A stretch of DNA of 35,355 nucleotides from a virus: positions 1 through 35,355 of the IMG/VR virus record IMGVR_UViG_3300019889_000026; one strand, given 5' to 3'. Of this stretch, positions 1 to 35,355 are shown one piece after another. How positions within the stretch are numbered: position 1 is the stretch's first letter; the number at the start of each line of letters is the position of its first letter. The translations under genes and the position numbers were made by a program. Below the pieces are notes generated by a model that did no database searches, was not told the origin of the DNA, and was given only the letters and a program-made list of their open reading frames with translations.

Positions 1-266
1 CTCTCCTTTTAGACGCCGCAGTAAAACGACCGGGGGCCAATGAAATCAATGGCTTAGCTGGTCCGGCCGCAATGAAAGACGGGCGACCTCCAGCAGCCGC
101 CGCGCGCCATCAGCAGAAATTGGCGGTTTCCCTGGCCTTTCCAGGGCTCGGACATGGGCGCGGAAAATATTTCAGCGGCTCCAGCCCCGATTTTAACCCG
201 GGTTAAACCCGGATCTAACCCCCTCCGTGCTTGCGACGACCCCTCTGAGACCTTGAGGCCGACCGG
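1..266. other. leader region without a convincing gene
   Basis: No convincing gene is seen on either strand. The only open frame (from 154) has no family resemblance and runs into the methyltransferase. The stretch holds a small hairpin at 130-146 (CCCTGG, 5-nt loop, CCAGGG) and a 16-bp palindrome at 192-207. It is more AT-rich in places than the genes that follow. Its position ahead of a methyltransferase and terminase cluster would suit a promoter/operator region or a packaging (cos or pac) region, but no cos site can be recognised by eye. Confidence 0.5.
192..207. promoter_or_regulatory. perfect 16-bp palindrome, candidate operator
   Basis: TTTAACCCGGGTTAAA is a perfect palindrome about 60 bp upstream of the methyltransferase start. 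It is followed directly by partial copies of the same words (AAACCC, CTAACCCC). A dyad at this distance suits an operator for a dimeric regulator, possibly autoregulation of the methyltransferase-terminase operon. No promoter hexamers were securely found next to it, so the role is inferred. Confidence 0.4.
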
Positions 267-1589
267 ATGCCATCAGTCATCGAAGCCCAGCCGACCCGGC
301 CCTGGCCGGCGGACAAGGTCGAACGCTGGGATCTGACCCGGCTCGTGCCCTATGCCCGGAATGCCCGGAAGCACAGCGACGAGCAGGTTGGTCAGATCAT
401 GTCGGCGATCAGGGAGTGGGGCTGGACCAATCCGATCCTCGTGGACGAGGCCGGCGGCATCATCGCCGGGCACGGCCGGGTCATGGCGGCGCAGCGCCTG
501 GGGATGAAAGACGCCCCGGTCATGGTGGCGGTCGGCTGGACCGAGGCGCAGAAGCGCGCTTACGTCCTGGCCGACAACAAGCTCGCCGAGAACGCCGAGT
601 GGGACAAGGATCTGCTCAAGCTGGAGCTGGTCGACCTGGAGGCGATGGGCTTCGATCTGCCCCTGATGGGTTGGTCGGAGGAGGAGCTGGCAAAGCTGTC
701 GGGGGGCGGCAATTCGGGTCTCACGGACCCGGATCAAGTGCCAGAGGAGCCGGCGATACCGGCGACCCTGCCGGGCGACCTGTGGATCCTTGGCGGGCAC
801 CGCGTCGTCTGCGGCGATGCCACGGACGCCGACACGGTCGCCCGGCTCCTCGCCGGGGTGAAGCCGCATCTGATGGTCACGGACCCGCCCTATGGCGTGA
901 ACTACGACCCGGCTTGGCGCAACGGCATCGACATGGGCTTCAAGCGGGCCACCGGGAAGGTCATGAACGACGAGCGGGCGGACTGGGCGCCGGCCTGGGC
1001 TCTGTTCCCCGGCGAGGTCGCCTACGTCTGGCACGGCGGCGCCCATGCCCACACGGTCGCCGACAGCCTCGCGGCGGAAGGTTTCCAGCTCCGGTCGCAG
1101 ATCATCTGGGTCAAGCAGCACTTCGTGCTCTCCCGGGGCGACTACCATTGGATGCACGAGCCCTGCTGGTATGCCGTGCGCAAGGGCAAGACGGGCCACT
1201 ACTGCGGGGATCGGAAGCAGACCACGGTCTGGGCGATCTCGAACAACAACAGCTTCGGCAACCATGGTCACGAGAAGACATGGGATCACGGTACGCAAAA
1301 GCCGGTCGAGTGCATGCGCAGGCCCATCGAGAACAACAGCTCAAATGGGCAAGCCGTCTACGACCCCTTCCTCGGCAGCGGGACGACGATCATCGCGGCC
1401 GAGATGATGGGCCGGCTCGGCTACGGCCTGGAGCTGAACCCGGCCTACGTCGACGTGATCGTTAAGCGGTGGCAGGAGTTCACCGGCCAGTCTGCCCGGC
1501 TGGAAGGGACGAACGAGACGTTCGACGCCGTTACGGAGCGGCGGTCGCAGCCGCCGACGCATCCCGAGCTGGCGGCGACCCTCAACTGA
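267..1589 (+). CDS. ParB-domain-containing DNA methyltransferase (orphan)
   Basis: 440 aa. The N-terminal part (about residues 20-110) resembles a ParB/sulfiredoxin-like nuclease domain, with the IIAGHGR segment at 65-71. The C-terminal part (about 170-410) is a site-specific amino-methyltransferase: catalytic DPPY at 206-209, HGTQKPVE at 341-348 and the S-adenosylmethionine-binding DPFLGSGTT at 366-374. The catalytic motif precedes the SAM motif, as in beta-type N4-cytosine/N6-adenine enzymes. This ParB-methyltransferase architecture is common in phages and usually stands without a restriction enzyme, as here. It probably modifies phage DNA against host restriction or marks DNA near packaging; the target base is not determined. 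GAGG at 255-258 sits 8 nt before the ATG and supports this start. The terminase genes follow in the same direction. Confidence 0.93.
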   Translation: MPSVIEAQPTRPWPADKVERWDLTRLVPYARNARKHSDEQVGQIMSAIREWGWTNPILVDEAGGIIAGHGRVMAAQRLGMKDAPVMVAVGWTEAQKRAYVLADNKLAENAEWDKDLLKLELVDLEAMGFDLPLMGWSEEELAKLSGGGNSGLTDPDQVPEEPAIPATLPGDLWILGGHRVVCGDATDADTVARLLAGVKPHLMVTDPPYGVNYDPAWRNGIDMGFKRATGKVMNDERADWAPAWALFPGEVAYVWHGGAHAHTVADSLAAEGFQLRSQIIWVKQHFVLSRGDYHWMHEPCWYAVRKGKTGHYCGDRKQTTVWAISNNNSFGNHGHEKTWDHGTQKPVECMRRPIENNSSNGQAVYDPFLGSGTTIIAAEMMGRLGYGLELNPAYVDVIVKRWQEFTGQSARLEGTNETFDAVTERRSQPPTHPELAATLN

Positions 1590-1605
1590 AGCTCGGCCAG
1601 GCCGA

Positions 1606-2094
1606 ATGCAGAGCCGCCGACTCTCCCTGATCGAGGCCTGCACCTCAACGGCGATCGGATACATCGTCGCCCTCGCAACGCAGATCGTGGCCTTCCCGCT
1701 GGTCGGGCTTCACGCCAGCTTGGCGCAGAACGCCCTGATCGGCGTGATCTTCACGCTCGTTTCCCTCGCCCGATCGTATCTCGTCCGGCGGCTGTTCGAG
1801 ACCATCCATGAGCAAACTCCGATCCTCCGCCAAGCCGACCGCGCTCAAGCTGATCATGGGCAACCCGGGCAAGCGTCCGATCAACCCTCGGGAGCCCAAG
1901 CCGGAAAACCGCATCCCCGATCCCCCCGAGTGCCTGACCACGGTCGCCGCGATCGAATGGATGCGGGTCTCGGAGGAGCTGGGTGCCCTTGGGCTGCTGA
2001 CCGGCCTGGACCGGGCGGCGCTCGCTGCCTACTGCCAAGCCTATGGCCGCTGGGTGCAGGCGGAGAGTGCTATCGCGGAGATGGCGAAACGTGA
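1606..2094 (+). CDS. DUF7220-like small membrane protein with an abnormal extended C-terminus
   Basis: The first about 66 residues match the DUF7220 pattern: an N-terminal SRRLSLIEA segment, two hydrophobic stretches (about 13-35 and 42-57) and a closing YLVRRLFE. Family members usually end near here and sit just before terminase genes. In this sequence the frame stays open to 2094 and overlaps the small terminase by 287 bp, giving 162 aa. The extra residues, rich in G, P, R, A and D, look like an out-of-frame reading of the terminase gene. A TGA at 1809-1811, overlapping the terminase ATG as TGA/ATGA, would end the protein at normal length after a one-base shift. A small indel or sequencing error is therefore likely, although a genuine overprinted tail is possible. 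Function is unknown; the two hydrophobic segments suggest an inner-membrane protein. Confidence 0.7.
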   Translation: MQSRRLSLIEACTSTAIGYIVALATQIVAFPLVGLHASLAQNALIGVIFTLVSLARSYLVRRLFETIHEQTPILRQADRAQADHGQPGQASDQPSGAQAGKPHPRSPRVPDHGRRDRMDAGLGGAGCPWAADRPGPGGARCLLPSLWPLGAGGECYRGDGET

Positions 2095-2290
2095 CCTGTT
2101 GACCGGCGGTCTGATGATCAAGACCAGCAACGGGAACGCCATCCAGAACCCGCTCGTGGGCACCGCTCACAAGGCCGCTGCGGACATGGTCCGGTATGCC
2201 TGCGAATTCGGCATGACGCCGTCCGCCCGCTCGCGCATCGCCGCCGGCCCGCTGGACGACGGATCCAAGTTCGACGGCCTGCTTGCCTAA
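1808..2290 (+). CDS. terS: phage terminase small subunit, P27 family
   Basis: 160 aa. It has the P27-family hallmarks: an N-terminal LKLIMGNPGKRPIN segment (residues 14-27), then EPKPENRIPDPPECL, then a helical region with the LDRAALAAYCQAYGRW motif. This subunit recognises viral DNA and delivers it to the large terminase at the portal. The ATG overlaps the open frame of the preceding DUF7220 gene, and the stop overlaps the TTG start of the large subunit by 8 bp, as expected for coupled terminase genes. Length is normal for the family. Confidence 0.95.
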   Translation: MSKLRSSAKPTALKLIMGNPGKRPINPREPKPENRIPDPPECLTTVAAIEWMRVSEELGALGLLTGLDRAALAAYCQAYGRWVQAESAIAEMAKRDLLTGGLMIKTSNGNAIQNPLVGTAHKAAADMVRYACEFGMTPSARSRIAAGPLDDGSKFDGLLA

Positions 2291-3863
2291 TCTTCGGCGG
2301 TCGGCAGAGCGAGCCGAGCGGGTCCGCAAGTTCATCGAATGCCTGATCGTCCCGTCCGGCGTAGGCCAGGGCAGGCCGTTCCGGCTGCGGCCTTTCCAGC
2401 GCCGGTTCGTCCAGGCGATCTATGAGCCCCACACCTTCAAGGGGCGGAAGTGGCGGCGCGTCGTCCGGCGCGGCATCCTTTCGATCGCCCGGAAGAACGG
2501 AAAGACGGCCCTGATCGCCGCCCTGGTGCTGGCCCACCTGGCCGGCCCCGAGGCGGTCCGAAACGGCGAGATCTACAGCGCCGCCAACGAGCGCGAGCAG
2601 GCGGCGCAGGTCTTCAAAGTCTGCCGCCAGATGATCGAGGCGGATCCCGAGCTGAAGCGCCGAGCCCAGCTTGAGATCGTGGAGAGCACGAAGACGATCG
2701 TCAGCCGGAAGAACGGCAGCCTGTACCGGGCAATCTCGGCCGAGGCCGGGACCAAGATGGGGCTCAACCCGAGCGTCGTCGTTTATGACGAGCTGGCGCA
2801 GAGCAAGAACCGGGCTCTCTACGATGCCCTCGACAGCGGCATGGGCGCCCGTGAGGAGCCCCTGTTCATCGTCATCTCGACGCAGAGCAATGATCCGACC
2901 CATGTCCTTTCGCAACTGATCGATGACGGGCTCCGGGCCGAAGACCCCACGATCGTCTGCCACCTCTACGCCCTGCCCGACGACGTCGAAGACATTTACG
3001 ACGAGAGCGTCTGGCCGCTCGCAAATCCGGCTCTGGACGACTTCCGGTCGCTGGAGGATATGCGCGCGGCTGCGGCACGGGCGTCCCGTATGCCATCGTT
3101 CGAGAGCACCTTCCGCAACCTCTACCTGAACCAACGGGTCGACAGCCAAAGCCCCCTGATCCCCCGCTCGGAATGGGAGGCCTGCCTGAGCGACGAGGGC
3201 CTCCAGCCCGGCGAGCGGATCTATCTCGCGCTCGACCTTTCCAGCACGACCGACCTGACGGCCCTGGTGGCCTGCTCGGCGGACAGCGGCGACCGTGTAG
3301 CGGCTTGGTTCTGGAAGCCCGGAGGCCTGATCAAGGAGCACGAGCTTCGGGACCGGGCGCCCTACAGCCTATGGAAGGACCAGGGGTGGATTGATGCTCC
3401 GCCAGGCCGAGCCATCGACTACGGCTACGTCGCCGAGCGCATCGCCGAGATCGCCCACGACTACGACGTGGTCGGGCTGGCCTACGACCGATGGCGCATC
3501 AAGGATCTGCTCCGGGAGTTCGATCGCATCGGGCTCCGGGGCTACACCGACGACGACAAGCCCATCCCCGGCGCCCTGCGGCTCTGCCCATGGGGCCAGG
3601 GCTTCCGGGACATGAGCCCCGCAATCGACGCCTGGGAGATCTCCATCCTCCAGCGGCGGTTCGCCCACAACGGCAACCCGGTCCTCGCCTTCTGCGTCGC
3701 CAACGCCATGGCGGTCCAAGACCCGGCCGGGAACCGCAAGCTGGACAAGAGCGCGACCCGGTTCCGGATCGACGGCGCGGTCGCCTGCGCCATGGCGGTC
3801 GGGCTCAAGGCCCGGGACCTTCAGCGGGTCGTGATCCCGTCCTACCAAATGCTTTTCGTCTAG
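2283..3863 (+). CDS. terL: phage terminase large subunit
   Basis: 526 aa from a TTG start that overlaps the end of terS by 8 bp. The N-terminal ATPase has a Walker A-like SIARKNGKT (residues 67-75) and Walker B VVVYDE (165-170), with FIVISTQ as the coupling segment (195-201). The C-terminal nuclease has the acidic residues expected for an RNase H fold: D318 in LALDLSS, D402 in LAYDRW and D498 in RIDGAVA. The protein translocates and cuts concatemeric phage DNA into the prohead. Order and length match the HK97-type Terminase_1 family paired with P27 small subunits. No good ATG exists near the N-terminus, and TTG gives a full-length family match. It is followed after 8 bp by the Acb2-like gene, whose ribosome site overlaps the stop codon. 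Confidence 0.95.
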   Translation: MPNLRRSAERAERVRKFIECLIVPSGVGQGRPFRLRPFQRRFVQAIYEPHTFKGRKWRRVVRRGILSIARKNGKTALIAALVLAHLAGPEAVRNGEIYSAANEREQAAQVFKVCRQMIEADPELKRRAQLEIVESTKTIVSRKNGSLYRAISAEAGTKMGLNPSVVVYDELAQSKNRALYDALDSGMGAREEPLFIVISTQSNDPTHVLSQLIDDGLRAEDPTIVCHLYALPDDVEDIYDESVWPLANPALDDFRSLEDMRAAAARASRMPSFESTFRNLYLNQRVDSQSPLIPRSEWEACLSDEGLQPGERIYLALDLSSTTDLTALVACSADSGDRVAAWFWKPGGLIKEHELRDRAPYSLWKDQGWIDAPPGRAIDYGYVAERIAEIAHDYDVVGLAYDRWRIKDLLREFDRIGLRGYTDDDKPIPGALRLCPWGQGFRDMSPAIDAWEISILQRRFAHNGNPVLAFCVANAMAVQDPAGNRKLDKSATRFRIDGAVACAMAVGLKARDLQRVVIPSYQMLFV

Positions 3864-3871
3864 GAGCGACC

Positions 3872-4129
3872 ATGGCCGAGACCTTCGACAGCACCTCCGA
3901 TCGGCGCACCGTCAACAACGTGATGCGCCATTCCTACCGGGTGCTTTCCGATGACGAGAAAGCGCAGATGGAAATGGTCAAGGATCTCGGTCTCGAGTTC
4001 CTGAATTGCCTGCACGGCATCGGCCAGACCAGCCCGGAGGGCGACCGGCAAGGCTCCCGCGAGCTGAGCCTCGCGCAGACCAAGATCGAAGAGGCCGTGT
4101 TCTGGGCCTGCAAGCACGTCACCCGGTAG
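3872..4129 (+). CDS. Acb2/Tad1-type hairpin-domain protein, candidate anti-CBASS sponge
   Basis: 85 aa. The segments SYRVLSDDEKAQM (residues 21-33) and SRELSLAQTKIEEAVFWACK (62-81), followed by HVT, match the small helical hairpin family (DUF7681, Acb2/Tad1 hairpin). Characterised members form oligomers that bind cyclic oligonucleotide messengers and so blunt CBASS or Thoeris signalling. The N-terminal 20 residues are probably a variable extension. AGGAG at 3862-3866 overlaps the large terminase stop and gives a strong start at 3872. The gene sits between packaging and capsid genes and is followed by an unusual 18-bp inverted repeat. Family membership is by remembered pattern, not a search. 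Ligand and activity are inferred; many family members remain untested. Confidence 0.8.
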   Translation: MAETFDSTSDRRTVNNVMRHSYRVLSDDEKAQMEMVKDLGLEFLNCLHGIGQTSPEGDRQGSRELSLAQTKIEEAVFWACKHVTR

Positions 4130-4157
4130 CCGCCGGTCATAGGAAATCACTGATCGC

Positions 4158-4203
4158 GTTACCGATCGTCGGCAACTCCTCCGGTTTGCCGACGATCGGT
4201 AAC
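4158..4203. repeat. perfect 18-bp inverted repeat, 10-nt loop
   Basis: The arms at 4158-4175 and 4186-4203 are exact reverse complements and flank a pyrimidine-rich 10-nt loop. No T-run follows, so it is not a classical terminator. As RNA it would form a long stem suited to RNase III-type processing or attenuation between the Acb2-like gene and the capsid gene. As DNA it could be an operator. The role is inferred from position only. Confidence 0.85.
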
Positions 4204-4233
4204 ACGCAGTAACCGCCGGTGCGACCGGCGGCT

Positions 4234-4258
4234 GGGGCGGCCTTCGGGTCGCCCCTTT
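4234..4258 (+). terminator. UUCG-capped GC hairpin before the capsid gene
   Basis: GGGGCGGCC pairs with GGTCGCCCC (one G-U pair) around a TTCG tetraloop at 4234-4255, followed by TTTCGTTT. The shape is that of a weak intrinsic terminator or a 5-prime mRNA stabiliser. A second short dyad, CCGCCGGT/ACCGGCGG, lies just upstream at 4213-4231. The T-run is short, so readthrough into the capsid gene or an mRNA-end role is as likely as termination. Confidence 0.5.
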
Positions 4259-4275
4259 CGTTTGGGGAGCCGTCC

Positions 4276-6222
4276 ATGCCGAAACTCGATCGGGCCTATA
4301 GCGTCCTCACGGTGCGCTCGGTCAACGACGAAGCGCGCGTCATTGAGGGCATCGCCTCGACGCCCCGGCCTGACCGCATCGGCGACGTGGTCGAGCCCAT
4401 GGGCGCCAAGTTCGCCCTGCCGATGCCCCTACTCTGGCAGCACAACGCATCGCAGCCGGTCGGGCATGTCGAGTTCGCCAAGCCGACCAAGGACGGCATT
4501 CCCTTCCGCGCTGTGATCGCCCGCATCACCGACCCCGGGATCCTCAAGGACCGTGTGGACGAGGCCTGGCAGAGCGTTAAGGCCGGCCTCGTGCGGGCCG
4601 TGAGCATCGGCTTCCGCGCCCTGGACCGCGAGTTCATCGAAGGCGGGACGCGCTTCAAGACGTGGGAATGGTTGGAGCTGTCACTCGTGACGATCCCGGC
4701 CAATGCCGACGCAACCATAGACACCATTCGATCGGTCGACACCGAGGTCCGGGCCGCGACAGGCCATTCGGATCTCTCGGTCGGCCAGACCGTGCAGCCC
4801 GGCGCCTCGGGAACCCTGAAACAGACCGCGAAGAAAGGGGCCAAGGCTATGCCGAGGACCATCGCAGAACAGATCTCTTCTTTCGAGGCGACTCGCGCCG
4901 CGAAGGCCGCCCGGATGGGCGACATCATGAACAAGGCCGGCGAGGAGGAAGCGACCCTCGATCAGGCTCAGGAGGATGAGTACGACGGGCTCGCCGACGA
5001 CGTGAAGTCGATCGACGCCCATCTCGTCCGCCTCCACAATCAGGAGGCCGTCAACGCCCTGGCCGCCAAGCCGGTCATCGTGACCGACTCCCGGTCCGCA
5101 GCCGACGCCCGCTCGCAGAGCCCGATCGTCATCGTCCGCGACGTGAAGCTGCCCCCGGGCATCGAGTTCGCCCGCTACGTCAAGACCCTGGCCGCTGCCA
5201 AGGGTAACCCGCAGCAGGCGTTGGAGATCGCCCGGAACATCTACCCGGACAATCCCCGCATCCACAACGTGCTCAAGGCCGCCGTGGCCGCCGGCACGAC
5301 CACCGATCCGACTTGGGCTGGCCCGCTGGTCGATTACCAGACCTTCGCGGGCGACTTCATCGAGTTCCTGCGCCCGACCACGATCATCGGCAAGTTCGGC
5401 GCGGGTGGCATCCCCTCGCTGTTCAACGTGCCCTTCAACATCAAGATCCCGGCTCAGACCAGCGGCGGCAATGCCTACTGGGTCGGCGAGGGCAAGCCGA
5501 AGCCCCTGACCAAGTTCGACTTTGACCAGATCGAGCTGCGCTGGGCCAAGGTCGCGGCGATCTCCGTCCTGACCGAGGAACTGGTGCGCTTCTCCAACCC
5601 CTCGGCCGACACCCTGGTCCGCAACGCCCTCGCCGATGCGATCCGGGCGCGGCTGGACCTGGACTTCGTTGACCCGGCCAAGGCGGCTGCGGCCAATGTG
5701 AGCCCGGCGTCGATCACCAACGGCGTCGCCGGCATCGCCTCGACCGGCGATGTCGCCTCGGATCTCGACGCGCTGTATACCGCCTTCATCACCGCCAACC
5801 TCTCGACGGCGAACGCGGTCTTCATCATGTCCGAGATCCTCGCCCAGCAGATCGCTCGGGTGAAGACCCCGCTCGGGCAGCCGGAGTTCCCGGGGATCGG
5901 CCCGAAGGGCGGCTCTCTGGAGGGCGTGCCGGTCATCACCTCGCAGTATGCCCCGGCCGGGAACATCATCCTGGTCGCGGCGGATCAGATCTACCTCGCC
6001 GACGATGGGCAGGTTGTGATCGACGCCAGCCGCGAGGCTTCCCTGGAGATGCTCGACAACCCGACCAACTCCAGCTCGCCGACCGTTGCCGCGACCTCGC
6101 TGGTCTCGCTGTGGCAGACCAACTCGATCGGCCTGCGCGCCGAGCGGTTCATCAACTGGCAGAAGCGCCGGGTCGACTCCGTGGCCCGCATCACCGGGGC
6201 CAGCTACACCCCGACCACCTGA
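4276..6222 (+). CDS. prohead protease-major capsid protein fusion (HK97 type)
   Basis: 648 aa. Residues about 1-155 form an HK97-family prohead protease: EGIASTP near the start, catalytic His56 in LLWQHN, catalytic Ser110 in RAVSIGF and the conserved WLELSLVTIPAN (132-143). A linker (about 156-191) leads to a major capsid protein. Residues 192-265 look like the acidic coiled scaffolding (delta) domain of capsid precursors. About 330-648 look like the HK97 capsid fold, with the typical VPFNIKIPAQ, AYWVGEGKPKP and late LVSLWQTNSIGLRAERFINW segments. The start at 4276 is chosen because GGGGAG lies 7 nt upstream and the protease begins there; the open frame extends further upstream through the hairpin. 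Met192 (codon at 4849) is preceded by AAAGGGG and may give a separate capsid protein. The product self-assembles into the icosahedral shell. Confidence 0.93.
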   Translation: MPKLDRAYSVLTVRSVNDEARVIEGIASTPRPDRIGDVVEPMGAKFALPMPLLWQHNASQPVGHVEFAKPTKDGIPFRAVIARITDPGILKDRVDEAWQSVKAGLVRAVSIGFRALDREFIEGGTRFKTWEWLELSLVTIPANADATIDTIRSVDTEVRAATGHSDLSVGQTVQPGASGTLKQTAKKGAKAMPRTIAEQISSFEATRAAKAARMGDIMNKAGEEEATLDQAQEDEYDGLADDVKSIDAHLVRLHNQEAVNALAAKPVIVTDSRSAADARSQSPIVIVRDVKLPPGIEFARYVKTLAAAKGNPQQALEIARNIYPDNPRIHNVLKAAVAAGTTTDPTWAGPLVDYQTFAGDFIEFLRPTTIIGKFGAGGIPSLFNVPFNIKIPAQTSGGNAYWVGEGKPKPLTKFDFDQIELRWAKVAAISVLTEELVRFSNPSADTLVRNALADAIRARLDLDFVDPAKAAAANVSPASITNGVAGIASTGDVASDLDALYTAFITANLSTANAVFIMSEILAQQIARVKTPLGQPEFPGIGPKGGSLEGVPVITSQYAPAGNIILVAADQIYLADDGQVVIDASREASLEMLDNPTNSSSPTVAATSLVSLWQTNSIGLRAERFINWQKRRVDSVARITGASYTPTT

Positions 6223-6224
6223 TC

Positions 6225-6773
6225 GTGATCTTCCACTCTACCCCCTGGCAGACCGGGAACATCGGCGGAGGCCTCAACGCCTTCGTCGATCTCCTTCCCG
6301 ACGATGCCTGGGTCTGCCTACGCGATGGCGACACCCTTTGGCTGTCGCCGAGCTGGGGCGAGCAGGTTGAGCAGGTCGTGGCCGCGCACGGAGATGCCTT
6401 CTCCGTGATCGGGGCCATGACCAATCGGCTGCGCTCGCCCCTTCAGCTCCATGGCGGCCTCTTCAGCGACGAGGCCGACATCGGGCGCCACCGGGACATC
6501 GCTCTCCAACGCTGGGAAGAGCACGGCCCCCTCGTCCAGCCGCTCCGCGCGGGCGTCCTGGCCGGCATGTGCCTGATCTTCCCGAAGCGGGTCTGGCGGG
6601 CGCACCCCTTCGTTGAGCGGTCGCTCCTGTTCGATCAGCGGTTCTGCGGCGACGTGCGGGCGGCCGGCGGCCAGCTCGGGGTCGCGCTGGGCCTGTACCT
6701 GTTCCACCTTTACCGCTGGGGCCGGCGCAACCCCTACAGCTCTGTGGGCCACCTGGCCGGCGCCACCGAATGA
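6225..6773 (+). CDS. glycosyltransferase-like protein (GT-A type)
   Basis: 182 aa from a GTG two bases after the capsid stop. No ATG is available before residue 65, and this start gives a natural first strand VIFHSTPW. It looks like a short GT2/GT-A sugar transferase: DDAWVCLRDGD (residues 26-36) carries a DxD-like metal site at D34/D36, and AGMCLIFPKRVW (113-124) resembles the acceptor-side loop of these enzymes. It would transfer a sugar from a nucleotide donor to an acceptor, perhaps a virion protein given its place between capsid and portal genes. The ribosome site is poor, suggesting translation coupled to the capsid gene. It overlaps the next glycosyltransferase by 4 bp. Substrate is unknown. 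Confidence 0.65.
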   Translation: MIFHSTPWQTGNIGGGLNAFVDLLPDDAWVCLRDGDTLWLSPSWGEQVEQVVAAHGDAFSVIGAMTNRLRSPLQLHGGLFSDEADIGRHRDIALQRWEEHGPLVQPLRAGVLAGMCLIFPKRVWRAHPFVERSLLFDQRFCGDVRAAGGQLGVALGLYLFHLYRWGRRNPYSSVGHLAGATE

Positions 6774-8149
6774 AGGTCGGGATCGGGGTCACGACCCACA
6801 ACCGGCGCGAGGTCTTCGACCGCACGATGGTCGAGATCCGGCGCTTCGCTCCTCCGGGCGCCCGCATCGTTGTGGTCGATGATGCCAGCACGGTTCCCGT
6901 GCCCGGCGCCGACCACCGGTTCGAGGTCAACGCCGGGATCGCCCGGGCCAAGAACAAGTGCCTGGAGCTGCTGGAGGACTGCGACGAGATCTTCCTGTTC
7001 GATGACGACACCTATCCGATCGTCGCGGACTGGCACCTGCCCTACATCCGGTCCGGCGAGCCGCACCTGATGTACATCTTCCTCGACTTCGCGGATCGCC
7101 CGTCCCTCCGGGACAACGTCCAGCTCTACCGCGACAGCAAGATCACGGCCTACAGCCATGCCCGGGGCTGCATGCTGTACCTGAAGCGGGTCTGCCTGGA
7201 GCGGGCCGGCGGCATGAACCCGGTCTTCGGCCGCTGGGGTTGGGAGCATCCGAACCTCTCGGAGAGGATCCACAATCTCGGGCTGACCACCTTCCGCTAT
7301 GCCGACGTCACCGACAGCGACCGGCTGATCTACAGCTCCGACGAGCACCTCGCCGTCACCTCGACGGTTCGAGGCCAGGAGCGCATCCACCAGATCGCGG
7401 TCAACCGGCCCCTGCATCAGGCCCTCGTGGGCTCGACCGAATTCGTCCCGTACCGCGAGACCGAGGACGTGATCGTCACATGTTATTTCGCCGGCCTGCC
7501 CGACCTCCAGAAGCTCGGGGCGGCCTGGGAACCGGACTACTCCAGCCTCCGCCCGCTGATCGACTCCCTGGCCGGGCCGAAGCTGGTCATCCTGCACAAC
7601 TGCCTGGACCAGCCCGACACCGAAACCGTCAAGCACGTCCGGGTCGAGGCCAGCATCTCGCCCTATTGGCAGCGATGGATCTCGATCCTCCAATACCTTC
7701 GGAGCCGGCCGGACATCGGCAAGGTCTTCTGCGTCGATGCGACCGACGTGGAGATGCTCAACAACCCTTTCCCCAAGATGGGCGAGCACCTGTACCTCGG
7801 CGACGAGCCGAGCCAGCTCGCCTGCCCATGGATGGTCCAGAACCATCCGGCGCTCTTCCTGCGCGGCTTCATCCAGAAATACGGCCGGCTCCCCCTCCTC
7901 AACGCCGGCCTGGCCGGCGGTCGCCGGGAGCTGGTGATCGCCTTCATCCAGAAGCTCCTCGGGACCTATTTCGACGCCAAGGCGGACGCGCATCACAAGC
8001 GGCTGCCCGGGGCCGGCGATAGCGACATGGGCTGCTTCAACTATGCCGCGCGGACCTTCTTCGGATCCCGGATCCGACACGGTCGCGAGGTCAATACCGT
8101 CTTCAAGACCTTTGATCGGACCGGCCCGAGCTGGTTCCGCCACAAGTGA
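6770..8149 (+). CDS. two-domain glycosyltransferase, GT2-like
   Basis: 459 aa. The N-terminal domain (about 1-215) is GT2-like: VGIGVTTHNRR at 3-13, IVVVDDAS at 33-40, NAGIARAKN at 54-62, the metal-binding FDDD at 77-80 and WGWEHPNLSER at 156-166. The second domain (about 233-459) looks like another GT-A fold: VIVTCYFAGLPDLQ, then VFCVDATDVEML at 319-330, LNAGL at 378-382 and DSDMGCFN at 417-424. The protein may therefore add two sugars in sequence. It begins in the ATGA overlap with the preceding glycosyltransferase-like gene, so the two are translationally coupled. The position inside the head module suggests virion protein glycosylation; host surface modification is the alternative. Cytosolic, with no membrane segment seen. 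Confidence 0.8.
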   Translation: MKVGIGVTTHNRREVFDRTMVEIRRFAPPGARIVVVDDASTVPVPGADHRFEVNAGIARAKNKCLELLEDCDEIFLFDDDTYPIVADWHLPYIRSGEPHLMYIFLDFADRPSLRDNVQLYRDSKITAYSHARGCMLYLKRVCLERAGGMNPVFGRWGWEHPNLSERIHNLGLTTFRYADVTDSDRLIYSSDEHLAVTSTVRGQERIHQIAVNRPLHQALVGSTEFVPYRETEDVIVTCYFAGLPDLQKLGAAWEPDYSSLRPLIDSLAGPKLVILHNCLDQPDTETVKHVRVEASISPYWQRWISILQYLRSRPDIGKVFCVDATDVEMLNNPFPKMGEHLYLGDEPSQLACPWMVQNHPALFLRGFIQKYGRLPLLNAGLAGGRRELVIAFIQKLLGTYFDAKADAHHKRLPGAGDSDMGCFNYAARTFFGSRIRHGREVNTVFKTFDRTGPSWFRHK

Positions 8150-8156
8150 GGTCGCC

Positions 8157-8390
8157 GTGCCCGATCTGATCGCTCTTGCCGCCATGCGCTATCGCAACCG
8201 GTCGCTGCGCCCTGGCGACCGCTTCGATGCCCTGACCGACCGTGCCGCGCTGATGCTGACCCGGGTCCGCCTGGCGCGCATCGCCGAGCCCGAGCCCGAG
8301 CCCGAGCCCCCGGCCGAGAAGCCGGAACGCCCGGAGCCGAAGCGGAAGACGGTCCCATACCAGCGCCGCGACATGCGGGCCGAGGACTGA
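8157..8390 (+). CDS. small hypothetical protein with EP-rich linker
   Basis: 77 aa from GTG at 8157, with GAGG at 8148-8151 overlapping the previous stop. An upstream in-frame extension would overlap the glycosyltransferase and is not favoured. Residues 1-42 are probably helical and contain LRPGDRF. An EPEPEPEP run (44-51) and a basic KP-rich tail follow. The LRPGDRF segment and its DNA recur in the next gene. I do not recognise a family. The head-module context suggests a virion accessory role. Confidence 0.6.
   Translation: MPDLIALAAMRYRNRSLRPGDRFDALTDRAALMLTRVRLARIAEPEPEPEPPAEKPERPEPKRKTVPYQRRDMRAED
8205..8226 (+). repeat. 22-bp direct repeat, copy 1
   Basis: Identical to 8480-8501. It encodes LRPGDRF in one small gene, while the other copy encodes the same peptide in the next gene. 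Identity at DNA level, including wobble positions, points to a recent duplication or gene conversion. Confidence 0.9.
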
Positions 8391-8392
8391 CC

Positions 8393-8644
8393 ATGAACGG
8401 GCCATCGGTTGACCGGATGGCGGCCCATGCCATCGCGGAAATGGTGACAGAGATCGATGGCGCCCTGACGCGGGTCGATCTGCGCCCTGGCGACCGCTTC
8501 GTCCTGACCTCGCCCGGCCCCCTGACCGACGAGCAGGTCGCGACGATCATGGCCGATTGGAAGACGTTCTGCCCCGACTTCCCGCTCCTCCTCCTCGAAG
8601 CTGGAGCGAAGCTCGCCGTGCTTTCGACGAAGGTGGACGACTGA
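8393..8644 (+). CDS. small hypothetical protein upstream of portal
   Basis: 83 aa, starting 2 bp after the preceding stop; its own stop overlaps the portal ATG by one base. It reads as a compact alpha/beta protein with VDLRPGDRFVLTSPGPLTDEQVA in the middle and a hydrophobic FPLLLLEAGAKLAVL segment near the end. Similar short proteins occur beside portal genes in related phages as unknowns. It shares an identical 22-bp stretch with the preceding gene. Function is unknown. Confidence 0.7.
   Translation: MNGPSVDRMAAHAIAEMVTEIDGALTRVDLRPGDRFVLTSPGPLTDEQVATIMADWKTFCPDFPLLLLEAGAKLAVLSTKVDD
8480..8501 (+). repeat. 22-bp direct repeat, copy 2
   Basis: Second exact copy of the sequence at 8205-8226, in frame with the same LRPGDRF peptide. 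Confidence 0.9.
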
Positions 8645-10041
8645 TGAACATCTTCGGCCTGTCGATCACGAAGGCCCTGCCGACCAATCTCCGGCCGCCG
8701 GACAACCGGGGCGGCTGGTATCCGATCATCCGCGAGCCCTTTTCCGGGGCTTGGCAGCAGAATGTCGAGTGGTCGACCGACGAGGTGCTGGGCTATTTCG
8801 CGGTCTACCGCTGCATCTCCCTGATCAGCTCCGACATCGCCAAGATGCGGGTCAAGCTGGTGCAGGAGGATGCGTTCGGGATCTGGCACGAGGTCTCGGT
8901 CCCGGCGTTCTCGCCGGTCCTGCGCAAGCCCAATCTGTATCAGACCAGGATCCAGTTCATGCAGAGCTGGGTCCAGTCGAAGCTGATCAACGGCAACGCC
9001 TACATCCTCAAGGAGCGCGACCAGCGCGGCGTCGTGATCGGGCTCACGGTGCTCGACCCCTGGCGGGTGCAGCCGATGGTCTCGACCGATGGATCGGTCT
9101 TCTATCAGCTCTCGCCCGACCGGCTCGCCGGCCTCGAATTCGGGATCACGGCACCGGCCCGCGAGATCATCCACGACCGCTGGAACACGATCTTTCATCC
9201 CCTGGTCGGCACCTCGCCGATCTTCGCCTGCGGCCTCGCTGCGGCGCAGGGGCTCAAGATCCAGAACAATTCCGCCTCGTTCTTCGCCAACGGTTCCAAT
9301 CCGGGCGGCATCCTGACTGCGCCTGGCGCGATCAGTGACGAGACGGCAGTCCGGCTCAAGCAACATTGGGACACCAACTATAGCGGCGCCAATGTTGGCA
9401 AGGTCGCGGTGCTGGGCGACGGGCTCAAATATGAGCGCATGGCAGTCAACGCCGTCGATGCCCAGCTCATCGAGCAGCTCAAGTGGACCGCCGAGGTGGT
9501 CTGCGCGGCCTTCGGCGTCCCGGCCTACATGGCCGGCATCGGCCCGGCCCCGGTCAACACCAACATCGAGGCGCTGTCGCAGCAGTATTACAGCCAGTGC
9601 CTTCAGATCCACGTCGAGAGCATCGAAGTGTGCCTGGACGAGGGGCTGGCGCTGCCGGATCCCTACGGCACCGAGTTCGACACCGATGGTCTGCTGCGGA
9701 TGGACACGGCGACGCTGATCGCCGCCGAGGCGACCGCGATCGGCGCCGGCATCAAGAAGCCGGACGAGAGCCGGAAGCGGCTCAACCTGCCCCCGGTCGA
9801 GGGCGGCGACACCCCGTACATGCAGCAGCAGAATTTCAGCCTTGCCGCGCTCGCCAAGCGCGATCGGGACGACCCGTTCGCCAAGCCGGCGCCGGCCCCG
9901 GCCGCGCCAGCCGGACAGACCGAAACCGCGCCAGCGCAGATCGGCCAGGCTGACCCGGAAGACGAGCCCGAGGCCGACCCGACCGTGGCGGCCCGCTTCG
10001 CCGCTCGTCTGACGCGGCGGCTTCTCCAGGCGGCGGCATGA
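8644..10041 (+). CDS. phage portal protein, HK97 family
   Basis: 465 aa. Hallmarks include VLGYFAVYRCISLISSDIAKM (about 39-59), NGNAYILKERD (118-128), the WNTIFHPLVGTSPIFACGLAAAQGL segment with FFANGSNPGGIL after it, and the crown-side FGVPAYMAGIGPAPVNTNIEALSQQYYSQCLQ. The dodecameric portal forms the DNA entry channel at one capsid vertex and docks the terminase. The C-terminal about 60 residues are a proline/alanine-rich tail ending in a basic helix. ATG 8644 overlaps the preceding TGA, and the stop overlaps the next start by 4 bp. The gene lies downstream of the capsid fusion, whereas HK97-type phages usually place it upstream. Confidence 0.95.
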   Translation: MNIFGLSITKALPTNLRPPDNRGGWYPIIREPFSGAWQQNVEWSTDEVLGYFAVYRCISLISSDIAKMRVKLVQEDAFGIWHEVSVPAFSPVLRKPNLYQTRIQFMQSWVQSKLINGNAYILKERDQRGVVIGLTVLDPWRVQPMVSTDGSVFYQLSPDRLAGLEFGITAPAREIIHDRWNTIFHPLVGTSPIFACGLAAAQGLKIQNNSASFFANGSNPGGILTAPGAISDETAVRLKQHWDTNYSGANVGKVAVLGDGLKYERMAVNAVDAQLIEQLKWTAEVVCAAFGVPAYMAGIGPAPVNTNIEALSQQYYSQCLQIHVESIEVCLDEGLALPDPYGTEFDTDGLLRMDTATLIAAEATAIGAGIKKPDESRKRLNLPPVEGGDTPYMQQQNFSLAALAKRDRDDPFAKPAPAPAAPAGQTETAPAQIGQADPEDEPEADPTVAARFAARLTRRLLQAAA

Positions 10042-11573
10042 TCCGCGTCGTCATCGGTCCGCCGACCGCTGGCAAATCAACCTATGTCGAAGCGCACGCC
10101 TCGGCCGGCGACGTGATCGTGGATTACGACGCCATCGCTCATGCGCTGGGCTTCCCGGATGACCACGATGTCGAGGGCTCGATCCGCCTCGTCACTCGGT
10201 CGGCCCGCGTCGCGGCGATCAACCGGATCATGGCGGGCCTCGATGACGACGCTTGGATCATCGCGACCAACCCCAAGCCGTTCCGGCTCCAGGCCTACGC
10301 CGATGCCGGCGCGGAATTCATCGTGATCGATCCGGGCAAGGACGAGTGTCTGCGGCGAGCCGCAGCGCAGGGCCGCCCGGCCGGCGTCTTCGCCGCGATC
10401 AATAGCTGGTACGCCGATCCGCCGGTCCTGCCAGGGGAAAAGGGAGGGCCGGGACTGATGCCTCGGGGAATGACCGACGTGTCCGAGATGGCCGATGCCG
10501 TCTTCGACGCAGTGAAGATCTATGTCTCCAGGGAAGTCGGCGGCGCCATCGCCCCGGCCATGGCCTCCGCGACCTCGGTCGCCGAAGCACTGGAGGTGAC
10601 GCACGGCCTGATCGTCTCGCTGGAGGCCCAGCTCGTGGAGACCAAGGCGGCAAACGCAGCCTTGATCGACCGCATCGTCGCACTCGAAGCGCGGGAGGCC
10701 GTTGTCGGCCCTGCGGGGCCGCCAGGGCGCGACGGGGTGGACGGGGCGGCCGGACCCCAAGGACCGCCCGGCGAGGCCGGCCCTGCCGGCCCTGAAGGCC
10801 TCCCGGGCCTTGCTGGGGCCGATGGCGCCGCTGGTGCGCCCGGACCCCAAGGATTGCCCGGCGAGGCCGGCCCTGCCGGCCCTGACGGCCTCCCTGGCCG
10901 CGACGGGGCCACCGGGGCGCCCGGACCCCAAGGTGACCCCGGCCAGGCCGGCCAGGCCGGCCCGGAAGGGCCTCCGGGCGACAGCGGCGTCGCTGGCGTG
11001 CCCGGCGTCAAGGGCGACGCGGGCGAGGTAGGCCCAGCCGGCCCGGAAGGCCCTGTCGGCCTCCCTGGCCTCCCTGGCCGCGATGGGCGCGACGGCATGC
11101 CCGGACCGCAGGGCGAGCGCGGCCTGGACGGGCCGCAGGGCATCACCGGGGCCGCCGGCGAGGCAGGGGCTCGGGGCGACCGGGGCGAGAAGGGTGATGC
11201 CGGCCGCGACGGCTTCAGCCCGGAGAATTTCACCGTCGAGTATGACGGCAAGCACACCCTGAGCTTCGGCATGGAGGCCCCCGGCGGCATCTCCTACGCC
11301 ACCGACATCCATGTGCCTTGGCCGATCTTCCGCGGCGTGTTCAAGGCCGGCGAGGGTTACGAGTGGGGCGACCTCGTCACGCTGGGCGGCTCGATGCACT
11401 TCGCCCATCGCGAGACCATCGCCAAGCCCGAGACGAGCGACGACTGGCAGCTCTGCGTCAAGCGGGGCCGCGACGGCAAGGACGGCAAGGACGGGGATCG
11501 CGGCGAGCGCGGCGCCCCTGGCCCGTCCGGAAAAGACCTGACACAGATCGGCCCGGACGGGAGTCGCTTCTGA
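10038..11573 (+). CDS. P-loop kinase-like/collagen-like/carbohydrate-binding-like chimera
   Basis: 511 aa with at least four parts. Residues 1-125 form a small P-loop domain with Walker A GPPTAGKS (7-14), resembling phage polynucleotide-kinase-like or AAA proteins. Residues about 175-222 are a predicted coiled coil. Residues about 224-393 are near-perfect Gly-X-Y collagen repeats. Residues about 394-478 contain FRGVFKAGEGYEWGDLV and DDWQLCVKRGRDG, the pattern of small carbohydrate-binding-like domains in phage fibre proteins. A second Gly-X-Y block (475-497) follows. Collagen-like blocks form trimeric rods in virion fibres. The P-loop domain in the same chain is unusual and could be an enzyme or a captured neighbour. 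The ATGA overlap with portal and the connector gene after it place the protein in head-tail assembly, perhaps as a decoration or neck fibre. Confidence 0.8.
   Translation: MIRVVIGPPTAGKSTYVEAHASAGDVIVDYDAIAHALGFPDDHDVEGSIRLVTRSARVAAINRIMAGLDDDAWIIATNPKPFRLQAYADAGAEFIVIDPGKDECLRRAAAQGRPAGVFAAINSWYADPPVLPGEKGGPGLMPRGMTDVSEMADAVFDAVKIYVSREVGGAIAPAMASATSVAEALEVTHGLIVSLEAQLVETKAANAALIDRIVALEAREAVVGPAGPPGRDGVDGAAGPQGPPGEAGPAGPEGLPGLAGADGAAGAPGPQGLPGEAGPAGPDGLPGRDGATGAPGPQGDPGQAGQAGPEGPPGDSGVAGVPGVKGDAGEVGPAGPEGPVGLPGLPGRDGRDGMPGPQGERGLDGPQGITGAAGEAGARGDRGEKGDAGRDGFSPENFTVEYDGKHTLSFGMEAPGGISYATDIHVPWPIFRGVFKAGEGYEWGDLVTLGGSMHFAHRETIAKPETSDDWQLCVKRGRDGKDGKDGDRGERGAPGPSGKDLTQIGPDGSRF
10724..11214 (+). 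repeat. collagen-type Gly-X-Y coding repeat
   Basis: About 55 consecutive Gly-X-Y triplets encoded by GC-rich 9-bp units. A larger unit beginning CGGACCCCAAGG recurs at 10751, 10841 and 10922, spaced 90 and 81 bp, both multiples of 9. Expansion and contraction by slippage or recombination would keep the frame and change rod length. Confidence 0.9.
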
Positions 11574-11875
11574 TGGCAACGACCCCGCTCGTCTCCCTTC
11601 AGATGGTCAAGGATCGTGTCCGCATCGACACGACCGACGATCAGGCCGACGTCGAACGCATGATGGCCGAGGGCACGCGCATCGTCCTCGGCTACCTGAA
11701 GCCGCAGCCGGCCGGGTCGGCCCTCGACCGGGGCTGGACCATCAGCACCGTGCCCGAGCACGTCCAGACCGCGATCCTGCTGGTGATCCGGGCGCTCTAC
11801 GACGGCGAGGACAACCCGTTGTCTCAGGCCGTGATCGACGTCCTGCACCGCGACCGGGATCCGGCGCTCGCCTGA
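11573..11875 (+). CDS. head-tail connector protein (gp6-like)
   Basis: 100 aa. An N-terminal LVSLQMVKDRVRIDTTDDQADVERMM helix pair and the central VPEHVQTAILLVIRALYDGED are typical of the HK97 gp6-like adaptor family that forms a ring under the portal. Length and position between portal and head-closure genes agree. ATG 11573 overlaps the preceding TGA by one base and the stop overlaps the next ATG, so the genes are tightly coupled. Confidence 0.88.
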   Translation: MATTPLVSLQMVKDRVRIDTTDDQADVERMMAEGTRIVLGYLKPQPAGSALDRGWTISTVPEHVQTAILLVIRALYDGEDNPLSQAVIDVLHRDRDPALA

Positions 11876-12219
11876 TGGCAAAGCTCATGCGGGCTCGCCG
11901 GCTGCGCACCCGGCTCCAGTTCTACCGCCCGGTTGAAGACGTGAGCCCCACGGGCAACGTCGAGCTGGGCTGGGCGCTCCATTGCGAATGCTGGGCGGAG
12001 TTCATCCCGACCCGGGGGCGCGAGCTGATGGAGGCGGGCCGTCTGGAGCCGCAGGTTCCGGCCACGGTCCGCATCCGGTTCAACGACACGACCAAGCAGA
12101 TCACGGCGGCTTTTAGAGCCGGCCAGGCCGGCCCCGAGATGGCGGTCGTCTCCGTGATCGCCCCCGACCAGCACGACCGGACGGTCGAGCTGATCCTGAT
12201 GACCGGCAAACCCGGGTAA
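11875..12219 (+). CDS. phage head closure (head-tail adaptor) protein
   Basis: 114 aa, beta-rich. RLRTRLQFYRPVEDVSPTGNVELGW, then CWAEFIPTRGRELMEAGRLEPQVPATVRIRF, and the closing DRTVELILMTGK are the classic pattern of the head-tail joining/closure family (SPP1 gp16-like). It seals the connector after DNA packaging and links to the tail. It starts in a one-base overlap with the connector stop, and the next gene follows after 4 bp. Confidence 0.9.
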   Translation: MAKLMRARRLRTRLQFYRPVEDVSPTGNVELGWALHCECWAEFIPTRGRELMEAGRLEPQVPATVRIRFNDTTKQITAAFRAGQAGPEMAVVSVIAPDQHDRTVELILMTGKPG

Positions 12220-12223
12220 CGCC

Positions 12224-12697
12224 ATGGGCTTCAAAGTGAGCGGCACGGCTCGGCTGGATCAGAGGATCGCCGAGATGCCCGAGGCTGTGCGCCTCGCGCT
12301 CTCGGGGGCCATCGCCGAGGGCATGGAGATCCTCAACGACTATCAGCGCCGGCTGGTGCCCGTCTCTCAAGGCGGCGGCAAGCTCCAGCGCAGCATCGGC
12401 TGGGGCTGGGCGAAGCCCGGCGAGGTCGGCCTTGAGGGCCTACGGCAGGGCCGGGGCGCGCAGATCAGCAAGAAGGGCCAGATGCAACTGGCCGCCAAGG
12501 CCTACGCCGGGGTCACGGACACCGAGAATGCCTACTACGCGAGCTTCGTTGAATTCGGGACCCGCTACCAGCGCCCGAGCCCGTTCTTCTATCCGGCCTA
12601 TCGCCTGAAGAAGCGGGACATCAAGCGGGTCATGGCTCAGGCCTCCCGCAAGGCGATCAAGGCGGTCGCCGCCGGCCAGTCGAAGGCCGCGCCATGA
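12224..12697 (+). CDS. HK97 gp10-like neck/tail completion protein
   Basis: 157 aa. It has the HK97-gp10 layout: an N-terminal helix (LDQRIAEMPEAVRLALSGAI), the VPVSQGGGKLQRSIGWG segment, and the conserved YYASFVEFGTRYQRPSPFFYPAYR (about 105-128) before a basic C-terminal helix. It belongs to the neck or tail-completion proteins that join head and tail. The order closure-gp10-DUF3168-tail tube is standard. It ends in a 4-bp overlap with the next gene. Confidence 0.88.
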   Translation: MGFKVSGTARLDQRIAEMPEAVRLALSGAIAEGMEILNDYQRRLVPVSQGGGKLQRSIGWGWAKPGEVGLEGLRQGRGAQISKKGQMQLAAKAYAGVTDTENAYYASFVEFGTRYQRPSPFFYPAYRLKKRDIKRVMAQASRKAIKAVAAGQSKAAP

Positions 12698-13110
12698 GCC
12701 CGGACGGCACGAACGCGCTGCTGGAGGCGGTCCGCAATCGCCTTCTGGCCGACCCCGCTGTGGCCGCCATCGTCGGCACCCGGATCTATGACCGGCCGGA
12801 CATGGGGGTCGATTTCCCGTGGCTCCAGATCGGCGAGACCCTGGTCCAGCCTTTCGAGGCCCATTGCGTCACTGGGGCGACGACCATCCTCACGATGCAC
12901 GGCTGGGCTGATGACGGGCATGCCGGCGATGCGGTCCGCGCTCTCGGGTCGGCCGTCTACGCAAGCCTTCACGCCCAAACCTTTCCGCTCCCTGCGCCCT
13001 ATGCCTTGCAGCTCATGGAGCATCAGTCGACCCGGATCCTTCGCGACCCGGACGGATCGACCCGCCACCTCGTGATCGATTTCCAGGCGGACACCACGGC
13101 CGACCTCTAG
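12694..13110 (+). CDS. DUF3168 family tail completion/terminator protein
   Basis: 138 aa. Recognisable by LLEAVRNRLLADPAVAAIVGTRIYD near the start, the WLQIGE strand and the ILTMHGWADDGHAGDAVRALGSAVYASL segment. Family members form the tail terminator ring that caps the tube and contacts the head. It overlaps the preceding gene by ATGA. A 75-bp gap follows with a weak hairpin (TGCCCCAA/TTGGGCA) and no T-run, then the tail tube gene. Confidence 0.88.
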   Translation: MSPDGTNALLEAVRNRLLADPAVAAIVGTRIYDRPDMGVDFPWLQIGETLVQPFEAHCVTGATTILTMHGWADDGHAGDAVRALGSAVYASLHAQTFPLPAPYALQLMEHQSTRILRDPDGSTRHLVIDFQADTTADL

Positions 13111-13185
13111 CCGGCCCTGCCCCAACCGGCCCTTGGGCAAGGCTGACCGGCGCACTGCGCTAATCCAAACGATGGAGCCATTGCC

Positions 13186-13638
13186 ATGGCACAGCCGCAA
13201 CTCGCAGGCGCGAGGGAGCTTCTGCTTTACATGGAGGATCCCGGCACCCCGGGCACTTGGCTGTTCGCGTGCGGGATCAATTCGCGGTCCCTGAATGGCA
13301 CGCTGAACAACACCGAGACCCCGCTGCCGGATTGCGATGATCCGACCAAGATGCCGGTCCGCCGGGTGACGGCGAATTACTTTGCGGAGGAGATCTCGGG
13401 CACCGGGATGCTCGCCAAGGAGCGCCTGGAGGATTTCGAGGGCGTCTACAAGTCGGCGATCTCGCACAACTGGCGCATCGGGGTCCATCAGACCGCCTAC
13501 TGGCAGGGGCCTTACCTGATGACCGCCCGCAACATCGGCGGCGAGCAGGAGGGCTATGTGACCCTTGAGATCACGCTGGCCAGCGACGGCGAGGTCCCGA
13601 TGACGCTCGATCCGACCTTCCCGGGAGCATCGACGTGA
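13186..13638 (+). CDS. major tail tube protein
   Basis: 150 aa. ARELLLYMEDPGTPGTWLFACGINSRSLNGTLN at the N-terminus and the later NIGGEQEGYVTLEITLASDGEV match the alphaproteobacterial phage tail tube family (TP901-1/GTA gp9-like fold). Hexamers of this protein stack into the tail tube around the tape measure. GGAG at 13173-13176 sits 9 nt before the ATG, a better ribosome site than most neighbours, as expected for an abundant protein. The stop overlaps the GTG of the tail chaperone. Confidence 0.88.
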   Translation: MAQPQLAGARELLLYMEDPGTPGTWLFACGINSRSLNGTLNNTETPLPDCDDPTKMPVRRVTANYFAEEISGTGMLAKERLEDFEGVYKSAISHNWRIGVHQTAYWQGPYLMTARNIGGEQEGYVTLEITLASDGEVPMTLDPTFPGAST

Positions 13639-14072
13639 GCTGGACCGCAGAGATCGAGGTGCCGTTCGGCACCGAGCTTCACCGCTTCCGCCTCGGCCTC
13701 GGGCAGTTCCGGGACCTTGAGCGGAAGTTCGGCGGCAAGGGCATCCTCCAGATCATCGACCACTTCAGGGCGAACGCCTGGAAGGTCGATGAGATGCGGG
13801 ACTTCCTGATCATCGCCATGATCGGCGCCGGCATGACCCCGTCGCTGGCGCAGGGGGCGGTCGACCAGAACATCGTCGCTTGGCCCTTCTCCCGGAATGT
13901 CGATCTGTTCTGGAAGATCATCTCGGCCGCCGTGGTCGATGCACCGGCGGGCTCGTCCACGGGAAAAGATCAAGCGGACGAGGAGGAGGAAGCGGTGATG
14001 CTCTCTCCCTCGCCCGCCTACTCGGCCTCGGAGGAGCCCTCGGCTACACGGCGGACCAAGTCTGGAGCATGA
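13635..14072 (+). CDS. tail assembly chaperone, short form (GTA-gp10-like)
   Basis: 145 aa from a GTG start overlapping the tail tube stop by 4 bp. The N-terminal about 110 residues (VPFGTELHRFRLGLGQFRDLERKFGGKGILQII, then MRDFLIIAMIGAGM) match the GTA-gp10 or gpG-type tail assembly chaperone that binds the tape measure during tail assembly. The last about 34 residues, after the slippery site at codons 110-111, are low-complexity, as expected for the unshifted ending of a frameshifted gene. Analogy is with lambda gpG and gpGT. Confidence 0.85.
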   Translation: MSWTAEIEVPFGTELHRFRLGLGQFRDLERKFGGKGILQIIDHFRANAWKVDEMRDFLIIAMIGAGMTPSLAQGAVDQNIVAWPFSRNVDLFWKIISAAVVDAPAGSSTGKDQADEEEEAVMLSPSPAYSASEEPSATRRTKSGA

Positions 14073-14197
14073 GCCTTTGGGAGCTGTGCGCTCTCGTTGA
14101 CGGCTTCAACGCATCGCAGGGCGGCGAAGGCGATCAGGTCGAAGGGATGTCGGTCGAGCGGTTGAGGGAACTCAACCCTCCACCGACGCTCCATTGA
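13635..14197 (+). CDS. tail assembly chaperone, -1 frameshift product (gpGT-like)
   Basis: A -1 slip at GGGAAAA (13961-13967) joins codons 1-111 of the short form to the frame resuming at 13967 and ending at 14197, about 187 aa. The added part contains LSLARLLGLGGALGYTADQV followed by WSMSLWELCALVDGFNASQG, the conserved second-part motif of tail chaperones, which has no plausible start of its own. The heptamer reads ACG GGA AAA in the zero frame, exactly the X XXY YYZ pattern. Its 3-prime end overlaps the reverse-strand gene by 26 bp. Confidence 0.85.
13961..13967 (+). promoter_or_regulatory. slippery heptamer GGGAAAA for -1 frameshifting
   Basis: G GGA AAA in the zero frame of the tail chaperone gene. 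This is one base different from the lambda G/T site GGGAAAG and is in the correct phase. The GA-rich and hairpin-prone sequence after it could act as stimulator. Confidence 0.88.
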
Positions 14198-14594
14198 GCG
14201 CGGTCCACTTCTTGTCTGCGTCCTCGCGGGCGAGGCCAGTGAGGCCGGGGAAGCAGTCGTCGTCGGGCGAGATCCTGGATGCTTCCCGATAGGCTTGGGC
14301 GACCTCGGCCATCTCCCCGGCGGAGATCTCCCCGGCCTTATTCAGGGCCTCAAGCCGGCTCGAAAGCCGGCTCCGGTTGAAAAGCATCTGCGTGAGGGCC
14401 GCCCGGCTCTGTGCGTCGTCGCCCTTGGCGCAGGCCCAGCCCATGGCGTCCGCCGTTCCCTGCTGCTTCGCATAGTCGAGATAGAGCGGGGCCGGGTCGG
14501 CCTGGCCGATCGTCAATGAGTCGATCTGGGTCGCGCCGAAGGCTACGGCGAGACCAGCTGCGACGGCCCCAATGGCACTGACCAATAAATTCAT
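14172..14594 (-). CDS. reverse-strand moron: secreted or membrane-anchored small protein
   Basis: 140 aa, the only gene on the reverse strand inside the tail module. Residues 4-20 are hydrophobic with little charge and look like a signal peptide or membrane anchor. No lipobox cysteine is seen. The rest is mostly helical, with only two cysteines (C55 in GWACAKG, C114 in DDDCFPG) that could form a disulfide outside the cytoplasm. CGGAGA at 14603-14608 is spaced 8 nt from the ATG. A promoter with a dyad lies directly upstream, in the start of the tape measure gene. A periplasmic protein expressed separately from late genes suggests a lysogenic-conversion or superinfection-exclusion role. The IGQADPAP peptide (29-36) recurs in the gene at 34146. 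Family not recognised. Confidence 0.75.
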   Translation of the reverse strand: MNLLVSAIGAVAAGLAVAFGATQIDSLTIGQADPAPLYLDYAKQQGTADAMGWACAKGDDAQSRAALTQMLFNRSRLSSRLEALNKAGEISAGEMAEVAQAYREASRISPDDDCFPGLTGLAREDADKKWTALNGASVEG

Positions 14595-14611
14595 GATCGC
14601 AATCTCCGGGT

Positions 14612-14631
14612 TTAGTCCTTTCCGCGACTAA
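14612..14631. promoter_or_regulatory. dyad TTAGTC-N8-GACTAA over the moron promoter
   Basis: Perfect 6-bp arms at 14612-14617 and 14626-14631. One arm overlaps the -10 element of the reverse promoter and the dyad covers the expected transcription start. This is the geometry of a repressor operator. The binding protein is unknown. Confidence 0.5.
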
Positions 14632-14656
14632 TACACTAGGGCGGCTTGCATGGCAA
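14628..14656 (-). promoter_or_regulatory. reverse-strand sigma70-like promoter for the moron
   Basis: On the reverse strand TTGCCA (14651-14656, 5 of 6 to consensus) and TATTAG (14628-14633, 4 of 6) are separated by exactly 17 bp and point at the moron. The -35 box lies within the first codons of the tape measure gene. Confidence 0.55.
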
Positions 14657-17514
14657 AGACTGAACTCGAAACCTTGATGGTCACGATTGAGGCTGACCTC
14701 AAGCGTTACTCTAAACAGATGCAGCAATTCGGTCAGATGACCGATGGGACGTTCAAGAAGGCCAAGGCCGCTGCCGACACGTCGCTGGGCGGAATGGAGC
14801 AGCGGGCGAATAGGGCCGGCGTCGCGATGGCGACCGCCATGGAGGCCTCGACCAAGTCGTCGCGGCAGTTCCAGGCCCGGCTCCAGCAGGTCGGCTATCA
14901 GGTCGGCGACTTCTTCGTCCAGCTTGAGGGTGGCCAGGGCATCGTCCGGGCGCTGACGCAGCAGGGATCGCAGGTGCTCGGCGCCTTCGGCCCCATGGGC
15001 GCCATCATCGGCGCTGTCGGCACCGCGTTCGGCGCTCTGATCACGATCCTTGCCAGCTACGAGAGCACGGCGGATCTCGCCAAGGCCTCGACCGAGGCAT
15101 TTAGCGAAGCCCAAAAGGCCCTCGGCGGCGTTCTGGACGAGAACGAGCAGAAGCTCTCCAAGGCCAAGGACTCCCTGAGCCTTCTGCAACTGGGCTACAG
15201 CGGCCTCGCTCGGCTGACCCTGACCGATGCGATCAGGAAGAACAACGCAGCCATTACCACGAGCTTTGAGGAGATCAAGACGGCCGGCGATTGGTCGTAT
15301 GTGAAGCGGACTCTCGACGCCATGTACGCGAGCGCCGCAAAGACCGGGCAGAAGCTCCCGGAGGGCTTGCAATCCCTCCGGAAGGCCATGGGGGAACTCG
15401 GCTCCACGACGACGCCAACGATCCAGCAGATGGAGTCGTTCGTTGTCACGCTGCAAAGCCTCCAGGGGAGTACGCCGCACGCTGAGCAGCGCATCGACGG
15501 CCTGCTCGCTGCCGTCACCCCTCTGATCCCGAAGCTCAAGGCTCAGGCTGACGAGCAGCGGGCGCTGGACGAGATGAATAGGAAGTTCACTGCCAGCGGC
15601 GGCAAGGCGTCGACGGCGGTAGAGATCCTCGGCACCGGCTTCGTCAACGCGATCATTCCGGCGGTCAAGTTCGGCGACGCGATCGGCGGCGTCACCGACA
15701 AGCTCGACGCGATGGAGAAGGCCAAGCCGACCTTCAGCATGGATCTCGGCGCCGGCGGTTTGAGCTTCGCTGGTGGCAAGGCGCCTGGCGGCCAGATCCC
15801 CGGGGCCTTCAGCAGCGTCGACATCGGCAACGTCGAGGAAGCGACCGACCCCTATTCCAAGGCCATGAACGCCGACGCTCCCAAGACGAAGGAGATCGAG
15901 GCGTACACTGCCGCGCAGGAAGCCCTGAACGGCGTGCTCTCGGAGAGCGGCGAGGAGTATCTCAAGGCCCGAAATGAGCTGAGCCTGCTGGAGCAGGGGT
16001 ACGGAGAGCTTGCCAACCTCGCGCTCGCTGCGGCGGTCGAAGAGAACAACAAGAAGATCACCGCAAGCTTCGAGAAGCTGACCAACGATAAGCAGTTCCA
16101 GGCGCTCAACGACCTTGTGGCGAGCGTCTCCAGCCAGATCAAGCAGTTCGGCGACGACGCCCCGGCTTCACTGGCGCCGCTCAATGCGGCGATGACGGCC
16201 CTGTTGACCAGCAGCACGCCGACGCTGGCCCAGCTCCAGGACTTCATCGTGGCGGCCGATGGCTTCGCCCGGGAATATCCGCCGGCCACCGATGCCGTCA
16301 CCGGCATGAAGTCGGCGGTCCTGGCCCTGCTGCCCGAGCTGAAGAAGGCCTCGGACGAGCATCGGACCCTGAGTGAGCAGAGCCAAGCCCTCGCCGGCTC
16401 GGCCGGTCAAGCGGCGACGGCGACCAAGGTTCTCGGCTTCGGCTTCATCGACGCCATCGCCCCAGCGATCCGGTTCGGAGACGCGATCCAGGGCGTCACC
16501 GACAAGCTCGACGCGATGTCGCGGGCCAAGCCGACCTTCAGCCTGGACAAGAAGCAGGGCCTAAGCTTCGGCGCCGGCCCGGGCGCTGGCGGCCAGATCC
16601 CGGGAGCCTTTGCCTCCGTTGACATCGGCAACGTCGAGGCTCCGAAGGACCCCTACTTCGATGCGCTCTTCAATCCTGACAAGGACAAGAAGAAGTCCGG
16701 CGGCGGCGCTCCCAAGATGTCCAAGGAGGATCGCGCGGCTCTGAAGGAGGAGAACGCGCTGATCGCCGATGCGAAGCGGCTCTACGAGGAGGTGCGGACC
16801 CCGGCCGAGGTCTACTTTGCGGCCGTCGCCGAGGCTACCGCCCTCAAGCCCCAGCTCATCACGCTGCTGGGCTCGGAGGCGTCGGCGAACGAGACCGTGT
16901 CCCGGGCCGTCACCGCAGCCGGCGAGGCCTACGACAAGGCGACCAAGGCCGCCGCCGAGGCCAAGGACAAGACGGCCGAGTATGGCAAGGCCATCGCGAG
17001 CGCGTTCGACGGTGCGATCACGTCGGCCGACAGCTTCTTGGACGCCCTCCAGAACATCGCCCTCAAGATCATCGAGCTGTCGGCGCAGGGGCTATTCGGC
17101 CAGGGGTCGCTCGGGGGCCTGTTCAACTCCCTCCTCGGGGTCACTGCGAACGGCATCCTCGGGAGCGCGGCCACCTCTGGACTGCCGGGCGCCATCGGCG
17201 GCGGCGCGATTAAGGCCTGGCCGGCCCGGTCGTCCGCCTCGGGCGGCGCCGCCGGCCCTGGCCCGGTCCTCGTCGGCGAGGCCGGCCCGGAGCTTCTGAA
17301 CATGGGATCGCGCGGCTTCGTCTCGCCGTCGAACGCGACCCGGCGGCTGATGTCCGGGGGCGGCGGCAACGGGCCGGTCAACGTCGTCGTCACGGGCGCC
17401 ACGACCAACTCCGAGCTGCAATCGATGATCGCCATCGGCATCGCGAACGGCATGCGGAACGCGGGACGCAACGTCCCGAAGATCCAGCAGAACTACCAGA
17501 TCCGGTACGCCTGA
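14650..17514 (+). CDS. tail tape measure protein with duplicated middle
   Basis: 954 aa. The N-terminus is coiled (MVTIEADLKRYSKQMQQFG), followed by YQVGDFFVQLEGGQGIVRAL and the hydrophobic VLGAFGPMGAIIGAVGTAFGALITI (about 114-138), typical of lambda-type tape measures. The C-terminus has GPGPVLVGEAGPELLNMG and the RNVPKIQQNYQIRYA end seen in such proteins. Residues about 151-410 and 419-678 are diverged tandem copies with a constant period of 268 residues. Both end in GVTDKLDAM, AKPTFS and VDIGNVE. The protein fixes tail length and is ejected with DNA; 954 residues would predict a tail of roughly 140 nm. AGGG precedes the start. It ends in a one-base overlap with the next tail gene. Confidence 0.93.
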   Translation: MAKTELETLMVTIEADLKRYSKQMQQFGQMTDGTFKKAKAAADTSLGGMEQRANRAGVAMATAMEASTKSSRQFQARLQQVGYQVGDFFVQLEGGQGIVRALTQQGSQVLGAFGPMGAIIGAVGTAFGALITILASYESTADLAKASTEAFSEAQKALGGVLDENEQKLSKAKDSLSLLQLGYSGLARLTLTDAIRKNNAAITTSFEEIKTAGDWSYVKRTLDAMYASAAKTGQKLPEGLQSLRKAMGELGSTTTPTIQQMESFVVTLQSLQGSTPHAEQRIDGLLAAVTPLIPKLKAQADEQRALDEMNRKFTASGGKASTAVEILGTGFVNAIIPAVKFGDAIGGVTDKLDAMEKAKPTFSMDLGAGGLSFAGGKAPGGQIPGAFSSVDIGNVEEATDPYSKAMNADAPKTKEIEAYTAAQEALNGVLSESGEEYLKARNELSLLEQGYGELANLALAAAVEENNKKITASFEKLTNDKQFQALNDLVASVSSQIKQFGDDAPASLAPLNAAMTALLTSSTPTLAQLQDFIVAADGFAREYPPATDAVTGMKSAVLALLPELKKASDEHRTLSEQSQALAGSAGQAATATKVLGFGFIDAIAPAIRFGDAIQGVTDKLDAMSRAKPTFSLDKKQGLSFGAGPGAGGQIPGAFASVDIGNVEAPKDPYFDALFNPDKDKKKSGGGAPKMSKEDRAALKEENALIADAKRLYEEVRTPAEVYFAAVAEATALKPQLITLLGSEASANETVSRAVTAAGEAYDKATKAAAEAKDKTAEYGKAIASAFDGAITSADSFLDALQNIALKIIELSAQGLFGQGSLGGLFNSLLGVTANGILGSAATSGLPGAIGGGAIKAWPARSSASGGAAGPGPVLVGEAGPELLNMGSRGFVSPSNATRRLMSGGGGNGPVNVVVTGATTNSELQSMIAIGIANGMRNAGRNVPKIQQNYQIRYA
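15100..16684 (+). repeat. 804-bp tandem duplication inside the tape measure gene
   Basis: Unit A (about 15100-15880) and unit B (about 15904-16684) align at a constant 804-bp offset. Examples are GTCACCGACAAGCTCGACGC at 15691 and 16495, and the AQ-AL-GVL start at 15109 and 15913. The C-terminal halves are more alike than the N-terminal halves. The frame is kept because 804 is 268 codons. Confidence 0.88.
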
Positions 17515-18179
17515 TGCTCAACATTCCCCTGCCGAGCATCCTCACGGCGAACCTTGAGGGATGGTGGCTCGACGCCCGGTCTCGGTCCGGCGGCGAGAGC
17601 ATCGACGGGCGCGAGCTGGTGGTCTCAAGCGGCCTGGGTCGCTGGCGGGCGAACGTCACGATCCCGCTGTTCAATCGCGAGCGGATCCTCGCCTATCGCG
17701 GATGGCACGCCCAAATGGACGGCCGGGCGAACATGACGATGATCGGGCCGTGCGACTGCGCCAACGGCAACCGGGTCGCGCCGCTGATCGGTCACATCCC
17801 CTACCTCGATCAGGTCTTCCACACGGACGGCGCCGGCTTCAGCCAAGGCGGCAACGACCCCGATGTCGTGACCGTGTCCCCGGTCGGGACCAACACGGTC
17901 CGCATCTTCCTCGGCGGCACGCAGCTCCCGCTCGTTTCCGGGAGTTTCATCGGGCTCGGCGGCTACCTCTACGTCGTCACCGGGGTCGCCCTCCAGCCGA
18001 GCGAGGAGGCGATCCTGACCTTCAAGCCCAAGCTTCGGGCACAGGTCGAGATCGGCACGGTCGTTGAGTGGTGCCATGCCCGGGCGCCGATGCGGTTGAT
18101 GACCGACGAGACCGGCAAGTTCGATCTGAGCCTCGGCCGCTACGGGACCGCGACGCTGGATCTGGTCGAGGTCTGGTAA
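17514..18179 (+). CDS. distal tail protein (unknown minor tail protein 1)
   Basis: 221 aa, beta-rich, starting in a one-base overlap with the tape measure stop. LVVSSGLGRWRANVTIPLFNRERILAYRGWHAQMDGRANMTMI and the closing LMTDETGKFDLSLGRYGTATLDLVEVW suggest a distal-tail-type protein that caps the tube. Position (just after the tape measure, before the tip genes) is that of the distal tail/baseplate hub module. I do not recognise a named family with certainty. Its stop overlaps the next ATG by one base. Confidence 0.75.
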   Translation: MLNIPLPSILTANLEGWWLDARSRSGGESIDGRELVVSSGLGRWRANVTIPLFNRERILAYRGWHAQMDGRANMTMIGPCDCANGNRVAPLIGHIPYLDQVFHTDGAGFSQGGNDPDVVTVSPVGTNTVRIFLGGTQLPLVSGSFIGLGGYLYVVTGVALQPSEEAILTFKPKLRAQVEIGTVVEWCHARAPMRLMTDETGKFDLSLGRYGTATLDLVEVW

Positions 18180-18784
18180 TGGCGCTCTTCCCTGGCACCA
18201 CCATGGCCCAGCTCAACGGGCTGCACGTGGTCTGCTCGCTCTACGTCTTCTTCGACTTCCTGAGCGCCCCGATCCGGGTTTGGGAAGGCGACGGTCCGAT
18301 CGACCGCGAAGGTTTCACGTGGAACGGTCTCGGTAGCCGGCAGGACGCGACCGGCTCACCCCTCCAATCGATCGACGGTCTGGAGGAGGCAATCAACGGC
18401 GCCGCGCCCCAGCTCACGCTCACGCTCTCGGGGGTCGACGGACGGATCGTGGCGGCAGCGCAGGCCGACGCTGACGCGGGCGAGATCGAGGGTCGGGATC
18501 TCACGGTCTATATGGGCTTCTACAACGCATCCCTGCCGGGGATGGTCCCGCTGGACAGCCTCGTGACCCTCGGCATCTGGACCATGCAGCGGCCGAATTT
18601 CACCGCCAGCGGCGCCTCCCTCCGGACGATCTCCCTGCCGTGCGAGACGCTGTTCTCGCAGCGGAGCCGGGCGCCGTTCGCGCTCCTGACCGACCGTGAT
18701 CAGCAGCAGCGATACCCCGGCGACCGGGGGCTGGAATTCATCCCGAAGATGATCGACCGGACGGTCACTTGGCCCCGGTTCTAA
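18179..18784 (+). CDS. minor tail protein (unknown minor tail protein 2)
   Basis: 201 aa; TAATG junction with the preceding gene. Predicted beta-rich. Contains LEEAINGAAPQLTLTLSGVDGRIVAAAQADADAGEIEGRDLTVYMGF, reminiscent of hub or DUF2163-like tail proteins of alphaproteobacterial phages and gene transfer agents. It ends in PFALLTDRDQQQRYPGDRGLEF and a final WPRF. The same ending pattern recurs at the end of the next small protein. The order hub, short protein, cysteine-peptidase-like protein, tip protein matches rhizobial and GTA-like tail tips. Confidence 0.7.
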   Translation: MALFPGTTMAQLNGLHVVCSLYVFFDFLSAPIRVWEGDGPIDREGFTWNGLGSRQDATGSPLQSIDGLEEAINGAAPQLTLTLSGVDGRIVAAAQADADAGEIEGRDLTVYMGFYNASLPGMVPLDSLVTLGIWTMQRPNFTASGASLRTISLPCETLFSQRSRAPFALLTDRDQQQRYPGDRGLEFIPKMIDRTVTWPRF

Positions 18785-18803
18785 TCCCCTGCCGAGATCG
18801 CAA

Positions 18804-19028
18804 ATGAAGATGACCGATGGCGAGATCGTTTGCCGGTCGATGGTCATGCTCGACCATCTTTGGAAGCAGGCCGACCTCGGCGACCCGATCTGGACGGCTG
18901 CGCGCGAGCGAGCCGGGACCGCTCCTGATGGCCCGTTCTCCCTGATCAGCGACCGGCCTGGCCGGCGCTACCCGGCCGACCGCGTCGATGTCTTCAGCAG
19001 CAGGCCGGTCGAGTGGCCCCGGTTCTAG
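18804..19028 (+). CDS. small tail-module protein sharing a C-terminal motif with its neighbour
   Basis: 74 aa. The N-terminal DGEIVCRSMVMLDHLWKQADLGDPIWTAARE is probably helical. The C-terminal PFSLISDRPGRRYPADRVDVFSS and final EWPRF mirror the ending of the preceding protein (LLTDRDQQQRYPGDR, then TWPRF). The shared tail suggests partial duplication or a common docking peptide. The ribosome site is weak and an alternative ATG lies at 18810. It overlaps the next GTG by 16 bp. Function is unknown. Confidence 0.6.
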   Translation: MKMTDGEIVCRSMVMLDHLWKQADLGDPIWTAARERAGTAPDGPFSLISDRPGRRYPADRVDVFSSRPVEWPRF

Positions 19029-19408
19029 CCGGCCTGGCCGATCACATGCGCCTCGGCGCCGAGACCCCGTTCGAGTTTGGCCGCTGCGACTGCACCCTAT
19101 GGGTGGCGGACTGGGTCAAGAAGCGTTGCGGCGTTGACCCGGCGGCGCCCTGGCGGGGCCGCTACCGCACGCGGCTGGGCTGGCGGCGGCTTATCCGTGG
19201 CCGGACCTTGCCCGAGGTGGCCCGAGCCGCCCTGTGCGCCACGCCTGCGCGGGAAATCGCCCCTTCCGAGGCCCAGCCCGGCGACATCGGCGTCATCGAG
19301 ACCGCCGAAGGCCCGGCTCTGGCGATCCGTGGGCAGCTCGGATGGCTGGCGAAGACCGGCCCCGGCATTTGGCGCACCCCCTCGGCCGTCATGGCTTGGA
19401 GCTTCTGA
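19013..19408 (+). CDS. DUF6950-like tail protein, NlpC/P60-like fold
   Basis: 131 aa from GTG 19013 (alternative ATG 19046). FEFGRCDCTLWVADWVKKRCGVDPAAPWRGRYRT, then the AQPGDIGVIETAEGPALAIRG segment, are the pattern of the DUF6950 family, a cysteine-peptidase-like protein next to the tip gene (the position of lambda gpK and GTA gp14). Cys in RCDCTLW would be the nucleophile. I see no obvious catalytic His, so activity is uncertain. A role in tail-tip assembly or cell-wall penetration is expected. Its stop is directly adjacent to the next ATG. Confidence 0.75.
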   Translation: MAPVLAGLADHMRLGAETPFEFGRCDCTLWVADWVKKRCGVDPAAPWRGRYRTRLGWRRLIRGRTLPEVARAALCATPAREIAPSEAQPGDIGVIETAEGPALAIRGQLGWLAKTGPGIWRTPSAVMAWSF

Positions 19409-22400
19409 ATGCCGCAAGCCATTCCTCTCGTCGTCGCTGCGGGCGCCTCGGCCGCGTTCGCCGGGGCGGCGGCTGCGGGCACCACTGGGCTCGTGATCGC
19501 GAGCGTCACCCTGAGCGCGACCGCCCTGACCGCGATCGGTGTCGGCCTGACCATCGTCGGCGCCCTCGTGCAAATGCTGCTGACCCCCCAGCCGGCTCGT
19601 CCGAAATTCGAGGACGGCTCGCAGAGCATCAAGCAGGCGATCCCGGCCCGGACGCGCTGTTACGGATATTACCGGCTGGCCGGGGCGTACATCTATTACC
19701 TCGGCGACGACATCGGCGATCTGCACACGCTGGTCTGCCACTGCGCCCATCGGATCAATCGGGTCGTGGTGCATTGGCTCAACGACGAGACGGTCGAGGT
19801 CGACCCCGTCACCGGCCATGTGATCAGCGGCGTCTACAACGATTACGATCCGATCCTGCCCGTCACCGTGACCAACTGGCTCGGCCTGCCCGGGCAGATC
19901 ATCACGTCGATGCCGGACGAGTGGATGACCCCGCCTGGCGCGCATCGCGGCGAGGGGCTCGCCTGCACCCACGTCAAGTATTCCGATCTGAAGCCGGACC
20001 TCCAGCAGAAGGTCTACGGCAACGGAGCGCCCGCCTACCGGGCCGCGCTGGAGGGGGCGCTGATCTACGACCCGGCGCACCCCGGCGCGGTCTTCGGCAA
20101 CGAGGCGACGTATTCCTGGAGTGATAACGCTGCGCTCGTGGTCCTGGACTACCTGACCCGGACCGAGCCCAGCATCCGAGGACCGATCGCGGTCGGCTTC
20201 GGCATCCCGGCGGACCGGATCGACCTTGCCAGCTTTGTCGCGGCTGCGGCGGTCTGCAACCAAGCGATCCCGCTCAAGGCCGGCGGCACCGAGAAGCGGT
20301 GGCGGGCCTGCTTCGCCTACGACCTGATCGAAGACCGGAAGCAGGTGCTTTCCGATCTCCTGGACAGTTGCTCGGGCCGCCTCACGCAGGGGCCAGACGG
20401 CCGGCTCGGGCTCTCGGTCGGCGCCCCGGACCCGGTTGCCGGCGTCACGGTCACGGACCCCCAAGTCCTCGAATATGACCTGTCCTCGGGCAAGGCCGCG
20501 ATCGAGCGGATCAACGAGGTGCGGGCGACCTATGTGAGCCCGCTCCAGGACTGGGCCGAGATCGAGGCCGGCATCCAGAACGATCAGGAGGCGATCGACC
20601 GCAACGGCGTCGAAAGCGCCAGCGTCAAGATCCGCTGCGCCCCCAGCGACGGGCAGGCCCAGCGCCTCGCCAAGAGCGTGCTCAAGAAGGGGTCGCCCCG
20701 CTGGGCTGGCAAGCTCCGGGGCTCCCTGGCGATGCTCAATGCCTGGGGCGAGCGGTGGGTCCGGCTCACGCTGGCCGAGCTGGGCATCGACCAGATCTTC
20801 GAAGTGAGCAGCATGAGCCTCGACCGCAACACGATGTCGGTCGAGATGAATGTCACCAGCTATGACGGTTGGTTCGACTGGGATGCCGCGACCGACGAGC
20901 AGGACCCGGCGGTCATCCCCGCCACGCCGGGGCCGATCCCGGTCACGCCTGCGCCGACCGGCGTCGTCGCCAACGTTGTCCATCGCCAGATCGACGACCG
21001 GACGATCGTGGCGACCGCGGTGGTTTCGTGGAACCCCCCTCCCACGGCCTCCTTCAATTCGCAGGGCCGCTGGCGGGAGGTCGGGGGCATCTGGCAGATG
21101 GTCGGGATCAACCCCGACGATCTGTCGTTCGAGACCCCCCCGCTTGAGAACGGGAAGATGTACGAGGGCGGCTCCCGCTTCATGGGGCCGCGCGGGACCG
21201 TGTCCGAATGGGTCACGACCGCCCCGTTCCAGGCCGTCGCCGATCCTACGGCCCCGGCGGTCCCGACGCTGCTGACCGCGATGGTCGTGACCGGCGCCGT
21301 CAACCTGTCGGCCAAGGCCCCCAACGAGAGCCGGTTCGCGGCGATCCGCTTCTGGCGGGCCGGCACCAACAACCCCGCTCTCGCCGTGTACATCAGCGGA
21401 GCGGTCTTCGGGCCGCCCAACGGCACCGCGCTCTACGTCGATCATCCCGGGGCCGGCGACTGGTGGTACTTCGCCACGTCGGAAAACTGGAGCGCGGTCA
21501 AGAGCGCGAAGACCGCCGGGGTGCTGGGCGAGCTGGCGCCGCCGGCCCCGGTCATCACGACCGCCGCGGGCACGATCGGCCAGACCAACCCAACCATCAC
21601 GGGCACGTCGGATCCGTCCGCCTCGATCAAGGTCTTCGCCAACTCGGTCCTCAATACGACCACGACCGCCAATGGCTCGGGCAACTGGTCTGTGCCCCTG
21701 ATCGCGCTGGGCTCTGGCGCGCAGGCGATCACCGCGACGGCGACCATCGCCGGCAACGAGAGTGCGGCCTCGGGCTCCGTGACCCTGACCGTGGTCTGGT
21801 ACGACCCCGACGCATCCGGCCAGGCAGACTTCAAGGCCGGCCTCGCCCGGCTCAACGGCGCCTCGTCCACGCTGGCCCTGCTGTTCGACTCCGTCGTCAC
21901 CAGCGCGCAGATCGTCACGAACGCGAGCGGCGCCTTCAGCCTCACGGCGGCCAATGCCCTGCCGATCAGCGACCTCGGCCTGGAGGTGTGGGAGACCAGA
22001 ACGAACCGCTGCACGAACCGCAACGCCGCGCCGACCGATCTGACCGGCGTCACGCTGAGCGGGGATCCGGCGGCGACGCTGACCCGGGTCGATGACAGCG
22101 CGACGATGGTCGGCTCCTCGATCCTGACCGCGCTCAAGGCCGGCGGCACGCTCAACGGCTTCGTCTACAAGCTCGACAACACCCTCGGGGTCGCCGACGC
22201 CTTCGCCACGATCTCCGGGGCCATCGCGGTGGTCGGTGCCTGCCGGGGCTCGGTGGTCTACCGGGGCTCGGCCGGCCGGATCGAGATTGGCGGGGCGACC
22301 GCCGTCTCCTTCGCCGTATCGAGCCCCTATGTCCGGGTCGGTGGCGGCCGGACGGCGGCGGCAACCACCGAGCAGATGCGGATCGCCGCGCCGCCTGGGG

Positions 22401-22960
22401 CAGTGATCTTCTGGCTCCTCAACGTGATTGAGAGCGGCGCGTTCGACACCGCGCCGATCATCTGCAACGCCGCCTCCGCAACCCGAAGCAATCCGCAGAT
22501 CCAGCGGACGGTCGGCGCTGACTTCAGCGCGACGCAGGGCTTCCTCGGTGCCCGGGCGCGAGTGGCCTCGGCTGGTGTCACCAGCTCCGGTGTCGTGCTC
22601 GCATCGCTCCAGACCGCGATCACCGACACGAACGCGATCCAGGGCGTCACCACGACCGGCTTCCGGGGCCTGACGCAGATCGCCAGCGTCCAGCAGGCCG
22701 GCCCGATCGCGACCGTCCCGGCGACGGTCATGACGACCATGATCTACGGCTACAAGCTCAACGATTTCGCCTTCGCCGCAAACGGCCTGGCGGCGATCAC
22801 GGATGTCTCCGGGAACCTGCCGAGCGGGACCCCGGCCAAGCTCTCCGTGAGCCTCAACCTCACGCCCGCGCTCAACGGCGTGATCGAGCAGGTCAAGTGG
22901 GGCACGACCAAGCCCACGAACGCGCAGATCCAAGCCAAGAGCGGCTGGACGACCCTTTAG
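19409..22960 (+). CDS. tail tip/host-specificity protein with carbohydrate-binding-like C-terminus
   Basis: 1183 aa. The N-terminal 10-58 is a long hydrophobic segment, common in tip proteins of this group. ARTRCYGYYRLAGAYIYYLGDDIGDLHTLV (about 81-110) begins the lambda gpJ-like hub region, running to about 490. About 500-705 has fibronectin-type-like strands. About 710-795 is a bacterial Ig-like domain (ITTAAGTIGQTNPTITGTSD). About 800-1183 resembles the lectin-like modules of phage fibres: VWETRTNRCTNRN and FDTAPIICNAASATRSNP echo the EARTNL and TSYI-TTGAA-TR signature. The protein therefore probably forms the tail tip and contacts host polysaccharide. The abutting start and the order behind DUF6950 agree. 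Confidence 0.88.
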   Translation: MPQAIPLVVAAGASAAFAGAAAAGTTGLVIASVTLSATALTAIGVGLTIVGALVQMLLTPQPARPKFEDGSQSIKQAIPARTRCYGYYRLAGAYIYYLGDDIGDLHTLVCHCAHRINRVVVHWLNDETVEVDPVTGHVISGVYNDYDPILPVTVTNWLGLPGQIITSMPDEWMTPPGAHRGEGLACTHVKYSDLKPDLQQKVYGNGAPAYRAALEGALIYDPAHPGAVFGNEATYSWSDNAALVVLDYLTRTEPSIRGPIAVGFGIPADRIDLASFVAAAAVCNQAIPLKAGGTEKRWRACFAYDLIEDRKQVLSDLLDSCSGRLTQGPDGRLGLSVGAPDPVAGVTVTDPQVLEYDLSSGKAAIERINEVRATYVSPLQDWAEIEAGIQNDQEAIDRNGVESASVKIRCAPSDGQAQRLAKSVLKKGSPRWAGKLRGSLAMLNAWGERWVRLTLAELGIDQIFEVSSMSLDRNTMSVEMNVTSYDGWFDWDAATDEQDPAVIPATPGPIPVTPAPTGVVANVVHRQIDDRTIVATAVVSWNPPPTASFNSQGRWREVGGIWQMVGINPDDLSFETPPLENGKMYEGGSRFMGPRGTVSEWVTTAPFQAVADPTAPAVPTLLTAMVVTGAVNLSAKAPNESRFAAIRFWRAGTNNPALAVYISGAVFGPPNGTALYVDHPGAGDWWYFATSENWSAVKSAKTAGVLGELAPPAPVITTAAGTIGQTNPTITGTSDPSASIKVFANSVLNTTTTANGSGNWSVPLIALGSGAQAITATATIAGNESAASGSVTLTVVWYDPDASGQADFKAGLARLNGASSTLALLFDSVVTSAQIVTNASGAFSLTAANALPISDLGLEVWETRTNRCTNRNAAPTDLTGVTLSGDPAATLTRVDDSATMVGSSILTALKAGGTLNGFVYKLDNTLGVADAFATISGAIAVVGACRGSVVYRGSAGRIEIGGATAVSFAVSSPYVRVGGGRTAAATTEQMRIAAPPGAVIFWLLNVIESGAFDTAPIICNAASATRSNPQIQRTVGADFSATQGFLGARARVASAGVTSSGVVLASLQTAITDTNAIQGVTTTGFRGLTQIASVQQAGPIATVPATVMTTMIYGYKLNDFAFAANGLAAITDVSGNLPSGTPAKLSVSLNLTPALNGVIEQVKWGTTKPTNAQIQAKSGWTTL

Positions 22961-23007
22961 GCCGCCAGCGCGGCCTCCACCGACAAATCTGATGGGGACC
23001 CCCGGTC

Positions 23008-25767
23008 ATGGCCATTCCGACCGTCGATCAAGTGTGGGCGGATTTTGCCGCCGATGGGCATACGCCCAAGGAGCCCTTCAAGCAGGACATCCGTGCGCTT
23101 CTGAATTTCATTAACACCGCTGCGGTCTCGAACACTGGCGCCCGGCGCTATGTGACGAAGGCCGCGATGGATGCCGACACCACGCAGGCGGACGGCCAGC
23201 TCGGGCTGATCACGAACGACCCGGTCCCCGCCAACAATTACCCGACGATCTGGTATTGGAACGACGCCGGCAACGTCTGGGTCATGGGCGTTGACCGGAT
23301 CACGCCGATGGAGAACGCGGTCGCTCAATCGACGGCGGCTGTGGACGGCCTGTACCTGTCGACCGCTGCGCCGCGCCCGCTCGCCTTTACGGATGCGGCG
23401 AGCTATGCCCCGACGTGGGTCACGATCTCGAACCCGACGACTCGCTTCACCATCAACGCCAGCGCGGCCGGCTTTACGGTTGTGGGCCTGCCGGCGCTGC
23501 CGGGCGTTTGGCCGGTCGGGATCAAACTGCCCTATGACCTGCTGCCGGGCGACAGCTTCTATTTCGTGGGCAAGTACACCGCCGGCACGATCTCGGGGAA
23601 CTCCGGGTTCTTCTTTGGAACGGATCCCGCGACCACGGGCGACATGTCGAGCGGCGCTCGCACCCTGGTCCGTCGCGGAACGCAGATGGTCCCGTCCCTG
23701 GCGAACGGCACCACCAGCGATGCTTCTCGCACCCTGACGCCAACGCCGTTCACCGCCCCGGCCGTCGCCAACGGGCTGGAGATCGGCATCCTGGTCGATG
23801 TCCAGTCTGATCGGAGCTTGGCGGTCAAGGTCTTCCAGGATGATCAGCAAGTGTTCGCTGACTTCACCGTGGCACCTGAGACCCCCCACGGTGCTGTCGT
23901 CATCGGCATGATGATCTCGAACGGCCAGACGGCGATCATTTCGCAGGTCACGCGGAAGGCCACGTCTGGCCCTACGCTCTATGTCCACTCCGGCGCGGGC
24001 TCGTCCGGCAACGGCACCAGGGGTGCTCCACTCAAGATGCTCACCGACGTCAGCGGTGCCATCGTGAGCCAGGGCTTGGTCGGGCAGCCGATCACGATCG
24101 AAATCCTGACCGACAACGTCTACGGCTACCTCGACATCAAAGACACCCTGTCGCCCCGGTGGACGATCAACGGTCTCCCCGGCGGCAACTCGTCACTGAA
24201 CGGCTTCAACTTCGCCGAGGTGCCGATCTGGACGGTGGTGGCAGGCACGGGAAATCTGGTGTGGAAGACCCCGACGAAGCATAGCCTGGAGACGGTCTCT
24301 CACCCGAACCAAGTCTTCATCTACGGCTTGGGCTGGAGCCCCCGGCCTTGGTACACCTTCCCGAACACCTGCCTGGAGTCGGTGGTCACTGCCAATGCCG
24401 GCGTCGACATGGCCGGGAGGGTCAATGGCGCCGTCGCCAGCACCAGCGGCCAATTGTACCTGCGCCTGCCAGACGGGATGCCCAGCGCCGACCCGACCAC
24501 CTATCCGCAGGGCGGATACAGCCTGATCGTGTCGCGCACCATCAACCTGATCGATGTCTCCGGATCGCCGGAAGTCAACCTCAACAACATCACCCTCCGC
24601 TGGTCCTCCGGGGCGCTGCTCACGGGCGGCGCCGGGTTCGGCACCTTCACCAACTGCGTGTTTGAGTGGAGCGGGTACAACAACCCGAACATCCAGGTCG
24701 AGAACGGCCAGTACGTCTTCGACGGTGGGCACTCCAAATACAGCGACGGCGACGGCATTGGCCGGACCCCTCGCATTGATGCGCCGTATCAGGCCGGCTC
24801 AATCCTCACCACTTCGCTTCGCAACTTCAAGATCTCGCACACCGGATCTCAGGCCGGGGCCAGCGGCGGCGACGGCATTTCCGACCATGTCCTCGATCCC
24901 GTGTTCGACCCGTCGCTGCGATCCAATCGCCTCTACATGACCAACGTCGATATCGAAGACTGCTGGAAGTGCGGCTACGTCGGCAGCGACGATTATCTGA
25001 AGGCGACCGGCCTGCGCATCTCGCGGTGCGGCACCGAGCAGTTTGCGGTGCTCGGCGTGAACACGGGCAACGCGGTCGGCCGCACGCAGCGGGCGATCGT
25101 GTCTGACTTCCGGTTCGATCCGCAGGGCGTCGGCACCACGGGCGTTCGCACCGTCTACACGGACGGCATGGCCCTGTGTGAACTCGATCTGACCAACGGC
25201 TGGATCGGCACGCCCGCGCCAGGCGGACGGGAGCTTGAAGCCCTGGCCGTGACGCTCACGGTCGATAGCGTTGCTCAGATCCGCGACATCGCGGACAACG
25301 TCATCCGGTACGTCAATGTCACCACTGCGCGAGATCCCGGCACTGTCGTGAAGAACGGCGACGGCATCGCGGTCGGCCTGCTGACCTTCACCGGCAACCC
25401 GGCGAACGGCGACACCGTGACGATCGGCTCCGTGACCTACACGTTCAACACCGCGCTGGGCGGGGCCAACTCGGTCCTGATCGGCGGCAGCTCCCTGGTG
25501 ACGCGGAACAACCTGATCGGCGCCATCACGCGCGATCCGCTGCTGATCTCCACCGGCTACGGCGCGGCCACGGCGGTCCATCCGACCGTTACCGCGCTGG
25601 CGGCTGCTGGCAACGTGAGCGTGCGGGCGAAGACGCCCGGCACGGGCGGCAATGCCATCGTTACCACCGAAGTGTCGGCGGCGCTCTCCTTCGGCGCCGG
25701 CACGCTGGCGGGAGGTGTGGCGGCATCGGGAACGTTCATCCCGATGTCGGCTTACGCCCTGACGTGA
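23008..25767 (+). CDS. tail fibre/tailspike with beta-helix domain
   Basis: 919 aa. Residues 1-95 (EPFKQDIRALLNFINTA, then YVTKAAMDADTTQADGQLGLITNDP and IWYWNDAGNVWVMG) are the virion-attachment region seen in rhizobial phage fibres. About 310-760 looks like a right-handed parallel beta-helix: repeated short strands with NFKISHTG, MTNVDIEDC and ATGLRISRCG, as in pectate-lyase-like tailspikes. About 790-910 (LLTFTGNPANGDTVTIGSVTYTF, then VRAKTPGTGGNAIVTTE) is a common small beta-domain of phage structural proteins. It probably recognises, perhaps cleaves, a surface polysaccharide; no catalytic residues can be assigned by eye. GGGGACC lies 12 nt before the ATG. Confidence 0.85.
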   Translation: MAIPTVDQVWADFAADGHTPKEPFKQDIRALLNFINTAAVSNTGARRYVTKAAMDADTTQADGQLGLITNDPVPANNYPTIWYWNDAGNVWVMGVDRITPMENAVAQSTAAVDGLYLSTAAPRPLAFTDAASYAPTWVTISNPTTRFTINASAAGFTVVGLPALPGVWPVGIKLPYDLLPGDSFYFVGKYTAGTISGNSGFFFGTDPATTGDMSSGARTLVRRGTQMVPSLANGTTSDASRTLTPTPFTAPAVANGLEIGILVDVQSDRSLAVKVFQDDQQVFADFTVAPETPHGAVVIGMMISNGQTAIISQVTRKATSGPTLYVHSGAGSSGNGTRGAPLKMLTDVSGAIVSQGLVGQPITIEILTDNVYGYLDIKDTLSPRWTINGLPGGNSSLNGFNFAEVPIWTVVAGTGNLVWKTPTKHSLETVSHPNQVFIYGLGWSPRPWYTFPNTCLESVVTANAGVDMAGRVNGAVASTSGQLYLRLPDGMPSADPTTYPQGGYSLIVSRTINLIDVSGSPEVNLNNITLRWSSGALLTGGAGFGTFTNCVFEWSGYNNPNIQVENGQYVFDGGHSKYSDGDGIGRTPRIDAPYQAGSILTTSLRNFKISHTGSQAGASGGDGISDHVLDPVFDPSLRSNRLYMTNVDIEDCWKCGYVGSDDYLKATGLRISRCGTEQFAVLGVNTGNAVGRTQRAIVSDFRFDPQGVGTTGVRTVYTDGMALCELDLTNGWIGTPAPGGRELEALAVTLTVDSVAQIRDIADNVIRYVNVTTARDPGTVVKNGDGIAVGLLTFTGNPANGDTVTIGSVTYTFNTALGGANSVLIGGSSLVTRNNLIGAITRDPLLISTGYGAATAVHPTVTALAAAGNVSVRAKTPGTGGNAIVTTEVSAALSFGAGTLAGGVAASGTFIPMSAYALT

Positions 25768-25785
25768 GGGGATCGGCTTCAAGCC

Positions 25786-26085
25786 ATGTCTGACACGCCC
25801 CAAGATCCCGGCCGGCGCTACGGCGACCGTCCCGAGATGCGCGATCTCATGCGCGAGATGCAAGAGCTGAGCCGGCGGGTGACGGTCCTGGAGACCAAAT
25901 TCGATTTCAACCTGCAACAGGTCTCCAGGGACATCGTGGATCTGCGCGCCGACGTGGCCGCCTGCGCCACGAAGGAGCAACTCCGCCCGGCGGTTTGGCT
26001 GCTCGGGATCATCGGCAGCACCGGGATCGGGGCGTTCGTCTTGACCCTCTGGAACATCGTCCTCAAGCGCGGTGGCGGCCCATGA
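25786..26085 (+). CDS. coiled-coil protein with one C-terminal membrane segment
   Basis: 99 aa. Residues 17-55 form a charged heptad-like helix (MRDLMREMQELSRRVTVLETKFDFNLQQV). Residues 69-92 (VWLLGIIGSTGIGAFVLTLWNIVL) are a single transmembrane helix. Proteins of this layout are common just ahead of lysis genes in alphaproteobacterial phages and may act as holin-like or lysis-regulator proteins. It overlaps the next gene by 4 bp. Precise role unknown. Confidence 0.7.
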   Translation: MSDTPQDPGRRYGDRPEMRDLMREMQELSRRVTVLETKFDFNLQQVSRDIVDLRADVAACATKEQLRPAVWLLGIIGSTGIGAFVLTLWNIVLKRGGGP

Positions 26086-26621
26086 GGAGAGAGCTACGCC
26101 CTTGGTATCGCGAGCCGCTCTGGTGGATGGTGATCGTCATCGGCTGGCCGATGGTCGCCGTTGCCCTCCTGTTCTTGGTCGCACTGATCGACCGGGAGCC
26201 CCCGATCAAATACGAGCGCCTCGGGGCCGGCGCCTACGATCCGGCGACGCGGATCCTGACTCTGCAATGGGAGGTGACGCGGCGCCGCTACTGCCCGGGC
26301 GAATTGCTGCGGACGGTCTCGGGCCAGATCGGCGGCGCGATCCAACTGCCCACTGTGATCATCGACCCCGAGGTCGACCCGGAGGATGTCCGGGCGGCCA
26401 GGATCGGCACGACCTATCTCGGGCGCGCGAGCCTGATCGAGATCCCCGCCACGCTCGGCGGGACGATCAAGCTCACGACGACCCCGAGGAACTGGTGCTG
26501 GCCCTTCCAGCAATTCGTTCCGATCGAGAGCGCGGTGCCGCCGATCTTCTTCGACATGCCGGACCCCACGGTCTGGAAGAGCGGCAGCCTCCCGGTCACG
26601 GTCGGTCCACTCTCGGAGTGA
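26082..26621 (+). CDS. hypothetical membrane-anchored protein
   Basis: 179 aa from ATG 26082, in an ATGA overlap with the preceding gene. Residues 14-36 (WWMVIVIGWPMVAVALLFLVALI) are a transmembrane helix, and the rest is a beta-rich, probably periplasmic domain with TLQWEVTRRRYCPGELLRTVSG. Similar unknown proteins occur near the tail-lysis boundary in other alphaproteobacterial phages. It could act in envelope disruption or superinfection exclusion. Function is not assigned. Confidence 0.7.
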   Translation: MRRELRPWYREPLWWMVIVIGWPMVAVALLFLVALIDREPPIKYERLGAGAYDPATRILTLQWEVTRRRYCPGELLRTVSGQIGGAIQLPTVIIDPEVDPEDVRAARIGTTYLGRASLIEIPATLGGTIKLTTTPRNWCWPFQQFVPIESAVPPIFFDMPDPTVWKSGSLPVTVGPLSE

Positions 26622-26625
26622 TCCC

Positions 26626-26994
26626 ATGCCCGACCCTGGCGGACCCTCGGCTCGCGACTATGAGCGCGGCCGAGAGGCTGGAGAAGTGGCTGGGAAGATC
26701 GACGCCCGGCTCGCCGGCCACGATAAGCACTTCGCAATGATCAACGGCTCGCTCGAAAAGTGGGCCACTGAGATGCACTCGCTGAACCTTCAGATCCAGC
26801 GGCTCGCAGATCAGGCCGACGCCCGCGACACCGCAGGCAAGCTCCTGGCCGACGCAAGCCGCGAGCTGGAGGCAACCCGGCGGGCCTATGACGAGGCCCG
26901 CTGGTGGCCCTGGCAGCGCGTCTTTGCCTACTCCATGGCAGTCGGCCTCGTCGCCGCCATTGCAATCGTGCTCTGGCTCTTCGGCCTGCGCTGA
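26626..26994 (+). CDS. coiled-coil protein with C-terminal membrane helix
   Basis: 122 aa. It begins with an Arg/Glu-rich segment (DYERGREAGEVAGKID), a long amphipathic helix (about 25-90) and one transmembrane helix at 100-120 (FAYSMAVGLVAAIAIVLWLFG). GGAG at 26615-26618 is a good ribosome site. Organisation resembles the protein at 25786, so these may form a membrane complex. Possible holin-, antiholin- or spanin-related role by context only. Confidence 0.7.
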   Translation: MPDPGGPSARDYERGREAGEVAGKIDARLAGHDKHFAMINGSLEKWATEMHSLNLQIQRLADQADARDTAGKLLADASRELEATRRAYDEARWWPWQRVFAYSMAVGLVAAIAIVLWLFGLR

Positions 26995-27018
26995 CTCTCG
27001 CTTAGCAACGAGGCCTCC

Positions 27019-27615
27019 ATGATCCCTGTCGACTTCCGGGGTGCGGCTCTGCCGCGCTCGCCGACGATCTATGCCGAGATCGCGGAGCGGTTGACGTGCG
27101 AGCGGGCGGCGGTCAAGGCCGTCGTCGCCGTCGAGGCCGCCGGCCAGGGCTTCCTCCAGGATGGCCGGCCGAAGATCCTGTTCGAGGGTCACGTCTTCCA
27201 CCGGCTGACCGGAGGCCGTTTCGACGCGCTGGCCCCGGATATAAGCCGGACCCGCCCCGGGGGCTACAAGGGCGGCGCCAAGGAGTATCCCCGCCTCGGC
27301 CTGGCGCGCTCGCTGGACGCCGACGCAGCCCTCCGCAGCGCGAGCTGGGGCCTAGCGCAGATCATGGGCTTCAACTCCGGCCTGGTGGGGTTCACCAGCG
27401 TCGAGGCCTTCGTCACCGCCATGTGCGAAGGCGAGGACGAGCATCTCCACGCCTTCGCCGGCTTCGTTGAGGCCGCGCATCTCGTTCGCCCGCTCCGGGA
27501 TAAGGACTGGCCGGCCTTTGCCCGGGGCTACAACGGCGCCGGCTTCGCGAAGCTCGGCTACCACACGAAGCTCGCTGCGGCCTATGCCAGGGCCAAGGCG
27601 GAGGAGGCTCGATGA
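27019..27615 (+). CDS. endolysin, N-acetylmuramidase family (DUF3380)
   Basis: 198 aa. AVKAVVAVEAAGQGFLQDGRPKILFEGHVFHRLTGGRF (about 31-68) is the family signature; E39 and E56 are the likely acidic catalytic pair. SASWGLAQIMGFNSGLVGFTSVEAFVTAM follows and the YNGAGFAKLGYHTKLAAAYARA end is typical. The enzyme cuts the glycan backbone of peptidoglycan at the end of infection. No signal peptide is present, so release depends on a holin. The ATGA overlap with the next membrane protein supports a lysis cassette. Confidence 0.93.
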   Translation: MIPVDFRGAALPRSPTIYAEIAERLTCERAAVKAVVAVEAAGQGFLQDGRPKILFEGHVFHRLTGGRFDALAPDISRTRPGGYKGGAKEYPRLGLARSLDADAALRSASWGLAQIMGFNSGLVGFTSVEAFVTAMCEGEDEHLHAFAGFVEAAHLVRPLRDKDWPAFARGYNGAGFAKLGYHTKLAAAYARAKAEEAR

Positions 27616-27797
27616 TACCCCTCGCCTTCCTTGTCCAGATCCTCGTGCTGCTGGTGGTCTTCGGCCTGATCGTCTGGATCATCCGACAGATCCCGCTCGA
27701 CGCTTGGATCAAGAACTGCATCTACGTCCTGCTCGTGATCGTGCTGCTGCTCTACGCCGTGAGCCTGCTGCCGATCGGGGCTCCCCTGCTGCGTTAA
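27612..27797 (+). CDS. small two-helix membrane protein, Thivi_2564-like
   Basis: 61 aa, nearly all hydrophobic: helices at about 4-25 and 34-54 separated by RQIPLDAWIKN. This matches the Thivi_2564 family of small membrane proteins. It starts in an ATGA overlap with the endolysin and is a holin or lysis-helper candidate. A second candidate lies at 27989. Confidence 0.75.
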   Translation: MIPLAFLVQILVLLVVFGLIVWIIRQIPLDAWIKNCIYVLLVIVLLLYAVSLLPIGAPLLR

Positions 27798-27809
27798 GGA
27801 GGCACTCAA

Positions 27810-27986
27810 ATGACCATCAGCATCACGATTAAGAACACCAACGATCCGGCGGACGAGCGCAAGGCTGCGGTCTTCGCCGTAAGCGATGTCGACGTGCTCT
27901 CAACGCCGGTCGCCGAGCTGAGCGGAGGACAGGAGGTGACGACGTACCTCTCGAATTCCCAGCGCATCGAGATCACGGAGATCTGA
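27810..27986 (+). CDS. 58-aa beta-rich small protein in the lysis cassette
   Basis: 58 aa, starting at 27810 behind a near-perfect AAGGAGG (27796-27802), one of the best ribosome sites in the window. It begins MTISITIKNT and ends QRIEITEI; alternating hydrophobic residues suggest a small beta-sandwich. It has no membrane segment or cysteine. Short beta-rich proteins of this type are frequent beside lysis genes in alphaproteobacterial phages but have no known function. The next gene begins 2 bp after the stop. Confidence 0.75.
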   Translation: MTISITIKNTNDPADERKAAVFAVSDVDVLSTPVAELSGGQEVTTYLSNSQRIEITEI

Positions 27987-27988
27987 CA

Positions 27989-28189
27989 ATGGCATTTGAA
28001 TTCGGACAGATCTCTAAAGCGATCGCTGGCACGGTGGCTGGCATCGCTGGAGGTCTTGGCACAAGCGCCATCGTCATCCCGACTGGGATTGAGATGCCTT
28101 GGTACGGTTACGTCCTCGTCGCTCTGCTGAACGGCGTCTTAGGTTTTGCGGTGGTCTATTTCGCCCCGCGAAACACGCCGCCAGCCTAG
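27989..28189 (+). CDS. holin-like small membrane protein
   Basis: 66 aa. Hydrophobic stretches at about 9-30 (SKAIAGTVAGIAGGLGTSAIVI, glycine-rich) and 38-58 (WYGYVLVALLNGVLGFAVVYF), short termini. Length and position behind the endolysin make it a plausible holin that would let the endolysin through the membrane. Its end overlaps the reverse HTH gene by 4 bp, so the two converge tail to tail. Confidence 0.7.
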   Translation: MAFEFGQISKAIAGTVAGIAGGLGTSAIVIPTGIEMPWYGYVLVALLNGVLGFAVVYFAPRNTPPA

Positions 28190-28431
28190 TTCCCGGGGGG
28201 TTTGGCGCCTGCCTTGCAGGCTGCTTTGAGGCCTTTCAAATGGTCTTTCAGATCGCTTCGTCGCTCGGTCATTAATTGTTTCAGCGTTTCGGCCGCTTGC
28301 GGCGATACGACGCCCCTGTCTTTCCATTTGTAGATCGTCCTACGATCGACGCCGAGCGCGCGAGCCATGGGTATGATCCAGTAATCACCAAAAAGTAAGG
28401 ATCCTGCCTTCTCGAAATAGACGATGTCCAT
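28186..28431 (-). CDS. HTH regulator, leftward
   Basis: 81 aa on the reverse strand. Residues about 21-40 (PMARALGVDRRTIYKWKDRG) form a helix-turn-helix with a clear recognition helix; small Cro- or YdaS-like regulators look alike. GGAG lies just upstream of the ATG. The C-terminal half is basic and lysine-rich. It faces the rightward gene block across a region with two dyads, the typical layout of a divergent control switch. A rightward terminator lies beyond its start, so late transcripts should cross it in antisense. Cro/CI-type role and operators are inferred. Confidence 0.8.
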   Translation of the reverse strand: MDIVYFEKAGSLLFGDYWIIPMARALGVDRRTIYKWKDRGVVSPQAAETLKQLMTERRSDLKDHLKGLKAACKAGAKPPGN

Positions 28432-28456
28432 GTGCTACTCCGTCAGAGTTAACAGA

Positions 28457-28487
28457 GCCCCGGCCTTTGGCTGGGGCGTTTTTTTTT
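28457..28487 (+). terminator. strong intrinsic terminator, rightward
   Basis: GCCCCGGCC and GGCTGGGGC pair (one G-U) around a TTT loop at 28457-28477, followed by CG and nine consecutive T (28479-28487). It is the most convincing terminator in the window and marks the end of the late operon, even though it lies upstream of the leftward HTH gene. Confidence 0.93.
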
Positions 28488-28507
28488 GCGCGATCTTTGC
28501 CCGACCG

Positions 28508-28525
28508 AAGACCGTATTGGGTCTT
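28508..28525. promoter_or_regulatory. dyad AAGACC-N6-GGTCTT, candidate operator
   Basis: Perfect 6-bp arms at 28508-28513 and 28520-28525, 2 bp before a second dyad. Located between the leftward HTH gene and the rightward block, as expected of a repressor site. Confidence 0.45.
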
Positions 28526-28527
28526 TA

Positions 28528-28547
28528 GTGTGCTGGCAGGCGCACAC
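28528..28547. promoter_or_regulatory. dyad GTGTGC-N8-GCACAC, candidate operator
   Basis: Perfect 6-bp arms at 28528-28533 and 28542-28547. Its sequence differs from the first dyad, so the two may bind different regulators. Confidence 0.4.
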
Positions 28548-28591
28548 GGTGCGGGCGGCATTGTGAGACCGTCCTGGGCACAGATTGCGAC

Positions 28592-28597
28592 TATAAT
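28592..28597 (+). promoter_or_regulatory. consensus -10 element TATAAT
   Basis: Exact TATAAT at 28592-28597 inside AT-rich sequence, about 45 bp after the second dyad. A matching -35 at 17 bp is poor (CCGTCC), so this is only a candidate, perhaps activator-dependent, promoter for the rightward operon. Confidence 0.35.
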
Positions 28598-28955
28598 TTA
28601 GCGCGTCTAGTTCCGTTACGCACGCCTTCCTTGCTACCCGGCAAAACGGGGGCCGAGGGATTGGCAAGGCACAGTTATGAGCCTTGTAGGACGAAATACC
28701 GATTGCCGCTTCGGCTGTCGGGGGCCTAGAAGTCGGTCGCGCCCGGCATCTATTCGTTCAGGTATGTGTGCCCTAGCGAGGCTCGCGGTAGTGCCCTCCC
28801 GGCCCCCGAGAGCCCCCGGCACTAGGCTCGCCCCTGCTGCAAACCTGCCGGTATCCATATGAGATGGAGATCCCCTCCAGGTTGACTTAACGTCGCCCTG
28901 ACAATGTGCGATAGGTATTCAGCTTAACCTTCTGGAGTCCTTGGAGAAGCGATCT

Positions 28956-29138
28956 ATGACATTTGTAAAAATCGAGTCTTGCAAAGCCGATCCATGTAGC
29001 ATTAACGTCGGGGTAGGGAGGCGGCGATTGCATATTTATAATCCTTTCGTTTGCGATGACTCAGGGCTCGGCCCGGAGATGCAGTTAGATACCTGCGCTT
29101 CGCATCGCGCTGTTCACTCTCGCCTCTCGGCAACATGA
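28956..29138 (+). CDS. small hypothetical leader protein of the right-hand operon
   Basis: 60 aa from ATG 28956, with TTGGAGAAG about 12 nt upstream. MTFVKIESCKADPCSINVGVGRR opens the protein, which has four cysteines. It is more AT-rich than its neighbours. The stop TGA at 29136-29138 lies at the edge of the ribosome site (GAGGAGG) of the next gene, which suggests translational coupling and supports its being real. No family recognised; lower confidence because of its small size and different base composition. Confidence 0.45.
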   Translation: MTFVKIESCKADPCSINVGVGRRRLHIYNPFVCDDSGLGPEMQLDTCASHRAVHSRLSAT

Positions 29139-29150
29139 GGAGGAACGCTG

Positions 29151-30992
29151 ATGGATAAGCAATTCGATCATCATTTGACTAAAATTGTTCCGACTATCTC
29201 AAACACCATATCGCATCGGGATTTGCGGTCGGTGGACTTCCGGCCTTACCAGCGTCAAGAGGGCCAAGCCATGACAGGCTCAAGCGAAGATGACGACGGC
29301 GCAATCGCGGTCGCTTTCAAGCGCGCGGCCGAAAAAGAAGCGGACAAAAGGACAAAAAAGAGGGAACGAAGGGAAGCGAAGCTCGCAACACGGCTGGCGA
29401 ACATCCGATTGAAGCGCCCTGAGTCGGGGAAGGCGGCCAAGGCCCCGGTCGTGCAGCCGGCCCCGGCGACGGGCGCCGCCCTCCAGGTTTCCGCCCAGCA
29501 CTACCTCCAGGACACTCGCGCCAAGGAAGATCGGTCCAGGCGCCTCGCACAGATCGCGCTTGGTCGCGCGCCTCTCAAGCCGGCGGCGGAGCGACTGCCG
29601 CCATCGCCCCCCAGCGGGCCGGATGACCCGCGCATCCTCAATGGCACCATGGCTCCATCGAACCGCGTCGCAGAGATCCTCCGGGAGAAAGAGGCGGCTC
29701 CGCCGCCCACTGCCCCCCGCGAGAGGCCGCTCCAGACATCGCCCTTCCCTGACGGCTGGCTCCAGATCTTGGAGACCGGGACGCCTGGCGCGATCCTCGC
29801 CGGGCGGAAGCTCCACACCCTCAAGGGCGACGAGCGCCAGGCCTACTACCGCGCTCTAGCCCGGCTGAACCGGGATGCGCTTACCGCTCCCCGGCGCCGC
29901 AAGGAGCAGGCCGGCAAGTCGGCGCTCCACAAGGTCATCACCGAGCTTCGGTTCATAGACGGGCAGACCCTTGTCCAGCTCGCAGCCAAGGCCGGGATCA
30001 ACAAGGACACCCTCAATCACCTCATGCGTGTAGGCCGGTCAACGGATGACCGGCTGGAGCTGATCGCACAGGCTTTCGGCATCACGTTGGATGACATCAA
30101 GAACATGATTGACGAGCAGATCACGAAGGACGCCGAGGAGGCGGCCCGGACGGCGGCCGAGCCCGAGCCGGCCCAGAAGCGCAAGACCAGGGCGAACAAG
30201 GAGGATCGCCGTGGCATGCCCGACCTGAGCCCGGAGGAACGGTCCGCGCACTTCCGCCGGCTGGCGAAGCGCGCCAATGCCAAGCGCGCGGAGAACCGTG
30301 CGGCCAAGGGACGGACCAAGCCCGTCCCGGCCAAGACGCCCGGTAATGATCATCCGCGGCAGGGCGATGCGGCCCTTGACCGGTTGACCGCGCCCCGGGC
30401 AACCGACAACCATTTCCAGGCGGCCCTCCGCGCCGTCATGCGCGAGCGGCAGCTTCCGGGGCTCGGCGTCGCCCGGCTCTGCGGGCTCGGCCTGGACGTC
30501 CCGTCCGGCCTGTTGCGAGGCAACCGGACCGCGTCCAAGTCCACCATCGCAAAGCTCTGTGCCGGGCTCGGGCTCAGTGAGGAGCAGCTCACCGGGACGC
30601 CGTCGCAGCCGGCGCTCCAGGCGCTTCAGGCGACGGTCGCTGCTGCCGTATCCGTGGGCATCCACGCTGGCCGCGAGATCATGGCGACCCCCACGGACGC
30701 CGAGGTCGAGGCCGAGCTGCTGGCCCCGGCCCCGGTCAAGGTCTTCCCCTCGGTCAAGGTCGAGATGGGCATCCCCATGCCGCCGCTGATCTTGCGGGCG
30801 GAGATGTACCCTTGGGACACGTTGCCGAAGGGCGGCAGCTTCCTCGCCGAGATCCCGTTCGGGCTGCCTTGGGGCACTTTCCGGCATCGGTTCCAGGTCA
30901 TGGCCGACCGCCAGAGCGAGAAGCGCGGCCACTGGTACACGACCGAGGAGAACGAGGCCAAGGGCGAGATCCGCCTCTGGAGGTTCATCTGA
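29151..30992 (+). CDS. large putative regulator with two HTH-like segments
   Basis: 613 aa. GAGGAGG (29137-29143) spaced 7 nt from the ATG fixes the start. Residues 50-95 are very basic and helical (KEADKRTKKRERREAKLATR). About 257-320 look like an XRE-type helix-turn-helix: LVQLAAKAGINKDTLNHLMRVGRSTDDRLELIAQAFGIT. A second similar segment lies at about 424-482 (GLLRGNRTASKSTIAKLCAGLGLSEEQL). Disordered Ala/Pro/Lys-rich linkers separate them. The C-terminal part (530-613) ends in a compact region with WYTTEENEAKGEIRLWRF, as in peptidase-S24-like or related phage regulators; I see no catalytic serine-lysine pair. It may regulate early or late transcription of this phage. Named family not established. 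Confidence 0.75.
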   Translation: MDKQFDHHLTKIVPTISNTISHRDLRSVDFRPYQRQEGQAMTGSSEDDDGAIAVAFKRAAEKEADKRTKKRERREAKLATRLANIRLKRPESGKAAKAPVVQPAPATGAALQVSAQHYLQDTRAKEDRSRRLAQIALGRAPLKPAAERLPPSPPSGPDDPRILNGTMAPSNRVAEILREKEAAPPPTAPRERPLQTSPFPDGWLQILETGTPGAILAGRKLHTLKGDERQAYYRALARLNRDALTAPRRRKEQAGKSALHKVITELRFIDGQTLVQLAAKAGINKDTLNHLMRVGRSTDDRLELIAQAFGITLDDIKNMIDEQITKDAEEAARTAAEPEPAQKRKTRANKEDRRGMPDLSPEERSAHFRRLAKRANAKRAENRAAKGRTKPVPAKTPGNDHPRQGDAALDRLTAPRATDNHFQAALRAVMRERQLPGLGVARLCGLGLDVPSGLLRGNRTASKSTIAKLCAGLGLSEEQLTGTPSQPALQALQATVAAAVSVGIHAGREIMATPTDAEVEAELLAPAPVKVFPSVKVEMGIPMPPLILRAEMYPWDTLPKGGSFLAEIPFGLPWGTFRHRFQVMADRQSEKRGHWYTTEENEAKGEIRLWRFI

Positions 30993-31351
30993 TGCCCGAG
31001 GAGCAGTTCAACCTGGAGGTCGTCTGCCCCAAGTGCGGCCTCGGCCAGCAGCTCGGGATCGCCGCTTTCCGGGGGGCAACCCCGGACATGGTCGAGACGA
31101 TCAAGCACATCATGGAGGTCGAGCGGGCGCAGGCTGTCGAGCAGGCCAAGACCGCGCGGCTGCTCCAGGCCGTCCGCTTCCTCTGGTACATCTGCGGCGG
31201 CATGATGGTCATCGCCGCCATGTTCTACGCATCGGGGCCAGAGCTGGTCTCCCGCTGGACTGCGGTCGTGGCTAACCTGACCGGCGCTGTGTCGACCCTG
31301 GTCTGCGCCGCATGGCTGGTCGACCTGAAGATCTGGACGGTGCGGCCATGA
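30992..31351 (+). CDS. zinc-ribbon-like membrane protein, unknown
   Basis: 119 aa; TGATG overlap with the preceding gene. The N-terminus has VVCPKCGLG (a half zinc ribbon), then a helix, and two hydrophobic segments at about 65-83 and 90-110. It is likely anchored in the inner membrane with the cysteine pair in the cytoplasm. Family unknown. It is coupled to the next gene by ATGA. Confidence 0.65.
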   Translation: MPEEQFNLEVVCPKCGLGQQLGIAAFRGATPDMVETIKHIMEVERAQAVEQAKTARLLQAVRFLWYICGGMMVIAAMFYASGPELVSRWTAVVANLTGAVSTLVCAAWLVDLKIWTVRP

Positions 31352-31701
31352 CCCTGCAATGGCTGATCTGGTCTAACGAGCATCGGGGCTTCTGGCACCA
31401 GAACAATCACGGATACACCCGATGGATGGACGAGGCTCGGCGCTTCCCCTTGGAGGCGGCGCAGGAGATCTGTGATCAGGCCTCGCTCCAGGGCCGGCTC
31501 TCGGTCGAGACCGAGACGGGTCACAAGGTGCCCCCGGAGATGATGGTCCTGGCGCCGCGCCGCAACCCGGACCGCTCGGCCGAGGCGCTGGCCGGGCTGG
31601 CGGTCCAGGAGTTCACGAACGGCCGGGACTTCCCTGGCAATGAGCGTCTGACCCGGATCATCGCCGCGACGATCCAGTTCGACCGGGAGCAGCGGACATG
31701 A
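31348..31701 (+). CDS. conserved small phage protein, unknown
   Basis: 117 aa from ATG 31348, in an ATGA overlap. The opening LQWLIWSNEHRGFWHQNNHGYTRWMDEARRF is a pattern I associate with short early proteins of several phages, which usually sit among other unknown small genes. The remainder is helical and ends in a basic stretch. No enzymatic motif is visible. Function unknown. Confidence 0.65.
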   Translation: MTLQWLIWSNEHRGFWHQNNHGYTRWMDEARRFPLEAAQEICDQASLQGRLSVETETGHKVPPEMMVLAPRRNPDRSAEALAGLAVQEFTNGRDFPGNERLTRIIAATIQFDREQRT

Positions 31702-32234
31702 GCGAGGCTGTCATTGCGGCCGTAGGCCTGATGCTGTCCGAGATGATGCACGAGCGGTTCTCGGCTGACCTAGTCGGCGCGGCCAAGGGCTCCTGCGAAG
31801 CGATGATCCGCAGAGAAGGCCAGATGGAAACCGGGATCATCTTCTTCGTGAACGACAAGGAGGCCGGCTTCATCCATTTCCCACAATACGCCCCCGACAG
31901 CCCCGAGGCCCCGGCCTTGGTCGAGTTCATTCGGGGCCTGTTGAAGGATCACCGTGCCCACTCCTACGCCAAGTGCGCGGAGGTCTGGTATCGGGTTGGC
32001 GGCAACAAGATGCTCCAGGATGGGCGGTCCGCCGGCCAGTATCCCGATCGAAAGGAAGCCGTAGCTCTCGTCGGGGAAGCCGGCGGCAGACCGGTCGCCC
32101 ACGTCTTCGAGATGCTTCGGGACGAGGCCGGGAACTTCCTCGGGCTCGGCGACGACATCGTGGTGCAGGAGGGCGGGAAGTTCACCGCGTTCGGCCTCTG
32201 GACCGATCTGCTGGGGTCGGAGGTCCGTCACTGA
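31698..32234 (+). CDS. hypothetical protein, unknown
   Basis: 178 aa, ATGA-coupled to the preceding gene. It has an alpha/beta look: an N-terminal helix (AVIAAVGLMLSEMMHERFSAD), GIIFFVNDKEAGFIHFPQYAPDSPEA and a C-terminal strand region ending in FGLWTDLLGSEVRH. No cysteine cluster, P-loop or HTH is seen. It ends in a one-base overlap with the next ATG. I do not recognise a family. Confidence 0.6.
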   Translation: MSEAVIAAVGLMLSEMMHERFSADLVGAAKGSCEAMIRREGQMETGIIFFVNDKEAGFIHFPQYAPDSPEAPALVEFIRGLLKDHRAHSYAKCAEVWYRVGGNKMLQDGRSAGQYPDRKEAVALVGEAGGRPVAHVFEMLRDEAGNFLGLGDDIVVQEGGKFTAFGLWTDLLGSEVRH

Positions 32235-32518
32235 TGGGCACTCCCGACGAGATCATGACCCCGGAGGAGGCGCAGCGTTTCCAGGACTCCTGCGTCGCGG
32301 AGCGCCAGCTCGTGATCTGGACCGTGACCACGGGCACGACCGACTACCCGGGCCGCTACGCCGCGCGCCCTGGCCTGCCGCAGATCAGCGTCAACGGCCT
32401 GCGGTCGGTGCTCCTTGCTGACACCCTGGAGGAGCTTCGCGAGATGCTCCCGCGCGGGCTGTACCGGCAGGACCGCCAGCCGGGCGACTACGCCGTCATT
32501 GTTGAGACTTGGTTTTAA
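32234..32518 (+). CDS. hypothetical small protein, unknown
   Basis: 94 aa from ATG 32234, which overlaps the previous stop. MGTPDEIMTPEEAQRFQDSC, then ERQLVIWTVTTGTTDYPGRYAARP, and SVLLADTLEELREMLPRGLYRQDRQPGDYAVIVETWF. A small alpha/beta fold is likely. The sequence resembles short phage proteins of unknown role that contain DYPGKYVAR-like segments. No function can be given. Confidence 0.6.
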   Translation: MGTPDEIMTPEEAQRFQDSCVAERQLVIWTVTTGTTDYPGRYAARPGLPQISVNGLRSVLLADTLEELREMLPRGLYRQDRQPGDYAVIVETWF

Positions 32519-32530
32519 GGGGGGGAATTA

Positions 32531-32884
32531 ATGGACGATGCGCCTGAGCTGAAGGCCCTTTTGCGACAGATCGGATCCCATCTGGCGAAGACGCCGCGCT
32601 ACCCCGACCACCCGGACGGGCTCCTGGTCCAGGCCGAGGATATGCTCGTGGACCTGGGCATTCGCTTGGGCATGATCGAGCCGCCCCGGACCGTCCGCCT
32701 GGCCGATCTCCCGGCTGGGCCGGTCGGCGGCGAAACCGACGTCGGGACCATGGACCAGCTTTCGGAAGCGATCGGGAAGGTCGTTGAGGAGTTCCGGGCC
32801 GAGGGCGCGACCGTGGACGCCATTATCGAGGCGCTCAACAGGGAGGCGACGGCGCTGGAAGATCAGCGGGGGGCGACGCCATGA
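32531..32884 (+). CDS. hypothetical helical protein
   Basis: 117 aa with a strong ribosome site (AGGGGGGG). Mostly helical and acidic, with a central linker APAGPVGGETDVG that separates an N-terminal helix bundle (LKALLRQIGSHLAK) from a C-terminal helix (QLSEAIGKVVEEFRAEGATVDAIIEALNREA). Function unknown. It overlaps the next gene by 4 bp. Confidence 0.6.
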   Translation: MDDAPELKALLRQIGSHLAKTPRYPDHPDGLLVQAEDMLVDLGIRLGMIEPPRTVRLADLPAGPVGGETDVGTMDQLSEAIGKVVEEFRAEGATVDAIIEALNREATALEDQRGATP

Positions 32885-33414
32885 ACAGCGTCGCGCTCGC
32901 CAAGTTTCGGGCTCTCCAGGATCGGGGCTTCAGGAGGTGCGGCTCGCTGCTCGCCGTCAAGGACGAGCCGGACCGGATGGTCGCCGTCACCGATCACGGC
33001 AAGGTCGTTTGGTTCAACCCCGAGATCATCGACGGGCTGGCCCGGGACTGGGCTTCGTCCCTGGCCGATCAGCTTGAGACCGCCGCTGCGGTTGGCGCCG
33101 GCCTCGGCCTGCCTTCCACGGCAATCGATCTGCTGAAGGAGGCGGCTGGGGAGATCACGATCCTGGAGATGGCGCTGCACGGCGCGACCGGGATGCTGGT
33201 CGGGCACGCCGAGATGGCCGGGGTCGTGGAGGCCTTGGTCGGCTTTCTCCGCGACCGGGCTGAGTACGAGCTGAAGCGCCGCGACGCCGCCCGGAAGAAC
33301 AACCGGCCCGAGGCGGCGCAGATGTACCTCGATCGGGCGCAGTCCCTTTCCGAGGCCGCCGACGCCTTCCTGGCCCACATGTTCAAGCCCAAGGAGGGGA
33401 AGGCGGATGGCTGA
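32881..33414 (+). CDS. hypothetical protein, unknown
   Basis: 177 aa, ATGA-coupled. The N-terminal 60 residues (MNSVALAKFRALQDRGFRRCGSLLAVKDEPDRMVAVTDHGKVVWFNPE) look like a small alpha/beta domain. The rest is helical (LLKEAAGEITILEMALHGATGMLVGHAEM, then EYELKRRDAARKNNRPEAAQMYLDRAQSL). It overlaps the next gene by 8 bp. Family not recognised. Confidence 0.6.
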   Translation: MNSVALAKFRALQDRGFRRCGSLLAVKDEPDRMVAVTDHGKVVWFNPEIIDGLARDWASSLADQLETAAAVGAGLGLPSTAIDLLKEAAGEITILEMALHGATGMLVGHAEMAGVVEALVGFLRDRAEYELKRRDAARKNNRPEAAQMYLDRAQSLSEAADAFLAHMFKPKEGKADG

Positions 33415-33619
33415 TTTTTGCCGCCAGTGCGCCGCCGATCTGTTCGGGTCGCATCATGACTTCGTTGACGACTTCGCCGGCCTGACTTCGGAAGCCGAAT
33501 GGCAGGAGGGCCGGGCCGCCGTTGTCCTGTGCGAAGGCTGCGGTCCAATCCAGGTCGATCCCTTGGGCTCATGTGTGTCGAAGGATTGCCTGAAACATCA
33601 CGGGGAGGCTGATCAATGA
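33407..33619 (+). CDS. small zinc-ribbon-like phage protein
   Basis: 70 aa. FCRQCAADLFG near the start, LCEGCG in the middle and CVSKDCLKHH at the end give two CxxC pairs plus a CxxxxC and His residues, enough for one or two zinc sites. Small proteins with this CxxC ... LCEGCG-xxxVD ... C pattern are widespread in phages and function is unknown. It overlaps its neighbours by 8 bp upstream and 4 bp downstream. Confidence 0.7.
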   Translation: MADFCRQCAADLFGSHHDFVDDFAGLTSEAEWQEGRAAVVLCEGCGPIQVDPLGSCVSKDCLKHHGEADQ

Positions 33620-34149
33620 GCATGAAACAAGACGGACCTTTGCCCCGCCAGGACGGCGCCGCAATGAGCCCTTCCGATGCGGCCATCATTGAGCGCACGA
33701 GGGAAGATGCTGTCCTGGCCTGCGGCACCTGCAATGCCTGCTGCTATAGCCCCGTCGCGCTCCGCCCCGAGCGCGGCGACAACCCCGAGGCCTATCAGCT
33801 CGCCCTTTCGCACGATACGAGCGCCCCAAACGGCCTGACCATGCTGACCCTGGATCGCAATCCCGATGGGTCGTGCTACGCGCTCAAGGATGGCCGCTGC
33901 TCGATCTGGCCGAAGCGACCGGCGGTCTGCCGCAACTTCGATTGCCGCCGGCTCTTCTGGATGTACGACAAGGCCCAGCGCCGGGAGCTGATCGCCAAGG
34001 GCTACTTCAAACGGACCGTGTTCGATGCTGGCCGCATGCGAGGCGCCACACTGGAGGATGGCCCGGGGCTTCGCGAGGTATGCCGCCGCGTCAATTTCGG
34101 AGCGCGGTCGATCACCTTCATGGAACGCTGGCGCGGGGTGAAGCCATGA
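33616..34149 (+). CDS. YkgJ-like cysteine-cluster protein
   Basis: 177 aa. CGTCNACC (about 36-43), then CYALKDGRCSIWPKRPAVCRNFDCR, is the cysteine-cluster pattern of YkgJ-type proteins; the cysteines probably hold a zinc or iron-sulfur cofactor. GGGGAGG (33602-33608) precedes the ATG. The family is widespread in bacteria and of uncertain enzymatic role. In this operon it may act in host takeover. It overlaps its neighbour by ATGA. Confidence 0.85.
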   Translation: MSMKQDGPLPRQDGAAMSPSDAAIIERTREDAVLACGTCNACCYSPVALRPERGDNPEAYQLALSHDTSAPNGLTMLTLDRNPDGSCYALKDGRCSIWPKRPAVCRNFDCRRLFWMYDKAQRRELIAKGYFKRTVFDAGRMRGATLEDGPGLREVCRRVNFGARSITFMERWRGVKP

Positions 34150-34400
34150 TCGGCGCCGCCTTCCGGTGGTTCGGCAAGTGGATCAAGGAGGCCGAAGCCC
34201 GCGCCGCAGCCGCGATTAAGATCGGCCAGGCCGACCCGGCCCCGGCGCTCGCCATCGGCTGGGAGTGCAAGGACTATGCGGATGGCTGGATCAAGTATAG
34301 CCGGCCGGCCGACGCGCTGCGCTATCAGGACGAGACCGGATGCCTCCTGCGCGTGACCTATCGCGCAGCGCCGGCCCCACACAAGGAGCAGCAGAAATGA
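34146..34400 (+). CDS. hypothetical small protein sharing the IGQADPAP segment with the moron
   Basis: 84 aa from ATG 34146, ATGA-coupled to YkgJ. Amphipathic N-terminus MIGAAFRWFGKWIKEAEARAA, then KIGQADPAPALAIGWECKDYADGWIKYSRPADALRY. Encodes IGQADPAP at DNA level identical to a 25-nt stretch of the reverse-strand moron. No cleavable signal peptide is visible. Function unknown. Confidence 0.6.
   Translation: MIGAAFRWFGKWIKEAEARAAAAIKIGQADPAPALAIGWECKDYADGWIKYSRPADALRYQDETGCLLRVTYRAAPAPHKEQQK
34220..34244 (+). repeat. 25-nt repeat shared with the moron (inverted)
   Basis: This stretch is identical to the coding strand of 14487-14511 (reverse strand). A related copy (19 of 20) lies in the portal gene at 9939-9958. 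All three encode IGQADP. Confidence 0.85.
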
Positions 34401-34558
34401 CCGGGATCTTGTTCGATTTCGAGGAGCGCCTTGAGGCGGTCATTGACGAGTGGGTCGCCAAGGGCGGCGACATCCGAGAAGTGATGGATGCGCTGGAGGC
34501 CAAGCTGGCCGCTCTGCATGATGAATTTGGGGCTGACCCCGTGGGAGCCGAGCCATGA
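34397..34558 (+). CDS. 53-aa hypothetical protein
   Basis: 53 aa, ATGA-coupled. Acidic and almost entirely helical: ILFDFEERLEAVIDEWVAKGGDIREVMDALEAKLAALHDEFG. Short acidic helical proteins of this kind are frequent in phage early operons and sometimes mimic DNA or inhibit host enzymes, but nothing in the sequence shows that here. Confidence 0.55.
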   Translation: MTGILFDFEERLEAVIDEWVAKGGDIREVMDALEAKLAALHDEFGADPVGAEP

Positions 34559-34794
34559 TCCGCCAAACCCGGGACAACTTCGATGCGCGGCTGGTGCTGG
34601 AGTTCTTGAAGGGTTGCCCGGCGAAGGGCCAGCCGCCGCAGCAGGGATGGATCTCCCTGGCCGAAGAGGCCTGCCGCCGCATCCTGTTGCTCGAAGCCCG
34701 CATGACGGCAATCGCCGCCGCAACCCGGTCGCTTCACCTCGGCACCGAAGGCCTGATCGAAATGAGCCATATCGGATGGGAGGACAAGCCATGA
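34555..34794 (+). CDS. 79-aa hypothetical protein
   Basis: 79 aa, ATGA-coupled on both sides. Reads RDNFDARLVLEFLKGCPAKGQ, then ISLAEEACRRILLLEARMTAIAAATRSLHL. Mostly helical; no recognised motif. Confidence 0.55.
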   Translation: MIRQTRDNFDARLVLEFLKGCPAKGQPPQQGWISLAEEACRRILLLEARMTAIAAATRSLHLGTEGLIEMSHIGWEDKP

Positions 34795-34979
34795 GCCCAT
34801 ACGTCGAGGATTTGCTGAAGCGGATCAAGGGCTACCTGGACGCCGAGCGGATGGTCCGGTCCGAGGGCCAGACCTATCACGAACGGCATCCCGTGACGCT
34901 CCTGTCGGAAGCCTATGGCTTGATCTACGCCGACGAGTGTTTGATCGAGCGCTATGATCTCGGGGAGTTCATCCGATGA
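34791..34979 (+). CDS. 62-aa hypothetical protein
   Basis: 62 aa, ATGA-coupled on both sides. MSPYVEDLLKRIKGYLDAERMVRSEGQTYHERHPVTLLSEAYGLIYADECLIERYDLGEF. Short, helical, charge-balanced. No family recognised. Confidence 0.55.
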   Translation: MSPYVEDLLKRIKGYLDAERMVRSEGQTYHERHPVTLLSEAYGLIYADECLIERYDLGEFIR

Positions 34980-35242
34980 AGACGATGCCCTGCCCCTGGT
35001 GCGACATCGGCATCGCCGAGGACAGCCTGCGCGACGAGCCCCTCGACCTTCGCATCGGCCTCGGCGAAAATGATCTCGTCCATCTGACTGCCCACAACGT
35101 CCCGGTCTGGTCCTGCCTTCACTGCGGGATGGAGTGGACCGACTACCGGGGCGAGGAGATCCGGGAGCAGACGATCGAGGCCTACGATCGGAAGCTGGAG
35201 GAGGCCGTCGAGGCCTACAAGCGAAAGGTGGTCGAGCCATGA
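34976..35242 (+). CDS. zinc-finger-like small protein
   Basis: 88 aa, ATGA-coupled. CPWCDIG at the start and CLHCGMEW about 40 residues later form a four-cysteine zinc site typical of small phage zinc-ribbon proteins. The C-terminal half is a helix. It ends in an ATGA overlap with the next, truncated gene. Function unknown; DNA- or protein-binding is possible. Confidence 0.65.
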   Translation: MKTMPCPWCDIGIAEDSLRDEPLDLRIGLGENDLVHLTAHNVPVWSCLHCGMEWTDYRGEEIREQTIEAYDRKLEEAVEAYKRKVVEP

Positions 35243-35355
35243 AACGGATCGAGTATCGGACGTTCGACAAGTCGGGCTGGGGGCCAGGGCCTTGGCAGGA
35301 CGAGCCCGACAAGATCCAATGGCCCGACGCCGCCACCGGTCTGCCGTGCATGATA
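35239..35355 (+). CDS. conserved phage protein, truncated by window edge
   Basis: Starts at ATG 35239 and runs off the window after 39 codons. The visible N-terminus (IEYRTFDKSGWGPGPWQDEPDK, then WPDAATGLPCMI) matches a short conserved phage protein of unknown function that I recall from many tailed phages. The rest lies outside the window. Confidence 0.75.
   Translation, partial: MKRIEYRTFDKSGWGPGPWQDEPDKIQWPDAATGLPCMI

Follow-up and report, generated by a model that had tools for sequence, protein, structure and literature searches.

What is the role of a gene for an 85-amino-acid protein that lies between the terminase and capsid genes of a phage? Studied Acb2 members sequester the alarm molecules with which bacteria trigger the shutdown of infected cells, and an earlier note, made by reading the DNA, had named this gene a candidate anti-CBASS gene of the Acb2/Tad1 type. 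We followed up the proposal in the whole stretch of viral DNA, 35,355 nucleotides long (IMG/VR record IMGVR_UViG_3300019889_000026; hereafter the window), and among relatives of the protein.

Reading frame, family and predicted fold

The gene and its immediate neighbours are the following.

2283..3863 (+): terminase large subunit gene (terL), upstream neighbour (PF20441, PF03354)
3862..3866 (+): Shine-Dalgarno sequence AGGAG, overlapping the terL stop TAG (3861-3863), with the ATG 5 nt downstream (read from the sequence)
3872..4129 (+): acb2-like gene, 85 aa; arm 1-21, helices ~27-51 and ~63-84, loop insertion ~53-61 (translation, Pfam and structure model)
4276..6222 (+): prohead protease-major capsid protein fusion, downstream neighbour (PF04586, PF05065)

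The translation of 3872-4129 (+) is MAETFDSTSDRRTVNNVMRHSYRVLSDDEKAQMEMVKDLGLEFLNCLHGIGQTSPEGDRQGSRELSLAQTKIEEAVFWACKHVTR, followed by a stop codon, and contains both segments that had been cited for the family assignment, SYRVLSDDEK and SREL...EEAVFW. The ribosome site overlapping the terL stop and the adjoining capsid gene were also found as the earlier note had described them.

A search of Pfam with hmmscan bore out the proposed family. It returned a single family, PF24729 (Acb2_Tad1_hairpin), with an E-value of 3e-18 and a score of 66.2 bits, the curated cut-off being 27 bits, and residues 21-85 of the protein aligned to positions 1-58 of the 58-position profile. When the gene was compared with those of two relatives (L002 and L105), third codon positions were the most variable, with dN 0.27 and dS 1.44 for L002 and dN 0.31 and dS 1.01 for L105, dS being near saturation. 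The acb2-like gene is under purifying selection. This third-position-weighted variation, together with the Pfam E-value, indicates that the open reading frame did not arise by chance.

The PADLOC and NCBIfam models gave no match to the protein, and the PHROG matches were weak and fell in families without known function. A single-sequence phmmer search of the PDB yielded nothing significant (best E 0.23, T4 Vs.4). A second PDB search, with a profile built from nine relatives, placed Acb2 homolog 43 (9ptq) first at E 2e-4, with T4 Vs.4 (7uq2) at E 0.007 and PaP2 Acb2 (8h2j, 8ixz) at E 0.009; Tad1 ranked lower, below unrelated chains, at E ~0.7. The protein shows low sequence identity to all Acb2 proteins that have been tested.

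An AlphaFold2 monomer model, computed with 54 window and locus sequences as input, is an alpha-hairpin with helices at 27-51 and 63-84 and a mean pLDDT of 83.5. Both helices, for the most part above 90 in pLDDT, correspond to the two long antiparallel helices of Acb2, while residues 1-20, in which a counterpart of the short N-terminal helix of Acb2 would lie, form a low-confidence region. The first seven Foldseek ranks for the predicted hairpin are all Acb2 chains. The top match is T4 Vs.4 with cGAMP, with a probability of 0.97, a TM-score of 0.5-0.6 and an E-value of 0.27, which is not significant; poor E-values can be expected for so short a hairpin. The model has no beta strand and thus lacks the N-terminal antiparallel beta-sheet domain of Tad1, for which reason we place the protein, as modelled, with the Acb2 type rather than the Tad1 type of PF24729. 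The profile, the solved-structure search, the fold search and the conserved ligand-site residues described below all agree, and together they strongly support placing the protein in the Acb2/Tad1 hairpin family. The Acb2 family is already known, and the 85-aa protein adds one member to it.

Ligand-site residues and the N-terminal arm

The ligand site was mapped on an alignment of the clade with Vs.4 of T4-like phage and PaP2 p26, and conservation was counted in 83 distinct clade sequences and in a wider set of 98 family sequences. Y22, which aligns with T4 Y8 and PaP2 Y11, and K37, which aligns with PaP2 K26, are each the same residue in 83/83 clade sequences. T70, the counterpart of T4 T68 (PaP2 T74), is retained in 82 of the 83, and R63, the counterpart of PaP2 R67, does not vary in any of the 98 family sequences. 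We take K26 and R67 of PaP2 Acb2 to be ligand-contact residues; a literature search for mutants of the two found none. Activity of T4 Acb2 is lost in the Y8A mutant (PMC12657218, PMC12657230), T68M is described as reducing its binding affinity (PMC12657230), and its F82 stacks against a nucleotide base (PMC12657218). The F82 position is occupied by Thr84 in the 85-aa protein. As the founding PaP2 Acb2 has Ala88 there, a phenylalanine at this position is not a family-wide feature.

The N-terminal extension of 20 residues that had been noticed is present. It is not peculiar to this copy, since the arm is common to about 80 distinct phage homologues, which were assembled here. Most of the 83 clade sequences follow the consensus S-T/A-S-D-x-R-x-x-N-N-V-M-R-H-x-Y-R-V-L (also written STSDxRxVNNVMRHxYRVL). 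R19 and H20 are found in 83/83 sequences, N15 and N16 in 82/82, R12 in 77/78 and D10 in 76/78. The clade has about 21 residues ahead of the ligand tyrosine, compared with 10 in PaP2 Acb2 and 7 in T4 Acb2. The nine-residue insertion in the hairpin loop (~53-61) is rarer than the arm and otherwise occurs only in L002, L037 and L105.

As the dinucleotide pocket of Acb2 combines N-terminal and C-terminal parts of two protomers (PMC10419184), it is plausible, by analogy, that the conserved arm beside the ligand tyrosine contributes to the pocket or to the protomer interface. A bolder version, which we regard as doubtful, would make the arm-bearing clade a distinct Acb2 subfamily, with D10, R12, N15, N16, R19 and H20 forming part of the pocket and with a ligand preference unlike that of studied Acb2 proteins. 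The literature searched reports no ligand for the clade, which is the sole part of this work that might be new.

A variable slot between terL and the capsid gene

Two clade members, used to scan IMG/VR, retrieved 104 and 114 relatives. In three distinct annotated phage genomes a homologue is recorded as a hypothetical protein, namely in Sinorhizobium phage Aussie, where it lies between head-tail genes, 'Dunaliella viridis virus SI2' and Manatee Spring podovirus. From the reading of its open reading frames, L002 places the homologue near an endolysin-like gene in a Mu-like-looking prophage. The homologue adjoins a gpA terminase gene in L010 and a portal gene in L014; at other loci it stands beside DNA polymerase A, helicase or PD-(D/E)XK genes, and one lies in an early/recombination region. 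A first profile scan of genome contigs with the clade alignment found no relatives, and a second found one MAG carrying a relative, in which a search for a SMODS cyclase gave no match. The phage records searched contain nothing close, at the nucleotide level, to the first 25 kb of the window, and a known counter-defence family is extended here to a phage lineage without a close match in those records.

In L196-L201, the six loci whose TerL is most similar (84-86% identity), the capsid gene directly follows terL and there is no acb2; their terL-capsid gap is ~135-175 nt, and three of the six have one common junction sequence. At L202/L105 (TerL 78%), a relative that is 66% identical sits in the same slot. 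Given its absence from the six loci, other cargo in the slot elsewhere and the differing neighbourhoods of homologues in unrelated phages, the acb2-like gene can be regarded as accessory, placed in a variable slot, and not as a structural component. The family tree, built on 77 columns, is poorly resolved, so one entry and two entries of the window and L105 genes into the slot are not separable. With its changing cargo, the slot may repay a search for further accessory genes in these phages. Across L195-L248, the slot (window 3864-4275) was seen to hold an NAD-dependent epimerase (L246), a Dam methylase (L248) and a beta-helix protein (L233), and in L239, L243 and L244 it is filled by proteins without assigned identity.

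Three further features lie between the acb2-like gene and the capsid gene.

4158..4175 (+): left arm of a perfect 18-bp inverted repeat (sequence analysis)
4186..4203 (+): right arm of the same repeat (sequence analysis)
4234..4255 (+): terminator-like hairpin GGGGCGGCC-TTCG-GGTCGCCCC then TTTCGTTT, just ahead of the capsid gene (sequence, and sequences of relatives)

The 18-bp inverted repeat after the gene, which the earlier note had reported, is indeed perfect, and it reaches 21 bp at 95% when extended. Folding of the 161 nt at 4130-4290 is far better than that of shuffled versions (z -5.96). The IMG/VR viral contigs scanned contain no exact match to the complete repeat, nor was the repeat found in the relatives examined. 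We considered the repeat as the operon terminator and rejected it, as no T-tract follows it and it is missing both from those relatives and from the IMG/VR exact matches. Whether or not they carry acb2, L196, L198, L200, L201 and L202 have a counterpart of the hairpin at 4234-4255 just ahead of the capsid gene, and this putative terminator therefore belongs to the operon, independently of acb2. For a structured RNA in the gap, covariation support among six sequences is weak and their alignment poor, and every Rfam match in the gap fell short of its family's gathering score. In relatives without acb2, the place of 4130-4275 also appears to hold long stems, unrelated in sequence.

Other features of the window were recorded along the way. 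Within the head gene module, where the portal gene follows the capsid gene, 6770-8149 encodes a possible glycosyltransferase (weak PF02709 match) retained in L196 and L199-L201. Directly after the portal gene, 10038-11573 encodes a protein of 511 aa that weakly matches the AAA_33 P-loop at its N terminus and then has three collagen-repeat stretches. A 140-aa open reading frame on the opposite strand among the tail genes, 14172-14594 (-), matches no Pfam family and may carry a signal peptide, and 33616-34149, in the mostly unannotated right-hand region, encodes a CxxCxxCC zinc/iron-chelating domain protein (PF03692).

Proposed function and comparison with known systems

On the sequence evidence, the 85-aa protein is probably an Acb2-type sponge for CBASS cyclic oligonucleotides, a reading to which we assign a probability of about 0.77. 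In the infected cell, the protein would form a hexamer of alpha-hairpins, and this hexamer would bind the cyclic di- and/or trinucleotides that a host CBASS cyclase produces. The bound nucleotides would be held uncut, and through this sequestration the killing effector would stay off. The earlier note had mentioned CBASS and Thoeris signalling as what studied members of the family block; the CBASS half stands as what an Acb2-type protein would suggest, whereas the Thoeris half is weak, because the N-terminal beta domain of Tad1 is absent and sequestration of gcADPR is described for Tad1 and Tad2 (PMC12043709).

A sponge of the same family might have a main target other than CBASS, such as type III CRISPR cyclic oligoadenylate, Thoeris gcADPR or a Panoptes-type nucleotide. 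Several nucleotide classes are bound within the family: cA3, which is common to NucC effectors and type III CRISPR, is a ligand of both Acb2 and Tad1, and T4 Acb2 binds the Panoptes 2',3'-c-di-AMP (PMC12043709, PMC12657218). The clade's own conserved arm and Thr84 would also fit such a target; for gcADPR, the missing beta domain speaks against it, and we judge this alternative unlikely as a whole. The replaced T4 F82, together with PHROG families without known function, could also point to a decayed member that has lost nucleotide binding, or to a host-regulating protein that reuses the hairpin. Purifying selection and the near-complete conservation of Y22, K37, R63 and T70 in the clade make this highly improbable. 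A part in head assembly or packaging would suit the late-operon position between terminase and capsid, seen also in L105/L202, and the terminase and portal neighbours in L010 and L014. It is hard to reconcile with the slot that lacks the gene in six loci of 84-86% TerL identity and with the homologues that unrelated phages carry in their lysis, replication and early regions, and we give it very little weight.

The putative CBASS sponge can be set beside the studied members of the family. With Acb2 of PaP2/PaMx33 (p26; PDB 8h2j, 8h2x) it shares the alpha-hairpin domain and the YRxLS-E motif, and PaP2 Y11/K26/R67/T74 correspond to window Y22/K37/R63/T70. The PaP2 protein is 93 aa long against 85 here, the hairpin and its loop are shorter here, and the window arm is ~11 residues longer, with another conserved sequence. 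T4-like Acb2 (Vs.4; PDB 7uq2) is the best Foldseek match; T4 Y8/T68 correspond to Y22/T70 and the second helix is similar, AKTKLKEASMWACRAV against AQTKIEEAVFWACKHV, whereas F82 of T4 is replaced by Thr84, R63 is Asp in T4 and the T4 hairpin is longer. Acb2 homolog 43 (9ptq) is the top profile match among solved chains (E 2e-4, REKSVFKTKLEEAMFFATK), although the N-terminal arm is unmatched in the alignment. Tad1 (7uav, 8kbg) belongs to PF24729 by name and resembles the protein in the C-terminal helix, a weak match at E ~0.7, but its N-terminal beta-sheet domain (PMC12043709) has no counterpart in the 85-aa protein.
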